64,000 bases of DNA from Thiogranum longum (GTDB taxonomy: Bacteria; Pseudomonadota; Gammaproteobacteria; DSM-19610), in NCBI RefSeq assembly GCF_004339085.1, contig NZ_SMFX01000001.1:2451352-2515351 (forward strand), given 5' to 3'. The position numbers were made by a program, and so were the translations under genes. The notes under the pieces are model-generated. The model worked only from the letters and a program-made list of their open reading frames with translations. It was not told the DNA's origin and made no database searches. Shown piece after piece: positions 1 through 64,000 of this stretch (the first letter of the stretch is position 1; the number at the start of each line of letters is the position of its first letter).

Positions 1-41
1 TTCTTTGATTCATTTTCAGCTCCCTGATTACGTTATCTTGC

Positions 42-68
42 AATCTACTTGCATTGTGCAAGTAGATT
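42..68. promoter_or_regulatory. Palindromic operator upstream of the HxlR gene
   Basis: A perfect inverted repeat with 12-base arms around a 3-base centre (core TTGCA-TTG-TGCAA) lies about 60 bases before the regulator start. HxlR proteins bind such dyads as dimers and usually control their own gene or a divergent one. A weaker copy follows at 85-97. Autoregulation is inferred; the target gene to the left is outside the window. Confidence 0.6.
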
Positions 69-84
69 CATTGTAGCCGAGTAC

Positions 85-97
85 TTGCATTTTGCAA
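85..97. promoter_or_regulatory. Second, shorter operator copy
   Basis: TTGCA-TTT-TGCAA repeats the core of the dyad at 42-68, with the two centres 36 bases apart. It sits where a promoter for the gene starting at 126 would be, so a bound repressor could block transcription. A further TTGCAA half-site lies near 38-43. Confidence 0.5.
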
Positions 98-125
98 TCG
101 CTTATTTTTCAGTACACTTCGATTT

Positions 126-560
126 ATGAAAAAACACGAAAATCACAACAGCGGCAAATGCCCGATTACCTTTGCGCTGGATATATTCGGCGACAAATGG
201 AGCCTCATCATCCTTCGGGATATTCTGTTCAAGGGGAAAAAATACTATGGCGAATTTCTCAACTCACCCGAGAAAATTTCAACCAATATACTGGCGAGCC
301 GCCTGAGCAAGCTGGAGTCCGAAGGACTGATATCAAAAACGCAGGACTCGAAAAACCTGTCGAAATTTATTTACCGGCTCACCTGCAAGGGGAAAGACCT
401 GCTCCCTTTACTGCTTGATATGATCGAATGGAGTGTAAAGTACAACCCTCAACCCGACACACCTGACAACGTTATCAATGGCGCTCCACGCAACCTGCTT
501 ACCAGGCTGCACAAGGACCGGGAACGACTGCTCAACGAGATCCTGAGCAAACTGGAGTAG
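126..560 (+). CDS. HxlR-family winged-helix transcriptional regulator
   Basis: The 144-residue protein carries the HxlR signature: an N-terminal CPI segment (Cys 12), then the stretch DKWSLIILRDIL that starts the winged helix, then ISTNILASRLSKLESEGLI as the recognition region. HxlR proteins are dimeric DNA-binding repressors or activators, often redox- or aldehyde-responsive through the N-terminal Cys. The last 45 residues form a helical tail. No strong ribosome-binding site precedes the ATG. Two matching palindromes upstream suggest it regulates its own promoter. The regulated function cannot be told from this window. Confidence 0.85.
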   Translation: MKKHENHNSGKCPITFALDIFGDKWSLIILRDILFKGKKYYGEFLNSPEKISTNILASRLSKLESEGLISKTQDSKNLSKFIYRLTCKGKDLLPLLLDMIEWSVKYNPQPDTPDNVINGAPRNLLTRLHKDRERLLNEILSKLE

Positions 561-567
561 AAGGAAA

Positions 568-643
568 TGGTGCCGGAAAGAGGAGTTGAACCCCCGACCT
601 TCTCATTACGAGTGAGCTGCTCTACCGACTGAGCTATTCCGGC
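568..643 (-). tRNA. tRNA-Thr (anticodon CGU)
   Basis: Read on the minus strand, a complete 76-base cloverleaf is visible. The acceptor stem is GCCGGAA/TTCCGGC, the D-arm is GCTC..GAGC, the anticodon loop is CTCGTAA, the T-arm has GGTTCAACTCC and the CCA end is encoded. It reads ACG codons and closely resembles the E. coli CGU threonine tRNA. It lies 8 bases after the convergent HxlR gene. Confidence 0.96.
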
Positions 644-753
644 AATGGAATGATGCTGTGCTGTGAGGCCAGCCAGCGCACTGTGCACAGGAACCAGCGA
701 AGACGCATATTACCCTGCTGGTGGCATTTTTACACCCCGAGGCGCAACCTCAG

Positions 754-2019
754 CTAGCTGAAAATGCCTTTCAGCATATAGAAGAACACGATCGCCAGCA
801 GCCCGCCAGCAGGCAGCGTAACAATCCAGGACATGAAAATGTTACGGATCACGGTCAAATTCAACGCTTCCATGCCACGCGCCAGACCGACACCGAGGAC
901 GGCGCCGACCAGCGTGTGGGTGGTGGATATCGGCAGGCCGGTACCGGAAGCCAGTACAACCGTGGTGGCCGCCGCGAGTGTGGCGGCAAAGCCCCGGCTT
1001 GGCGTCAACTCGGTGATATTATTGCCCACCGTGGCAATCACGTGTTTGCCAAACATTGCCAGTCCAAGCACGATACCTGCGCCGCCCAGTAACAGCACCC
1101 ACATCGGCAGCATGGATTTTGATGCCACTTCACCACCGCTCTGCACGATACCGACTACCGCTGCCACTGGCCCGATAGCATTGGCGACATCATTTGAACC
1201 GTGCGCAAAAGCCATCGCGCATGCTGTCACGACCATCAACACACTGAACACACGCTCAACGTTGGTGTAGTGAAAATCCTTGTCGACCGAAGGATCAAGC
1301 TGGATGCGGTTGACAAAATATCGCCCGACGAAAAACATCACCACGCCGACGGCAAAAGCGTAGCTGTAATTTTCCAGCATGGTATTTTCCAGCCCGAGGT
1401 GCTTCAGGCCTTTCAGGAAAGTAACCAGCGAAATAATGAAACCAACCAGGAAGATATAATAGGGCACGTATTTCTTGGCATTACGGAACGGCTCTTCGGT
1501 ATTCAGAATCAGCTTCTGTACGCTTCGAAACAGTGAATAGGCTATAAACCCGGCCAGCAGGGGTGAAACCACCCAGCTGGCCACAATGGACATAACCTTG
1601 TCCCAGTGCACGGCATCCATGCCGATGCCAACCATGGCAAAACCGACGATTGCGCCAACGATAGAGTGCGTTGTAGAAACCGGCCAGCCATTTTTTGAGG
1701 CGATCAACAGCCAGATACCCGCTGCCAATAAAGATGCCAGCATGCCGTAGACCAGCAACTCGGGCGAAGCTGACAGCATATCGGCATCGACAATGCCTTT
1801 GCGAATCGTCTTTGTTACCTGCCCGCCGGCCAGTATGGCGCCGGCAAATTCGAACACCGCGGCTATCAGCACGGCCTGCTTGATGGTCAGCGCTTTGGAA
1901 CCGACCGATGTTGCCATGGCGTTGGCAACATCATTGGCGCCGATACCCCAGGCCATGAACAGGCCAAATACACCGGCAAGAATCAGGAAGACCGCACCAT
2001 AGGTCACAATAATATCCAT
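754..2019 (-). CDS. PiT-family inorganic phosphate transporter
   Basis: This 421-residue integral membrane protein has the internal duplication typical of PiT permeases. GANDVANA occurs at residues 27-34 and GSNDVANA near 274-281, and each half also carries a PVSTTH/PISTTH motif (about 113-118 and 363-368). Roughly ten hydrophobic helices are visible. PiT proteins import phosphate or metal phosphate by cation symport in the inner membrane. The gene starts 10 bases after a DUF47 (PhoU-like) gene on the same strand, a common operon pair in which the DUF47 protein is thought to modulate the transporter. Whether it matches E. coli PitA or a low-affinity relative is not resolvable here. Confidence 0.95.
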   Translation of the reverse strand: MDIIVTYGAVFLILAGVFGLFMAWGIGANDVANAMATSVGSKALTIKQAVLIAAVFEFAGAILAGGQVTKTIRKGIVDADMLSASPELLVYGMLASLLAAGIWLLIASKNGWPVSTTHSIVGAIVGFAMVGIGMDAVHWDKVMSIVASWVVSPLLAGFIAYSLFRSVQKLILNTEEPFRNAKKYVPYYIFLVGFIISLVTFLKGLKHLGLENTMLENYSYAFAVGVVMFFVGRYFVNRIQLDPSVDKDFHYTNVERVFSVLMVVTACAMAFAHGSNDVANAIGPVAAVVGIVQSGGEVASKSMLPMWVLLLGGAGIVLGLAMFGKHVIATVGNNITELTPSRGFAATLAAATTVVLASGTGLPISTTHTLVGAVLGVGLARGMEALNLTVIRNIFMSWIVTLPAGGLLAIVFFYMLKGIFS

Positions 2020-2029
2020 GCGTGATCCC

Positions 2030-2710
2030 TTATCTGGCCAGCATCAGCTGCAAACGACTTCCGACACGCTGTGCGCGGTCGGCCACATCACCTGTCCAGT
2101 CGATAATCTTGTACAGGAACATGGCATCGATCGGATCGAGTTCTTTTTCTACCGCAAAAATCTTGTGGCGAATTTCGGCCTGCAGCTTGTCGGTATCACT
2201 CTCGATGGAGTCGAGCTTGCTGATCATCTTGACGACCAGCTTGACTTCCTGACCACTGAAGCCGGTACCTACCAGTTCGTCCAGCTCGTTGATCGCACGG
2301 TTGGCCTGCTCGCAGGCATCCACGCAACGCTCGACGTACCTCATATAATCCTCGTGGATATTCTTCGGCAGCACCATGTGCCGTCCGAGAATCACGCCGG
2401 CGATATCCTTGGCACGGTTGGCGATGGTGTCCTGCATGGTCAGCACTTCCAGCAGGTCGCGGCGCGACACCGGCATGAACAGTCCCTTCGGGAGATGAAG
2501 GCGGAGCTGTTTTTTCATGACATCAGCTTCTTTCTCCAGGTCAGAAATCTTCTTCTGCACCTTCGCGACTTCGTCCCAGTTTTCCTTGATGACGTTTTCG
2601 AAAAGAGGAATCAGCTTTGTTACGCAGGCCATGACTTTTGCCATGTGCTGCTGCATGGGCTTGACAGGTGAACTGCCAAAAATCCCGGACATGTAACCAC
2701 CACCAGCCAT
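2030..2710 (-). CDS. DUF47 / PhoU-like protein (TIGR00153 family)
   Basis: The protein has 226 residues, is almost wholly helical and matches the DUF47 pattern, with SGIFGSSPVKPMQQHM at the N-terminus and acidic residues in the later helices (ISDLEKEAD, SKLDSIESDTDKLQ). Such proteins are cytoplasmic PhoU relatives that pair with PiT transporters. The start at 2710 is preferred over an in-frame ATG at 2716 because GGGAGG at 2719-2724 is 8 bases from it but only 2 from the other. It lies just upstream of the phosphate transporter and is probably co-transcribed with it. The exact regulatory role is unproven. Confidence 0.88.
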   Translation of the reverse strand: MAGGGYMSGIFGSSPVKPMQQHMAKVMACVTKLIPLFENVIKENWDEVAKVQKKISDLEKEADVMKKQLRLHLPKGLFMPVSRRDLLEVLTMQDTIANRAKDIAGVILGRHMVLPKNIHEDYMRYVERCVDACEQANRAINELDELVGTGFSGQEVKLVVKMISKLDSIESDTDKLQAEIRHKIFAVEKELDPIDAMFLYKIIDWTGDVADRAQRVGSRLQLMLAR

Positions 2711-2847
2711 ACTCATTTCCTCCCGTCACCTTCGCGTGGAAAACAGCCGAATAACACCCAGCCTCGCGCGCATTCTAACGGCAAGTTTTCAGGATTGCAT
2801 TGATAATATTGGCTTGATTTCCGGACAGGACTCCGGCAGGCACATGC

Positions 2848-3279
2848 TCAGCGAACCGGTCGAACACGGATCACAACATCCACACCCTCGAGCTCTGTAT
2901 CTTCGGGTAATTCAGGCAGCTGTTCGGTGAGGATATACTGCGAATCGATATCTGACAGCTCGCCGGTAGCGGTGTTGTACATGTGGTGATGTGGGGTGCT
3001 GTTGGTATCGTAAAAAACCCGGGTCGGATCAATGATGACCTCACGCAAAAGCCCCCTGGCAGCGAACAATCCAAGGGTGTTATAGACAGTCGCCTTGGAC
3101 ACCGGCTTGCCGGTGTGCTTCATTTGTTCCAGCACCTGGTCCGCACTGAGATGCTGGTTGCCGGTCAGCAGCACTTGTGCAATATGCACGCGCTGGCGAG
3201 TTGGCTGTATACCGACAGCCATCAGTCGTTCGGTTGCAGTGGATTTATCAAGCAACTGTGGAGGAGTAGATGTATCCAT
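2848..3279 (-). CDS. Fur-family metalloregulator (Irr/PerR-like)
   Basis: This 143-residue protein has the Fur fold: a winged helix (QPTRQRVHIAQVLL, then KPVSKATVYNTLGLFAARGLL) and a C-terminal dimerisation domain with a His-rich metal site, HHH at 97-99. It has no CxxC pair, so the structural zinc site of Fur and PerR is absent, as in many Irr-like members. It probably senses iron, haem or peroxide. The ATG at 3279 is chosen because the reading frame upstream has no family similarity. An inverted repeat 25 bases upstream could be its operator. The regulon cannot be inferred from its neighbours. Confidence 0.85.
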   Translation of the reverse strand: MDTSTPPQLLDKSTATERLMAVGIQPTRQRVHIAQVLLTGNQHLSADQVLEQMKHTGKPVSKATVYNTLGLFAARGLLREVIIDPTRVFYDTNSTPHHHMYNTATGELSDIDSQYILTEQLPELPEDTELEGVDVVIRVRPVR

Positions 3280-3303
3280 GAGTGCAAGTATACGACGACG
3301 TTT

Positions 3304-3316
3304 TAGACGAAGTCTA
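3304..3316. promoter_or_regulatory. Inverted repeat upstream of the Fur-family gene
   Basis: TAGAC-GAA-GTCTA forms a perfect 5-base dyad 24 bases before the regulator start codon. Fur proteins bind AT-rich dyads near their own promoters, so autoregulation is possible. The repeat is short and could be chance. Confidence 0.35.
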
Positions 3317-3322
3317 TATTGG

Positions 3323-4429
3323 CTAATCTGCAGGTTTTTCAGAAACGACGCCCGGTAGATACGCCGTAATGTCAATTTCAGACTGGCCGCGAGTGATCTG
3401 GTCCGCCAGCAGGCGGGCTGAAGCCGGCCCCAGCACCACACCATTTCGAAAATGCCCTGCACAAACAAACAGGTTACTCAATTCAGGGTGTACCCCAATC
3501 ACCGGAACCCCGTCAGGTGTCCCGGGCCTCAGACCTGCCCAATGGCACTCGACAGGCAAATCAGCAAGTACCGGCATCAATGAAAAGGCCGATTGGCTGA
3601 GATCATCCAGCGCTTCCTGGGTGGTACATTTTTCAAACCCCGTATACTCCAGGGTACTGCCAAACAATACCCGACCATCCCGTCGCGGGATAACATAGCG
3701 CCCATTATGCAGGGTGATGCGCCGCACAAGACCAGGGGGACCACGAAACAGAATCATCTGGCCGCGTACCGGCTGGATCGGTAACGTCAAACCGGTCTCC
3801 TCCAGCAAGCCGGCTGTCCAGGCGCCGGTAGCGACCACGAAGGTTGCGGCACTGACTTCACCGTTTGCGGTAAGGGCCGCCCTGACCTGCCCTCCCGAAC
3901 TGCGCCAGCCGAGGACTTCTGTATCCTGGCAAAAAGTAGCACCTTGCCGCTCCAGTGCAACACGCAGTGCACGTGTCATCCTCGGGTTACGTATCTGACC
4001 TACGGTCGGCATCCACAAGGCATTCTCGAATTGAGTCGCAAGTTGTGGTTCTATTTCTTGCGCCATGATCTTATCGACCGACTGTAACGGCATGTTGTAA
4101 CGCTTCGCCCAGGATTGCGCATCGTTCCGGTCCTCGACATCCGTCATGAGTAAACCGGACCTTTCGAACTCAGGATCAATACCACTTTCTTCCAGCAGCG
4201 CTTCCGCCAGAACCGGATAGATCTGCTGGCTCCGGCGTGCCAGCTCATTTACCGAATCCGGATAGCGCCATGGGTACAGGGGCGAAAGAATACCGCCGCC
4301 AGCCCAGGAGGATTCACGGGCGGGTTTGCCACGCTCAAGCAGCATGACAGAATAGCCGGCAGCGACGAGTTCGCGCGCCGTCAACATGCCGATAATCCCG
4401 GCGCCCACAATTACGACGTCAGCTTTCAT
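3323..4429 (-). CDS. thiO: Glycine oxidase ThiO (FAD-dependent amine oxidase)
   Basis: The 368-residue protein opens with the dinucleotide-binding motif DVVIVGAGIIG followed by LLERG, typical of the DAO/ThiO fold. It also has WAGGGILSPLYPW and, near the C-terminus, CHWAGLRPGTPDGVPVIG and GHFRNGVVLGPASARLLAD, which fit glycine oxidase. ThiO oxidises glycine to iminoacetate for the thiazole part of thiamine. The ATG at 4429 gives the usual short lead before the FAD motif; another lies at 4438. No thiazole synthase or other thiamine gene is adjacent. It follows a minor-pilin gene on the same strand by 27 bases, an association with no obvious functional link. Confidence 0.85.
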   Translation of the reverse strand: MKADVVIVGAGIIGMLTARELVAAGYSVMLLERGKPARESSWAGGGILSPLYPWRYPDSVNELARRSQQIYPVLAEALLEESGIDPEFERSGLLMTDVEDRNDAQSWAKRYNMPLQSVDKIMAQEIEPQLATQFENALWMPTVGQIRNPRMTRALRVALERQGATFCQDTEVLGWRSSGGQVRAALTANGEVSAATFVVATGAWTAGLLEETGLTLPIQPVRGQMILFRGPPGLVRRITLHNGRYVIPRRDGRVLFGSTLEYTGFEKCTTQEALDDLSQSAFSLMPVLADLPVECHWAGLRPGTPDGVPVIGVHPELSNLFVCAGHFRNGVVLGPASARLLADQITRGQSEIDITAYLPGVVSEKPAD

Positions 4430-4456
4430 GACGTCCATGCTACGCCAAATGCAGGA

Positions 4457-4864
4457 TCAGCGATTCCAGCAGGCCGGGCCTGCATAAGGTGATGTTTCAA
4501 CGGGGCCCTGCGAGTTGATTGCAAACACCCCGCAATCATCTGACTGTTGCGCACCCTGTGGTGTGGCCTTGCCCAGGTAATCTCCCGCGTCACTGCTTTC
4601 GACTTGCAGCTGGTAATAGCCTTCAGTTGACTGGCCGTCCGACCATCCGAGCATATCCGTACGACTTGCATAGGCCGGGTTATCCGCTCGCCAGCGCTGC
4701 TGGGCAAGCTGCAACTGTAACAAGGCCGACATGGCATCGCTACGACGGGACCTGGCGATGAAACCATTGTAGGAAGGGACTGAAATGGACGCGAGAATCG
4801 CAACAATGGTCAGTGCTGTCAAAAGTTCGAGTAAAGAGAAACCGGGTGCTCTGGACCGTATCAT
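4457..4864 (-). CDS. Type IV minor pilin, PilE-like
   Basis: The 135-residue prepilin has a 7-residue basic leader ending in a prepilin peptidase site, G8|F9, followed by [19 protein letters not shown] with Glu at mature position 5. The rest is the short PilE-type globular domain, with LQLAQQRWRADNPAY after the helix and two Cys (DDCGV, GPACW) that could form the C-terminal disulphide loop. The start at 4864 has GGAG 8 bases upstream. It is transcribed away from the neighbouring pilin operon and shares a 123-base promoter region with it. It is probably a minor or alternative pilin, since a second pilE-like gene closes the cluster at 14613. Confidence 0.85.
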   Translation of the reverse strand: MIRSRAPGFSLLELLTALTIVAILASISVPSYNGFIARSRRSDAMSALLQLQLAQQRWRADNPAYASRTDMLGWSDGQSTEGYYQLQVESSDAGDYLGKATPQGAQQSDDCGVFAINSQGPVETSPYAGPACWNR

Positions 4865-4987
4865 AAGGCAACTCCATTTGCTCAACGGGTAGTCTGCGCG
4901 GGGCGCAATCCTTGCGCGCCACGTGAAACCGACTATACTCGGCACGACATACAGGAACAAGTCAAACACCTTCCAGGAGGTCGTATC

Positions 4988-5527
4988 ATGGATGATGCGC
5001 AACACGAAGGTTTCACGCTTGTCGAGTTACTGGTTAGCCTGGCCATTGCCGCGCTACTGGCAGCTGTTGCTGCACCTGCCATGGCCCGTTTTCTGGACAA
5101 CGCGCGACTGCGCGCTGCCACAGGAGACATCGCCCGGGAACTCGTACTGGCGCGAAGCTATGCTTACACATTTCGCAAACCGGTCTATTTCAACATCGCT
5201 GTTGCAGATACAGCATGGTGCTATGGATGGGGAGAATCACCCGCCTGCAACTGCAACAGTAGCGATCCCCCCGCCGCTTGTCAGACCCGTGAATCCGGGC
5301 TGACCCGGGATCACCTGCAAACCTCGGCAGACTACCCGCAGATCCGCCTGATGTTGACAGGCCTGCAGCGTACATCGCGTCTGGTGCGCTTCTCACCCAT
5401 ACGCGGCACTGCCACGGCAGCAACCCTGTTACTCGAAAACAGCAACAGCCAGACGCGCGTTATTATCAGCATCCTGGGACGTGTCCGTACCTGCTCACCG
5501 GACACCGCGAGGTTCCTGGCATGCTGA
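4988..5527 (+). CDS. FimT/GspH-family minor pseudopilin (first set)
   Basis: The 179-residue protein has a class III signal, MDDAQHEG|FTLVELL, a hydrophobic helix to about residue 30 and a GspH/FimT-type globular domain (ARLRAATGDIARELVLARSYAYTFRKPV). Minor pseudopilins of this type form the tip complex that primes type IV pilus assembly, and some FimT proteins bind DNA during uptake. Four Cys cluster in the domain (CYGW, CNCN, CQTR). A strong ribosome-binding site (CAGGAGG) is 7 bases upstream. It is the first gene of a four-gene operon whose next gene overlaps it by 7 bases. Confidence 0.88.
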   Translation: MDDAQHEGFTLVELLVSLAIAALLAAVAAPAMARFLDNARLRAATGDIARELVLARSYAYTFRKPVYFNIAVADTAWCYGWGESPACNCNSSDPPAACQTRESGLTRDHLQTSADYPQIRLMLTGLQRTSRLVRFSPIRGTATAATLLLENSNSQTRVIISILGRVRTCSPDTARFLAC

Positions 5528-6249
5528 ATATGCCCTTCCTGCAAAAAGGTTTCACACTGGTCGAACTCCTGGTCGCGAGCGTGATATCCCTGGTTGCGCT
5601 GTCCGCCATCGTTACCGTCTACGCGGCTACTGCCCGACACACTACCGGAGAACTGTCCCGTGCCGATCTTCGCCAGCAGATGCACACCGTCGCGGAACTC
5701 ATGGCTTCCGATATCCGGCGCAGTGGCTACTGGGCCTTCGACCCGCTGCTGCAAACCGCCGCCAGAAACCCTTTCGAACAACCGGACAGCCGACTGCGTA
5801 GCGGGGCACTGGATGATGAAACGCCGTCATCCTGCTTACTGTTCAGCTACGACATCGATCGCGACGGGCTGGTCGGGAAAGGCCAGTGCCAGGACAATGA
5901 ATGCGCGCCTGGTTCAGACGATGACAATGTAGAGCAGTTCGGTTACCGACTGAGTCGCAGCCGTCTCCAGGCGCGCTATGGCGGAACCGAAATGACCTGT
6001 AGCACAGGTAACTGGCAGACCGTTACTACACCAGGCATCGTCATCAGCGACCTGACCTTTACGCTCTACTCCAACTGTCTGAACCTTGCAGAGCAACAGG
6101 TTCCCTGCACGCCCGGACAACCTGCATTGCTTCGACGTGCTGTGACATTCTCCGTAGAAGGCTCACTGATGCAAGATCGTGCAATCACCTTGCGACTGTC
6201 ACGCTGGATCAATGTGCGCAATGCTCAGTTACTCGAGCCACAGGAATGA
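5521..6249 (+). CDS. pilW: PilW-family minor pilin assembly protein (first set)
   Basis: The 242-residue prepilin has a leader ending at G10 and FTLVELLVASVISLVALSAIV as the transmembrane helix, with Glu at mature position 5. PilW proteins are inner-membrane pseudopilins that build the pilus tip complex together with PilV, PilX and PilY1. The protein is shorter than the second PilW in this locus (322 residues), mainly in the globular domain. The gene overlaps fimT by 7 bases and pilX by 4, which implies translational coupling. An alternative ATG lies 9 bases downstream. Confidence 0.85.
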   Translation: MLNMPFLQKGFTLVELLVASVISLVALSAIVTVYAATARHTTGELSRADLRQQMHTVAELMASDIRRSGYWAFDPLLQTAARNPFEQPDSRLRSGALDDETPSSCLLFSYDIDRDGLVGKGQCQDNECAPGSDDDNVEQFGYRLSRSRLQARYGGTEMTCSTGNWQTVTTPGIVISDLTFTLYSNCLNLAEQQVPCTPGQPALLRRAVTFSVEGSLMQDRAITLRLSRWINVRNAQLLEPQE

Positions 6250-7304
6250 ATTGCGCAACACACTGTAGCCTGGACCGTCAGCGCGGGATGGCGACGTTGC
6301 TGATTGCACTGGTACTGATGATGGCAATAACCGTTATCACACTGTCCGTTGCGCGAACCGGCATTAACCAGGCCAGCATCGACAACAACCAGCAGTGGCA
6401 TGATCGTCTGTTTGTTGCGGCGGAATCTGCCATAGAGCGTCTGCTACCTGTTGTTTCGACCTTTCCGGAAACGGCATGGAGCAGCCTGCCGGGCAACGAA
6501 CAGGAAAGCTGGCAACAAAATGAAGATGACGGTCGGGTTAGCACCGAACTTCAAGTCACCCGCTCCCCCTTGCCTCGCCGCTTCCTGACTGTGCAGGCGT
6601 TAACGCGCCGCTCGGATGGATCAGGTCCCGGCGTACAGGTTACACGCCGGTTTCGTGAGCTCAGTATTTTATCACCGCTTGCCGAGCTGGCCCCGCCCCT
6701 GATTATCCAGGGCTGTCCAACAGATACAGCCGCGAACCAGGAAGTCTATCCCCCGAATGCGGACAGCGACGATGCCGGTACGGCAATCTGGTTGACTGCC
6801 GGAGACTGTCCGGTCATCGACATAGACACTCACCAGGGTGCAATCCAGCCCATATCGCTTGCCGGCGAACTCTGGGACGCCCTGTTTACACTGGACCGGG
6901 AAGCCTATGCCGAGCTGGCTGGGCAGCAACAGAACCTGCCCGACGATCAACGCCGTTACTGGATTGCCACAACAGACGATCTTGACAGCCAGGGACGCTG
7001 GCCCCGAAGTCTTGGCAGCATCGATCAGCACAAGCTGCTGTATTTCCCACCAGAAGTCGGCTGCCCCGGTTTTGCGGCCGGAGTCCGTATCTACGGTGTC
7101 GTGTTTATCGATACGCCCTGTATTGGTCCACTCACACTGACGTCTCTTGATATCACCGGCACCTTGATCATCAATGGCCGCGTCAACCCGGGGTCGGGAC
7201 GCGTTCAGATCGCCAACATTCAGATTGAAGATCCACGACAGGCAGCGCTGCGATTCCCGGCGTTTCGCCTCATTCGTGTCCCCGGCAGCTGGAGGGATTT
7301 CTGA
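6246..7304 (+). CDS. pilX: PilX-like minor pilin assembly protein (first set)
   Basis: The 352-residue protein has an N-terminal segment RQRGMATLLIALVLMMAITVITLSVA followed by FVAAESAIERL, the PilX N-terminal pattern. Position 5 of the mature protein is not Glu, as usual for PilX/GspK-type proteins that cap the complex. It is almost twice the length of the second PilX here (190 residues) and has a large unassigned C-terminal half with Cys pairs (QGCPTD, GDCPV, VGCPG, TPCIG). Its start overlaps the pilW stop (ATGA), and its stop overlaps pilV. The extra domain may be a substrate-facing tip module, but that is inference. Confidence 0.75.
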   Translation: MNCATHCSLDRQRGMATLLIALVLMMAITVITLSVARTGINQASIDNNQQWHDRLFVAAESAIERLLPVVSTFPETAWSSLPGNEQESWQQNEDDGRVSTELQVTRSPLPRRFLTVQALTRRSDGSGPGVQVTRRFRELSILSPLAELAPPLIIQGCPTDTAANQEVYPPNADSDDAGTAIWLTAGDCPVIDIDTHQGAIQPISLAGELWDALFTLDREAYAELAGQQQNLPDDQRRYWIATTDDLDSQGRWPRSLGSIDQHKLLYFPPEVGCPGFAAGVRIYGVVFIDTPCIGPLTLTSLDITGTLIINGRVNPGSGRVQIANIQIEDPRQAALRFPAFRLIRVPGSWRDF

Positions 7305-7711
7305 TGCATCATCGCCAGACCGGCTTCAGCCTCACAGAGGCTTTGATTTCCCTGTTGGTTCTAAGTATTGGCTGGCTGGGCCTGGGACAATTGCAGGCCA
7401 GGCTCTCGATCGCCAGCCAGAATCAGGCCAGCACTGCCTACGCCCGGCTAATTCAGTCTGATTTATATGAAAAAATAATGAGTTACGAGCTTTCCGATAT
7501 CCCCGGGAGTGCTCCCGGGATTGACCCGGTTTCCACGCCTTCCGGCACCTATACTATTCAGCTGTCACGATCTTCAGCTGATCGCCTGAGTACGACTGAT
7601 ATCACCGTTGCATGGGTTGATCTCGATACCGCAAGAAATACAATTATTTCTTCAACATTAAGCAGTTACCCGACACCCTTTGATACTCGCTGGTTGCTGA
7701 CCCCACCCTGA
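7304..7711 (+). CDS. pilV: PilV-like minor pilin (first set)
   Basis: The 135-residue prepilin has the leader MHHRQTG|FSLTEALISLLVLSIGWLGLGQLQA, matching PilV (LSIGxLGLAxLQ pattern) with Glu at mature position 5. The globular part is short. Its ATG shares one base with the pilX stop, so it is translationally coupled. It is the last gene of the first operon. A 208-base intergenic gap then separates it from the second set and presumably holds that set's promoter, though no clear consensus was recognised there. Confidence 0.82.
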   Translation: MHHRQTGFSLTEALISLLVLSIGWLGLGQLQARLSIASQNQASTAYARLIQSDLYEKIMSYELSDIPGSAPGIDPVSTPSGTYTIQLSRSSADRLSTTDITVAWVDLDTARNTIISSTLSSYPTPFDTRWLLTPP

Positions 7712-7919
7712 TCACCAGATCACCCAGGCTGACCCAGCCGACCTGATAGCCGGATCATACTTATTACTATCAAGTTTTCTCCAATCAAGCCCCTATAAAG
7801 CGGGCAAGCGAAGGTTTTTTTCCGCTATACGGGACGAAAAACGGCCGCTTGTCGCAATTCCTCATCCGCTGGTCGGAATACGATTTACTACGACAAAAAA
7901 CTGACGTTAAGTACACATC

Positions 7920-8441
7920 ATGAAAAACGAAAACGGATTCACATTGGTAGAACTGATGATCACCCTGGCGATCGGGGCGATCCTGCTGACCATCGGCGTG
8001 CCGAGCTTTCAGAACTACATCCTCGACAACCGACTGGTCACACAGGCAAACCGGATCTCAAACGATATCAATATCGCCAGGAGCGCCGCGATTAAATATC
8101 AGCGCCCCGGGCAGATTTGTATCAGTTCCGATTCAACCACAGCAACACCCAGCTGCACAGGTGGCACCGACTGGTCGGTGGGCTGGATTGTCTGGGTCGA
8201 CAAGGACCGCGATGGAACACCGGATGCACCGGGAGAAATTGTAGTCACTGCCGAGGCATTGTCAGGTACAACCACGCTGACAAGTGCCGCACTTGGCGCG
8301 ATTTCCTACGATTCCCGCGGCTTTGCAACTGATGTCGACACGCTAACACTTTGTGACGACCGCACCGGCGAAGTCGGTCGCAGCATCGACATCCGGGGTG
8401 CCGGACGAATCAATATCTCCAGAGACACCACCAGCTGTTAA
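7920..8441 (+). CDS. FimT/GspH-family minor pseudopilin (second set)
   Basis: The 173-residue protein has the leader MKNENG|FTLVELMITLAIGAILLTIGVPSFQNY, then a GspH/FimT domain containing NRISNDINIARSAAIKYQRPGQICISSD, the usual FimT helix and strand. It starts the second, longer pilin operon. The ATG has only a weak ribosome-binding site (TAAG) upstream. Compared with the first FimT it lacks the Cys-rich segment and has a more typical C-terminal region (RGAGRINISRDTTSC). Confidence 0.88.
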   Translation: MKNENGFTLVELMITLAIGAILLTIGVPSFQNYILDNRLVTQANRISNDINIARSAAIKYQRPGQICISSDSTTATPSCTGGTDWSVGWIVWVDKDRDGTPDAPGEIVVTAEALSGTTTLTSAALGAISYDSRGFATDVDTLTLCDDRTGEVGRSIDIRGAGRINISRDTTSC

Positions 8442-8471
8442 TCACCGGGAAATGATAGCGGATAACGACTC

Positions 8472-8987
8472 ATGCCAAGCACAAGACATATAAATTCATC
8501 GCGCCAGCGACAGGGACAACGGGGCTTCACCATGATTGAGGTTCTGGTGACAGTCATCATCCTGTCCATCGGACTGCTCGGTCTCGCAGGATTGCAGGCC
8601 ACCTCGTTACGCAATAACCAGAGTGCTTTCATACGGTCCCAGGCAACTATCCTGGCCTACGATATTGCTGATCGCATGCGGGCAAATGCAGCAGGCGCTG
8701 CAAACGGTGATTACCAGTTTGATACCGGTAGCGGAGCTCCGGGTTCTGTTGCCAACTGCAGCACATCGACCGGTTGTACGAGTGCGGAAATGGCTCAAAA
8801 CGACCTCAACGAATGGTTTGATTCGGTCACCAATTTACTTCCGGATGGCACCGGAGGCATTTGTATCGACAGTGACCCGGACACTGCAGGTTGCGACGGT
8901 GTGGGCACACAGTTCGTCGTCACAATCACCTGGACTGAAGTCGAAGACGGAAGTACATCCACCTTTACCACGAGTTTCAAGCCATGA
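8472..8987 (+). CDS. pilV: PilV, type IV pilus modification protein (second set)
   Basis: This 171-residue prepilin has a long basic leader ending at G18 before FTMIEVLVTVIILSIGLLGLAGLQ, the PilV signature, followed by ADRMRANAAG, which is conserved in PilV. It acts with PilW, PilX, FimU/FimT and PilE as the pilus-initiating minor pilin complex. Two Cys (ANCSTSTGC) and later CIDSD/GCDG could form disulphides in the periplasm. It starts 30 bases after fimT and overlaps pilW by 4 bases (ATGA). Confidence 0.9.
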   Translation: MPSTRHINSSRQRQGQRGFTMIEVLVTVIILSIGLLGLAGLQATSLRNNQSAFIRSQATILAYDIADRMRANAAGAANGDYQFDTGSGAPGSVANCSTSTGCTSAEMAQNDLNEWFDSVTNLLPDGTGGICIDSDPDTAGCDGVGTQFVVTITWTEVEDGSTSTFTTSFKP

Positions 8988-9952
8988 ATATGCAATACAC
9001 AACCATTAGCCGATCCCGGGAATCCGGATTTACGCTGGTCGAGGTGATGATTGCCATGCTGCTTAGCGTCGTTCTGCTGGGCGGGGTTGTGCAAATCGCT
9101 TCCAGCACCAAGGCCAGTTACCGCAGCAACGAAGCTGTCGCACAACTACAGGAAAACGGGCGCTTCGCGACCGAGATTCTTGCCCGTGACATCCGCATGG
9201 CAGACTTCTGGGGCTGCGCCAATAACGTCGGCCTGGTGACAAACACACTGAATCCGGGAGCAGGCTCTATCGACTTTGCCGATGGCGGCGTAAACGGCAC
9301 CGAAGGGGGTGGCGCGCCCGATACGCTGGTGCTGCGCGGTGGATTTGACAGTGGTATACAAGTAGAAGCACCGTTTGGGCCTTTACCTTCTGCCGATATC
9401 AAGGTAACTCCCGGTAACGGTCTGAACCAGGATGATATCGTTTTAATCAGTGATTGCACGTCTGCGGATATCATGCAGGTCACCAATGCCAACCCGAGCA
9501 CCGCCGGTAATATCGTCCACAACTCAGGTGCCGGCTCTCCGGGCAACAGCACTAAAATTCTCTCCAAGGTCTACACCGGCGACGCCACGGTTTACCGTGC
9601 CCAGCAGCTTAACTACAACATCGCAGTCGGCTCCTCTGGCCAGCCAGCTCTATTCCGAAACGGCCAGGAGCTGGTCGATGGTATCGAAGACCTGCAGATT
9701 CTGTACGGAGAGGACATTGACCCACCCGAGACAGCTGGTTCAGGCGCCGCAAACTACTATGTACCCGCCGACCAGGTAACCGATATGAATAACGTGGTCA
9801 GTATCCGCTTTGCACTGGTAGCACGCAGCTACGGAAACAATGTTGCAAATGGTCAAACCTATTCGGTCCTTGGCACATCTGTCACATCCGCCGACAATCG
9901 TCTGCGTCAGGTGTATACCTCGACTATCGGCATTCGTAATCGCCTCAACTGA
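8984..9952 (+). CDS. pilW: PilW, minor pilin assembly protein (second set)
   Basis: The 322-residue prepilin has a class III signal ending at G15, followed by FTLVEVMIAMLLSVVLLGGVVQ. The downstream pattern (YRSNEAVAQLQENGRFATEILARDIRMADFWGCAN) is the conserved PilW region after the helix. The C-terminal half ends with the usual FALVARS and RLRQVYTSTIGIRNRL motif. Its length matches typical PilW. It is translationally coupled to pilV and lies 9 bases before pilX. Confidence 0.92.
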   Translation: MNMQYTTISRSRESGFTLVEVMIAMLLSVVLLGGVVQIASSTKASYRSNEAVAQLQENGRFATEILARDIRMADFWGCANNVGLVTNTLNPGAGSIDFADGGVNGTEGGGAPDTLVLRGGFDSGIQVEAPFGPLPSADIKVTPGNGLNQDDIVLISDCTSADIMQVTNANPSTAGNIVHNSGAGSPGNSTKILSKVYTGDATVYRAQQLNYNIAVGSSGQPALFRNGQELVDGIEDLQILYGEDIDPPETAGSGAANYYVPADQVTDMNNVVSIRFALVARSYGNNVANGQTYSVLGTSVTSADNRLRQVYTSTIGIRNRLN

Positions 9953-9961
9953 CACCTTAAA

Positions 9962-10534
9962 ATGATGACAGCCATGAAAACACAAAACTTACACAGCACA
10001 GGATCACGTCATAGTCAGCAAGGCGCTGTGCTTGCTGTTGCACTGATGATCCTCCTGATTATGACCATGATCGGAATCAGCGGCATGCGCGGCACGATTC
10101 TCCAGGAGCGCATGGCAAACAACACAAGAGATCGCAACCAGGCATTTCAGGCTGCAGAATCCTCCTTGCGCGACGCAGAAGCTTACGTGGAAACAATTGT
10201 AACGACCGGTGCCTTCGACGGCACCGCCGGGCTGTTCGGAGAGGCCCAGGGTGAACCGGATTTCCTGGCAGCGACCACGTGGACCGACAATGCATACTCG
10301 GTCGAAGCCGACAATGTACCCGGTTCCGTTAACCCACCCCGCTACTTTATCAAACAGTCCAGCACGATAACCGGCGTTCAGGGAGCTTTAAACCTGTCCG
10401 GGTACGGTGACAACAAGGGTATTGGGGATGTAACAACTTTCAGGATTACGGCGCGTGGCATCGGCGCATCACAGGATGATGACGGTGCATCTACCGAAGT
10501 GGTATTGCGTTCCTATTACGGACGTATTTTCTGA
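9962..10534 (+). CDS. pilX: PilX, minor pilin assembly protein (second set)
   Basis: The 190-residue protein has the PilX pattern: a leader ending at G21, AVLAVALMILLIMTMIGISGMR, then QERMANNTRDRNQAFQAAESSLRDAE. PilX is an inner-membrane pseudopilin needed for tip complex assembly and PilY1 display. The C-terminus FRITARGIGAS....VVLRSYYGRIF is also typical. ATG codons at 9962, 9965 and 9974 all keep the signal, so the exact start is uncertain. A 67-base gap with a run of G and an AAAAGG ribosome-binding site precedes pilY1. Confidence 0.9.
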   Translation: MMTAMKTQNLHSTGSRHSQQGAVLAVALMILLIMTMIGISGMRGTILQERMANNTRDRNQAFQAAESSLRDAEAYVETIVTTGAFDGTAGLFGEAQGEPDFLAATTWTDNAYSVEADNVPGSVNPPRYFIKQSSTITGVQGALNLSGYGDNKGIGDVTTFRITARGIGASQDDDGASTEVVLRSYYGRIF

Positions 10535-10601
10535 CCGGTATAACCGGAACCGAACACATTACAGATATTGACGAATTTCATCCCCCGGGGGGTAAAAGGC
10601 C

Positions 10602-13600
10602 ATGAGTAACACGACAATTTTCAAACTGAATACGCTGACTGCCGGCATCATGACCTGCCTGATGGCATCACCGACATCAACATACGGTGCGCCTGGTAAT
10701 CTTGCCAGTTCTCCCCTGTTTCTTCAGAGCAATGTTGAACCGAATATCCTGTTCCTGCTGGATGACTCCGGCAGCATGGACTGGGAAGCCATGACCAGGG
10801 ATTTCTCCAACGGTGGCAGGTTCACAGGCACACAACCTGACGGAAGCAGCCCGGCAGGAAGCGGCAGCGTCAAACACCGTGACAGTAATGACAGTGGAAC
10901 CGCAAATTGCAATTTCGGCAGTGGCACCTTTAACGGCTATATCTATGGTGTAGAGTTTGGCATCAACAACTATGGCGATAACGCAAACGACTGCAATACC
11001 GCAGACGATGAAGCCTGGCGTTTCCGTAACAGTGACTTCAACCCGTTATATTTTGATCCTGCCAAAACCTATGTCCCGTGGTCTGGTGTCGATGTCAACG
11101 GCAACCCGTTTATTGATGCACCTGTCACTGCTGCGCCCGCCGACCCTTACAACCCCGGCGGCGAAACAATCGACCTCACCCAGCACAATTCAAACTGGGG
11201 AGGTGGTACCGTGCGCTTCACCAGCGATCGCGACACCGATGGCAGCCCGGATGGCTTCCGGTATTACACCTGGACAGACACGGATGGCGACGGGCTGTTC
11301 GATGATGGTGAAGAAACCGAGCACCTGGTCAAAAATGAATCCGCCGCGATCCAGCAGAACTTCGCCAACTGGTTCAGCTATTACCGAAGCCGCCACCTGG
11401 TCGCCAAGGCTGCCTATGGACAGGTCATCGCATCCACCAATGCTGCACGCATGGGTCTTGTGACACTGCACAACAACAACAATGTCAATACTGCAATCAG
11501 CGCCATGAACAGTGATCCGGCCTCCGGCGCAAAGCGCACACTGCTGGATGCGCTCTATACCTTCCAGCCGAACAGCGGAACACCGCTACGTACAACACTG
11601 AACCAGGCCGGTCGCTATCTTGCCTGCGAAACAAATAATTTCTTCGGCACCTGCCCTGCTGTTGCGCCCAGTTCCGGAGGAGAATGTCAGCAAAACTTTA
11701 CTGTCGCCATGACTGATGGATTCTATAACGGTGGATTTGACCTGACCGATAACGCCTCACCATCTGCCAGCAACGACAATGAAGACGGTAACGGAGACAG
11801 CAGCTGGGACGGAGCATCCTATGCCGATGCCCAGGGAGACACGCTGGCTGATATAGCCATGCACTACTACGAAACGGACCTGCGCTCAACGGTTACCGAT
11901 GATGTGCCCACAGTAAGCGGCGTGGATGACAATGACGCACAGCACATGGTGACCTACACCATTGCATTCGGTGTAGACGGCACCTTGACCGCCATGCCAC
12001 CCAACAAGACAGACGCCTTCGCCTGGCCAAGTCCTTTTGACAACACTGGCGGTCTCAGGGATGCCAGAAGGATCGATGACCTGCGTCATGCTGCCTGGAA
12101 TGGCCGGGGCGAATTTCTGAGTGCCCAGAACCCGCAAGACCTGATCACCGGAATGCGCAGCGCACTGGGCTCTATTTCCGGCAGAACAGGTTCTTCAGCC
12201 TCTGTAGCCTTCAACTCCGGGTCACTCAGCACCAATTCGGAGATTTACCTGGCACTGTTCAACAGTGAAAAATGGAGCGGCGATCTGTTTGCATTTTCAC
12301 TGGACCCCGTGACAGGTGATATCAGCAACTCAATCACATGGTCTGCTGCGACCCAGCTCGATGCCAGGAATATCACGTCAAACCCCAGAGTCATACTGAC
12401 TTACGGCGACACGGACAACAATAACGTAGCCGATGAAGGCGTTGCACTGAACTGGGGCAATCTGACTTCCAGTCAGAAAAACGACTTCCGCACAAACTCA
12501 AGTGGAACGCTGGATAGCGAATCCACCGGCATGGCAAGACTCGGTTATATCAGGGGTGACAGGAACTGCGAACCCGCATCACCAGGCACCTGTAACTACA
12601 ATACAGTGGCGCCGGCGTTTTCTACCAAAAGCCTGCGCGAACGCAACAGTCGGTTAGGCGACATCATGCATTCCGGCCCTGTTTTTGCCGGACGCCCGGA
12701 GTCAGGCTGGCCTGATATCGCCCCCTTCCCGACCACCAGCGGCAACACATACAGTGAATTTCAGACCAGCCAGGCTTCACGACAGGGTGTTATCTATGTG
12801 GGTGGCAATGACGGGATGTTGCATGCCTTCAATCAGGCTGATGGTGAGGAAATACTGGCTTATGTTCCCGGTCAGTTGTACTCGACAAATGCCGCTGAAG
12901 GTTTACATTACCTGACAGACCCAAACTACACCCATAGTTACTATGTAGACCAGACGCCCTCAATCGCTGATGCCTACATAAAAACCACGCCTACAGACAG
13001 CGTGAGCTGGAAAACCGTACTGGTTGGAAGCCTGCGTGGTGGTGGGCGCGGAATGTTCGCGCTGGATGTCACAAATCCATCCACTTTCTCGGAAAGCAGC
13101 AACACACCACAGAACATTGTCATGTGGGAATTCAACAATACGGATGAACCCGACCTCGGCTACACCTTCAGTCGTCCGTCTATCGTCCCGCTGGAAGGTT
13201 CCGGGGGAACGGTAGTATGGGCGGCTATTTTCGGAAATGGCTATAACGATACCGGTGACGGCGAAGCAAAACTGTTTGTCCTGTTTCTGGAAGGTGGCCT
13301 GGACGGAACATGGACTGTGGGTACTGACTATCTCGAAATCACTACAGGCGTTGGCGACACCAGCAACCGGAATGGCCTGGCCACACCCGCTGTTATCGAT
13401 AGTGATAGCGATGGCTTCGCTGACCGGGTTTATGCCGGTGACCTGAATGGCAATATGTGGGCATTCGATCTGTCGGGGGCAAACACTACCAACTGGAAAT
13501 CTGCCTACAAGGCCGGGGCAAACCCTGCGCCTTTATTTATCGCAGGCAGTAACCAGCAAATCACTACAACACCGGTAATTGTCCGCAACGAAAACCAGCC

Positions 13601-14243
13601 CACCTCGGCTACCAACAAGCCGAATACGCTGGTTATTTTCGGAACAGGGCAATATCTCACTACCGCAGACATCACCACGACTGATACACAGTCCATGTAT
13701 GGCATCTGGGATTCGGGGACTGACTCTCTTGGTCGCAGCGACCTGGTTGAACAGACGATTTCAACGGGTATCTCGTCTGAAAGCGTGGTTGGGCGAACAC
13801 TGACCGATGCACCTGTGGATTACACGGGATCGGACTATGGCTGGTACATGGACTTGCCTACTACCGGCGAGCGTTCCATCACGGACCCTGTCATTCGCGG
13901 AGACCTGGTGTTCTTCAACACGACCATTCCGGATGCGAACCCCTGTAACTTTGGCGGCACCGGGTGGTTGATGGTTGCAAAGTGGCTGAATGGAGGAAGA
14001 CCGGATGCGGCCGCCTTTGACCTGAATGGCGACGGCACACTGGACAATCTCGATGAGATCGGAAGTGTGGGTGCTGCCGGCATCCAGGTAGACGGTCTTC
14101 CGACTGCCCCGTCCAACCTGGGTAACAAGCGATATGTCGCTACTACTGAAACCACAGGTGGTGACTCAATTGGCGTAACAGATATTGAAAAGGTTGATGG
14201 TCCCAATACAGGCCGTTTGTCATGGGAAGAAGTTGAGCTGTAG
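10602..14243 (+). CDS. pilY1: PilY1, pilus tip-associated adhesin and assembly factor
   Basis: This 1213-residue exported protein begins with a signal peptide (cleavage near TYGA). The N-terminal part is a von Willebrand A-like domain with a MIDAS motif, DDSGSM at 54-59, interrupted by an EF-hand-like DTDGDGLFDDGEE. The C-terminal half is the PilC/PilY1 beta-propeller with a calcium loop, DSDSDGFAD at about 933-941, followed by VYAGDLNGNMW. YIRGDR is at about 649-654, matching the conserved RGD position before the propeller. PilY1 sits at the pilus tip, promotes extension and adhesion, and its calcium site sets retraction. The order FimT-PilV-PilW-PilX-PilY1-PilY2-PilE is the classic Pseudomonas arrangement. 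Confidence 0.95.
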   Translation: MSNTTIFKLNTLTAGIMTCLMASPTSTYGAPGNLASSPLFLQSNVEPNILFLLDDSGSMDWEAMTRDFSNGGRFTGTQPDGSSPAGSGSVKHRDSNDSGTANCNFGSGTFNGYIYGVEFGINNYGDNANDCNTADDEAWRFRNSDFNPLYFDPAKTYVPWSGVDVNGNPFIDAPVTAAPADPYNPGGETIDLTQHNSNWGGGTVRFTSDRDTDGSPDGFRYYTWTDTDGDGLFDDGEETEHLVKNESAAIQQNFANWFSYYRSRHLVAKAAYGQVIASTNAARMGLVTLHNNNNVNTAISAMNSDPASGAKRTLLDALYTFQPNSGTPLRTTLNQAGRYLACETNNFFGTCPAVAPSSGGECQQNFTVAMTDGFYNGGFDLTDNASPSASNDNEDGNGDSSWDGASYADAQGDTLADIAMHYYETDLRSTVTDDVPTVSGVDDNDAQHMVTYTIAFGVDGTLTAMPPNKTDAFAWPSPFDNTGGLRDARRIDDLRHAAWNGRGEFLSAQNPQDLITGMRSALGSISGRTGSSASVAFNSGSLSTNSEIYLALFNSEKWSGDLFAFSLDPVTGDISNSITWSAATQLDARNITSNPRVILTYGDTDNNNVADEGVALNWGNLTSSQKNDFRTNSSGTLDSESTGMARLGYIRGDRNCEPASPGTCNYNTVAPAFSTKSLRERNSRLGDIMHSGPVFAGRPESGWPDIAPFPTTSGNTYSEFQTSQASRQGVIYVGGNDGMLHAFNQADGEEILAYVPGQLYSTNAAEGLHYLTDPNYTHSYYVDQTPSIADAYIKTTPTDSVSWKTVLVGSLRGGGRGMFALDVTNPSTFSESSNTPQNIVMWEFNNTDEPDLGYTFSRPSIVPLEGSGGTVVWAAIFGNGYNDTGDGEAKLFVLFLEGGLDGTWTVGTDYLEITTGVGDTSNRNGLATPAVIDSDSDGFADRVYAGDLNGNMWAFDLSGANTTNWKSAYKAGANPAPLFIAGSNQQITTTPVIVRNENQPTSATNKPNTLVIFGTGQYLTTADITTTDTQSMYGIWDSGTDSLGRSDLVEQTISTGISSESVVGRTLTDAPVDYTGSDYGWYMDLPTTGERSITDPVIRGDLVFFNTTIPDANPCNFGGTGWLMVAKWLNGGRPDAAAFDLNGDGTLDNLDEIGSVGAAGIQVDGLPTAPSNLGNKRYVATTETTGGDSIGVTDIEKVDGPNTGRLSWEEVEL

Positions 14244-14264
14244 GGCCAACACAGGAGAGAACAG

Positions 14265-14600
14265 ATGAAACGATTATTCACTCTATGCGGATTTATTCTT
14301 AGCCTCTCGCTTTTCGGCGTGACGCATGCCGGAAAGCTGCCTGGATATTATCCTGCAAACTTCCAGGGCACCGGCTTTATTGACCGGATTGATTTCGGTA
14401 GCGGAGAAATAGTGGTCAATGACTCATTGCTGGCGCTATCAGAAACTGCCACCGTTAACTCTCTGTCAAAAGCGGGGGATTCACTCGGACGGCTGAGCAA
14501 GGGTGTTCACATAGGCTACCGTTACGACAACATCGATGGCCTGAAAGTCATCACGACTATATGGCTGCTACCCGGAAATTATGGCCAGACAAGAGATTAA
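14265..14600 (+). CDS. PilY2-like small pilus protein
   Basis: The 111-residue protein has a signal peptide (LSLFGVTHA|GK), then a small beta-rich domain (GFIDRIDFGSGEIVVNDSLLALSETATVNSL...GVHIGYRYD). The pattern of a residue-modified statement, 'generates an RNA-binding-like strand pair', cannot be assigned further, but small exported proteins of this size and location are called PilY2 in Pseudomonas. A ribosome-binding site (AGGAGAGA) precedes the ATG. It lies 21 bases after pilY1 and 12 before pilE, so it is within the operon. Its role is poorly known. Confidence 0.68.
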   Translation: MKRLFTLCGFILSLSLFGVTHAGKLPGYYPANFQGTGFIDRIDFGSGEIVVNDSLLALSETATVNSLSKAGDSLGRLSKGVHIGYRYDNIDGLKVITTIWLLPGNYGQTRD

Positions 14601-14612
14601 GGAGTAATTGAG

Positions 14613-15041
14613 ATGCATAAACACTATGGATTTACGCTGATCGAACTGATGATTGTTATCGCCATCGTCGCTATTCTGGCCAGCATCGCCTACCCCTCCT
14701 ACCAGGACCAGGTCCGCAAGTCACGGCGGGCAGACTGTGAGGGCTCGTTACTGGGTCTCGCGAACGCGATGGAACGCTTCCATACCGCCAACAATACTTT
14801 TGCAACGGCAACTATTGGCGCCGGAGCCGGTAACATTTTTCCGAACCAGTGCCCCATAGACGGGGGAACGGCCACTTATGACCTTACGATTGCTGCAGCC
14901 AGCGGTTCAGCCTATACGATTCAGGCCGCACCGACCGGCCCGCAAGCCACTGACAAGTGCGGAACACTGACCCTGACAAGCACGGGCCTTAAAGGTGTAA
15001 CGGCAGCAACAGGCGGCCTCACTGCGGCTGATTGCTGGTAA
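14613..15041 (+). CDS. pilE: PilE, type IV minor pilin
   Basis: The 142-residue prepilin has the leader [34 protein letters not shown], with Glu at mature position 5, followed by [28 protein letters not shown], the PilE pattern. C-terminal Cys residues (DKCGTLTL and ADCW) fit the disulphide loop of PilE. It ends the second pilus operon. Its 3' end overlaps the convergent ispH by 23 bases and no terminator hairpin separates them. Confidence 0.92.
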
Positions 15042-15972
15042 CCCTCAGCGCCTTTGGCATTGCAAAGGTAATCGTCTCTTCGCGGCCGGCCAGTTCCTGA
15101 ACGCCGGCCGCACCCCATTCTTCAAGTCGACTGATCACTTCGCGAACCAGTACTTCGGGCGCTGAAGCGCCGGCTGTGACACCCACCTTTACCTCACCTT
15201 GCAACCAGCCAGGTTCTATCTGCCCGGGACCGTCGATGAGATAGGCTTTCACCCCTCGCTGCTCGGCCAGTTCGCGCAGGCGGTTTGAGTTGGAACTGTT
15301 GGGTGAACCAACGACCAGCACCAGGTCAACCTGTTCCGCCAACTGTCGCACGGCGTCCTGGCGGTTCTGGGTGGCGTAGCAAATGTCATTCTTGCGCGGT
15401 CCCTCGATTTCCGGGAAGCGCGCGCGCAACGCATCGATCACCTTTGCAGTGTCGTCAACGGAAAGCGTGGTTTGTGTCACGTAACTGAGATGAGTGCCAT
15501 CACGAACGGACAGCTGTTCTACGTCATCAATAGTTTCCACCAGGTAGATCTGTCCGCCAGCAGAGGCATCATACTGACCCATGGTGCCTTCCACTTCGGG
15601 ATGCCCCTCGTGTCCGATAAGGATACACTCCCGCCCATCGCGGCTGAAGCGTGTGACCTCCATATGCACCTTGGTGACCAGGGGACAGGTCGCGTCAAAT
15701 ACACGCAGACCTCGCAGACGCGCTTCTTCCTGTACGGCGAGCGACACACCATGCGCACTGAAGATCACGGTTCCGTCATCCGGCACTTTATCCAGTTCAT
15801 CGACAAACACTGCCCCCCTTTCACGCAGGTTGCTGACAACATAGCGATTGTGCACAACTTCATGACGCACATAGATGGGTGCGCCAAAAAGTTCCAGCGC
15901 ACGATTGACGATATCGATCGCCCGGTCGACGCCGGCGCAGAAGCCTCTTGGATTAGCCAGTAATACCTGCAT
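15019..15972 (-). CDS. ispH: IspH, 4-hydroxy-3-methylbut-2-enyl diphosphate reductase
   Basis: The 317-residue protein is a full-length LytB/IspH. It catalyses the last step of the MEP isoprenoid pathway, making IPP and DMAPP with a [4Fe-4S] cluster. Ligands C12 ([12 protein letters not shown]), C96 (DATCPLV) and C198 (NDICYATQ) are present, as are HEVVHN, SAHGVS, HEGHPE and SPNSSNS. It is the last gene of ribF-ileS-lspA-fkpB-ispH, a common gammaproteobacterial order. Its tail runs 23 bases into pilE on the other strand. Confidence 0.98.
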
Positions 15973-16030
15973 AAAAATGTCCTGTCGGTCTGCTTTGGCT
16001 GATTATATCCACCTGCCGGGTTGTGCTGTG

Positions 16031-16477
16031 CTACTCCTCATCAAGTGGAGGGTATTCCACTTCGAGGATATCCACTTCGAAAACGATTTCCCGCCCGGCC
16101 AGTGGATGATTGAAATCAACGTTTACACGGTCGTTCATCACCTCCAGGACAGCACCTGGAATTTCCTGCCCGTGCGGGTCGGAGAAGCCGATAATCTGCC
16201 CCGGCTCTGGCGACATGCCGGCCGGGAAGGTGGCAAGATCCAGCCACCTGATCGCATCCTCGCGACGCGAACCGAAGGCCTGTCCCGGCATCAACGTCAA
16301 TGTCTGCTGACTCCCGGCTCGCAACCCGAACAGCGCAAGTTCCAGCCCCTTGTCGAGGACGCCTTCACCCATCACAAAGGTTAGCGGCTCGTCACCAAAG
16401 CTGCTGTCGACTTCCATGCCATCCTTCAGTCGCAGGGCGTAATGCAGGGTTACACGACAACCTGCCGTAATCGACAT
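16031..16477 (-). CDS. fkpB: FkpB/SlpA-like FKBP-type peptidyl-prolyl isomerase
   Basis: The 148-residue protein is a SlyD/SlpA-type FKBP with an insert-in-flap domain. It shows VTLHYALRLKDGMEVDSSFGDEPLTFVMGEGVLDKGLELALFGL, then a domain with HGQEIPGAVLEVMNDRVNVDFNHPLAGREIVFEV. It accelerates proline isomerisation and has chaperone activity in the cytoplasm. The ATG at 16477 is chosen because it directly follows the lspA stop; an in-frame ATG at 16501 would overlap lspA by 23 bases. Its location between lspA and ispH matches E. coli. Confidence 0.93.
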   Translation of the reverse strand: MSITAGCRVTLHYALRLKDGMEVDSSFGDEPLTFVMGEGVLDKGLELALFGLRAGSQQTLTLMPGQAFGSRREDAIRWLDLATFPAGMSPEPGQIIGFSDPHGQEIPGAVLEVMNDRVNVDFNHPLAGREIVFEVDILEVEYPPLDEE

Positions 16478-16478
16478 T

Positions 16479-16946
16479 TCAGTCAGACTCCCGTCGTGCA
16501 AACAGGCTGTCCCAGATCAGCAACACGGCCCCGACTGAAATAGCCGAATCAGCGATGTTGAATGCAGGCCAGTAATACTGCTTATAATAAATCTGGATAA
16601 AGTCCACCACATGACCCAGCCACAAGCGATCGATCAGGTTCCCGACTGCACCGCCCAGCACCAGCGCCAATGCAACGGAAAGCAGTACCTGGTCCTGCTT
16701 CAGACGACGCAACCAGAGGGTCAAAAATACTGCCGCGCCTGCTGAAACAACCACAAAAAACCAGCGCTGCCAACCCGAGGCATCGCTCAGAAAACTGAAG
16801 GCCGCGCCCCGGTTATACAACAAGGTCAGGTTAAAAGAGGGGAAAACCGCCAACGGTTCTGCATACGTCAGAACGTTAACCGCCAATGATTTGGTAAGCT
16901 GGTCCAACACCACTACCAGCAGGGCAAGCGCGAGCCATTTCTTCAC
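16479..16946 (-). CDS. lspA: LspA, lipoprotein signal peptidase II
   Basis: The 155-residue inner-membrane aspartic protease has four hydrophobic helices and the conserved boxes VVLDQLTKS, YNRGAAFSFL, GGAVGNLIDR, HVVDFI and FNIADSAISVGA. The catalytic aspartates are D115 (VVDF) and D133 (NIAD). It removes signal peptides from diacylglyceryl prolipoproteins. It lies 15 bases downstream of ileS in the same operon. Confidence 0.97.
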   Translation of the reverse strand: MKKWLALALLVVVLDQLTKSLAVNVLTYAEPLAVFPSFNLTLLYNRGAAFSFLSDASGWQRWFFVVVSAGAAVFLTLWLRRLKQDQVLLSVALALVLGGAVGNLIDRLWLGHVVDFIQIYYKQYYWPAFNIADSAISVGAVLLIWDSLFARRESD

Positions 16947-16961
16947 ATCGATATCCGGGCG

Positions 16962-19808
16962 TCAGGCAAAACGCCGCGGCTCCCCGTCGCCATCGACATT
17001 TTCAATACAACGACCACAGAGTTCGGGGTGCTGACTGCTGGAACCCACGTCCTCCCGATGGTGCCAGCAACGCACACACTTGGCGTAAGCTGATGGTGTA
17101 GTCCGAATACCGAGTTTCGCACCGTCAAGATCAATAGCTATAGCTCCCTCAGGTTGCTCTTCAAGCGGATGTAACCGCGCATAGGACGTGATCAGCACAA
17201 AACGCAGCTCATCTTCAAGACGACCCAGCTTCTCCAGCCAGTCATTGTCACAGTACAGGTCAACCTCGGCGTCAAGCGACGAACCGATATCGCCCGCGAC
17301 GCGCAGTTTTTCCAGTTCCTTGCCGACCGCTTCTCTCAAAGCCAGCACATCCTGCCAGTAGTCCATACTGAAGCGCGCAGTATCCTCACCTCCCGCTGTA
17401 AACATTTGCGGCAACTCTGCCCAGGTGGACAACAACACGGATGAATCACGCTCACCCGGGATATTGCGCCAGATTTCCTCGGCGGTGAAACTCAGTATCG
17501 GCGCCAGCCAGCGTGTCAGCGCTTCCACGATGTGGTACATCGCCGTCTGTGCTGACCGCCTTGCCACACTGTCGGGCCGGGTGGTGTACTGGCGGTCCTT
17601 GATAACATCGAGATAAAAACCACCCAGATCACTGGCACAGAAGTTATGTGCCTTCTGGTAGATATGATGGAACTCATAGGCTTCGTAGGCGTTTGTCACC
17701 TCGTCCTGCAACTGTTCTGCACGTGCGACAACCCAACGATCCAGCATCAGCATGTCGGCTGGTTCCAGAAGGTGCTTCACCGGATCGAAACCATTGAGAT
17801 TGGCAAGCAGGAAACGCGCTGTATTGCGCATGCGCCGGTAGGCATCTGCCGTCCGTTTGAGAATCTCGTCCGACACATTCATTTCATTTCGGTAGTCGGT
17901 TGCAGCAACCCACAGGCGCAGGATGTCCGCTCCCAGACTGTTGACCACCTTCTGCGGCGCAACGACATTGCCCTTTGACTTGGACATCTTCTGACCCTTT
18001 GCATCCACGGTGAAGCCGTGGGTCAGCACCTGTCGGTAAGGCGCCTTGCCATGCATGGCCACAGATGTCAGCAGGGATGACTGGAACCAGCCACGGTGCT
18101 GGTCCGAACCCTCCAGGTAAAGGTCTGCGGGAAAACCAAGTTCTTCCCGTCGCTCCAGCACGCACTGGTGAGTGGTTCCTGAATCAAACCAGACATCGAG
18201 AGTATCGGTCACCTTGTCATACTGTTCCGCCTCATCGCCCAGTAAATCGGTTGCATCCATTTCAAACCAGGCATCGATGCCATGACGTTCCACACGCAGT
18301 GCAACCTCCTCGATCAGTCGGGCCGTATCGGGATGGAGCTCACCGGTTTGTTTGTGCGTGAACAGCGCAATCGGGGCACCCCAGGTTCGCTGCCGGGAAA
18401 TACACCAGTCGGGTCGACCCTTCACCATACCTTCAATACGCGCCTGCCCCCAGTCGGGCATCCACTCCACGCCTGCTATTGCCTTCAGTGCAGCCTTGCG
18501 CAAACCGTTCTGTTCCATACTGATAAACCACTGCGGCGTGGCGCGGAATATGATCGGTGTCTTGTGTCGCCAGCAGTGCGGATAACTGTGTCGTAATGCC
18601 TCGACGTGCACCAGGGCACCCTTTGCTTTCAGTACATCGATGACATCGTCATTGGCGGAAAACACATGCTTCCCGGCAAACAATTCCGTGCCTTCGAGGA
18701 AAACGCCGTTTGCACCCACCGGGTTGTCAACCGGAATCCCGTAGCGCTGACCGACCACGTAATCGTCCTGGCCATGTCCCGGCGCGGTATGCACGGCACC
18801 GGTTCCGGCTTCGGTCGTCACATGCTCACCGAGGATCATCGGCACTTCGCGATCATAGAAAGGATGAGCGAGCTTCAGATGCTCAAGATCCGCACCTTTG
18901 CAATAAGCCAGCACCTTGTACTGGTCACAGTCGTATCGCAGCATGGCATCCTTTAACAATGCCTCGGCAAACAACACGCGCTCGGTGCCATGGCCCAGAT
19001 CAGCCTGCACCAGCGCATAGTCCAGCTCGGGATTGACAGACACCGCGCGGTTGGCCGGCAGGGTCCAGGGTGTCGTTGTCCAGATCACGACCGACACAGG
19101 ACCCTCGCCCTTGTGCCCTTCCGGGTGATGGCAACGCGCCAGCAGGGCTTCCTCATCCAGCACCGGAAAACGTACGTCGATAGCCGGCGAGGTCTTGTCT
19201 TCATATTCCACTTCAGCTTCAGCCAGCGCCGAACCGCAATCCGTACACCAGTGTACCGGCTTGTAGCCTTTATTCAGGTGACCCGCCGCGATAATACGTC
19301 CGAGCGCACGAATGATATCTGCCTCGAAAAGATAGTCCATGGTGAGGTAGGGATTGTCCCAGTCACCCATCACTCCCAGCCGGATAAAGTCCTTACGCTG
19401 ACCATCGACTTGCTTGCGCGCATAGTCGCGACACTTTGAACGAAAGGTCGGCGCATCCACCTTGCGCCCTACCTTGCCAACCTTCTTCTCGACATTCAGC
19501 TCGATGGGTAACCCGTGACAATCCCACCCCGGCACATAGGGCGCATCGAAGCCGCTCAAAGCCTTGCTCTTTACAATGATGTCTTTAAGGATTTTGTTAA
19601 CCGCATGACCGATATGAATATCCCCGTTGGCGTAGGGAGGACCATCGTGCAGCACGAACTTCGGCCGCCCCTTACCCTGCGACCGCAGGCTGGCATAGAG
19701 ATCGATTTCATCCCAGTATTTCAGCATTTCCGGCTCGCGGTTGGCGAGGTTCGCCTTCATCGGGAAGGCCGTTTTCGGAAGATTCAGGGTGTCTTTATAG
19801 TTACTCAC
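16962..19808 (-). CDS. ileS: IleS, isoleucyl-tRNA synthetase
   Basis: The 948-residue class Ia synthetase charges tRNA-Ile. HIGH is at 65-68 ([13 protein letters not shown]), [10 protein letters not shown] lies in the later catalytic segment, and the CP1 editing domain ([20 protein letters not shown], then TAPGHGQDD) is intact. The C-terminus has a zinc module, CVRCWHH....CGRC, typical of the bacterial type. Translation starts at GTG (19808), which overlaps the ribF stop as GTGA, so the two genes are coupled. No T-box or other leader was seen. Confidence 0.98.
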
Positions 19809-20743
19809 TCGTACGCTCGCTCGCTGAAAAACTGTCGCGCCTGTTCGGCGTCCTGTTGTATCTGTTGCTTCAGCGCCTCGAACGACTCAAATTTCTTTTC
19901 GTCGCGAAGCTTGCTGCAAAACTCGACTCCCACGTAATGCCCGTAGATGTCCCGGTCAAAATCGAACAGGTGCGTTTCCAGCACCGTTTCGTTTCCACAT
20001 ACGGTTGGCCGTGTCCCGAGGTTGGCGACACCTTCCAGCGTCTGGCCCTCAAAACCGTGCACACGCACGGCAAACACCCCGCGTACCGGTGACACTGCGC
20101 GGTGCAGTCGCACATTGGCCGTTGGAAAACCGATGGTACGACCGCGCTGCTGACCCGGAGCAACCCGCCCGCAAATCGTGTAGGGCCTCCCCAGCAACTG
20201 CTCTGCCTTGCCCAGTTCACCGGCGGCCAGCGCTTCGCGGATACCCGTACTACTCACGCGCTCACCAGCTTCTGCCAGTGTATGTGTGCTGACAACTTCA
20301 AAGCCATGCTGCTGGCCGGCCTGCTGTAAAAAGGCAAAGTCGCCGCTGCGACCCTTACCGAAACGAAAGTCATCACCGATCACCAGGTGCCGCACACCCA
20401 GCCCATCTACCAGGATGTCTTTTACAAAGGCATCGGCATCGCGTTCCGCGAGCCGCTGGTCAAAGCGCAGACAGACCACCTGCTCGACACCCAGCTCATG
20501 AAACCGGGTCAGCTTGTCACGCAACCTCATAAGACGGGCAGGCGCTGTATCCGGTGAAAAATATTCCTGCGGTGTCGGTTCGAATACCATCACCGTAGCG
20601 GGCAACTGTAGTTCACCTGCACGTGCGTGTAACTGGTTCAGCACCGCCTGGTGGCCGCGATGTACACCATCGAAGTTGCCGATCGTCAGCGCGCAGCCGC
20701 GCGGCGCGGCAGGCATATTGTGAAAGCCTCGTATCAGTCGCAT
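19805..20743 (-). CDS. ribF: RibF, bifunctional riboflavin kinase / FAD synthetase
   Basis: The 312-residue protein joins an N-terminal nucleotidyltransferase domain ([16 protein letters not shown], later [16 protein letters not shown]) to a C-terminal riboflavin kinase domain ([20 protein letters not shown], then [12 protein letters not shown] and [13 protein letters not shown]). It makes FMN and then FAD. The ATG at 20743 (MRLIRGFHN) fits family length; an in-frame start 18 bases upstream is less likely. It overlaps ileS by 4 bases and lies 44 bases after murJ. Confidence 0.97.
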
Positions 20744-20787
20744 CAGTTTACACAAAACCACGGATTATAATGATCACACGCGTCATG

Positions 20788-22365
20788 TCATGGATTGCCG
20801 GTTGCTTTATCCACCGGGGCACGGAAGGTGGACAACTTTACACCCGCCAGTCGCAGTGTCAGCAGGTAGCTGGCCACCCCGGCGAGGATCCACACACCGA
20901 GCTGAGTAACACGGCCAATCCCGTCCAGGCCCGACCATTGCAGCTTGTCCGGCATGCCGAAATTGACTACTGCGGCCATCACCGCAACACCCATGGTGAT
21001 CTGCATCAGTAATCGTGGCCAGCCCGGTTGTGGCCGGTAGGCCCCGGCACGCTGCAACGCTGTAAATAACAGCGCGGCATTGAGCCAGGCCGACAGCGCT
21101 GTTGCCAGCGCCAGCCCGGCGTGTGCGCCGGGAATTTTCAGCAGAACCAGCGGCACCACGAACAACACATTCATGACCATATTGGCAATCATGGCCCGTA
21201 TGGCGATCTTCACCGGCGTTACCGTGTCCTGGCGCGAGTAGAACGTCGGTGCCAGCACCTTGGTCAGCATAAATCCGGGCAGGCCGATCCCGTAAGCCAG
21301 TAATGCAAGTGTCGTCATATCGACATCGCTGCCCGCAAAATCGCCATGTTCAAACAGTGTCGACAGTGCCGGGCGTGCCAGCAACATCAGCCCCACCATG
21401 GCCGGCACACCGATCAGCAGCACCCAGCGCAGACTGGCATCAACGATGTGGGCGAACTGTTCACTCGACCCACTCGCGTGCGCGCGCGACAGCACCGGCA
21501 GAATAACCGTCGCCAGCGCAATGCCAAAAACCCCGAGCGGGAACTCCACCAGCCGGTCGGCATAGTACAACCAGCTAACGCTGCCGGTAATCAGGAAGGA
21601 CGCCAGCAGGGTATCGAACAGCAGGTTGATCTGCGACACCGAAGAACCAATGATGCCCGGTAGCATCAGCTTCATGATTTTTTTTACACCCGCATTACCC
21701 GCACCCCAGCGTGGCCGTGGTAACAGGCGAATACGCGCCAGCGACGGTAACAGGAAGGCCAGTTGAACAAAACCCGCCACAAAAACACCCCAGGCCACCC
21801 CCACCATGGGTTCGTCCAGCTGTGGCGATATCAGCAACGCCGCGGCAATCAGAATCACATTCAGCCACACCGGCGTGAAAGCCGCCGCCGCAAATCGCCC
21901 GTAACTGTTCAAAATACCCGCAGCAAAAGCGACCAGCGCCATGAACAGGAGATAGGGAAAGGTGAACCTCAGCATGTAGGCCGTCAGATCAAACTTTTGC
22001 GGGTCCGCCCAGAACCCCGGCGCAAATACGGTCACCAGCGCCGGGCTGGCCAGCACCCCGACCAACACCAGCAAGCCCAGCATACCGAGCATGGTGCCAG
22101 CCACATAATCCACCAGCGCCTGTACTTCGCCATGCTCGCGCTGCGTCCGATATTCTGACAGAACAGGCACGAACGCCTGCGAAAATGCGCCTTCTGCAAA
22201 TAAACGGCGGGTAAAATTCGGGATCTTGAATGCGACGAAGAAAGCATCCATTCCCGCTGTAACGCCGAAACGTGCCAACACCACGTCGCGTGCCAGACCC
22301 AGTACCCGGGAAACCAGTGTCATTGCGCCAACCACGGCCGTACTACGGAGCATTTTTCCGCTCAC
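20788..22365 (-). CDS. murJ: MurJ (MviN), lipid II flippase
   Basis: The 525-residue polytopic membrane protein has the MATE-like MurJ fold with about 14 helices. The N-terminus is [27 protein letters not shown], followed by [33 protein letters not shown], which includes the conserved loop-1 arginines. It moves lipid II across the inner membrane for peptidoglycan synthesis. The chosen start is GTG at 22365, with GGAGG 6 bases upstream; an ATG at 22353 has a weaker site. The reading frame further upstream belongs to the rpsT promoter region and has no family similarity. Confidence 0.95.
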
Positions 22366-22392
22366 AAAAGCCCTCCCCGAAGGGCGAAATGA

Positions 22393-22421
22393 TTGACAAA
22401 TCGAGCGGATTTCCGCATAGT
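22393..22421 (+). promoter_or_regulatory. Candidate sigma-70 promoter of rpsT
   Basis: A perfect TTGACA at 22393-22398 is followed after 17 bases by CATAGT, which matches 4 of 6 bases of the -10 consensus. It lies in the divergent murJ-rpsT interval and would give a leader of about 30 bases before the TTG start codon of rpsT. Confidence 0.6.
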
Positions 22422-22457
22422 GCCCGGCTCTTCGGAACCAGGAACAGGAGAAAGATT

Positions 22458-22724
22458 TTGGCAAATTCGGCCCAAGCCCGTAAACGCGCCCGCCAGGCAG
22501 AGAACCGCCGCCAGCGCAATGCAAGCCAGCGCTCCATGCTGCGCACCTACATCAAGAACGTCGCCAAGGCGGTCGCCGCCGGTGATGCGGAAGGCGCCCA
22601 GGCGGCCTACCAGAAGGCTGTACCGGTCATCGACAAGTCTGTCGGCAAAGGCCTCATTCACAAGAACAAGGCTGCTCGCCAAAAGAGCCGTCTTGGTCAG
22701 CACGTCCGCGCGCTGCAAAGCTGA
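22458..22724 (+). CDS. rpsT: Ribosomal protein S20
   Basis: The 88-residue basic protein matches S20 of the 30S subunit: [21 protein letters not shown] at the start, then [24 protein letters not shown] and [16 protein letters not shown]. Translation begins at TTG (22458), with CAGGAG 7 bases upstream. The rare UUG start also occurs in E. coli rpsT, where it is needed for feedback control by S20, so the same control is likely here. It is monocistronic, with its own promoter and terminator. Confidence 0.97.
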
Positions 22725-22747
22725 TTGCGGATTGTTACCTGGTTCCG

Positions 22748-22773
22748 AAAGCCGGTCTCTGACCGGCTTTTTT
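22748..22773 (+). terminator. Rho-independent terminator of rpsT
   Basis: AAAGCCGGTC-TCT-GACCGGCTTT forms a 10-base-pair hairpin, followed by three further T. It ends the rpsT transcript 23 bases after the stop codon, and the stem could also act for proB on the other strand. Confidence 0.9.
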
Positions 22774-22789
22774 AATGCCCCTGGAAAAC

Positions 22790-25067
<2,278 letters not shown>

Positions 25068-25091
25068 TTATCCGTCGTAGCCACCTGAAAA

Positions 25092-25228
25092 CCCCGTCAT
25101 TGCGATGCCTCGACCCGAAGGGTGAGGTACCCATAATGAACCCCGCAGGGGTTCTTTGGGCGCAGCGCGGCAATCTCCCAAGGGCTGGCACAGACTGAAA
25201 AAATTGCCGCGCTGCGCTCGCAATGACG
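25092..25228. repeat. Intergenic inverted-repeat element (GTCATTGCGA family)
   Basis: The element is bounded by CGTCATTGCG (25095-25104) and CGCAATGACG (25219-25228). An inner 15-base inverted repeat (25160-25174 and 25203-25217) and two small hairpins near 25109-25128 and 25139-25153 lie inside. No gene was found in it. Parts recur at 27309-27322 and 29348-29379, so it belongs to a repeat family present at least three times in the window. Confidence 0.75.
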
Positions 25229-25246
25229 CGCCTGAAAGACTTGCAT

Positions 25247-25276
25247 AAAAAAGCCCCGTACCAGGACGGGGCTTTT
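25247..25276 (-). terminator. Rho-independent terminator after rpmA
   Basis: Read on the minus strand, GCCCCGTCCTGGTACGGGGC forms a hairpin with 7 paired bases plus flanking A/T pairs, followed by a run of T. It lies 20 bases after the rpmA stop. Since obgE and proB continue downstream on the same strand, it would attenuate rather than end the operon, unless these genes have their own promoter. Confidence 0.8.
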
Positions 25277-25295
25277 CAACGAGACCGGAAATCGG

Positions 25296-25553
25296 TCAGG
25301 AAGTAACCACGTCCACAAATTTGCGGTTCTTCGGGCCGCGGGTCACGAACTTCACCGCACCGTCCGCCTTCGCGAACAGAGTGTGGTCGCGGCCGCAGCC
25401 CACGTTCACACCAGGATGGAAGTGGGTGCCGCGCTGACGCACGATAATATTTCCTGCCGCCACACTCTCGCCGCCATAGCGTTTCACGCCCAGGCGTTTG
25501 GATTCTGAATCGCGTCCGTTACGCGTACTACCACCGGCTTTTTTATGTGCCAT
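25296..25553 (-). CDS. rpmA: Ribosomal protein L27
   Basis: The 85-residue protein matches L27 of the 50S subunit, starting [20 protein letters not shown] and continuing [23 protein letters not shown], with [16 protein letters not shown] near the C-terminus. The N-terminal tail reaches the peptidyl transferase centre. The start needs no cleavage, unlike in Firmicutes. It follows rplU by 18 bases in the usual L21-L27 operon. Confidence 0.98.
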
Positions 25554-25571
25554 TTTGCGCTTACCTCAAAC

Positions 25572-25883
25572 TCAGGCAGAGATGCCTGTAATTTCCAGTT
25601 CAGTATAGGCCTGACGATGGCCCTGTCGTTTCATATGGTGCTTGCGACGCTTGAACTTGATGATTTCCACCTTGGCGCCGCGGCCATGGGCCTTTACCTC
25701 GGCCGTGACCTTGCCACTCTCCAGAACCGGTGCACCGATCTTGATATCGTCACCATCGACAACCATCAACACCTTGTCCAGCTCTACAGAATCGCCTTCA
25801 GCAACGTCAAGTTTCTCCACACGGAGCTTGTCGCCCTGGCTTACACGGTATTGTTTACCGCCAGTCATAATTACCGCATACAT
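25572..25883 (-). CDS. rplU: Ribosomal protein L21
   Basis: The 103-residue protein matches L21 of the 50S subunit: [20 protein letters not shown], then [26 protein letters not shown] and [23 protein letters not shown]. It is the first gene of the rplU-rpmA-(obgE-proB) unit. A near-consensus promoter is 39 bases upstream on the minus strand. Confidence 0.98.
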
Positions 25884-25921
25884 TGCTGAATCTCCAAATC
25901 ACAGCGTCCGAAAGAGGCGCA

Positions 25922-25950
25922 ATTCTACGGATTCCCGGGGTTTGCGTCAA
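25922..25950 (-). promoter_or_regulatory. Sigma-70 promoter of rplU-rpmA
   Basis: On the minus strand TTGACG (25950-25945) is separated by exactly 17 bases from TAGAAT (25927-25922). Both hexamers match 5 of 6 consensus bases and the spacing is ideal. It lies in the 191-base interval shared with the divergent ispB gene. Confidence 0.82.
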
Positions 25951-26074
25951 ACTAGATCGTTTCTGGTACCATGCGCCCCTGCCGGTTAGACTTGCCGGTA
26001 CGGTATTGCCAGGCGGCCATTCGACACGTATTCTACGCATCATGCAGGAATTACTTAAAAAACAAAGCACTTAC

Positions 26075-27043
26075 ATGGATATCGAAGATATCCGCGTGCT
26101 GGTGCGTGACGACATCAGTGCAGTGAATGCACTGATCCTGAAGCGGCTGCAATCGGATATCGCCCTGATCAATGAACTGGGGCGCTATATTATCAATAGT
26201 GGTGGCAAGCGTCTGCGTCCGTTGCTGGTACTTTTGTCCGCCCGCGCCTGTGGCTACCAGGGCCAGCACCATACCGAACTGGCAGCGGTGATCGAGTTTA
26301 TTCATACCGCCACGCTACTGCACGATGATGTCGTAGATGCCTCCGATTTACGCCGTGGCAATGAAACCGCAAATGCAATCTGGGGTAACGAAGCCGCCGT
26401 GCTGGTCGGTGATTTCCTCTACTCGCGTGCTTTCGAAATGATGGTCGGCGTGGACAGCATGAAGGTGATGGGGATTCTTTCCACCACGACAAACATTATT
26501 GCGGAGGGAGAGGTATTACAACTTCTCAATTGCCACGACCCGGACACCAGTGAGGACCGCTATCGCGAGGTGATCCGTTACAAGACCGCCAAACTGTTCG
26601 AGGCTTCGTCACGACTCGGCGCTGTACTGGGCAATCGGTCCGCTGCTATCGAACAGGCCATGGCACGCTACGGCATGCACCTGGGCACCGCTTTTCAACT
26701 CATCGACGACGCCCTCGATTACGGCGCATCCAACCAGGATATCGGCAAAAATGTCGGCGACGACCTGGCCGAAGGCAAGCCAACCCTGCCACTTATTCAC
26801 GCCATGAAACACGGCACACCGGAGCAGTCGAAGGTCATTCGCAAGGCTATCGAAAATGGTGGTCTGGAGCACATCGACACGGTCATGGACGCCATTGAAT
26901 CGACACAGGCCATCGCGTACACTGCGCAGTCCGCGCAACACGAGGCGGACCTGGCCATCGAGGCACTGGCGGAAATCCCGGCCAGCCCCTACAAAGAGGC
27001 CTTGTACGGACTCGCCGAATTTTCGGTGAACCGGAGTTACTAA
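26075..27043 (+). CDS. ispB: IspB, polyprenyl (octaprenyl-type) diphosphate synthase
   Basis: The 322-residue trans-prenyltransferase makes the side chain of ubiquinone or menaquinone. The first Asp-rich motif is LLHDDVVD, the second is LIDDALDYG, and [12 protein letters not shown] precedes the first. The start at 26075 ([21 protein letters not shown]) matches E. coli IspB in length and N-terminus; an in-frame ATG at 26042 gives an 11-residue extension. The chain length of the product cannot be told from the sequence by eye. It is divergent from rplU, and tRNA-Pro follows 2 bases after the stop. Confidence 0.95.
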
Positions 27044-27044
27044 A

Positions 27045-27124
<80 letters not shown>

Positions 27125-27181
27125 TCTTCCAAAACAGATTCGGTCGGTTATGGAAACCGGTAACAAGCAACATCTCAATGC

Positions 27182-27206
27182 ACCCCGCGCCGAGAGCGGG
27201 GTTTTT
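27182..27206 (+). terminator. Rho-independent terminator after tRNA-Pro
   Basis: ACCCCGC-GCCGAGA-GCGGGGT forms a 7-base-pair GC-rich hairpin followed by TTTT. It lies 60 bases after the tRNA and would end the ispB-tRNA-Pro transcript. Confidence 0.85.
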
Positions 27207-27308
27207 ATTGCCTGCTCAATCCCACTCCGCCACACTTTTCAAAATAATCAGCTCGCCTTGCAAGGCCGGGAACGACAAAAGATCTTTATCCGACCCAAAA
27301 CGGTCAGA

Positions 27309-27322
27309 CCCCGTCATTGCGA
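27309..27322. repeat. Fragment of the GTCATTGCGA repeat
   Basis: CCCCGTCATTGCGA is identical to the left end of the element at 25092-25105. Only this end is present, and it stops at the 3' end of the ArsR gene on the other strand. Confidence 0.5.
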
Positions 27323-27331
27323 GGATGGAAA

Positions 27332-27628
27332 TTACTTGTTCACCCAATCACGAAATTGATCGATCACTTCTCTGAGTTGATTGTCTGGAAGGCAGTAGTA
27401 GACAAATGGCCCGTTTCGCTCCGGTCTAACCAGACCGGCCTCCCGCAGGATACGGAGATGAAACGAAACGTTAGTCTGGCTCAGGCCGGTAACTTTCACG
27501 ATGTCGGTAACAGGTCGACATTCCAGACCAAGGCTCGTCACGATCCGCAGTCGATTAGGTTCTCCAAGTATTTTCAGGACCTTACTGAGGCTGTTGATCT
27601 CTTTCTTCTTGTATGCGTTAATACTCAT
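27332..27628 (-). CDS. ArsR-family winged-helix repressor
   Basis: The 98-residue protein has the ArsR/SmtB fold: LSKVLKILGEPNRLRIVTSL, then PVTDIVKVTGLSQTNVSFHLRILREAGLVRPERNGPFVYYCL. The classical ELCVCDL metal site in the alpha-3 helix is replaced by CRPVTDIV, leaving one Cys there and one in YYCL, so the inducer may be a different metal, a thiol reagent or not a metal. It is divergent from two methyltransferase genes, and direct repeats overlap its start codon. It probably represses both directions. Confidence 0.88.
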   Translation of the reverse strand: MSINAYKKKEINSLSKVLKILGEPNRLRIVTSLGLECRPVTDIVKVTGLSQTNVSFHLRILREAGLVRPERNGPFVYYCLPDNQLREVIDQFRDWVNK

Positions 27629-27650
27629 ATGTGTATATGCTCATATGTGT
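27624..27650. promoter_or_regulatory. Candidate ArsR operator (direct repeats with CATATG)
   Basis: The 11-base sequence CTCATATGTGT occurs twice, at 27624-27634 and 27640-27650, 16 bases apart. Each copy contains the palindrome CATATG, and the first overlaps the arsR start codon. The pattern resembles SmtB/ArsR operators (ATATGAnCA type). It lies in the 81-base interval before the divergent methyltransferase gene. Confidence 0.6.
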
Positions 27651-27709
27651 GAGTGCTTACCCACTGAATGGTCGTTGAATAACAGGCGGCTGTCAAACAG
27701 GACATTGAG

Positions 27710-28315
27710 ATGAACAAAGACAAGTTTTTTCCGGCAACAATTATGCCCGATAAAGACTGGTGGCATGCGTTATGGCCAAATCCGGAGATGGTAATACGTG
27801 ATGTCGGTATCGCAGCAGGTATGCGTACAGTGGATCTGTGCTGTGGAGACGGATATTTCACGCGGCCCATGTGTGAGCTATCAAGCCAGGTTTATGGTCT
27901 GGATCTGGATGCAGATTTATTGGGTCAGACAGAAACTGCATGTTGTACGTACAGTAACTTTCAATCGATCCTCGGTGATGCGCGCGACCTGCCGCAGTTG
28001 ATCGATGGTTTGGTCGATTTTGTGTTTATGGCTAACACGTTTCATGGCGTACCCGAGCAAGACAGGCTCTCCAGGGCAATTAACGAAACGCTGAATGAGG
28101 CGGGTCGTTTCGCGGTGATAAACTGGTACCGACGACCACGTGAGGAAACCACGGTACTTGATCAGCCCAGAGGCCCGGATAAGGAACTGCGTATGCAGCC
28201 AGAAGACGTTCAGCAGATTGTAGAACCTGCGGGGTTCATGCTTGAGAAAATTATTGATGTCGGCCCCTACCATTACGGTGCCGTATTCATTAAATCCGGC
28301 AAAAGTCAGGGGTAG
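27710..28315 (+). CDS. Class I SAM-dependent methyltransferase
   Basis: The 201-residue protein has a Rossmann methyltransferase core: motif I TVDLCCGDGYF (40-50), an acidic residue in VYGLDLDADL, LGDARDLP as motif II, then FVFMANTFHGV and GRFAVINWYRRP. It is a small, cytoplasmic, single-domain enzyme. Cys pairs (LCC, ACC) are notable beside an ArsR regulator, but no substrate can be assigned. It is 3 bases before the second methyltransferase, so the two are co-transcribed and probably controlled by the divergent ArsR protein. Confidence 0.82.
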   Translation: MNKDKFFPATIMPDKDWWHALWPNPEMVIRDVGIAAGMRTVDLCCGDGYFTRPMCELSSQVYGLDLDADLLGQTETACCTYSNFQSILGDARDLPQLIDGLVDFVFMANTFHGVPEQDRLSRAINETLNEAGRFAVINWYRRPREETTVLDQPRGPDKELRMQPEDVQQIVEPAGFMLEKIIDVGPYHYGAVFIKSGKSQG

Positions 28316-28318
28316 CCT

Positions 28319-29056
28319 ATGAGTTCCTGTGACGAAACAAAGATGCAGACGGAACTGATCGCTCTCTATACAAAGCTGGCAGAAAAGCCGGATTCTGACT
28401 TTGGTTGGAGCAAAGGCAAAGCCAATGCGCGTCAGTTAGGTTATTCAGACGCATGGCTGGATCAGCTGCCCGATGTGGTGTGGGAATCATCAGCCGCTGT
28501 TGGTAATCCGTTCAAGCTGGGTGAAATTGGCCCAGGACAGACTGTGGTTGATATTGGCTGTGGGGCAGGTGCAGATGCCTGTGTGGCCGCTTTACTTGTG
28601 GGGGACATGGGCAAGGTTATCGGTGTTGACTGCACTCCGGCAATGATAGACAAGTCACGAGATAACGCCCGGCACGCTGCACTGGATAACATTGAGTTCC
28701 ATGAGGCCGATATCGCCAATCTGGCCATTGCAGATAACTCCGTTGATGTTGTTATCTCTAACGGGGCTATTAACCTTTCTGAGAATAAAGACAAGGTATT
28801 CCAGGAGCTGTATCGTATCCTGAAACCCGGCGGTCGTTTGCAGATTGCTGATATGGTACGTGAATCAGAAGACTGTTGCAGCGCTGTCTCTGATGCAGAA
28901 TCATGGGCCGACTGCATTCAGGGAACATTACCGGCCGACAAATTATTGGAAATTATTACCAACGCTGGTTTCATTGATGCAGAACTTGTAGAACTGACAG
29001 GTTACAGAACATCTGCAAGTACTAATGGTGCGCTTTTTCGAGCGTTACATCCTTGA
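28319..29056 (+). CDS. ArsM-like SAM methyltransferase lacking two arsenic-binding cysteines
   Basis: The 245-residue protein has the arrangement of UbiE-like arsenite methyltransferases: GYSDAWLDQLP, AVGNPFKLGEIGPGQTVVDIGCGAG (motif I), VIGVDCTPAMIDKSR, ISNGAINLSENKDKVFQELYRILKPGGRL, then SWADCIQGTL. In ArsM three Cys bind As(III). Here the first position is V61 (GCGNP becomes AVGNP), the second is G149 (SNC becomes SNG), and only the third is kept (C199). It also has a CC pair at 186-187. So it probably methylates something else, or binds its ligand differently. It belongs to an ArsR-linked operon with the gene 3 bases upstream. Confidence 0.75.
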   Translation: MSSCDETKMQTELIALYTKLAEKPDSDFGWSKGKANARQLGYSDAWLDQLPDVVWESSAAVGNPFKLGEIGPGQTVVDIGCGAGADACVAALLVGDMGKVIGVDCTPAMIDKSRDNARHAALDNIEFHEADIANLAIADNSVDVVISNGAINLSENKDKVFQELYRILKPGGRLQIADMVRESEDCCSAVSDAESWADCIQGTLPADKLLEIITNAGFIDAELVELTGYRTSASTNGALFRALHP

Positions 29057-29117
29057 ATGCAAATGCCCGGAGTTGGCTGCTGACTCAACCGGTCATTGAT
29101 AGATTTGCACAGAGCAA

Positions 29118-29315
29118 GTCCCGGGCGGGGTGGTTTTTCGCCGGCGTCGGTGCAGCCGAGCATCGCAGACATTTTGCGATCAAGCGAGCGACTGTCTGAG
29201 CGGTTTGCGCGTCAGCGCAGACCGCGAGTTTCGCGAGCGCGCAACATGTCGAGAAGCGCAGGGGACCCGCGTAGCGGGCAAACCGTTGCCGGCGAAAAAC
29301 CACCCCGCCCGGGAC
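29118..29315. repeat. Inverted repeat with perfect 28-base arms
   Basis: The arms 29118-29145 and 29288-29315 are exact reverse complements over 28 bases (core GGCGGGGTGGTTTTTCGCC). They enclose 142 bases of structured, GC-rich DNA with no gene. The form fits a MITE-like or REP-type non-coding mobile unit, or a very long hairpin RNA. No flanking direct repeat was identified. Confidence 0.8.
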
Positions 29316-29347
29316 GATTGAAACCACCGGTGAAGAGCCTGATGGAG

Positions 29348-29379
29348 ATTGCCGCGTCGCTGCGCTTCTCGCAATGACG
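29348..29379. repeat. End fragment of the GTCATTGCGA repeat
   Basis: ATTGCCGCG..GCTGCGC..CTCGCAATGACG repeats, with small differences, the right end of the element at 25203-25228. It sits between the inverted repeat and the 3' end of pgl. Confidence 0.6.
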
Positions 29380-29406
29380 AGTAGGCCGGAAACGGTCGCT
29401 TGCCTC

Positions 29407-30096
29407 CTACCCGGCGCCCTGGCACGCTGCTTCATCCAGCAGAACATCGACACCTGCCGGGCATGCCAGCCGTGACACGGGTATATCCGCTCCCTGCTTC
29501 CAGCGGCGAACGGCGTCGCGCTTGGCCGCTCCCGTGACCAGCACGCAGATCGCATATGTATCACACAGGGCGCGAAACGTCAGGCTGACCCGTTCAGGTG
29601 GTGGTTTGGGAGCATCAAAAACAGGTATGACCAGGCGGTCATCCGGAACCGCATGGCCGGGAAACAGACTGGCGGTGTGACCGTCCTCACCGATCCCCAG
29701 CAATACCAGGTCGAAGGGCCGTTCGGTTGTGATCAGTTTCTCGTAGCTATCAGCCGCACGTTGCGGGCCCAGCTCGGCGGGCATGGGGAAAACCTGCTCC
29801 GCAGGAATCGGCACATGCGCCAGCCAGGCCTGTTGCGCCATAACGCTGTTACGTTCCGGGTGATCGACCGGCAGGCAGCGTTCGTCGCCGAACCAGACAA
29901 ACCAGCGCGACCAGTCGGTGTCGAAGTCTTTCAGTCCGCGGTACACCTGCTCAGGGGTCGTGCCGCCAGCCAGTACGATGACAAACCGGCCGCGTGCAGC
30001 GATGGCCTGTTGTGCAGCATCCTGTATCCGCAGGCGCGCCTGTGCGGCAACCGTATCGGCATCGGGAAAACACCGCCAGCGCAGGGAACCCGTCAT
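29407..30096 (-). CDS. pgl: Pgl, 6-phosphogluconolactonase
   Basis: The 229-residue protein has the NagB/Pgl fold: FVIVLAGGTTPEQVYRGL, WFVWFGDERCLPVDHPERNS, LGIGEDGHTASLFPGH and VTGAAKRDAVRRW. It hydrolyses 6-phosphogluconolactone in the oxidative pentose phosphate or Entner-Doudoroff route. No zwf or edd gene is next to it, which is unusual. It abuts yqhA with no gap: the yqhA stop ends where pgl begins. Confidence 0.95.
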   Translation of the reverse strand: MTGSLRWRCFPDADTVAAQARLRIQDAAQQAIAARGRFVIVLAGGTTPEQVYRGLKDFDTDWSRWFVWFGDERCLPVDHPERNSVMAQQAWLAHVPIPAEQVFPMPAELGPQRAADSYEKLITTERPFDLVLLGIGEDGHTASLFPGHAVPDDRLVIPVFDAPKPPPERVSLTFRALCDTYAICVLVTGAAKRDAVRRWKQGADIPVSRLACPAGVDVLLDEAACQGAG

Positions 30097-30585
30097 TCAG
30101 TGCTTGTTCATTCTGTCGACGTAGGCCATGCCCAACGCCGACACGACAAAGGTAAGATGAATAATCACGAACCACATCAGCTTGTCATTGCTGATATGGG
30201 TGGCGTTCATGAAGGCCTTGAGCAGGTGAATCGAAGAGATGGCGACAATGGACGCCGCCACTTTCTGTTTGAGCGATCCGGCATCCAGCTTGCCGAGCCA
30301 GGAAAGCTTTTCGGTAGTATCATCAACGTCGATCTGTGAAATGAAGTTCTCGTAGCCACTGAACATCACCATGATCAGCAAACCGCCGACCAGCGCCATA
30401 TCGACAAGGGACAGCACCAGCAATACCAGGTCGGACTCGGACATACTGAAAACCAGTGGCAACGCGTGTATCACCTCCTGGAAAAACTTCGCACCGAGCA
30501 GGAACAGTGCAACACTTAGGCCGATATAGACCGGCGCAAGTACCCAGCGGCTGGCGTAAAGCAGGCTTTCAAACATCCGTTCCAC
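30097..30585 (-). CDS. yqhA: YqhA/UPF0114 family membrane protein
   Basis: The 162-residue protein matches E. coli YqhA along its length: [36 protein letters not shown], then [36 protein letters not shown] and [18 protein letters not shown]. Three to four membrane helices are visible. GTG at 30585 is chosen because AAGGA lies 8 bases upstream and the length fits; an ATG at 30576 is an alternative. Function is unknown. Confidence 0.9.
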
Positions 30586-30701
30586 TGATTTGATCCTTTT
30601 TAGGTTCGTATTGCGCAGCATTGTAACGCCATAGCGGGTTCGATGAGCAATACAGCCGGTTTTTTACATGACTGTCCAGTCAGGTGAAACAATTGTCCGG
30701 A

Positions 30702-32549
30702 TCAGATGCCTTCGCTGGAAAACACCACATTCAGGTATACCGCCCGGCCCTGGGTTTTAAAACCACCGGCGGTCTGATAGTCCTTGTCGAAGGCATTTTC
30801 CAGACGCCCGCGAACGGTCAGGTTCCTGTTGATCAATTTGCTGACATTCAGGTCCAGCACACTGTAACCGCCCAGCACTGTGTTGGAAAATGCAGAATCC
30901 TCGCGCTCACCCGTGGTCAGAAACTGGCCGCCGATCTGCCACGGACCCAGACGGTAATCCAGCGTGGCAGAAAAACTCTTTTTGGCACGCCGCGCCAGCT
31001 GCTCTCCGGTATTGCGATCTTCCGGATCCTGGTATGTCGCAGAAACATGGCCTGACCAGTCACCCATTGCATAACGATACTCGACCTCAACACCACGAAT
31101 ACGCGCCTCATCGACATTGACGTTCTGACCCGGAACGGGGCCGAGAAAACCGTCGGGATCGACAAAGCTGATCAGGTCATCGATTTCATTCTGGAAAGCC
31201 GTAACAGATATCTGCTGGCCGGTATCGATATGGTGTTTAACGCCCATTTCATAGTTCGTGGATTTCTCGGGATCAAGTCCTGCATTTCCGCCGAAACCGA
31301 ACAGGTCAAAGAAACTCGGCGCCTTGAACCCCGTACCGACACTTGCATAAACGCTGGTACTGTCAGTGAAGCGGTAGCCCAGCGTAGTATTCCACGTGGT
31401 CTCGTTACCGAATATTTCATCATCGGTGTAGCGTGCCGCCAGCAGCAGACTGGTATTACCCAGGACTATCTGATCCTGCCCGAACACCGCCCTGATATTC
31501 TTGTCTTCTTTCACCACCGTACCAAAACTCGCCGAGTCGACATTTTCATTGGCCAGATAAGCACCAACTGTCAGCAACTGCGCCTCCCCGATTTGCACAT
31601 CGTTCTGCCAGTCTGCCGCCCAGCGTGCAGTTGCCGAAAGGTCGCTGGACTGATTCTGCTCGAGACGGTCTGCGGTGTAACTCAGCCTGAGCGTACTGCT
31701 CCAGATGTCAGCCGGGTTGGCGGACAAGGTCACTGCAGTGACGCGGTTGCTGTAGTCCTGGTCGAGGGGTGCCGCAAAAAAATCGTAATACTCGGTTTTT
31801 CCCTTGCTGGCCCAGGTACTGAACGCCATATCGACTGCGCCGAGATCCGCACCGAAATCAAAATCCAGCGACATGTTGCTATAACCCCGGTCACCCGTTG
31901 CACTGATAAGCGTCTGGTAACCGTCGGTTCCCTGAAAGGACAAGCCGGCACTGGCGCGGAATTTATCTCCTGTCCCCGCTACCCGCGCATCCCCACGCAC
32001 AGTGTTGTTGGTGCCGACACCAAAACTTCCACTCTGGCTGACACCTGCGGTTGGCTTGCGGGTAAATATCTGTATCACACCACCGATTGCCTCGGATCCA
32101 TACAGGCTGGAACGCGGTCCACGGACAACTTCGATACGTTCGATCATTGCCGGGTCGATATTCTGCCAGGCCGCACTGCCAACCGTGGCATCGTTCACCT
32201 TCACGCCATCAATCAGCAACAGCGTGTGGTTACTCTCGGCACCACGAATAAAGACCGATGTCTGCTGGCCCGGACCACCGCTGCGGCCGATATCGACACC
32301 GGCAAGAAAACGCAATAACTCGGCCACATCATTGGCCTGTGCGCGCTCGATTTCAGCGCGGTGGATGACCTGTACCGAAGCCAGGGCTTCATTGGCCGTT
32401 TGCGCTGTTCGGGTTGCAGTCACCACCACGGTATCGCCGTTGACAGTTTCGGCCGCTACTGGTTGTGACGAAGGAAATAGCGCGAACAGCATCAGTGCAG
32501 ATGCAGCGCAGGATAACGGGGTTGAAACGGATTGCTCGATACCGGACAT
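30702..32549 (-). CDS. btuB: BtuB-type TonB-dependent vitamin B12 receptor
   Basis: The 615-residue outer-membrane receptor has a signal peptide ending near PVAA, then a TonB box (DTVVVTATRT) as in BtuB. A plug domain contains VQVIHRAEIERAQANDVAELLRFLAGVDIGRSGGPGQQTSVFIRG and IERIEVVRGPRSSLYGSEAIGGVIQI. The C-terminal barrel follows and ends FDKDYQTAGGFKTQGRAVYLNVVFS. Length matches E. coli BtuB (614). A cobalamin riboswitch upstream supports B12 as the ligand. The ATG at 32549 has GGAG 6 bases upstream. No btuCDF or cobalamin synthesis genes are nearby. Confidence 0.94.
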   Translation of the reverse strand: MSGIEQSVSTPLSCAASALMLFALFPSSQPVAAETVNGDTVVVTATRTAQTANEALASVQVIHRAEIERAQANDVAELLRFLAGVDIGRSGGPGQQTSVFIRGAESNHTLLLIDGVKVNDATVGSAAWQNIDPAMIERIEVVRGPRSSLYGSEAIGGVIQIFTRKPTAGVSQSGSFGVGTNNTVRGDARVAGTGDKFRASAGLSFQGTDGYQTLISATGDRGYSNMSLDFDFGADLGAVDMAFSTWASKGKTEYYDFFAAPLDQDYSNRVTAVTLSANPADIWSSTLRLSYTADRLEQNQSSDLSATARWAADWQNDVQIGEAQLLTVGAYLANENVDSASFGTVVKEDKNIRAVFGQDQIVLGNTSLLLAARYTDDEIFGNETTWNTTLGYRFTDSTSVYASVGTGFKAPSFFDLFGFGGNAGLDPEKSTNYEMGVKHHIDTGQQISVTAFQNEIDDLISFVDPDGFLGPVPGQNVNVDEARIRGVEVEYRYAMGDWSGHVSATYQDPEDRNTGEQLARRAKKSFSATLDYRLGPWQIGGQFLTTGEREDSAFSNTVLGGYSVLDLNVSKLINRNLTVRGRLENAFDKDYQTAGGFKTQGRAVYLNVVFSSEGI

Positions 32550-32687
32550 GTTGTTCTCCGAATTTGTGTTGCACCACCCGTGCAACTGAAATGAGTTGAA
32601 CGCGCAGGACCAATCCGGGATCGGGAATATGACTACAGCAGCCAGACACACCGACACCTTGCTCGCCCCACGCGGCAGGTTGTCTCA

Positions 32688-32871
32688 GTCAGGCCGGTCT
32701 CCGGACTCGTGAGCGGCGATTGCCGGCAGGTTGCCTTCCCGCGCATCCTGCGCAGTGGCGTTTAAACCTGTCTGTACTCACTTACCGTTGCGGGGGCAGT
32801 GCCGGAATTGCTGTAAACAGCGCACCGGCTTCCCGTTTCACTTTCGCGCAGACCACGCGAAAAGCACCTGA
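32688..32871 (-). ncRNA. Cobalamin riboswitch controlling btuB
   Basis: On the minus strand the leader shows the hallmark order: CAGGTGC, then GTGAAACGGGAAGCCGGTG, CCGGCACTGCCCCCGCAACGG, and a B12 box of the form GCCACTGCGC..GCGGGAAGGC at 32734-32760. It ends with AGTCCGGAGACCGGCCTG. B12 binding normally stops translation or transcription of the receptor gene. It ends about 139 bases before the btuB start. Confidence 0.95.
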
Positions 32872-32931
32872 TGAACGGCGCGGGACTTTAAGGCAGTGGC
32901 TTGTGGCAGTCAATGTTTGTTTCCAGCAGGC

Positions 32932-32969
32932 AAAAAAAAGCCCCGGCCACCGCAGGGGTGAACCGGGGC
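32932..32969 (-). terminator. Rho-independent terminator of amt
   Basis: On the minus strand GCCCCGG and CCGGGGC pair around a loop, followed by eight T. It begins 15 bases after the amt stop codon and also separates amt from the riboswitch of btuB on the same strand. Confidence 0.9.
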
Positions 32970-32983
32970 ATTGGCAGCCGGAA

Positions 32984-34180
32984 CTAGCGGTCGTATTCCG
33001 GCGTTGCGGAAACGTGGTGAATACTGAGATCTGCACCCTGGTATTCCTGTTCCTGGTCCAGACGCAGCCCCATCACAACCTTGATGCCACCGTAAACAAC
33101 AAGTCCACCAATCAGCGCAACCGAAATGCCCAGCGCGGTGCCGACCAGCTGTGCGGAAAAACTCACACCACCCAGCCCACCCAGCGCCGTGCTGCCGAAT
33201 ATGCCACAGGCAATACCGCCCCAGGCCCCACACAGGCCGTGCAAGGGCCAGACGCCCAGTACATCATCGATCTTCCAGCGATTCTGGGTCAGCGTGAACA
33301 GCCACACGAACATGGCACCGGCAACCAGACCGGTCGCCAGTGCGCCGAGCGGGTGCATGACATCTGAGCCGGCGCATACGGCAACCAGGCCGGCCAACGG
33401 GCCATTGTGTACAAAACCCGGGTCATTCTTGCCGGCAAACAACGCGGCGAGAATGCCACCGACCATTGCCATCAACGAATTTCCGGCCACCAGCCCACTG
33501 ACAGCATCGATGGTCTGAGCGGACATCACATTAAACCCGAACCAGCCGACGGACAGTATCCAGGCACCGAGTGCGAGGAAGGGGATGCTGGATGGCGGGT
33601 GTGCCGTCATCTGCCCCTCCTTGTTGTATCGCCCGTGCCGGGCGCCCAGCAGCAGAACCGCCATCAGCGCAATCCACCCGCCCATGGCATGAACCACCAC
33701 CGATCCGGCAAAATCGTGGAATGCGTAGCCAAAACTGGCCTCGATCCAGTCCTGGACACCGTAGTTACCATTCCAGACGATACCTTCAAAAAACGGGTAG
33801 ACCGCTGCAACCAGTATAAAAGTGGCCAGCAGTTGCGGGTTGAAGCGCGCACGCTCTGCAATGCCACCGGAGATAATCGCGGGAATGGCGGCCGCAAACG
33901 TAAGCAGGAAGAAGAACTTGACCAACTCGTAACCGTGTTTCTCGGCCAGCACGTTGGCGCCGGAAAAGAAGTCCACACCGTAGGCCACACTGTAGCCGAT
34001 GAAGAAATAGGCGATAGTGGACATGGCGAAATCAGCAATAATCTTGACCAGCGCGTTGACCTGGTTTTTGCTGCGTACGGTGCCGACTTCCAGAAAGGCA
34101 AAGCCGGCATGCATTGCCAACACCATGATTGCGCCAAGTAGAATGAACAGCACATCGCTGCCCGCTTGATAATCTTCCAT
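32984..34180 (-). CDS. amt: Ammonium transporter (Amt family)
   Basis: The 398-residue inner-membrane channel has about 11 helices. Family motifs are AMHAGFAFLEVGTVRSKN, FHDFAGSVVVHAMGGWIALMAVLLLGAR, WFGFNVMS and the ATGLVAGAMFVW region, with the twin pore His inferred in the last helices. It takes up ammonium or methylammonium. No glnK (PII) gene is adjacent, as often found in other bacteria, so any PII control comes from elsewhere. The ATG has GGGAG 7 bases upstream. The family also includes Rh-like members; Amt is preferred. Confidence 0.95.
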   Translation of the reverse strand: MEDYQAGSDVLFILLGAIMVLAMHAGFAFLEVGTVRSKNQVNALVKIIADFAMSTIAYFFIGYSVAYGVDFFSGANVLAEKHGYELVKFFFLLTFAAAIPAIISGGIAERARFNPQLLATFILVAAVYPFFEGIVWNGNYGVQDWIEASFGYAFHDFAGSVVVHAMGGWIALMAVLLLGARHGRYNKEGQMTAHPPSSIPFLALGAWILSVGWFGFNVMSAQTIDAVSGLVAGNSLMAMVGGILAALFAGKNDPGFVHNGPLAGLVAVCAGSDVMHPLGALATGLVAGAMFVWLFTLTQNRWKIDDVLGVWPLHGLCGAWGGIACGIFGSTALGGLGGVSFSAQLVGTALGISVALIGGLVVYGGIKVVMGLRLDQEQEYQGADLSIHHVSATPEYDR

Positions 34181-34526
34181 TATCGACTCCCGACTGTTCT
34201 GTTATTGTGCGTTACAAGGTTATAGCGAAGGGGAATACCTTAATGATTTTCAAAGCATTTTCAATCTGTCTTTAAGCTAATGCAGATAACGCACGAATTT
34301 CAATTGGATATCGGCCTGGCGCGCATCATTTTGACTCATGCGGAAAAATCAGGAATGCTTGATATCGGGGCATGTAAAATCGCCCGTCATGACGTCGCAA
34401 AGCATGAACGAGCGACGACAGCAGGGTGTGATAAGGTTCGTGCAAAACCGGCTGGTAAACACCCGGCAGCGCACCCTGGGCCCCGAACCCGGAAACAGCA
34501 GGCCGCCAGGAGCTAACATAATTTCC
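34181..34526. other. Intergenic stretch between amt and the membrane protein gene
   Basis: The first part is AT-rich and presumably carries the amt promoter; no NtrC or sigma-54 consensus was recognised. The rest lies upstream of 34527. Short reading frames here lack coding character. An AGGAG at 34508-34512 is 14 bases from the chosen ATG, so it is a poor ribosome-binding site. Confidence 0.5.
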
Positions 34527-35219
34527 ATGAATGAAGCACCCACAACCCCGGAAGATAAAAAAGGCCGGTTCGACTGGCTACACGTATCATTGCTTGTGCT
34601 CCTGACCATACTGGTCACCGTGATAGCCACCGTCTGGGTGGTCAAGGTTTACCTGTTCCCGTCCGAGTTCAAACCCGTCACACTTTCTCAAAAGGAAGAA
34701 CAGGTCCTGGAACGCAAACTGGACTGGCTGGGAGGGTTTTCATCCAGCCGCAAAAATACCACTGACATACCGCCAGAGTCCGCATTACCGCCATTGAAGC
34801 CGGAAGCCTACAGCGAAGAAGGCACAAAGCGGGAAGTCCATTTCAGTGAAAAAGAAATCAATGCCCTGCTGGCGAAAAATACCGACCTCGCGCACAAGCT
34901 GGCCATCGATCTGTCGGACGACCTGGTCAGTGCAAAACTGCTCATCCCCGTTGACCCGGATTTCCCGGTACTGGGCGGCAAAATTATACGCGCCCGCGCC
35001 GGTGTTGAAATGGCCTATCAGAACCGGCGTCCAGTCGTGGTACTTAAAGGCATCAGTATCATGGGGGTTCCGCTCCCCAATGCATGGATGGGCGGCATCA
35101 AGAATGTTGACCTGATCAATGAATTCGGTGAAGACAAGGGGTTCTGGAAAGCTTTCGCCGATGGCATCGACTACATAGATGTCGAAGACGGCAAACTGAC
35201 CGTAAAGCTCAAGGAATAG
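34527..35219 (+). CDS. Conserved single-pass membrane protein of unknown function
   Basis: The 230-residue protein has a short cytoplasmic N-terminus (EDKKGRFDW), one hydrophobic helix at about 18-40 (HVSLLVLLTILVTVIATVWVV) and a soluble domain of about 190 residues outside. That domain shows REVHFSEKEINALLAKN, then alternating strands (LSDDLVSAKLLIPVD, GVPLPNAWMGG). This resembles small membrane-anchored domains such as DUF2140/YpmS, but I cannot place it with confidence. No Cys is present. The start at 34527 has no clear ribosome-binding site; the reading frame continues upstream without similarity. Confidence 0.55.
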   Translation: MNEAPTTPEDKKGRFDWLHVSLLVLLTILVTVIATVWVVKVYLFPSEFKPVTLSQKEEQVLERKLDWLGGFSSSRKNTTDIPPESALPPLKPEAYSEEGTKREVHFSEKEINALLAKNTDLAHKLAIDLSDDLVSAKLLIPVDPDFPVLGGKIIRARAGVEMAYQNRRPVVVLKGISIMGVPLPNAWMGGIKNVDLINEFGEDKGFWKAFADGIDYIDVEDGKLTVKLKE

Positions 35220-35246
35220 CGTAGAAACCCGGAGCTTTTCGGAAAC

Positions 35247-36077
35247 TCATGAACCTGTCCGGCCCGATTTCCCCAGGATATGCTTGGCCTGCTGCCAGAA
35301 ATCCTCAAGCTCGTCGAGTGTACAGTCACTTAACTGACGCCCGGCTGTGGCGGCCAGTGCCTCCACCTCCCGAAAGCGCTGTGCAAACTTGTTATTCGCA
35401 TGGCGCAACACCTGTTCGGCATCGGCATCCAGAAAACGCGCCAGATTCACGCAGCTGAATAAAATGTCACCCAGTTCTTCGTGCTGACGCCGCAGGCTTT
35501 CCTGCCCGCCAATCGCCGCACGCAATTCGGCGACTTCTTCTTCCAGCTTGGCCAGCACGTCATCGATTTCATCCCAGTCGAAACCCGTGCGCGCAGCACG
35601 GCGCTGAATTTTTTGTGCCCGGACCAGCGCCGGTAACGCCACTGTTACGTTAGCCAGTGCACTGCCATCTTCACCGGCTGAGCCTCGCTCTTTTGCCTTG
35701 TGCTGCTCCCAGGCTTCAGTCTGGGCCCGGGCATCGGCAACCTGTTCATCACCGAAGACATGCGGGTGGCGGCGCAACATTTTGTCATTGATCGCCTCAA
35801 CGACATCGGCAAATTCGAACCAGCCCTTTTCTTTTGCCATCTGCGCATGGAATACCACCTGGAACAGCAGATCACCGAGTTCATCACGAATATCGCCGGG
35901 GACATTTCGCTCGATGGCATCTGCTACTTCGTAGGCTTCTTCCAGGGTATAGGGTGCAATGCTGGAAAAATCCTGCTCAAGGTCCCACGGACACCCGCCT
36001 TCAGGATTACGTAGCCGCGCCATGATATCGAGCAGTGCAGCAATGTCGCCTGCATCAACCGTTTTTTTCTGACTCAT
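35247..36077 (-). CDS. mazG: MazG, nucleoside triphosphate pyrophosphohydrolase
   Basis: The 276-residue protein is a two-domain MazG. The first domain has LLDIMARLRNPEGGCPWDLEQDF, then YEVADAIERNVPGDIRDELGDLLFQVVFHAQMA, with EExxE and ExxD metal ligands. The second has DEIDDVLAKLEEEVAELRAAI and HEELGDILFSCVNLARF. It hydrolyses NTPs and reduces toxic or signalling nucleotides; in E. coli MazG lowers ppGpp. It is convergent with the unknown membrane protein gene. Confidence 0.95.
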   Translation of the reverse strand: MSQKKTVDAGDIAALLDIMARLRNPEGGCPWDLEQDFSSIAPYTLEEAYEVADAIERNVPGDIRDELGDLLFQVVFHAQMAKEKGWFEFADVVEAINDKMLRRHPHVFGDEQVADARAQTEAWEQHKAKERGSAGEDGSALANVTVALPALVRAQKIQRRAARTGFDWDEIDDVLAKLEEEVAELRAAIGGQESLRRQHEELGDILFSCVNLARFLDADAEQVLRHANNKFAQRFREVEALAATAGRQLSDCTLDELEDFWQQAKHILGKSGRTGS

Positions 36078-36173
36078 AAACAGGTTCCGGTTTAATCATG
36101 AAAAGTCCTGACCTATCAATGTTTCCATAGCTTATAGTAATGATTCCGGAAAGACCCGCAGGAGCCTTGCACC

Positions 36174-36824
36174 ATGACACCCGAAACACAGCTGGTTATC
36201 CTCGCAGCAAGCTGGATGATATATGGTGCCCTACATTCTTTACTGGCAGCTGATCGCATCAAACAACTGGTAAGCAATGCTTTCCCTGCCGGACACAGGG
36301 CTTACCGGCTGATCTATAACCTGCTCGCCGGTATTCTGCTGCTTATACCCCTGTGGCTCATGGCCCGCTATCCGGGCGACCCGCTCTGGCATTGGCCCGG
36401 GCCGCTACGCTGGTTCATGGATGGCGCGGCAATTGCCGCTATTGCCGGCTTCGCCTTCAGCTTGCGAATGTATGACAACGCGGAGTTTCTGGGGCTGGGT
36501 CAGCTCTCATGCCCGGCCGGTGAAATCAGGAAGATTCCTCCAATGAGCATTTCAACACCTCACCGGTTCGTCAGGCACCCCTGGTATTTTTACGGACTGG
36601 TTATTCTGTGGACACGTGAAATGAACGCAGCATTACTGATCAGTGCCATTGTAATTACCTTGTACCTGGTAATCGGATCTCGCCTCGAAGAGCGCAAACT
36701 GGTGCGTTGTTACGGGGAAGCCTACCGGGCCTATCAGCGGCAGGTGCCCGCGTTAATACCTCTGCCGTGGCGTTTTCTGACCCGCTCTCAGGCAGATGCC
36801 ATTCTGAAGCTCGCGAATCAGTGA
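36174..36824 (+). CDS. ICMT/PEMT-like membrane methyltransferase family protein
   Basis: The 216-residue membrane protein has about five helices. The C-terminal region shows RFVRHPWYFYGLVILW and GSRLEERKLVRCYGEAYRAYQRQVP, the pattern of the isoprenylcysteine carboxyl / phospholipid methyltransferase-like family (NnrU-like relatives also have it). The soluble SAM-binding motif is within this region. A substrate cannot be assigned. Its 3' end overlaps the convergent rsd gene by 7 bases. Confidence 0.75.
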   Translation: MTPETQLVILAASWMIYGALHSLLAADRIKQLVSNAFPAGHRAYRLIYNLLAGILLLIPLWLMARYPGDPLWHWPGPLRWFMDGAAIAAIAGFAFSLRMYDNAEFLGLGQLSCPAGEIRKIPPMSISTPHRFVRHPWYFYGLVILWTREMNAALLISAIVITLYLVIGSRLEERKLVRCYGEAYRAYQRQVPALIPLPWRFLTRSQADAILKLANQ

Positions 36825-37285
36825 ACCTGCCCGGCCATTGCACTGATTACCTGGTCTTCCAGCTGAATGCGTTCCGCAAGTGTTTCTCCGAGTGACGACA
36901 GGTCTGCAGCCAGGCATTCCAGAATTTCGCCATCACATTGCATCAGGTCAACACCTTCGTACTTGTCGTTAAAGCGCAGGATCATGTCTGTTGTCTGGGC
37001 AATACGCGGGTAAATACTGCCAGCCACCTCGATCACCGGTGTGCGACGTTCCAGTTTGTCCGATATGTAACGGTACAACTGGAAATGGGCACTGGCGGCA
37101 TAATCGATCAGCGCCTGACAAAAGTCCTGTAATGCTTCACGCGTAACCTCATCCCCCTCGAATGGCTGGTGATTGGCCAGTTCGGAATAAAGCGATAGTG
37201 TTTCGGTGCGTGTCTTGACGAGCGTGGCCAGCTTTTCGCGGGAACGTCCCCGGCGTTCGGCGCCGGCGTTATATTCTGAGGGCAT
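36818..37285 (-). CDS. rsd: Rsd/AlgQ-type regulator of sigma-70
   Basis: The 155-residue helical protein matches the Rsd/AlgQ family: RRGRSREKLATLVKTRTETLSLYSELANHQPF at the start and LIDYAASAHFQLYRYI in the middle. Rsd binds domain 4 of sigma-70 and shifts RNA polymerase towards stress sigma factors; AlgQ also affects alginate and virulence genes in Pseudomonas. The family is largely restricted to Gammaproteobacteria, which supports the organism assignment. It is convergent with the ICMT-like gene. Confidence 0.88.
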   Translation of the reverse strand: MPSEYNAGAERRGRSREKLATLVKTRTETLSLYSELANHQPFEGDEVTREALQDFCQALIDYAASAHFQLYRYISDKLERRTPVIEVAGSIYPRIAQTTDMILRFNDKYEGVDLMQCDGEILECLAADLSSLGETLAERIQLEDQVISAMAGQVH

Positions 37286-37506
37286 GTCAGCTCCAGTTAT
37301 TTTAGTGTCTTGTTTCCGGTACCGATTCTAGTAAACCCGCCATACCGACCCGAGTCAAACGTCGAACCTCTGTCACCCGGACCGGCACCATCCAGCACCG
37401 CCATTTTCAGGATACTGAATTCTATCAGGTTTTCAATACTGGTGCAGTTCTTGCTGTTGTGAAACCCAGATACCACCAGGATCAACATATTAAAGGGAGT
37501 ACCAGA

Positions 37507-38889
37507 ATGGGTATACCAGTCAACATACGCGAACTGCTCGACCGCGATCAGAACAACTATGAAGTACTTCTGCACCGGAAAACCACTACCCTGGCCCAGG
37601 CCGCCGAAGCCTGCGAAATCCCGCTGGAGCAACTGGTTCGCGCCGTCGTACTGGTAGACGGACAAGGCCTGCTAATGGCCGTTCTGCCCGCCGATCATGT
37701 GCTGGATTTCGAGGCCCTGTGTAATCTCCTGCACCGTGAACTGGAACTGGTTCCCGGTCACCAGCTCACTAATATATTCGATGATTGCGAACCGGGATCC
37801 TACCCGCCACTGGCGTCCGCATACGACCTTGATGTCATTCTCGACCAGACCGTTGACGCCATGCCGACGGTTACTTTTGAACCTGGTACACACACATCCC
37901 TTGTACAAATGCCACATGAACACTACCGTGACATGCTCGGCGATGCTGTACGCATTGGCCAGTTTGCACGCCCCGCTTCAACACTATGCGCAAACGAAAA
38001 AGCACTGGCGCACGCTGTAGAGCAGTTCACACCGGCACGTGTAAAACGCGATATCGAGGAATTTCACGAGCTACCCGCACTGCCAACAACAGCGGCGCAG
38101 ATCCTTCGACTTGCCGCCGACCCACGCGCCAATGCCAGGCAACTGGCAGAAATCATTGAGCAGGACCCGGGGCTCTCTGCACAGGTGTTGCGCTATGCCA
38201 ACTCATCAATGTATGGCTATGCAGGCAGCATTAAAAACTTACAGACCGCTATCGCCCGCGTGCTGGGATTTGAATATGTACTCAACCTGGCGCTCGGCTT
38301 CTCGATTGGTAAATCCCTGAAAGTGCCACAGGACGGCCCATTTGGCATGGATGCCTTCTGGCGCCACTCGGTATTTGCTGCACGCCTGGTGGAAACCCTG
38401 GGCCAGAAGTTACCTGGCAAGATGCGTCCACCACGCGGCACTGCCTACCTTGCCGGCCTCTTGCAAAACCTCGGTCGCCTGGTGCTGGGGCATACTTTCC
38501 AGCCCGAATTTTTTATTCTCAACCGTTTTTCCCAGGCCAATCCGGACATGCCGACCTGTGATCTCGAGCGCCAGGTACTGGGTGTCACACACGATCAGAT
38601 CGGCGCCTGGCTGATGCAGGCCTGGGGACTGCCTGCTGAACTGACTGCAGCCGTTCGCCACCACCATAACCCGGATTACTGGGATACCCATGCGGTATAC
38701 CCTCAGCTGGTCCTGATTGCGAATCGCGCCCTCGCCCTGCATGGACTCGGCGAAAGCGATACCGAGGGCCTGCCGGCCTTTTCCCTTCAAATGCTCGAGC
38801 TTGACGAACAAGCTGTACTCGATGAAACAGCGAAACTATTTGATAACAAAGAAGAACTTGATGATCTGGCACAGCGCCTGGCAGCTTGA
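37507..38889 (+). CDS. YbaK-like deacylase domain fused to an HDOD domain
   Basis: The 460-residue protein joins an N-terminal YbaK/ProX-type aminoacyl-tRNA deacylase-like domain (about 1-160; CEIPLEQLVRAVVLVDGQGLLMAVLP, then PPLASAYDLDVILDQTVD) to a C-terminal HDOD domain (about 190-390; FHELPALPTTAAQILRLAADPRANARQLAEIIEQDPGLSAQVLRYANSS). HDOD domains are HD-like signalling modules without the catalytic residues. The editing domain may act as a sensor rather than an enzyme. ATG 37507 has GGGAG 8 bases upstream. It is not obviously in an operon. Confidence 0.82.
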   Translation: MGIPVNIRELLDRDQNNYEVLLHRKTTTLAQAAEACEIPLEQLVRAVVLVDGQGLLMAVLPADHVLDFEALCNLLHRELELVPGHQLTNIFDDCEPGSYPPLASAYDLDVILDQTVDAMPTVTFEPGTHTSLVQMPHEHYRDMLGDAVRIGQFARPASTLCANEKALAHAVEQFTPARVKRDIEEFHELPALPTTAAQILRLAADPRANARQLAEIIEQDPGLSAQVLRYANSSMYGYAGSIKNLQTAIARVLGFEYVLNLALGFSIGKSLKVPQDGPFGMDAFWRHSVFAARLVETLGQKLPGKMRPPRGTAYLAGLLQNLGRLVLGHTFQPEFFILNRFSQANPDMPTCDLERQVLGVTHDQIGAWLMQAWGLPAELTAAVRHHHNPDYWDTHAVYPQLVLIANRALALHGLGESDTEGLPAFSLQMLELDEQAVLDETAKLFDNKEELDDLAQRLAA

Positions 38890-38989
38890 CGCCAGTCACT
38901 GTTTCACGGTTTAATACCCGCACAGCAACAAGGTCAGCTCTCCTGTGACGCCACCCGGCCCACGACGGGTTTTTGACTCCCTGTTTTTT

Positions 38990-39014
38990 ATTCTTGACTA
39001 AAAGACTCAAGTAT
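38990..39014 (+). promoter_or_regulatory. Type 1 IscR binding site at the iscR promoter
   Basis: The 25-base stretch fits the E. coli Type 1 IscR motif (ATASYYGACTRWWWYAGTCRRSTAT) at 22 of 25 positions; 38994-38999 (TTGACT) inside it doubles as the -35 element. In E. coli only [2Fe-2S]-IscR binds Type 1 sites, which makes its presence before an IscR without cluster ligands striking. Confidence 0.75.
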
Positions 39015-39023
39015 TATTATTAT
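38994..39023 (+). promoter_or_regulatory. Promoter of iscR-iscU
   Basis: TTGACT (38994-38999) and TATTAT (39018-39023) are separated by 18 bases. Each matches 5 of 6 consensus bases. The Type 1 IscR site covers the -35 and spacer, so bound repressor would block polymerase. Confidence 0.7.
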
Positions 39024-39092
39024 ACGTCTCAGGTTCATGAAACGGAGACGCGCACAGTCGTGCAGCGCCTGTAGAAACAGATGAGGCGAATC

Positions 39093-39548
39093 ATGAAATT
39101 ATCTACAAAAGGTCGTCACGCCATTACGGCAATGATGGAACTGGCATTACGCGACAGCCAGGGCCCGGTTACGCTGGCTGATATTTCAGTCGAACAGTCA
39201 ATTTCGGTTTCCTACCTGGAGCAACTGTTTGCCCGGCTGCGAAATCATGGTCTGGTAACCGGCATGCGTGGCCCCGGTGGCGGTTATTGCCTGCGCCGTC
39301 CGGCCAGCGAAATTACTATCGCTGAAATTCTCAGTGCAGTCGATGATGCCATGCCGGCACGTCGCGAGCGTATCCCGGGTGAGGAATGGCCACAGAGCGT
39401 TATCATGTGGAACCAGCTCAGCGCACGCATCTATGACTATCTCAATGGTCTGACACTGGCAGAAGCCGTCAACCAGAAAGAAGATTCGAAGGATGACGAA
39501 CAGGGCAATGTTGGTTTCGGATCAGGGTTCCAGCAGACAGCTGCATAA
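39093..39548 (+). CDS. iscR: IscR-like Rrf2 regulator without Fe-S ligand cysteines
   Basis: The 151-residue protein has the IscR winged helix, MKLSTKGRHAITAMMELAL at the start, SISVSYLEQLFARLRNHGLV as recognition helix and GPGGGYCLRRP as wing. In E. coli IscR three Cys bind the [2Fe-2S] cluster after this point. Here the equivalent segment, VDDAMPARRERIPGEEWPQSVIMWNQLS, has none; the only Cys is in the wing. Either it is a cluster-free regulator that always behaves like apo-IscR, or it senses something else. ATG 39093 has GAGG 6 bases upstream. iscU follows after 47 bases. Confidence 0.85.
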   Translation: MKLSTKGRHAITAMMELALRDSQGPVTLADISVEQSISVSYLEQLFARLRNHGLVTGMRGPGGGYCLRRPASEITIAEILSAVDDAMPARRERIPGEEWPQSVIMWNQLSARIYDYLNGLTLAEAVNQKEDSKDDEQGNVGFGSGFQQTAA

Positions 39549-39595
39549 GCCCTGTTTCAGTCAATTAAACAAACCCGCTTTTTGGAGAAACGGAA

Positions 39596-39991
39596 ATGGC
39601 ATATAGTGACAAGGTTCTGGATCACTACGAAAACCCGCGCAACGTAGGTACATTCGAAAAGGGTGACACCAGCGTTGGAACCGGGATGGTAGGCGCACCA
39701 GCCTGTGGCGATGTTATGAAACTGCAGATCAAGGTCGGTGAAAACGGCGTTATCGAAGACGCCAGATTCAAGACTTATGGCTGTGGTTCTGCCATCGCCT
39801 CAAGTTCTCTGCTGACCGAATGGGTGAAAGGAAAGACACTGGAAGAAGCCAGCCAGATCAAAAACACCGAAATCGCCGAGGAACTGGCCCTGCCGCCAGT
39901 CAAGGTACATTGCTCCGTGCTGGCCGAGGATGCTATCAAGGCTGCCATTTCTGATTTCCAGCAGAAAAACGGCGAAGAAAAGGTCGCCTGA
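39596..39991 (+). CDS. iscU: IscU, Fe-S cluster scaffold
   Basis: The 131-residue protein is a canonical IscU. Ligands C37, D39, C63, H105 and C106 are present, and LPPVK at 99-103, the HscA recognition motif, is kept. It assembles [2Fe-2S] and [4Fe-4S] clusters with IscS as sulphur donor. In the usual operon iscS separates iscR and iscU; here the 47-base gap leaves no room and no remnant. A terminator follows 33 bases downstream, so iscA and hscBA are not in this transcript. Confidence 0.95.
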   Translation: MAYSDKVLDHYENPRNVGTFEKGDTSVGTGMVGAPACGDVMKLQIKVGENGVIEDARFKTYGCGSAIASSSLLTEWVKGKTLEEASQIKNTEIAEELALPPVKVHCSVLAEDAIKAAISDFQQKNGEEKVA

Positions 39992-40023
39992 TTTCGACAG
40001 ATCTGAAACAGCAGGTGTTTTTC

Positions 40024-40055
40024 AAAAAGGGCTGCCCGCAAGGCAGCCCTTTTTT
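40024..40055 (+). terminator. Rho-independent terminator after iscU
   Basis: AAAAAGGGCTGCC-CGCAA-GGCAGCCCTTTTTT forms a strong hairpin with a T-run. It ends the iscR-iscU transcript and shows that the cluster is short. Confidence 0.93.
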
Positions 40056-40085
40056 ATCGTCGGTATATCGGGTTACGATCTATAC

Positions 40086-40907
40086 ATGAATAACGATATT
40101 CTCGAACTTTACCCGGACAGCGGAAAAACCCGCTCACTGCGTGGACTCTACCTGGGGCAGATCCCTGCCACGACAGACCAGCCATTCATTTATACCAACT
40201 ACATTGCCAGTATTGATGGCCGCATTGCCCTGCCGGCAACCGACCGGCGCAGTAGCCAGGTTCCACCTGCTATCGCAAACTCCCGCGACTGGCGCCTGTT
40301 TCAGGAGCTGGCTGCCCAGGCCGACTTGCTGATCAGTAGTGCGCGTTATTTTCGCCAGGCCGTGGAGCAGGAAGCACAGGCCGAACTTCCGGTCGGGCGT
40401 GCGCACGAATTCGATGACCTACGCGACTGGCGCCTTGAGCAAGGGTTATCCCCACAACCGGATATCGCCGTATTCAGCGCCAGCCTGGACATACCCGTCG
40501 AGGCCCTGCGCGCTTACGCCGAACGAAAGATTTATATCATCACTGGTGGTGATGCCGATCCGAAGCAGGTCGACAGCCTTGCCCGTGAAAACAACGTGCA
40601 GGTCATTCAGTGCGGGGATGCACGTCATGTCGATGCAACAGAACTGAAGTCAACACTCGGCAAGCTGGGTTACCAGCGTATCTATGCTATTGCCGGCCCA
40701 TCAGTACTGCATGCACTGGTACATGGCAACGCACTCGATCGGCTGTACCTGACCACTGCACACTGCCTGCTCGGAGGAGAGAAATTCGACACCATTGCCC
40801 GGGGGCCCGAGTTTTCACCCGCCTGCAAACTGCCATTGCGCGCCATGTACCTCGATCCACACATGCCGGAAGGCGCGGGCCAGACATTGGCAGTCTACGG
40901 GCGATAA
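40086..40907 (+). CDS. RibD C-terminal-domain reductase family protein
   Basis: The 273-residue protein matches the RibD_C/dihydrofolate-reductase-like fold: FIYTNYIASIDGRIALP at the start, SRDWRLFQELAAQADLLISSARYFRQ, then IYAIAGPSVLHALVHGNALDRLYLTTAHCLLGG. Homologues reduce pteridine or pyrimidine intermediates with NADPH, as in riboflavin synthesis. It stands alone without a RibD deaminase domain, so it is probably a different or unknown reductase. It is 11 bases before a Nudix gene. No clear ribosome-binding site precedes ATG 40086. Confidence 0.8.
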   Translation: MNNDILELYPDSGKTRSLRGLYLGQIPATTDQPFIYTNYIASIDGRIALPATDRRSSQVPPAIANSRDWRLFQELAAQADLLISSARYFRQAVEQEAQAELPVGRAHEFDDLRDWRLEQGLSPQPDIAVFSASLDIPVEALRAYAERKIYIITGGDADPKQVDSLARENNVQVIQCGDARHVDATELKSTLGKLGYQRIYAIAGPSVLHALVHGNALDRLYLTTAHCLLGGEKFDTIARGPEFSPACKLPLRAMYLDPHMPEGAGQTLAVYGR

Positions 40908-40918
40908 CATAACAAACC

Positions 40919-41461
40919 ATGGATAAACGGAAAATTATTTATACGGGCAACGTAGTGGATCTTGGCATTGAAACCGTCACCTTACCCACTGGCGACAGCA
41001 TGGAACTGGAAGTTGTTCGTCACCCGGGCGGGGCGGCAATTGTCGCTATCGACGGTCAACAACGGGTCTGCATGCTACGCCAGTTCCGCCATGCGGCCGG
41101 TGGCTGGCTGTGGGAATTGCCCGCCGGGAAAATCGATGCCCCGGAATCGCCGGATAACACCGCAAAACGGGAACTCCGGGAAGAAGCCGGTCTCACCGCA
41201 GAACACTGGCAATCGCTTGGGAGCTTTCTCTCTACGCCGGGTTTCTGTGACGAACGCATATACCTTTACCTGGCAACCACGCTGCACACCACAGACAGCG
41301 AACCCCATCCGCACGAAGTGATTGAAGTTCACTGGATGCCTTTCAGTGAAGCACTGGATATGTGCGACCGCAATGAAATCGAAGATGGAAAGACCTTGCT
41401 GGGCCTGGCGCGCGCAGCGGGAAAAGCGGGTATCGTGGCCGGTCAACAGGAGACGCTGTGA
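40919..41461 (+). CDS. Nudix hydrolase, ADP-ribose pyrophosphatase-like
   Basis: The 180-residue protein has a complete Nudix box, [23 protein letters not shown], within the fold [31 protein letters not shown]. The GG/WELPAG pattern is typical of the NudF/ADP-ribose group, which hydrolyses ADP-ribose and other nucleoside diphosphate sugars. A substrate cannot be proven. Its stop overlaps the next Nudix gene as GTGA, so the two are coupled. Confidence 0.85.
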
Positions 41462-42009
41462 AATTTTGTAGCAACTGCGGTGAATCAGTCGTGCTTCGTA
41501 TACCGGAAGGCGACAACCGTGAACGTTTTGTCTGTGACAACTGCCACACCATTCACTACCAGAATCCAAATATCGTTGCCGGCTGTATCCCTGAGTGGGA
41601 AGGACGCATCCTGTTGTGCAAACGCGCAATTGAACCGCGCTACGGCCTGTGGACACTGCCAGCCGGCTTTATGGAAAATGGCGAAACCACCGAGCAGGCC
41701 GCGATGCGGGAAACGCATGAGGAAGCTGGCGCAAACGTCGAGATTACCAGCCTGTATGGTCTTTTCAGCATCCCGCACATCAGCCAGGTTTACATGCTGT
41801 ACCACGGCTTCCTGGTAAACGGAGCGTACGAAGCTGGCTGCGAAAGCCTGGAATGCCGGTTATTTAACGAGCAGGACATCCCCTGGGACAAACTCGCTTT
41901 CCCGGTGGTCAGGGAAACCCTCCAGCGCTTTTTTGCCGACAGAAAACACGGCAAGGACCTGCCACTTCAACGTGGCGAAATCATCAAGCACCCCAAACGA
42001 GAATCCTGA
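41458..42009 (+). CDS. Nudix hydrolase with N-terminal zinc ribbon
   Basis: The 183-residue protein starts with a zinc ribbon (FCSNCG...CDNCH, about 3-27), then a Nudix domain with [33 protein letters not shown] and Nudix box [23 protein letters not shown]. This architecture is common to an uncharacterised Nudix subgroup related to NudC-like zinc proteins. The start is GTG (41458), with AGGAG 6 bases upstream, overlapping the previous stop. It probably clears a nucleotide derivative. Confidence 0.85.
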
Positions 42010-42022
42010 ACCGCTTTCAGCC

Positions 42023-42367
42023 TCAGGCGACAGCCAGTGAGCTTGCACCTTTCTCGCTGCGATCGTGGCTGAACAACCAGGCCCGCAAACGTCGCCGCTG
42101 CTCAGCACTGATACCATCGAACATCAGGCCAGCGCCGCGACTGGACTGGTGCACGACGACCGCCGGCACACGCATACCCGGGCCGCCACCAGCACAAATG
42201 AATTCAACTTCGAGATATTCGTTCTTCCGCCACGTTGTGGTGCCGGTGTCGATCAACATGCCTCCAAGCCCCAGGTTCCGGCTCACTGCGCTCTGCACGG
42301 GTAGCCCGTGTTTGTAGAGCATCAACTGAAACTCCATCGGCTTGCGAACACTGCATCGGTGTTCCAT
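42023..42367 (-). CDS. PilZ-domain-like protein, degenerate c-di-GMP motif
   Basis: The 114-residue protein has the PilZ layout: RxxxR as EHRCSVRKP at the start, then SAVSRNLGLGGMLIDTG, a strand pair and VVHQSSRGAGLMFD. The second motif D/NxSxxG is altered (NLGLGG), so c-di-GMP binding is doubtful. Some such PilZ proteins act in pilus biogenesis or surface behaviour, which could fit the pilin operons 30 kb away. The ATG has GGGAGG 5 bases upstream. Confidence 0.7.
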   Translation of the reverse strand: MEHRCSVRKPMEFQLMLYKHGLPVQSAVSRNLGLGGMLIDTGTTTWRKNEYLEVEFICAGGGPGMRVPAVVVHQSSRGAGLMFDGISAEQRRRLRAWLFSHDRSEKGASSLAVA

Positions 42368-42511
42368 CGTATCCTCCCATGATACTGGCCTTCCGTGGTG
42401 GCCTTATCGTCATCTACGCCCGCAACTTAAGCCGTACTGCCCACTTCAGACAGGATATAGACCAAGGTATAGCCCTGTTCACATTCCACCTGGTAACGAC
42501 CCGCACAAATA

Positions 42512-45500
42512 TTATTCGTCAGACAGGTTCAGTAAGCCACTGTTCCCGCCCATTGCAGATATATTTACACTACGTGTTCGCTCTGTCGCAAAGCGGTGCA
42601 GGTAACGCGGACCACCGGCCTTTGGCCCGGTACCGGACAACCCTTCTCCACCGAAAGGCTGCGATCCCACCACGGCGCCGATCATGTTTCTGTTTATATA
42701 GAGATTCCCGACGCGGGCACGTTCACAGACTCGCGCCCACGTTGATTCAATACGGCTGTGTACACCAAGCGTCAGACCGTATCCTGTCGCATTAACGGCC
42801 TCTATGACATTGTCGAGCCTGTTTGCGCTGAAGTGAATGACATGCAGCACCGGGCCGAATACTTCCTGGTCGAGCTGTGCCAGCTCCCTGATGCGATACA
42901 CATGGAGCGCGCTGAAACTACCGGGCAGATTTCGAGGAGGATCAATACGTTTCAAACGCAGCGCCTCCTTGTTCATACGTGCGATGTGCGGTTCCAGCCC
43001 CTTCAGGGCAGACCGGTCTATCAGTGGCCCGATATCGGTGGATAAATGCATCGGGTCACCAATACGCAATTCATCCATAGCGCTGGACAGCATCTGTTCC
43101 GTACGCCCTGCGATGGCATCCTGCAGGAACAATACACGCAATGCCGAACAACGCTGGCCGGCGCTATTAAATGCTGACTGAATAACGTCACGTACCAGTT
43201 GTTCGATTAGCGCTGAACTGTCTGCAATCATGACATTTTGTCCGCCCGTTTCAGCAATCAACGGGATAATTGCTCCCCCCCGTTCCGCGAGTTGCTGTTG
43301 TAATGTCCTGGCCGTCCCGGTTGAGCCTGTAAACGCCACACCGGCCAACCTGCTATCAGCCATCAAAATCCGTCCGATTTCTGCACCACTGCCGGGCAGG
43401 AAGCTCAACACGTCACGCGGGACTCCCGCCTCATGCAACAGGGCAACCACGCGTCCTGCAACCAGTGCTGTCTGCCGCGCGGGCTTGGCCAGCACGGCAT
43501 TTCCCGCCGCCAGTGCCGCAGCAATCTGTCCTGTGAAAATGGCCAACGGAAAGTTCCACGGACTGATGCAGGCAAACACACCGCGCCCATGCAATTCGAG
43601 CGTATTTTGCTCACCCGTTGGTCCGGGCAGAACGATCGGATGTTCGAACTCCTCACTGGCGCAGTGCGCGTAGTAGCGACAAAAATCAATCGCTTCGCGT
43701 ACTTCAGAAAGGGCATCTGGCAGTGTTCGCCCCCCTTCACGCACCACCATTGCCATCAATACCGGCATTTGTGCTTCGATCAGATCTGCTGCACGTAAAA
43801 GACATGCAGCCCGCGCTACCCCCCCCTGCGCGTCCCACTCTGGCGCAACGGCCGCTGCCAGTTCCAGTGCCTTGCCTGCTATTGTCGCATCTGCCTCATG
43901 AACCTCACCCGTCTGATCATCAGGATCTGCGGGACTAAACAGTGCACGTGGGCTGCCTTCCACTATGTCACCTCCGGCACTTGCTGCCGCGCACCAGCAT
44001 TCATTGCCTGCCACTGCCACCTGCTCAAGCAGTGACTCCACAACATCCGGTGCACTCAGATCCAGTCCCCGCGAGTTCCTGCGCTCAGGCCCGTACAAAT
44101 CGACAGGTAACGGTATCTGTGGGTGCGGGGAGGCATCTACCTTCTGTATTCGCTCACAGGGGTCCTGGATCAGTGAATCGATACTGCATTCGGGATCGGT
44201 AAGCGCATTGACAAACGAACTGTTGGCACCGTTTTCCAGCAATCGACGCACCAGATAAGGCAACAGTGATTCATAACTCCCGACCGGCGCATAGACCCGT
44301 ACGGGTGGCGCTTCGTTATCAGACTGCAATAGCGCATAAAGTGCATCCCCCATACCATGCAGGCGTTGCAGTTCATACTCACGACCAGCGGCGATTTCAG
44401 CAATCCAGGCAAGTGTTAATGCGTTATGGGTCGCAAACTGGGGGTAAAAACACTCTGGCAGCTGTAATAGCAGGCGAGCACAGGCAAGGTAAGACACATC
44501 GGTCGCCGCCTTGCGGGTAAAGACCGGGTAGCCCGGCAACCCTGTTTGCTGCGCACGTTTGATTTCACTGTCCCAGTAAGCGCCTTTAACCAGTCGCACA
44601 GGAATTCGGCAACCCTGCTGCTGCGCCAGTGCAGACAACCATTTCAGGACAGGAAAGGCGCGCTTCTGATAGGCCTGCACTGCCAGCCCCAGACCTTGCC
44701 AGTGATGCGGAACATCGGTAACCAGACGTTCAAACAAATCCAGCGATAACTCCAGTCTGTCAGCCTCCTCTGCGTCTATCGTCATGCCGATACCCACGCA
44801 GGCTGCGTGTTCTGCAAGTAATTTCAGCCGTGGCAATAATTCCTTCAGTACACGTTCACGTTGAGCAAATTCATAGCGAGGATGTAACGCGGACAGCTTA
44901 ATGGAAATTCCCGGCTGCCGGTTAAGCGGGAGGCTATCCTCCACTACCCGGCCCAACTGCTGAATAGCGTCCTGGTACGACTCCATATAACCCGTGACAT
45001 CTCCCAGCGACAACGCTGCTTCTCCGAGACAATCGAAGGAGAAAAGCGTAGCGGATGGATAATCATCGGTACGCTGCAATGCCTCACGCATATTACGCCC
45101 CATGACAAACTGACCGGCAAGCAGGCGCATTGCCTGTTGTATTACCACCCTCGCGAGCGGTTCACCGATACGCGCCACCATCTTGAGTAGCAGGTTTTCT
45201 GCACCGGACTTCAATATATCGGGAGACAACATCTGGCCGGTCAGCAACAAACCCCAGGTCGAGGCATTGACCAGCAGTGAAGAGCTTGCGCCAAGATGTA
45301 CATCCCATTGACCGCGTGCCAGCCGGTCTGCAATCAGCCGCTCCGAGGTTTCGTCATCCGGTATGCGCAACAATGCCTCGGCCAGGCACATAAGCAACAC
45401 ACCCTCTTCCGAGGACAGGTCATACTCCCCCATGAAGGCGTCCACGCCTGTGCTCTGTTGTACCTTCTGGCGCGCAGCCACTGCGAGTTTCCTGGCCCCT

Positions 45501-45643
45501 GCCTGGATACGCCGTACACTGTCCGGATCCAGCCTTGCCTCAGCCAGATACTGTTCAAGATACAGGTGTTCATCACCCGTATTGGCGGCTCGAATGGCCG
45601 ATCTCATCACGTCATCGGAATAGGGGTGTACTGAAGCAGACAT
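42512..45643 (-). CDS. putA: PutA, bifunctional proline dehydrogenase / P5C dehydrogenase
   Basis: The 1043-residue protein oxidises proline to glutamate. The N-terminal proline dehydrogenase domain has LSALHPRYEF, RLVKGAYWDSEIKRAQ and FATHNALTL; the C-terminal aldehyde dehydrogenase domain has SPWNFPLAIFTGQIAAALAAGNAVLAKPARQT, AETGGQNVMI and SAGQRCSALRVLFLQ with the catalytic Cys. The N-terminal DNA-binding domain of E. coli PutA is missing, as in type A PutAs, so the protein is not its own repressor. ATG 45643 has a GGTGGAT site upstream; the frame runs 30 bases further to a TTG. Proline synthesis gene proB also lies in this window. Confidence 0.96.
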   Translation of the reverse strand: MSASVHPYSDDVMRSAIRAANTGDEHLYLEQYLAEARLDPDSVRRIQAGARKLAVAARQKVQQSTGVDAFMGEYDLSSEEGVLLMCLAEALLRIPDDETSERLIADRLARGQWDVHLGASSSLLVNASTWGLLLTGQMLSPDILKSGAENLLLKMVARIGEPLARVVIQQAMRLLAGQFVMGRNMREALQRTDDYPSATLFSFDCLGEAALSLGDVTGYMESYQDAIQQLGRVVEDSLPLNRQPGISIKLSALHPRYEFAQRERVLKELLPRLKLLAEHAACVGIGMTIDAEEADRLELSLDLFERLVTDVPHHWQGLGLAVQAYQKRAFPVLKWLSALAQQQGCRIPVRLVKGAYWDSEIKRAQQTGLPGYPVFTRKAATDVSYLACARLLLQLPECFYPQFATHNALTLAWIAEIAAGREYELQRLHGMGDALYALLQSDNEAPPVRVYAPVGSYESLLPYLVRRLLENGANSSFVNALTDPECSIDSLIQDPCERIQKVDASPHPQIPLPVDLYGPERRNSRGLDLSAPDVVESLLEQVAVAGNECWCAAASAGGDIVEGSPRALFSPADPDDQTGEVHEADATIAGKALELAAAVAPEWDAQGGVARAACLLRAADLIEAQMPVLMAMVVREGGRTLPDALSEVREAIDFCRYYAHCASEEFEHPIVLPGPTGEQNTLELHGRGVFACISPWNFPLAIFTGQIAAALAAGNAVLAKPARQTALVAGRVVALLHEAGVPRDVLSFLPGSGAEIGRILMADSRLAGVAFTGSTGTARTLQQQLAERGGAIIPLIAETGGQNVMIADSSALIEQLVRDVIQSAFNSAGQRCSALRVLFLQDAIAGRTEQMLSSAMDELRIGDPMHLSTDIGPLIDRSALKGLEPHIARMNKEALRLKRIDPPRNLPGSFSALHVYRIRELAQLDQEVFGPVLHVIHFSANRLDNVIEAVNATGYGLTLGVHSRIESTWARVCERARVGNLYINRNMIGAVVGSQPFGGEGLSGTGPKAGGPRYLHRFATERTRSVNISAMGGNSGLLNLSDE

Positions 45644-45718
45644 TATCCACCCCGGCCTCGCCGGCTCAGCCAACGTGATAAGATCAGTTTGTCATCAGAA
45701 CCTTTAAGGAATTCGACC

Positions 45719-46288
45719 ATGCTGAAATACCTGCGCATCCTGTTTTATTTTAGTCTGATTGCCACCCCCCTGCTTGCACAGGCAGTGACAAAGGTTGCAG
45801 GAATCGATGTGAGTGGAAGTTGCAGCCTGGACGGCCAGTCAATGAAGCTCAACGGTGCCGGCATCCGTAGTAAATATTTTATCAAGATCTATGTAGGTGT
45901 CCTGTGTCTTGAGCATCCCGCGCATGACCCCGCAACAATACTGGCAGCATCTGGCGCCAAACGCATGCAGATGAATATGCTGTACAAGGAAGTCGATGCT
46001 GAAAAAATCACTGAAGGCTGGACAGAAGGCTTTCGTACCAACCTCGACAAAGCAACGTTCTCACGCCTGGAGCCCCGGCTGAAACAGTTCAATACCCTGT
46101 TCCCCGCACTGCACAAAGGTGATGTCGTCAATATGGATTACCTGCCCGGGCGCGGTACCGGGCTGGTGATCAACGGCAAGTCCCTTGGCGTAATAGAAGG
46201 TGAGGATTTTTTTAACGCCTTACTCCAGGTCTGGATAGGCAGGCACCCTGCCGACAAGTCACTGAAAAAAGGTCTGCTCGGAAAATAA
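45719..46288 (+). CDS. Chalcone isomerase-like exported protein
   Basis: The 189-residue protein has a signal peptide (YLRILFYFSLIATPLLAQA), then a domain with KVAGIDVSGSCSLDGQSMKLNGAGIRSKYFIKIYVGVLCL, a pattern of the chalcone isomerase-like family that binds fatty-acid-like ligands in bacteria. Catalytic plant residues are not expected. It is likely periplasmic. ATG 45719 has AAGGAA 8 bases upstream. It ends one base before a hydroxyacid dehydrogenase gene, so they form an operon. Confidence 0.8.
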   Translation: MLKYLRILFYFSLIATPLLAQAVTKVAGIDVSGSCSLDGQSMKLNGAGIRSKYFIKIYVGVLCLEHPAHDPATILAASGAKRMQMNMLYKEVDAEKITEGWTEGFRTNLDKATFSRLEPRLKQFNTLFPALHKGDVVNMDYLPGRGTGLVINGKSLGVIEGEDFFNALLQVWIGRHPADKSLKKGLLGK

Positions 46289-46289
46289 C

Positions 46290-47243
46290 ATGCACGGCGT
46301 TGTGCTCGACGTGGACAGTCTGCATCCACCGGACCTTGACCTGCAGCCCGTGTGCACACAGCTTGTCCCCTGCCACCTGTACCCGCATACCGACGCGGAA
46401 CAGGTGCAGGAACGCATTACCGGCGCACAGGTCGTTATCACCAACAAGGTCGCGCTGACGGCAGACCATATACAGTCCAGCCCGGCACTGAAACTGATTT
46501 GTGTTGCCGCAACCGGCACCAATAATATAGACCTCGAGGCTGCAACACGTGCCGGAATCCAGGTCTGTAATGCCAGGGATTATGCCACTGCGTCAGTTGT
46601 CGAACATGTTTTTGCGCTACTGCTTACCCTGACGCGCCGGCTCGATCGCTACCGCGATTGCGTACGCCGGGGTGACTGGTACAAAAGCCAGGAGTTTTGT
46701 GTCTTTGACGAACCCATCGGACAACTGTCCGGCCAGACGCTGGGGATCATTGGCTACGGCACACTGGGCAAGGCGGTCGCGCAGGCTGCGCAGGCATTTT
46801 CCATGAACGTACAGGTTGCACAAAGCCTGCAGGGTACAGCACAGCCCGGTCGCGTGGCACTGGAATCATTACTGGCAACCTCGGACGTCATCAGTCTGCA
46901 CTGCCCGCTCAGCGATACAACCCGCGGGTTGATCGGCGCAGCCGAACTCAGCAGCATGAAACCCGGCGCAATACTCATTAATACCGCGCGCGGCGGCATA
47001 GTCGATGAACAGGCCCTGGTTGATGCCCTTCAGCAAAAGGCTATCCACGCTGCTGCTATCGATGTACTTGCCGATGAGCCACCGCAAAAAGACCATCCTT
47101 TGCTTAACCTTCAGTCACCTCGGCTTATTGTCACGCCGCACGTCGCCTGGGCAAGTCAAACAGCCAGACAACAGCTCATTGACGAACTGGCAAAAAACAT
47201 CACTGCATTCCTGCGCGGCAGGCCGCGCAACCTCGTAAACTGA
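46290..47243 (+). CDS. D-isomer-specific 2-hydroxyacid dehydrogenase
   Basis: The 317-residue protein has the D-2-hydroxyacid dehydrogenase fold: GQTLGIIGYGTLGKAVAQAA (NAD motif), the catalytic Arg in NTARGGIVDE, Glu in DVLADEPP and His in VTPHVAWAS. NTRP-like starting region LICVAATGTNNIDLEAA also fits. Hydroxypyruvate/glycerate dehydrogenase (HprA-like) is a plausible activity, but the substrate cannot be fixed from the sequence. It follows the chalcone-isomerase-like gene after one base. Confidence 0.87.
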   Translation: MHGVVLDVDSLHPPDLDLQPVCTQLVPCHLYPHTDAEQVQERITGAQVVITNKVALTADHIQSSPALKLICVAATGTNNIDLEAATRAGIQVCNARDYATASVVEHVFALLLTLTRRLDRYRDCVRRGDWYKSQEFCVFDEPIGQLSGQTLGIIGYGTLGKAVAQAAQAFSMNVQVAQSLQGTAQPGRVALESLLATSDVISLHCPLSDTTRGLIGAAELSSMKPGAILINTARGGIVDEQALVDALQQKAIHAAAIDVLADEPPQKDHPLLNLQSPRLIVTPHVAWASQTARQQLIDELAKNITAFLRGRPRNLVN

Positions 47244-47247
47244 AAGG

Positions 47248-47520
47248 CTAGTGCCTGGGACGTCGCATTCGCCAGACCCCTCTGGGCTTGGCCAGGTTTA
47301 CCTTGAGATTGCGCCCCTCGAACTCTACTCCGTCCATGGCGTTGACCGCAGTTTCAACGGCCTCGTCATCCATTTCCACAAAAGCGAACCCGCGCGGCTT
47401 GCCCGTGTAGCGATCACTCACCAGCTTGACTGACTTGACCTCGCCATGTGTTGAAAACAGTTCACGCAACTGGTCAGATGTTGTGTCAAAAGCAATGTTA
47501 CCCACATAGATTGATTTCAT
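47248..47520 (-). CDS. RNA-recognition-motif (RRM) RNA-binding protein
   Basis: The 90-residue protein is a single RRM: RNP2 is SIYVGNIAFD, RNP1 is KPRGFAFVEM, and the ends are basic (KPRGVWRMRRPRH). Small RRM proteins occur in cyanobacteria and some Proteobacteria and bind single-stranded RNA, sometimes in cold response. The ATG at 47520 has GGAG before a run of A; the frame upstream has no similarity. It is convergent with the dehydrogenase gene. Confidence 0.9.
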   Translation of the reverse strand: MKSIYVGNIAFDTTSDQLRELFSTHGEVKSVKLVSDRYTGKPRGFAFVEMDDEAVETAVNAMDGVEFEGRNLKVNLAKPRGVWRMRRPRH

Positions 47521-47821
47521 TTTTTTTCTCCACCCTCCTTTGCCATTTGCAATATCCTGCTGCCGCGTATCTCCGGCCACTGCAAACTTCAACGAACCTC
47601 CATATCGAAACACCCGCCCGCACATACCTGTAAACCAGACCCGGGAAACGGGGTAACAAAAAAAGTATAGACCAGACTGGCTGCCATTAAAGCCTGAACA
47701 AGCGTTCAGACAAGCACCGCCAACCTGTACTTCAGGACAGGTCATTAAAAGCTGATACTGGACAAAGGTTGGCGAAGGCCACCCCTGGATCGACCCGGCG
47801 CCACTGAACATACCAGCACAA
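47521..47821. other. Intergenic stretch, nothing identified
   Basis: Between the RRM gene and yjbQ on the same strand no coding region, RNA gene or repeat was recognised. It probably holds the RRM promoter and leader; the leader is pyrimidine- and A-rich near 47520. A cold-shock-type untranslated region is possible but unproven. Confidence 0.4.
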
Positions 47822-48238
47822 CTACTCTCCGCAGAGGGTCACACTGACCTTGCGCCGGTGCGCGGATGTCCGGTGTTCCCAGAGATAAACACCTTGCCAG
47901 ACGCCAAGATCGCAATGCCCTCCCGATACCGGCACCGTCAGAGCGTTACCCGTCAGCATACTGCGTACGTGCGCCGGCATATCGTCAGGGCCTTCGTCAA
48001 CGTGATGGAACAAAGGGTCACCATCCGGTGCCAGTCGTTGCATAAAGCGCTCGAGATCTGATCTGACCTCCGGATCGGCATTTTCACATAACATCAGTGA
48101 AGCACTGGTATGGTGCACAAAAATCAGGCACATGCCGGTTGAAATGCCGGATTCGGCCAGTCTGGCATTGATTTGCCTAACAATTGGCAGGCTGCCCCGC
48201 CCCGGTGTATCGACCGTGAAACACGTCTGAAAGATCAT
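47822..48238 (-). CDS. yjbQ: YjbQ / UPF0047 family protein
   Basis: The 138-residue protein matches the YjbQ family: ISTGMCLIFVHHTSASLMLCENADPEVRSDLERF, then DGDPLFHHVDEGPDDMPAHVRSMLTG and GVYLWEHRTSAHRRKV. Some members act as weak thiamine-phosphate synthases, and a metal site with HH and H is conserved. The real role is not known. It is divergent from typA, 64 bases apart. Confidence 0.92.
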   Translation of the reverse strand: MIFQTCFTVDTPGRGSLPIVRQINARLAESGISTGMCLIFVHHTSASLMLCENADPEVRSDLERFMQRLAPDGDPLFHHVDEGPDDMPAHVRSMLTGNALTVPVSGGHCDLGVWQGVYLWEHRTSAHRRKVSVTLCGE

Positions 48239-48302
48239 GTTTTCTCCCTCCAGCGGGTTAATTCATGTATAATTTCCGCTCTTTTACTCGCGAGAAAATC
48301 CC

Positions 48303-50117
48303 GTGATCGAACGTCTACGTAATATTGCCATCATCGCCCATGTCGACCATGGAAAAACCACCCTTGTCGACCAGATGCTTTCACAGTCCGGCACACTCGG
48401 TGACCGGGCTGCTACACCCGAGCGGGTGATGGATTCAAACGATCTCGAGCGCGAGCGCGGGATCACCATTCTATCCAAAAATACTGCAATCGAATGGAAT
48501 GACTACCATATCAACATTGTCGATACGCCCGGACACGCGGATTTCGGCGGTGAGGTAGAACGCGTATTGTCGATGGTCGACTCGGTACTGCTGCTGGTCG
48601 ACGCCGTGGAAGGCCCCATGCCTCAAACCCGCTTCGTTACCCAGAAAGCGCTTGAGCGGGGACTCAAACCGATTGTCGTCATCAACAAGATCGATCGCCC
48701 GGGGTCACGACCGGACTGGGTGCTTGACCAGACCTTCGACCTGTTCGACCGCCTCGGCGCCACTGATGAGCAACTGGATTTCTCCGTTGTCTATGCCTCC
48801 GGCCTGCAGGGATTTGCCGGCCTGGAAGCCGATATGCACGAGGGTAATATGACCCCGCTGTTCGAAGTTATCGTTAACACCGTTCCAGCGCCAGACGTCG
48901 ATACTGAAGGCCCGTTCCAGATGCAGGTCAGCTCGCTTGATTACAACAGCTATGTTGGCGTCATCGGCATTGGCCGTATCACGCGTGGGCGTGTCAAAAC
49001 CAACACACCGGTTACGGTTGTCGACCGGGAAGGCAAACAACGTAATGCGCGTATTTTGCAAATCAACGGCTTCCTCGGACTGGAGCGCGTAGAGGTACCT
49101 GAAGCGCGCGCCGGAGATATCATTGCCTTTACCGGTATTGACGGTCTCGGCATCTCCGACACACTTTGCGACCCGACCTGCGTGGAAGCCCTGCCGCCAC
49201 TGAGTATTGATGAACCCACCATCAGTATGACCTTCCAGGTCAACAATTCACCGTTTTGCGGCCGTGAAGGCAAGTTTGTCACGTCACGACAGATTCGCGA
49301 ACGCCTCGACCGGGAGCTGGTGCACAATGTTGCGCTGCGGGTCGATGATACCGAGGATCCGGACAAGTTCCGCGTCTCTGGTCGTGGTGAACTGCACCTT
49401 TCAATCCTGATCGAAACCATGCGCCGCGAAGGCTATGAGCTTGGCGTGTCACGTCCGGAGGTCATCTATCGGGAAGTCGATGGCGTAGTGGAGGAACCCT
49501 ACGAACAGTTGACCGTCGATGTCGAGGAACAGCACCAGGGTACGGTGATGGAAAAACTCGGCGAGCGCGGCGCCGACCTGCGCGACATGGCCCCTGATGG
49601 TAACGGACGGGTACGTATGGAGTTCATCATCCCGTCGCGCGGGCTGATCGGTTTCCGTACCGAATTCCTCACCGCTACCCAGGGCAGCGGCCTGATCTAC
49701 AATGTTTTCGCCCACTATGCCCCGGAGAAGAAAGGCACCTTCGGCCAGCGCATCAACGGTGTGCTCATCGCCAATGGCGCCGGCAAGGCACTCGCCTACG
49801 CATTGTTCAACCTCCAGGAACGCGGCCGTCTGTTTGTCGAACATGCGGAGCCGGTTTACGAAGGCATGCTGGTCGGCATACACACGCGCGATAACGACCT
49901 TGTCGTCAACCCGCTGAAGGCCAAACAGCTGAACAACATTCGTGCCGCCGGTACCGATGAGAACCTGGTACTCACGACACCGATTCGCATGACGCTCGAG
50001 CAGGCACTTGAGTTCATCGACGATGATGAACTGGTGGAGGTCACCCCCCAGAATATCCGCCTGCGCAAAAAACTGTTACTGGAACACGAGCGCAAGCGTG
50101 CGGCACGCGCCAGCTAA
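48303..50117 (+). CDS. typA: TypA/BipA, ribosome-associated GTPase
   Basis: The 604-residue translational GTPase has P-loop [32 protein letters not shown] and the C-terminal BipA-specific domain ([18 protein letters not shown]). It binds ribosomes and acts in 50S assembly and cold or stress adaptation. Translation begins at GTG (48303). TATAAT at 48268-48273, preceded by TG, suggests an extended -10 promoter just upstream. Lys-rich C-terminus ends [13 protein letters not shown]. Confidence 0.97.
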
Positions 50118-50123
50118 CGCTGC

Positions 50124-50654
50124 TTACTGCCCGGCCCACCAGAGGCGTAACCTTAAACCGGTTTCCGTGGTATACCCCACCCCGGAAAACCGGATCTGGT
50201 TGTCCTTGTCTATAACAAGACTGGCCGGAACGCCCTTGATGCCATAGCGCCGGCTTATTGCGCCAGACGGATCGGTCACAACCGGGTAACTGACGCCCTT
50301 TGCGGCCATCCACTCAAGCAACTTATCCGCTGGCATGTCATCGATCGAAACGGTTAACACCGGGTAATCTTCCGAGATGCGCTGAATACTCCCCTGCTCA
50401 AGATTGCATACCGGGCACCAGCTGGCCCAGAAGTGCAATAACAGGGGACGCTCATGCACAGACTCCAGAGAAACAGCCTTTCCATCCAGCAAAACGCCTT
50501 CGAAAGCAGGCGCCGGACCTTCCACGACCTCTCTGGTCTGGTACATCTGTATCGCCGTCAGGGCAAGCACGAACAACAGCGCCTCGAAGGCATACCGCAG
50601 CCAGTGCCGTTTCCGTGAAATTTTTGAATCTGAAGCGGGTTCCGGGTTTTTCAT
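50124..50654 (-). CDS. Membrane-anchored TlpA/ScsD-like thioredoxin
   Basis: The 176-residue protein has one N-terminal membrane helix (LRYAFEALLFVLALTAIQMY) and a periplasmic thioredoxin fold with the redox motif HFWASWCPVC, then YPVVTDPSGAISRRYGIKGVPASLVID with the cis-Pro loop. It resembles ScsD and TlpA-type disulphide proteins. The frame runs upstream to a TTG at 50687; ATG 50654 is chosen. It is convergent with typA. Targets may be cytochrome c maturation or copper tolerance proteins, but there is no direct link here. Confidence 0.82.
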   Translation of the reverse strand: MKNPEPASDSKISRKRHWLRYAFEALLFVLALTAIQMYQTREVVEGPAPAFEGVLLDGKAVSLESVHERPLLLHFWASWCPVCNLEQGSIQRISEDYPVLTVSIDDMPADKLLEWMAAKGVSYPVVTDPSGAISRRYGIKGVPASLVIDKDNQIRFSGVGYTTETGLRLRLWWAGQ

Positions 50655-50732
50655 ACAGCACTTTGGTGACTGGTTCACAGAATCCAATGGCGCGAAAGCC
50701 TAGTCTGGAATCCGGTCAGTGGGGTCATAGTG

Positions 50733-51254
50733 ATGGTATCACTTTTTCAACAGTTTTCAGCCTGGGGGTGCGGGATACTGCTGATGACCGCCTGCGCGCC
50801 AGCATCCGCTGAATCCAGCCTGCCAAATTTCACCAACAGCGACGGGCGCCTGGCACATGACGAGGTTATTGCACACATTCCCCGCCACCTCGCGGAAACA
50901 CCTTCTGTCGCGCTTGCGAAGTTCAATATTGTGCTCTACCGGGCAAAACATCTGACCGAACAGCGACTTTGTGAAGGGAAATGGACGCCCCGTGGCGCTC
51001 TGCTTTACCAATACATCCCGGGAGAGGCAGACACGCGCCCACACACAAGTGGAAACAAGCCAGGGTCATGGCTTGTGCAAACCTTCCGAAGCCCTGTAAA
51101 CCTGGCTTGTCCTGACACCACCCGAGCAGAGTATTTCCTGGAAATGAGCCGCCATCTGCCGGCCTGGATAAGCGTGCGACCTGCCGGACAGATAACAGTG
51201 TTCAGACTCGGGCAGGCATTTACCGGTGGCCAACACCCGCTAGCCGCTCGTTAG
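50733..51254 (+). CDS. Exported protein of unknown function
   Basis: The 173-residue protein has a signal peptide (SAWGCGILLMTACAPASA), possibly with a lipoprotein-like Cys at about 20 (LLMTACAP), then a soluble domain rich in polar residues. Family similarity was not recognised. ATG 50733 is chosen over a GTG three bases upstream; GGGG lies 8 bases before it. It overlaps the convergent yihY by 15 bases. Confidence 0.6.
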   Translation: MVSLFQQFSAWGCGILLMTACAPASAESSLPNFTNSDGRLAHDEVIAHIPRHLAETPSVALAKFNIVLYRAKHLTEQRLCEGKWTPRGALLYQYIPGEADTRPHTSGNKPGSWLVQTFRSPVNLACPDTTRAEYFLEMSRHLPAWISVRPAGQITVFRLGQAFTGGQHPLAAR

Positions 51255-52583
51255 ACTCTTGTCACCTACCAGGTCTTTCAGTGTGCGGTCTCCCATCGCT
51301 TCGTGAGCAGCCGTGTTCACCGCCACCAGGAGTTGCTCAACATGGCTCTCGCCGGGCAGGGTACTGATGGTCAACAAACGGTTCTCTCCTGCACTTCGTA
51401 CCGCATCATATAATTGCGACACCAGGATGGTGTCGATATCACGCCGCGGCAGGTAGGCCGGTTCATCATCACAGGTTTCTGACAGAAATCCGCTTTCCAG
51501 CATTAACCGCAATACTTTGTGTACCGGCTGCATAGGCAACCCCAGATACTGCACAAGCGCATCAAGCGTCCATGGCTCCCGGTTGTTGAAATGGTGTGCC
51601 GCAACCATATACATCACCTGCAGAGCGAGTCGTTCCTGCAGGCGGTTACTCAGCTGTAATTTTACCGGTTCGCGCGTCAGGTACTGGGGATACTGCACAT
51701 AAAACGCGACCTGGGCACCCAATAAAAGAATAAGCCAGCTCAGGTACAGCCAGATAAGCAATAACACCAGGATGGCAAAACCCGAATAAATCGCCGCATA
51801 ATTTGGCGAGGTTGCCACGAATGCAGCAAATATCCAGCCACTGGTTTGCCATAACACGCCCGCAACCACGCCACCAACCAGGGCAGGCACCATTTTCACC
51901 CGCGTATTGGGTATAAACAGGTAGATAAAACTGAATGTCACAATGACCAGCAAGTAGGGAATCAGTTTGCCGGTCAGTACCAGTATACGACCAATCGGCT
52001 CCACGCCCATCAGGCTTTGCACTGCACTGTGACTGGTGATTGTCGCGGTCAGCCCTACCGCTGCAAACATCAGCACAGGCCCGATCAGAATGACACTGAG
52101 ATAGCTGGAAAAGCGCTGCGCCATACCTCGCAAACGGTCAACCTGCCACACATAATTAAATGATGATTCGATTTTTTGCGTAAGAGAAACAACGGTATAG
52201 AGAAGAAATACCAACCCCAGCGAACCCAGCACACCTGCCTTGATATTCTCTACAAAACCAATGACGTTGCTGGATATTTCTGCTCCACGCGGACCCAATG
52301 GCGCAAGAACATTCGCCAGTATGGGTTCGAGTTGGTTGTGTACACCAAAACCTTTGAGCACAGAAAAACTGACGGCCAGGAGTGGCACGGTCGACAACAA
52401 CGTCGTGTACACGAGACTCATTGCCCTGAGATTCAACTGACCTCCGAGTAACTGACGCAACACGACAACCAACATACGAACAGGGAGTATGACCCAGCGT
52501 TTCGTGCGTTCCATTTCACGCAGGTCTTGACGCCATAACCCGTCCGTAAAACGCGAGTAAAAATGAAATAGCCGGTTGGTCAT
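51240..52583 (-). CDS. YihY/BrkB family membrane protein
   Basis: The 447-residue protein has the YihY (formerly RNase BN) membrane domain with six helices (SLVYTTLLSTVPLLAVSFSVLKGFG, GSLGLVFLLYTVVSLTQKIESSFNYVW, AIYSGFAILVLLLIWLYLSWLILLLGAQV). A C-terminal winged-helix-like region follows (about 320-440; LTREPVKLQLSNRLQERLALQVMYMVAAHHF, TLDALVQYLGLPMQPVHKVLRLMLESGFL). This domain arrangement occurs in several Gammaproteobacteria. Function is unknown. ATG 52583 has AGGGA upstream. The old nuclease label should not be used. Confidence 0.85.
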   Translation of the reverse strand: MTNRLFHFYSRFTDGLWRQDLREMERTKRWVILPVRMLVVVLRQLLGGQLNLRAMSLVYTTLLSTVPLLAVSFSVLKGFGVHNQLEPILANVLAPLGPRGAEISSNVIGFVENIKAGVLGSLGLVFLLYTVVSLTQKIESSFNYVWQVDRLRGMAQRFSSYLSVILIGPVLMFAAVGLTATITSHSAVQSLMGVEPIGRILVLTGKLIPYLLVIVTFSFIYLFIPNTRVKMVPALVGGVVAGVLWQTSGWIFAAFVATSPNYAAIYSGFAILVLLLIWLYLSWLILLLGAQVAFYVQYPQYLTREPVKLQLSNRLQERLALQVMYMVAAHHFNNREPWTLDALVQYLGLPMQPVHKVLRLMLESGFLSETCDDEPAYLPRRDIDTILVSQLYDAVRSAGENRLLTISTLPGESHVEQLLVAVNTAAHEAMGDRTLKDLVGDKSLTSG

Positions 52584-52990
52584 GTACTGAATCCCTGTTA
52601 TAGAAATGTTGCACATACGCAACGATTAACAAAACAAAACCGCCTTCAATGCCGGAAATATAACGTCTGGCAAAAAAATATTTACGACATATATAACCCT
52701 GAAATCCGGTTTGCAGGAGGATATGTCTCTTTATGATCACATATCAGCTGAATTTTTCAATATGCAACGAAACACTGTTATTTACTTACGAAACCGATAT
52801 TGGCAAAGAGTTTTCTTGCCCTGCCAACGAGTTATGAATACATATACTCACTCAAAACGGACTCATAAGTTACACCGTAATCATAGAGCCAAATATTACC
52901 TAGGTGTTGTAATTTGTTCTTTTTTCATTAAAGTTTTAAATGTAAACGCCGTTACGTTGCGCGAATCATATCTTGAAGGAGGTATTCCTC
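52584..52990. other. AT-rich intergenic stretch before the histone-like gene
   Basis: No convincing gene was found. The stretch is notably AT-rich compared with the rest of the window and probably carries divergent promoters for yihY and the histone-like gene. A short open frame overlapping it lacks family similarity. Confidence 0.5.
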
Positions 52991-53419
52991 ATGGCAGCGA
53001 GAAAGAAAACTGTTAAGCGTAAGGCAACCGCCAAAAAGAAAAAGGTAGTTGCTAAAAAGAGAAAGGTAGCACCGAAGAAGAAGCGTGCTGCAAGCAAGAA
53101 GAAAGTTGCAAAGAGAAAAACTTCGAAGAAAAAAGCTTCGAAGAAAAAGGTAGCCAAGAAAAAGGCCACCAAGAAAAAAGCTTCGAAGAAGAAAACTTCG
53201 AAGAAACGCGTAGCCAAGAAAAAGGCTTCGAAGAAAAAGGCAGCCAAGAAAAAGGCTACCCGGAAAAAAGCTTCGAAGAAGCGCGTAGCCAAGAAAAAGG
53301 CTACCCGGAAAAAAGCTTCGAAGAAAAAGGCGGCCAAGAAAAAGGCTACCCGGAAAAAAGCTTCGAAGAAGCGCGTAGCCAAGAAAAAGGCTACCAGGAA
53401 GAAGGCTCGCCGTCGTTAA
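52991..53419 (+). CDS. Histone H1-like lysine-rich DNA-binding protein (AlgP-like)
   Basis: The 142-residue protein is made almost only of Lys, Ala, Arg, Ser, Thr and Val, in KKASKKK and KKATRKK repeats. Such proteins (AlgP, HctB, H1-like) bind DNA non-specifically and alter chromosome structure; AlgP regulates alginate genes in Pseudomonas. From about residue 85 it follows a 15-residue period. ATG 52991 has AAGGAGG 9 bases upstream. Repeat-driven length change would be expected between strains. A terminator follows. Confidence 0.9.
   Translation: MAARKKTVKRKATAKKKKVVAKKRKVAPKKKRAASKKKVAKRKTSKKKASKKKVAKKKATKKKASKKKTSKKRVAKKKASKKKAAKKKATRKKASKKRVAKKKATRKKASKKKAAKKKATRKKASKKRVAKKKATRKKARRR
53243..53405 (+). 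repeat. 45-base tandem repeat inside the histone-like gene
   Basis: Units begin at 53243, 53288, 53333 and 53378, exactly 45 bases apart, each starting GCCAAGAAAAAGGCTACC. They encode alternating AKKKATRKKASKKRV and AKKKATRKKASKKKA units. The last unit is degenerate. Confidence 0.92.
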
Positions 53420-53436
53420 GCGGCACCTCCTGTAAG

Positions 53437-53466
53437 AAAGGCCTGCGAATGCAGGCCTTTTTTTTA
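53437..53466 (+). terminator. Rho-independent terminator of the histone-like gene
   Basis: AAAGGCCTGC-GAAT-GCAGGCCTTT forms a 10-base-pair hairpin followed by more T. It begins 18 bases after the stop codon. Confidence 0.93.
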
Positions 53467-53749
53467 ACTGACTGTTTATAAAGCTTAAAATTTTAACTTC
53501 ACATCCGTTTTGTAGTTGCAAACCGCGCCCCTCCTCATGACGCCCTCCCCCAATCCCGGACAGAAACAGACCCTGCCGCCCGCTTCCCTGGCAAAAACCA
53601 CTTGTCCTGTATAAACGTGGCCAGCACCTCCCCCCCGGAACCGGATGCTCACTTAAATACCTTAGATGACAGTGGCTTACTAAAGATCTGGAATGACTGG
53701 CCGAAACCGACCCTGTAACCTCGTTTTCAAAAACAACCGGGTTGATGGT
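53467..53749. other. Intergenic stretch, nothing identified
   Basis: The region between the terminator and the response-regulator gene contains no recognisable gene or RNA. C-rich runs near 53528-53632 give no clear structure. Confidence 0.4.
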
Positions 53750-55000
53750 ATGACGGATTCAGATACTGACAAGACAACATTGATGGTTGTGGACGATTCA
53801 CGTCTCATGCGTGTGGCGGCCCGCAAAATTCTGAAAAACGACTTCATTATTATTGAAGCCGCAGATGGCGAGGAAGCCTGGGAAACTCTCCAGCAGCACC
53901 CTGATATTGCCCTGGTGATGTCAGATCTTTCAATGCCAAATCTCGATGGTCTCGGCTTACTGAAACGCATTCGTGAATCCCGATTCAGTGAGCTACCGGT
54001 CATAATAATCACCGGTGCGGAAGACGATGACGGCAGTAAAAAGACAGCCCTTGCTGCAGGCGCCAGCGACTTTATAACCAAGCCATTCGAATCCGTCCAA
54101 CTGCTGGCGCGCGCAAAGGCACAAGCACGCCAGAAAAATGTACAGGAAGCGCTACAACAAAGCGAAGCCGAGAAACAACAATTACAGGAAACCAGCCAGG
54201 TTGAACCCATGACCGGTCTGGCCAACAAACGTGCCTTTATCAATCATCTGGAAGAAAATCTGGCCTATGCTACGCGACACCGCACCGAACTTTCGCTGAT
54301 TCTGGTCCGCATAGAGAAATACAAGGTGCTGTTTTTGCGCCGCGGCAAGCAGGTTGCGGAACAACTGGCCAGAGAAGTTGCAAGGATTCTGGCTAATGGC
54401 CGTCGCCGTGAGGACACCGTTGGACATATTGCGCTGGACACCTTCGGAGTTCTTCTTCCTTCTGCCAACCTGCCAGGCTCCAAACGTGTGGTCAACCAGC
54501 TCACAGAAGCCATCGAGCAGCTGGAAATCAGTATTGAAGGTGTTTCCATACCCTTCAGTGTACGTTTTGGCCTGTGTAACCCGGATATTCGACCGGGGAT
54601 TAGTGCTGATGAAGTTATTACTCAGGCAGAAACCCGCCTGTCTTCTCCGCCAGCTGCTATGTCGACGCCAGTCAAACCCGCGACTGAAAGCCCGAACCAG
54701 GTCAGAACAGCTGTAGTGATGACCCCGCCCGCTGCAGCTACCGAAAGCCCACAGGAACCTGATGTCGCAACACCTGCAGAGGTACAGAAAGCACTTGATG
54801 CTCTCGTAAATAACAGCCGGACCAACACCTCGGCAGATACACTTGTGCGTGGCATTTTGCCCATACTGGATAACTGGAACCTTGCGAATGGACAACGCTA
54901 CGACGGGCTTGTTACTGCCTTGCGTACTGCACTTGAAGAGGCGGAAACCGTGGAAACGGCGACCACACGCCCGCAGCAACCACCCGAACTGGTCGACTGA
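53750..55000 (+). CDS. Response regulator with degenerate GGDEF domain
   Basis: The 416-residue protein has an N-terminal receiver domain with acidic pocket D15-D16, phospho-acceptor D59 (VMSDLSMPNLDG), T88 and K111. A coiled-coil linker (QEALQQSEAEKQQLQETSQ) leads to a GGDEF-like domain, but the catalytic motif is replaced by ALDTFGVLL, so cyclase activity is unlikely. The C-terminal 100 residues are Pro- and Thr-rich with unassigned function. The start ATG 53750 may differ from a possible ATG at 53693. No partner kinase is adjacent. Confidence 0.83.
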   Translation: MTDSDTDKTTLMVVDDSRLMRVAARKILKNDFIIIEAADGEEAWETLQQHPDIALVMSDLSMPNLDGLGLLKRIRESRFSELPVIIITGAEDDDGSKKTALAAGASDFITKPFESVQLLARAKAQARQKNVQEALQQSEAEKQQLQETSQVEPMTGLANKRAFINHLEENLAYATRHRTELSLILVRIEKYKVLFLRRGKQVAEQLAREVARILANGRRREDTVGHIALDTFGVLLPSANLPGSKRVVNQLTEAIEQLEISIEGVSIPFSVRFGLCNPDIRPGISADEVITQAETRLSSPPAAMSTPVKPATESPNQVRTAVVMTPPAAATESPQEPDVATPAEVQKALDALVNNSRTNTSADTLVRGILPILDNWNLANGQRYDGLVTALRTALEEAETVETATTRPQQPPELVD

Positions 55001-55265
55001 CAACACAGGCTGGCCACCGCCACCCCCTGAAATCCTGCAATAAACCGGCCTGCTGACAGAATTATCAACCTGACCCAGAACGTGGAATACAGCCAGGATA
55101 TTGTCAGAAAATCCGCCATTCCACTTCCCTGAAAGACCCGCGGGATGCCTTCCCGGCGCCATACCTGAAAGCCGTGGCAGAATAACGCCGGCACACCATG
55201 CAAATTTTCACCCAAACCGCTAGAATACGCGCCTGCAACTATCCAGCCACGCCATTTTTCCGGCC

Positions 55266-55811
55266 ATGACTACAGTGACGGCATCCACCTTGACTCAAGA
55301 CAGACAATCCAGCTTCAGCTACGAAGAACTCATCGCCTGCGGGCACGGCGAACTGTTCGGCCCCGGCAATGCCCGTTTGCCCCTGCCCCCCATGCTGATG
55401 TTCGACCGCATAACACATATCAGTGAAACAGGCGGTGCAAACGGCAAGGGTGAGATCATTGCCGAACTCGATATCAAACCGGAGTTGTGGTTTTTCGAGT
55501 GTCACTTCGAAACCGACCCGGTGATGCCCGGCTGTCTGGGTCTGGACGCCATGTGGCAACTGATCGGCTTTCACCTTGGCTGGCTCGGCGGCCCGGGGCG
55601 CGGTCGGGCGCTGGGTTCCGGTGAGGTCAAATTCAGCGGCCAGGTAACGCCCGATGCAAAAAAGCTGACCTACCGCATCGACCTCAAGCGTGTTATCCAG
55701 CGAAAACTGTATATGGGCATCGGCGACGCCTGCATGGATGTCGATGGCAAGGAAATTTATCACGCAAAGAATTTGCGTGTCGGACTGTTCACCTCTACTG
55801 AAAATTTCTAG
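55266..55811 (+). CDS. fabA: FabA, 3-hydroxydecanoyl-ACP dehydratase/isomerase
   Basis: The 181-residue hot-dog-fold enzyme dehydrates 3-hydroxyacyl-ACP and isomerises the product for unsaturated fatty acid synthesis. The catalytic His and Asp are H80 ([14 protein letters not shown]) and D94 ([10 protein letters not shown]). Its length is about 10 residues greater than E. coli FabA at the N-terminus. It lies 11 bases before fabB, the usual gene pair. Confidence 0.97.
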
Positions 55812-55822
55812 GATTTATTGAT

Positions 55823-57040
55823 ATGCGACGCGTAGTAGTTACAGGCATGGGCATTACGTCCAGTATCGGCACCACACAACAACAGGTTCTGGAATCCCTG
55901 AGACAGGGCAAATCCGGTATTGTCTTTGCGCCTGAATATGCGGAACGTGGTTTCCGCAGTCATGTTCATGGTGCTGTTGATATTGACCTGGACAGTCTTA
56001 TTGACCGGAAATTAAGACGTTTTATGGGGGATAGTGCCGCCTACAACTACCTGGCCATGAAGGAGGCCATCGAAGATGCCGGGCTGGAAGACGAGCAGAT
56101 CTCCAACCCGCGCACCGGCCTGATCGCCGGTTCCGGTGGCACTTCGACATCCAATGTTGCGCTGGCACTCGACCTGTTCGAGAAAAAAGGTGCCAAAAAA
56201 GTCGGCCCTTTCATGGTGCCACGCACCATGGGCAGCACAAACTCGGCATGCCTGTCCACGGCCTACAAGATCAAGGGCGTTAACTATTCTATCAGTTCCG
56301 CCTGCTCGACCAGTGCACATTGCATCGGCAATGGCTGCGAGCTGATCCAGATGGGCAAGCAGGACATCGTGTTTGCCGGTGGCGGTGAAGAGCTGCACTG
56401 GACACTGACGCTGCTGTTCGATGCCATGGGAGCCCTGTCGTCAAAGTATAATGACTCACCGGAGACTGCATCACGTGCCTATGATGCTACCCGTGACGGT
56501 TTTGTCATCGCCGGCGGTGGTGGCATGCTGGTACTGGAGGAGCTGGAGCATGCGAAGGCCCGTGGCGCCAAAATCTATGCAGAAGTCATCGGCTATGGCG
56601 CAACCTCCGATGGCTACGACATGGTTCAGCCCTCGGGTGAAGGCGCCGTACGCTGCATGCAGCAGGCCATGGGTGACAGCGATGTCAGCATTGATTACAT
56701 CAACGCACACGGTACCAGCACACCGGTTGGCGACACCCGCGAGCTGGAGGCTATCAAGGAAGTTTTTGGTGACAACATTCCCGCCATCAGTTCCACCAAG
56801 TCACTGACCGGTCACTCGCTCGGTGCAGCCGGTGTACAGGAAGCTATCTATTCACTGATCATGCTGCAGAACGACTTTGTGTGCGCCTCGGCCAATATTG
56901 AACAGCTTGACCCGGCAGCGGAAGGCTTCCCGATACAGCTCGAACGCAAGGACAATGCCGGCCTGCGCACAGTTATGTCCAACAGCTTTGGCTTTGGCGG
57001 TACCAATGCCTCGCTGATCCTGCAAAAGCTGGAAAACTGA
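55823..57040 (+). CDS. fabB: FabB, 3-oxoacyl-ACP synthase I
   Basis: The 405-residue condensing enzyme has Cys 161 ([10 protein letters not shown]) and two catalytic His ([11 protein letters not shown] and TGHSLGAAG). It extends the cis-3-decenoyl-ACP made by FabA, so fabA-fabB supply unsaturated fatty acids. The C-terminus is [16 protein letters not shown]. It is convergent with hrpA, 14 bases apart, without a clear terminator hairpin. Confidence 0.97.
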
Positions 57041-57054
57041 AACCTTAACCGGGT

Positions 57055-60000
57055 TCAGCTGATGACAAGCGCCTTCCAGGCCTTGTCCAGTCGTTGAGGT
57101 GATACCTTGTCGACGGTCCCCAGCTCCTGCGCAAACAGGGAAACCCGCAGTTCTTCGATGAGCCACCGGAACACCTGTAGTTGTTCGGGATCCACACCGC
57201 CCTTGTTCTGTGCCTGCTCGAAGCGGGATTGATATTCCTGCACCTGCAACGCATGTTTTCGATCGCGCTCCACGTTTCCCGGCAGTCTTTCCAGCCTGGC
57301 GACCGCCGCGCGCAGGTAAATCGCCAGCCGCGGCAGACGCGACAGGGGCGTTGCCGAAAGAAAGCCGGGGTACACCAGCGCGCCGGCCTGCTGACGCAAT
57401 TCGCTCATGGCCAACAGCAGTTGTGGTGATACAGACCCTTTCAGACCACGACTGAGCTGGTGGAAAGCCTGCAACGCCTCGTAACTGCTGCGACTAATCT
57501 CCACAGCCAGTTCCAGCAACCGCGCTCGCCCCGATTCGAGACGCTGACGGTACGCCGTCTCGTCACGCACCGGCTCTCCGGCAGACATAAAAGCAGCCTG
57601 CAATACAGCCTGCTCCATATCTGCCTGCAAAACTTCGACCGGTCCCAGCGGGGCAAACCACAGCGCCTGTTTTTGTCTTTCCGGCACACTACGATGGATG
57701 TCACGCAGGCGACGTCCGGCATTCTGGCGGAACAGCGCCAACAGACCCTGCTCATGCGCCTCGGCTGCCGCTTGCGGATTATCGAAAAGGCGCAGGTTAA
57801 TACTGCCATCCCGTTTCTCCAGCGCTGGCCAGGCCTGCAATGTGATGCCCGCACGCGTAATCTCGACAGTCTCAGGCAAACGACCAAAGCCCCAGTCGAG
57901 TATATCGCTGCGTTCAAACTCCGAATCTGTCAGGCTTGTAAACCGGCTTTGCGCCTGCTCGCCGTATCTCTGTTGCAAGGCAACAAGATCCCGGCCTGCA
58001 TCAATTCGCTTGCCCTGCTCATCGACCAGCTCGAACCAGGCGAACAGGTGGCGTGGCAGCAGATCCATATGCCAGGCTGAGCGAGGCACATCGATTTGTG
58101 TCATGCGTTTCAGCTGCGTCGCGAGTGCATCCAGCAGGTCTCCCTTCGGTGGTGTTACAGCCTGCAGGATGGCGCGAGCAAAGTCCGGCGCAGGCACGAA
58201 GTGACGTCGCAGTGTTTTTGGCAGGGATTTGATTAACAGGGTCACTTTTTCCTGACGCAGCCCCGGAACCAGCCAGTCGAACTCATCAGGTTCAAGCTGG
58301 TTAAGCATCGCCAGGGGAACCTGAATGCACACACCGTCATCTTCATCGCCAGGTGAGAAATGGTACCTCACTCCCAGCTGCAGGCCATGTACATTGATCT
58401 GTGACGGAAATTCCTGCTCGTCTACTGTTTCAGCGCCCTTTCGCATGACCGTTTCACGATCCAGGTGCAGACACCGGGGATTAGTGGCAATGACCTTTTT
58501 CCACCAGCGATTGAAACGGGGTCCGTCATACACATCTTCCGGCAAACGCTCATCGAAGAAATTAAACAGATCTTCCTCGTCCACCAGCACATCACGTCGG
58601 CGAGCTTTTGATTCGAGCTGGCCCAGCTCGGCAAGCAAGGTACGATTGTGCTCTGCAAACGCCGCATTCGTATTGAACAGGCCCTCTACCAGTGCGTGAC
58701 GGATAAACAGGCTGCGCGCGATGGCAGGATCAATCGACCCGTAGTCCACCTTGCGCCGGTTGACCAGTGGCAGACCATACAAAGTGACACGTTCGAATGC
58801 GGTAACCCGGGCACGCTTCTTTTCCCAGTGGGGATCCGAGTAATGGTGCTTCAGTAATGGGCTTGCCAGGGGCTCTACCCAGGCCGGGTCAATAACTGCC
58901 ACGGTACGCAGGTAACGCCTGCCGGTTTCGACCAACTCGGCGGCAACCACCCAGCCCGGTTTCTTTCTGGCCAAAGTGGATCCTGGAAATAGCTTGAAAC
59001 GCAGATTTCTCGCCCCCTGGTATTCTCCCGGCTCAACCTGGAAAGCGATGTTTCCAAGCAGACCACTGATCAATGCGCGGTGGATCGCCTGATAATCCGC
59101 CTCGCCGCTGTTGCAGCGCATTCCCATACTGGTGACCTGCTCGTGCAACTGGCGATGAATATCCGCCCACTCGCGCATGCGCAACCAGGAAATAAAATGC
59201 TCCCGACACCATTTACGCAACTTGTTCTGCGACAGGTGGCGCGACTGCGCCTTCCAGGCACGCCACAATTTCAGGTAGGAAAGAAAGTCAGACTTGTCGT
59301 CACGGAACAGCGCATGTTTCTCATCCGCAGCCTGCGCCTTGTCAAGAGGGCGATCGCGCGGGTCGGCCGCTTCAAGCACTGCCGCAATAACCAGCGCTTC
59401 GCTGAGGCAGTTCTGCTCGTTCGCCGCAAGAATAATACGCGCAAGACGCGGGTCCAGCGGCAGACGACATAACTCGCGACCAGATGGCGTAAGCTGCTGT
59501 TGCACATCCACGGCACCAAGTTCGTGAAGCAGTTTGTAACCATCACGTACCAGGCGTGTATCCGGCGGATCCACGAAAGGAAAGGCATCGACATCACCCA
59601 GTTTAAGGGACGCCATTTGCAGGATTACCGCCGCAAGGTTGGTGCGATGTATCTCCGGGGCAGTGAATTCCGCGCGGGAAAGAAAGTCCTCTTCACTGTA
59701 CAGGCGAATACAGATCCCCGCCTGCACACGCCCGCACCGTCCTGACCGCTGGTTGGCCGAAGCCTGTGATACGGCTTCTATTGGCAAACGCTGCACCTTG
59801 GTACGGTAGCTGTAGCGGCTGACACGCGCCAGCCCGGTATCGATCACATATCGAATCCCCGGTACTGTCAACGACGTTTCAGCCACATTGGTGGCAAGCA
59901 CAATGCGTCGCCCCTTGTGAGAACGAAACACTTCGCCTTGTTGCCGGGCCGACAAGCGCGCATACAAGGGCAGGATTTCAGTGCGCGCAGGATGATGTTT

Positions 60001-60951
60001 GCGTAACAGTTCACTGGTCTCTCGAATGGCACGTTCGCCCGGCAGGAACACCAGGATATCGCCTGGCCCTTCTCTCGCCAGCTCATCAACGGCTTCGATA
60101 ATCGCCTGGCCACGACTGCGGTCACGCTGGTCCTCATCTTCACCTGTGACGGGACGATAACGCATCTCCACCGGGAATGTTCTCCCTGACACCTCGACCA
60201 CCGGAGCATTGCCGAAATGACGGGAAAACCGCTGCGGATCGATCGTAGCCGAAGTGATAATAACCTTCAGGTCCGGTCGTTTCGGCAACAACCGTCGCAG
60301 GTAGCCAAGCATGAAATCCACATTGAGGCTGCGTTCGTGCGCCTCATCGATGATCAACGTATCATATTCGCGAAGTTCCGGGTCTGACTGTATTTCGGCG
60401 AGTAAAATGCCGTCCGTCATGATCTTGATAAAACTGCTGTCACGTACACGGTCCTGGAAGCGTACCTTGTACCCTGCCGCCTCTCCCAACGGACAATGCA
60501 GTTCCTCTGCAATGCGTGCCGCCAGGCTGCGCGCAGCAATTCTTCGCGGCTGGGTATGACCGATCTTGCCGTAGGTCCCGCGTCCCAGCTCCAGGCAAAG
60601 CTTGGGCAGCTGGGTGGTTTTACCTGACCCGGTTTCACCACACAGGATAACGACCTGGTGCCTGTCCAGTTTTTCCAGAATGGCTTCGCGCTGTTCGACA
60701 ACAGGTAGCGACAGCGCATATTCGGGTTTGGGCAATGTTTTATGCCGCTGAACAACCTGCTGCCGGGACATTTCAATCGCCCTGTTCAGCGCCAGGAGTC
60801 CATGATCGATCGGCTGACAACGCTGCAGGCGACGATGCAGACCGGCAATTTTTTTTGTCAGCCCGGGAATATCCCGGGCCAGACAATCATCAAGTTCATG
60901 TTGCAACTCGTCCAGGCGCTCTCTCCCGGGACGAACGGTTGACTCTTTCAT
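57055..60951 (-). CDS. hrpA: HrpA, DEAH-box ATP-dependent RNA helicase
   Basis: The 1298-residue helicase has Walker A GETGSGKTTQLPK, DEAH as IIDEAHERS, SATI and a helicase C domain with ATNVAETSLTVPGIRYVIDTGLAR and QASANQRSGRCGR. The large C-terminal region (HrpA_C, about 800-1298) is as in E. coli HrpA (1300 residues). It rescues stalled ribosomes and processes mRNA. ATG 60951 (MKESTVRPG) fits; the open frame runs upstream without similarity. Confidence 0.97.
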   Translation of the reverse strand: MKESTVRPGRERLDELQHELDDCLARDIPGLTKKIAGLHRRLQRCQPIDHGLLALNRAIEMSRQQVVQRHKTLPKPEYALSLPVVEQREAILEKLDRHQVVILCGETGSGKTTQLPKLCLELGRGTYGKIGHTQPRRIAARSLAARIAEELHCPLGEAAGYKVRFQDRVRDSSFIKIMTDGILLAEIQSDPELREYDTLIIDEAHERSLNVDFMLGYLRRLLPKRPDLKVIITSATIDPQRFSRHFGNAPVVEVSGRTFPVEMRYRPVTGEDEDQRDRSRGQAIIEAVDELAREGPGDILVFLPGERAIRETSELLRKHHPARTEILPLYARLSARQQGEVFRSHKGRRIVLATNVAETSLTVPGIRYVIDTGLARVSRYSYRTKVQRLPIEAVSQASANQRSGRCGRVQAGICIRLYSEEDFLSRAEFTAPEIHRTNLAAVILQMASLKLGDVDAFPFVDPPDTRLVRDGYKLLHELGAVDVQQQLTPSGRELCRLPLDPRLARIILAANEQNCLSEALVIAAVLEAADPRDRPLDKAQAADEKHALFRDDKSDFLSYLKLWRAWKAQSRHLSQNKLRKWCREHFISWLRMREWADIHRQLHEQVTSMGMRCNSGEADYQAIHRALISGLLGNIAFQVEPGEYQGARNLRFKLFPGSTLARKKPGWVVAAELVETGRRYLRTVAVIDPAWVEPLASPLLKHHYSDPHWEKKRARVTAFERVTLYGLPLVNRRKVDYGSIDPAIARSLFIRHALVEGLFNTNAAFAEHNRTLLAELGQLESKARRRDVLVDEEDLFNFFDERLPEDVYDGPRFNRWWKKVIATNPRCLHLDRETVMRKGAETVDEQEFPSQINVHGLQLGVRYHFSPGDEDDGVCIQVPLAMLNQLEPDEFDWLVPGLRQEKVTLLIKSLPKTLRRHFVPAPDFARAILQAVTPPKGDLLDALATQLKRMTQIDVPRSAWHMDLLPRHLFAWFELVDEQGKRIDAGRDLVALQQRYGEQAQSRFTSLTDSEFERSDILDWGFGRLPETVEITRAGITLQAWPALEKRDGSINLRLFDNPQAAAEAHEQGLLALFRQNAGRRLRDIHRSVPERQKQALWFAPLGPVEVLQADMEQAVLQAAFMSAGEPVRDETAYRQRLESGRARLLELAVEISRSSYEALQAFHQLSRGLKGSVSPQLLLAMSELRQQAGALVYPGFLSATPLSRLPRLAIYLRAAVARLERLPGNVERDRKHALQVQEYQSRFEQAQNKGGVDPEQLQVFRWLIEELRVSLFAQELGTVDKVSPQRLDKAWKALVIS

Positions 60952-61112
60952 CTCAAACCTGTGTGTTATAACAAGAGACAGCAGCAATAACCTCACAAAA
61001 TGGTTACCCGCGCTATTTCGGGGTACATTGTACACTGCGTGCGTGATACAGGTTGAACGTTAAACGGCTGGCTACTGTCGTATGACACAGGCCCACAACA
61101 TCCGGAATTGCC

Positions 61113-61583
61113 ATGAGAACTCCAGGAACAAGACGCGACTTCTTCACCAACTGCTTCATGACAGGCCTCATCGCCCTGCTTGCAGCAAGCTCGCAGATCA
61201 TGGCAGAACCCCTGTTTGACGATCCCGAGCACAAAGTGGTCTACCAGTTCAACCAGGCTGACCCTGACTATATGGCACATGTCCTGTTTTCTGTCGGTGC
61301 GTTACTACGTAAATACGGCGACAATATTCATATCGTGGTTACCGCCATCGGGCCGGGCATCCATATCCTGGCAGAAGACCCTGAACGACCTGTCCCCGAG
61401 ATCATCCAGAAGCGTGTTGCCAGTCTGGCAGCCTATGGCGTTTCCTTTCATGCCTGCGGCAATACCATGAAGTCACTCGGCTGGACGAAAGACGATATTC
61501 TTGATTTTGCAGAAATCGTTGAAATTGGCGCCGATGACCTGATGTTGTTGCAGGAACAGGGATACAGCTATATCAGCTGGTAA
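61113..61583 (+). CDS. Exported DsrE-like protein
   Basis: The 156-residue protein has an N-terminal signal with RRDFFTNCF and a hydrophobic segment (GLIALLAASSQIMAE), possibly Tat-type, then a DsrE/F-like fold (KVVYQFNQADPDYMAHVLFSVGALLRKYGD..IHIVVTAIGPG) with C115 in FHACGNTMK. DsrE-like proteins transfer sulphur; exported ones are linked to sulphur oxidation. It is 126 bases before two cytochromes c, which suggests a role in periplasmic sulphur or redox metabolism, though unproven. Confidence 0.8.
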   Translation: MRTPGTRRDFFTNCFMTGLIALLAASSQIMAEPLFDDPEHKVVYQFNQADPDYMAHVLFSVGALLRKYGDNIHIVVTAIGPGIHILAEDPERPVPEIIQKRVASLAAYGVSFHACGNTMKSLGWTKDDILDFAEIVEIGADDLMLLQEQGYSYISW

Positions 61584-61709
61584 ACTTTACGATATAATGC
61601 CCCTCGCCCTGACCCCGTAGAAGGCGCATTCAGCGTCATTCAGGGTTGCGCTGTATCTTGAATATTTCGCAGCGCTCAACCAGAAAAACTACCATCGAAG
61701 CGAGGACGT

Positions 61710-62036
61710 ATGAAGACAACTTATCTATCAGCACTGGTACTGCTGGCATCAGCGAGCACGCTGCCTCACGTCAGCCTGGCCGCCGGTGACGCAACAGCAG
61801 GCAAGGCAAAGGCCGCAACCTGTATGGGCTGCCACGGCGTACCCAGCTACAACAATGTCTACCCGACCTACCACGTGCCCCGGCTCGGCGGACAGCATGC
61901 GCAGTACCTGGTTTCCGCCCTCCAGGCCTATAAAGCCGGGCAGCGGTCTCACAAAACCATGCAGGCCCAGGCCAGTTCACTGAGTGATCAGGACATGGAA
62001 GATATTGCCGTTTTTTTTGCCAACACCGGCAAGTAA
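61710..62036 (+). CDS. Class I cytochrome c, small monohaem (first)
   Basis: The 108-residue precursor has a signal peptide (cleavage near LAAG) and one haem site, CMGCH at 38-42. The mature domain of about 83 residues is like c553/c4-type cytochromes: VPRLGGQHAQYLVSALQAYKAGQRSHKTMQ, with Met in that region as possible axial ligand, then LSDQDMEDIAVFFAN. It carries electrons in the periplasm. It lies 30 bases before the second cytochrome. Confidence 0.93.
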   Translation: MKTTYLSALVLLASASTLPHVSLAAGDATAGKAKAATCMGCHGVPSYNNVYPTYHVPRLGGQHAQYLVSALQAYKAGQRSHKTMQAQASSLSDQDMEDIAVFFANTGK

Positions 62037-62066
62037 CCTGCAGATAATCCAGTTGAGGAACGATTA

Positions 62067-62417
62067 ATGAAACGCCTGATCCCGATAGTTGCTTATACAT
62101 TTTTCAGTGCCATGGCCCTGAATGCACAGGCTGGTGGCCACGCCGATGCCGGCAAGACAATCGCTGCACAGCAATGCGCATCCTGCCATGCCGCAGATGG
62201 CAATAGCACTGATCCACAATTTCCACGCCTGGCTGGCCAATGGGCTGACTACATAGAACGCGCCCTGCTCGACTACAAGAGCGGCGCCCGCTCTAACCCG
62301 ATAATGTCAGGTTTCGCCGCCGGCCTTTCCAGGCAGAATATGAAAGATGTTGGCGCCTGGTTTGCCAGCCAGCCCGGCGTATTCACTCCCGTACAACCGA
62401 AAACGGTCCAGGAATAA
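62067..62417 (+). CDS. Class I cytochrome c, small monohaem (second)
   Basis: The 116-residue precursor has a signal peptide (LNAQAGG) and a haem site CASCH at 37-41, then FPRLAGQWADYIERALLDYKSGARSNPIMSGFAAGLSRQNMKDVGAWFASQ. It is related to the first cytochrome and to c4 halves, so the pair resembles a split dihaem c4. It ends 44 bases before a strong terminator. Its electron partner is unknown. Confidence 0.93.
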   Translation: MKRLIPIVAYTFFSAMALNAQAGGHADAGKTIAAQQCASCHAADGNSTDPQFPRLAGQWADYIERALLDYKSGARSNPIMSGFAAGLSRQNMKDVGAWFASQPGVFTPVQPKTVQE

Positions 62418-62461
62418 TCATTTTTTCGCTGCAGGATTCCTGCGGACTGAAAATTTGTTTC

Positions 62462-62495
62462 AAAAGGGACAAAAACTCAAGTTTTTGTCCCTTTT
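62462..62495 (+). terminator. Rho-independent terminator after the cytochrome pair
   Basis: AAAAGGGACAAAAAC-TCAA-GTTTTTGTCCCTTTT makes a long 15-base-pair hairpin followed by TT. It ends the cytochrome transcript and could act in both directions. Confidence 0.92.
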
Positions 62496-62561
62496 TTCTT
62501 GACATATCCCGAAACCCTGCGAGACTTGGCTAAATATGGCCCAAACGGGCAAGGAGTATCC

Positions 62562-63017
62562 TTGACGCAAGACTCGTTCACTCGTCTGCAGGCTACCGCC
62601 ATTACCGGCCTGAGTGCGCGCCAACTGGGTTACTGGCGCAAAACCGGGCTTGTGGCTCCCGCTGCTCGTACCCGCGGGGGGCATGCCCGCTACACCTTTA
62701 CCGATCTTATTGCACTACGTGCTGCAAAACGTCTGCTTGATGCCAGCATCTCATTGCAACGCATTCGTAAATGCCTGCAGTCCCTTACGCATTTTCTACC
62801 CACGGCGGACCAGCCGCTGGTGGAGCTGTCGCTGGTGGTCACCGGCGACGTGGTTCTGGTTTTTCACGGTGAGCGCGCTTTTGATGCGCTGACGGGTCAG
62901 GAATGGGTCTTTCCTATCGCCGAGCTGGTGAAGGAAGTGGAGCAGTTGCAGCGGATTCAGCCACAACAAGGGGAATTGTTTCCTGCTGCTACAGAGAAAC
63001 CGGAGAAATACGCCTGA
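62562..63017 (+). CDS. MerR-like regulator
   Basis: The 151-residue protein has the MerR-type winged helix at its N-terminus: TRLQATAITGLSARQLGYWRKTGLVAP, then TRGGHARYTFTDLIALRAAKRLL and ISLQRIRKCLQSL. The C-terminal half is not a standard coiled coil plus metal site, and no Cys cluster is seen, so the effector is unknown. It begins at TTG (62562) with AAGGAG 5-6 bases upstream. It follows the cytochrome pair after a terminator. Confidence 0.8.
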   Translation: MTQDSFTRLQATAITGLSARQLGYWRKTGLVAPAARTRGGHARYTFTDLIALRAAKRLLDASISLQRIRKCLQSLTHFLPTADQPLVELSLVVTGDVVLVFHGERAFDALTGQEWVFPIAELVKEVEQLQRIQPQQGELFPAATEKPEKYA

Positions 63018-63114
63018 ACCAATAACAGCAATACAGGCCTGGTAGTGGAGTGCCCGGACACTTCACGCTTGTCGCTTAGTGTGCGCTACGGCGCATCAGG
63101 ACGGGAGACGACGC

Positions 63115-63201
63115 ATGAATATTATGACTATCGCCAAATCGACCTGCCCGTCAAGGTACTACCGGCGACTGGCAGAAGCACTCATGCAGGCTACCGCGTA
63201 A
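63115..63201 (+). CDS. Possible small ORF (28 residues)
   Basis: A 28-residue frame (MNIMTIAKSTCPSRYYRRLA...) starts at an ATG with GGGAG 8 bases upstream and stops 16 bases before the next gene. No similarity was recognised. It could be a leader peptide for the CBM48-like gene or chance. Confidence 0.25.
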   Translation: MNIMTIAKSTCPSRYYRRLAEALMQATA

Positions 63202-63217
63202 CCCACAAAGACACATA

Positions 63218-63568
63218 ATGACAGTGAAACCAACCTCCCCCATAGCAACAGTCACTCTGACAGAGGATATGGCCATGAAAGAACATGCCGAACAGATAAG
63301 GCTCCAGATGGTCGTGCTGACCTTTGATGATATTGAATGCCATCGACTGCAGATTGCAGGTGACTTTAATGACTGGATTCCCGACCGGGATATCGAAACC
63401 CGCCATATCAACGGGCACTGGCAAAAGGTTTTTACCGCTGAACCCGGCGTCTATGAATACCGGCTGGTTATCGATGGAAAATGGCAGGCTGACCCGACCA
63501 ACCCTGCTGAAATTCCCAACGAACTGGGCGGCATCAACTCGCTGCTCCAGGTACCGGTGCACCACTGA
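63218..63568 (+). CDS. CBM48/AMPK-like glycogen-binding domain protein
   Basis: The 116-residue protein is mostly one early-set domain like those of isoamylases and AMPK beta subunits: CHRLQIAGDFNDWIPDRDIETRHINGHWQKVFTAEPGVYEYRLVIDGKWQADPTNP. Such domains bind alpha-glucans or act as structural modules. No catalytic domain is attached. Its stop overlaps the next gene's ATG as TGATG, so the two are coupled. Confidence 0.78.
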   Translation: MTVKPTSPIATVTLTEDMAMKEHAEQIRLQMVVLTFDDIECHRLQIAGDFNDWIPDRDIETRHINGHWQKVFTAEPGVYEYRLVIDGKWQADPTNPAEIPNELGGINSLLQVPVHH

Positions 63569-64000
63569 TGACCACTCATCTCAGCCCTGTGTGGCAACGC
63601 AAAGCCGCTTCCTCCGATCGTCTGGCACGCATCAGCGCACGCTTTCTCAGTGACATCCCGGAAACCCCGGGCAGCGAGGGCACTTGCCAGACGATCCCTT
63701 TTCTTCTCGACAATGCCGGTCAGAGCTGGGTGACTCATGACCTCTGCCAGGTACTCAGCCAGCGTGGACACAAGAGTATGCTATGCCATCTGGATGAGCC
63801 ATGGACCGGGGAACCACGCGATTTATCGAGCGAGCCTGGCGCTCGCACAAAAGGAAACCGTTACTGCCTGGTACCCGTAACATCGGTAGAAACCGTCAGG
63901 GCAGCACGCTTTGACCACATAGTATTGCTGGTGCCAGCCAGCCTCGAGGGTGTACGTGCAGCCTACCGGCGCATCAAGCTTCTGAACGAGGAGCAGCCCG
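63568..64000 (+). CDS. Partial gene, MinD/ParA-fold-like, cut by window end
   Basis: An open frame runs from ATG 63568 to the window edge (144 full codons). It shows PFLLDNAGQSWVTHDLCQVLSQRGHKSMLCHLDEPW and later RAARFDHIVLLVPASLEGVRAAYRRIKLL, a pattern like a MinD-type ATPase core (a nucleotide-binding motif is not evident in what is visible). Coupled to a CBM48-like gene. Identification is weak. Confidence 0.5.
   Translation, partial: MTTHLSPVWQRKAASSDRLARISARFLSDIPETPGSEGTCQTIPFLLDNAGQSWVTHDLCQVLSQRGHKSMLCHLDEPWTGEPRDLSSEPGARTKGNRYCLVPVTSVETVRAARFDHIVLLVPASLEGVRAAYRRIKLLNEEQP

Follow-up and report, generated by a model that had tools for sequence, protein, structure and literature searches.

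A dispersed gammaproteobacterial repeat with a conserved core, a covarying stem and head-to-head pairing

Introduction

REPINs are moved by Y1 transposases, the terminal sequences of ERIC and Correia (NEMIS) elements are conserved family-wide, and the attC sites of integrons, which are smaller and occur one per cassette, are recognised by the integron integrase as folded single strands with variable arms and in a strand-specific manner. REPs measure 20–40 bp and carry GTAG or CGTC tags (PMC3733652), and transcripts of ERIC and Correia elements are reported to be processed by RNase (PMC10969869). Among longer units, R6 of Pseudomonas fluorescens spans 177 bp with 34-bp inverted repeats (PMC2718517), and QMITE2 of Coxiella burnetii spans 150–190 bp, with terminal inverted repeats of 23–29 bp and a core of 113–145 bp (PMC10969869); one QMITE2 copy yields a small RNA (PMC5896051).

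The element described here behaves like a MITE or a REPIN yet fails defining features of each. Like REP and REPIN sequences with their RAYT (TnpA-REP) partners, it forms foldback units that are extragenic, mostly 3' of genes, and found as singles and inverted pairs, but its module is about 200 nt long and Y1 transposases are missing from the genome. With ERIC and Correia elements it shares the form of a small, intergenic, palindromic MITE-like repeat; their termini are conserved, whereas its arms are sequence-free. The folded single strand, sequence-variable arms and strand specificity recall attC, although the one-per-cassette arrangement read by an integrase was not seen here. R6-type repeats, some families of which reach hundreds of copies, are also hairpin-forming and MITE-like, with inverted repeats around a core, but as described they combine identical inverted repeats with a core of variable size, the reverse of the present element (PMC2718517). 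QMITE2 is likewise gammaproteobacterial and strongly folding, lies mainly in 3' untranslated and intergenic sequence and is kept between strains; compared by description only, it differs in having 7–11 bp direct repeats and in containing a GTAG REP, and the description consulted mentions neither head-to-head pairing nor stem covariation (PMC5896051). No description of our element was found in a search of open-licence PubMed Central papers. We read it as a non-autonomous, MITE-like mobile unit with folded end-modules, the inverted repeat analysed here being the basal stem of one module, and give this reading a probability of roughly 0.55.

Results

An inverted repeat between convergent genes

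The window, a 64,000-nt stretch of Thiogranum longum DNA (G000:C1:2451352-2515351), comes from a complete genome of 2,916,906 bp. The initial annotation had singled out a perfect 28-base inverted repeat around 142 bases in a non-coding stretch and judged its arms too long for chance, and the repeat and its length beyond chance are confirmed. The arms are exact reverse complements (Table 1), and when extended to 34 nt (29118-29151 and 29282-29315) they are still 94% complementary. In a scan allowing gaps of up to 400 bases, 28 was the longest perfect inverted repeat of the window, against a maximum of 17 in 40 first-order Markov versions of it. The region lies between convergent genes, an ArsM-like gene on the + strand ending at 29056 and a 6-phosphogluconolactonase-like gene on the − strand ending at 29407 (names by eye), and the open reading frames that overlap the repeat appear spurious. 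A plasmid or phage source of this copy was rejected, blastn giving no match. Just upstream, 27332-29056 holds an ArsR-like regulator, a methyltransferase and the ArsM-like methyltransferase (again named by eye). A short dispersed repeat distinct from the element, of the GTCATTGCGAG type and with dozens of copies over the genomes of the genus, occurs at 29336-29380, adjoining the element downstream, and at about 27313-27330.

Table 1. Parts of the element in the window (window coordinates)
Feature	Position	Strand	Remarks
P1 basal stem, 5' arm	29118..29145	+	perfect over 28 nt; all 28 pairs covary in alignment A2
P1 basal stem, 3' arm	29288..29315	+	pairs with 29118..29145
Conserved core, 136 nt	29149..29284	+	match of covariance model R1, genome 2480492-2480643, 152 bits
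Internal helix P2, 5' side	29168..29178	+	double-sided changes in 9/11 pairs
Internal helix P2, 3' side	29240..29250	+	pairs with 29168..29178
Variable-length internal hairpin GCGGTTTGCGC-GTCA-GCGCAGACCGC	29200..29225	+	helix 7: double-sided changes in 6/10 pairs
3' conserved segment GCGCAGGGGACCCGCGTAGCGGGC with small hairpin	29256..29279	+	helix 8: zero double-sided changes
242-bp unit	29087..29328	+	98.8% identical to copy c2 (genome 1710590-1710831), which has unrelated flanks
Outer (3') end GACGATTGAAACCACC	29313..29328	+	resembles the ends of other A-type copies in the genus
Inner (5') flank GGTCATTGATAGATTTGCACAGAGCAAGTC	29091..29120	+	partly conserved among A-type copies

Stems that change letters and keep pairing

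The refuting condition set in the initial annotation, a lone copy without relatives, does not hold: a covariance model found 13 copies of the element in the genome at E<=1e-8, the window copy (c1) and 12 relatives. A whole-genome search for the exact 28-nt arm returned one further location, likewise an inverted pair. Copy c2 is a recent duplicate of the window copy. Alignment of the genome copies separates two subtypes, A, which includes the window copy, and B, and the 13 copies fall into four head-to-head pairs, each of A with B, and five that stand alone. We read the window copy as a single module, half of a full unit; no partner module was found for it inside the 64-kb window.

Across the copies of this genome and of seven relatives in the genus, a core of about 136 nt is conserved and the arms diverge. 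We measured pairing in two alignments drawn from 31 extracted copies: A1, with 29 cores (omitting c2, as a near duplicate of c1, and the damaged c7), and A2, with 26 copies (omitting c2, c7, c9, c12 and G007_50, as duplicates or for damaged arms); neither includes c13, which is cut by its neighbour. In A2, every one of the 28 P1 pairs shows double-sided changes, and 91.3% of P1 cells are paired, against 49.0% when shuffled and 38–48% (38.5–47.6%) when the partner is slid by 1–3 columns. None of 500 shuffles reached the P1 covariation score; shuffles take no account of relatedness, whereas the slid-partner controls do, and these score far lower. The core helices covary as well (double-sided changes in 24 of 45 pairs, 97.4% of cells paired in A1). 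The letters of the stem drift freely between copies, both sides nearly always change together, and pairing is kept.

Folding of one strand

Arm mismatches in 30 copies, read on the window + strand with no strand assumed, comprised 15 G-T, 2 A-C and 13 others (p=0.001). An internal stem leans the same way, with 29 G-T vs 6 A-C in 191 matches from other families (p=6e-5) and 7 vs 0 in 32 genus matches, and when structures were derived from the reverse strand the G-T excess stayed on the same side. Because G-T mismatches far outnumber A-C mismatches, we take the window + strand to be the strand that folds, as RNA or as single-stranded DNA, both of which give the same signal in this test.

Covarying helices and strand-specific G-U tolerance are features of structured RNA, and folded single-stranded DNA is equally compatible with them; searches of Rfam with the window locus (E<=1) and with 13 loci (E<=0.5) gave no match. 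These features argue for the main rival to our reading, one we consider somewhat unlikely, namely that the element is a host-serving structured RNA of 3' untranslated regions, co-transcribed with its genes and shaping the 3' ends of transcripts (stability, RNase III processing or termination). Its very stable fold points the same way, the window element folding far above shuffles on both strands (z -10.4 and -8.9). Against it, no sigma-70-like promoter was found near the window copy, and the two terminator-like matches there are short and weak (0.6 expected), with the T run within the long stem and not 3' of it.

Signs of movement, and persistence where the element has not moved

Three independent lines support mobility: the 242-bp duplicate, units with common ends in a second genome (G122, below), and a site that is filled in some relatives and empty in others. 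That site lies between argG and aceF. It is filled in six members of the genus (G002, G006, G007, G008, G009 and G016) and empty in G003, G005, G011, G013 and G014, with 37–50 bp between the gene matches; G000, G001 and G012 have other short sequence there. The covariance model has no match at this site in the eight unfilled genus members or in two members of the family. Compared with G016 and G007, G011 presents a clean empty site and no clear target duplication, and the empty sites may possibly reflect loss in place of gain. A purely local function, as in the host-serving RNA, leaves the recent duplication unexplained.

The initial annotation offered two identities for the repeat, a MITE-like element moved by an unseen transposase and a REP-type unit. 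Much of the former stands: there are 13 dispersed, non-autonomous copies, one of them a near-identical duplicate with unrelated flanks, and orthologous sites both filled and empty at argG-aceF. A departure from a classical MITE is that the terminal repeat is not conserved, the 28-nt arms differing in sequence between copies and keeping only their complementarity; in addition, no target-site duplication was found for the five copies tested. Unlike the arms, the short outer ends (ACCACC-like) are similar between copies. The REP-type identity is not supported. A REP palindrome of 20–40 bp contrasts with an element of about 240 bp (a 242-bp unit with a 136-nt core), in which GTAG appears in some copies at a position that is GYAG in most aligned rows. 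The Y1/RAYT-type transposase family PF01797 had no match in G000 or in G087, both carriers of the element, and a REP/RAYT system was rejected for this genome on the absence of a Y1 transposase. Among the transposase families covered, no candidate transposase or parent element was identified.

At sites where the element has stayed put, its stem has continued to change. Between copy c3 and its G010 orthologue, at an unmoved site, we count 11 double-sided changes and 1 single-sided; G007 and G016, with identical cores, differ by 3 and 1, and G002 and G007, where the pair is turned round with respect to the flanking sequence, by 8 and 0. Such compensatory change in copies that have not moved points to a constraint that still acts, and stems that go on pairing with altered letters suggest a local function and not a decaying mobile relic. 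Retained pairing at unmoved orthologous sites is also what the host-serving RNA would predict.

These proportions, together with a further 8:1 between loci or genomes, invite a reading without stem selection, in which the palindrome corrects itself as hairpin template switching during replication rewrites one arm from the other; intermediates appear fewer than stepwise compensation through G-U would be expected to leave. As a full account we find it highly doubtful. The asymmetry of G-T over A-C (15:2 and 29:6) is not what strand-neutral copying should yield, covariation extends to short internal helices, and the recent pair G010_48/G010_57 differs by three single-sided changes and no double-sided ones. 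Such copying could act alongside selection. In the mobile unit that we favour, since single-sided intermediates are rare, arm-to-arm template copying may contribute, and copies in place would keep their pairing through selection, through copying or through both.

Head-to-head units and their ends

We examined the arrangement of 230 matches at 144 loci, which were chosen for having a match and pooled from several searches and so are not a random sample; among their 81 adjacencies within 2.5 kb, 78 are head-to-head, 3 direct and none tail-to-tail. Most of the 78 head-to-head gaps (68) measure 16–252 bp and hold no cargo, and the other 10 measure 358–2020 bp. The family, its covariation and this pair architecture are well supported.

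In G122 it is the pair as a whole that repeats, as a unit of about 534 bp: matches at 11 places cover most of it at 86–100% identity, with starts at query positions 2-23 and ends at 549-601 (the query itself counted, matching 1-601), shorter partial matches occur too, and in one further copy an insert interrupts the spacer. Eight aligned copies have the common inverted ends GCTAGTGnTTGTTTCGGCC.

Several of the long gaps contain open reading frames of 94–470 aa, and none of the seven scanned reached a Pfam cut-off. Together with the 10 wide spacings these could suggest a system of gene cassettes, the paired modules being the ends of cassettes that each carry one gene of unknown function and are moved by an unseen recombinase. 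We think this very unlikely. The gap at L057 holds a transposase fragment (by eye) and resembles an ordinary insertion, and several long gaps between matches hold core genes and represent separate elements. The 68 pairs that carry nothing, on which cargo genes were rejected as a general rule, and the window copy, with no partner inside the window, also weigh against it.

Gene context favours the 3' ends of genes. For the 100 of 152 units with both flanking open reading frames found (neighbours being simply the longest ones), 46 lie between convergent genes, 48 between codirectional and 6 between divergent genes (convergent vs divergent, p=5e-9). The excess of convergent settings suits the host-serving RNA, in which a head-to-head pair would supply both convergent transcripts with one sense copy apiece. 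Solo copies in codirectional settings, at 8 sense vs 14 antisense, have no sense preference, and a purely local function does not explain why tail-to-tail pairs are absent within 2.5 kb.

We keep to the mobile unit with folded ends, copies that spread requiring something that moves them. The full unit would consist of two head-to-head modules with a short spacer or, in a minority, a gene between them, and each end-module would be a folded single strand of about 200 nt whose basal stem is the inverted repeat. The module at each end retains its fold, with a core that is conserved and a stem whose letters are free, which makes recognition by shape and core, on one strand, probable; an enzyme working in trans would read the module mainly in this way, and stem sequence could then drift as long as the arms still pair. 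A bolder version, which we consider unlikely, is a new class of mobile unit across Gammaproteobacteria, with ends set by folded shape, conserved core and sequence-free stem, obligatory head-to-head pairing, sometimes one gene of unknown function, and unrecognised machinery. If the reading that we favour is right, a widespread bacterial repeat would be recognised by pairing and a folded core in place of the letters of a terminal repeat, and ordinary repeat finders, built around conserved inverted termini, would break it up or overlook it. The element also offers a natural test of paired-arm co-evolution: copies number in the dozens, there are orthologues whose stems have changed around an identical core, and a single genus has both filled and empty sites. 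It poses the question, too, of which machinery moves or maintains such units where the genome lacks a Y1 transposase.

The ends take two forms. In most other families an extra hairpin, GTTACTTTTCTTTG-loop-CAAAGAAAAGTAAC, stands outside the core at each end, its place being taken by a long stem around the core in the genus of the window; G008, a member of this genus, has the hairpin type at argG-aceF, where other members have the stem type. Outer hairpins of the form TTTCTTTTGGTTACTTTTCTTTG-loop-CAAAGAAAAGTAACC (L144 1130-1200 and 3100-3140; L196; L161) are preceded by a pyrimidine run that mirrors the stem and, by eye, tracks its changes in three examples; hairpin and run could form an intramolecular triple helix.

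Distribution

Of 370 gammaproteobacterial genomes sampled, 46 contain the core by the covariance model, as do 37 of 273 genera. A phylum-wide search found the element in 16 of 397 genomes, every one of them gammaproteobacterial, the share of other classes in that sample being uncounted, so that absence elsewhere is not claimed. Both searches scored 7–8 candidates per genome, which makes their copy numbers lower bounds. Relatives found by exact pattern are labelled as Thiohalobacter, Thiogranum, an Ectothiorhodospiraceae bacterium, an Oceanospirillales bacterium and unclassified Gammaproteobacteria, and Variovorax paradoxus CP063167.1 (L264 2080-2637) carries an unannotated head-to-head pair.

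Shared neighbour genes (gltD, metG, gltA, dnaJ, ppa and others) were considered as proof of ancient fixed positions and dropped, their number being about that expected by chance on a rough estimate, except for gltD-hemE. That interval is a site of the same element in two different families of the class (L077, L084, L178, L179, L186, L193), which counts against the mobile unit. The Variovorax paradoxus pair is flanked by a short HigB-type/regulator gene pair and an ABC transporter gene. One copy lies on an IMG/VR contig (L164 7628-7776) whose proteins look Mu-like by eye, and the sequence may be host DNA at a prophage border. Outside the phylum, a look-alike of the outer hairpin occurs at six places on the Ilyobacter polytropus plasmid pILYOP01 (L165 3001-3049), the core being absent from the stretch searched.
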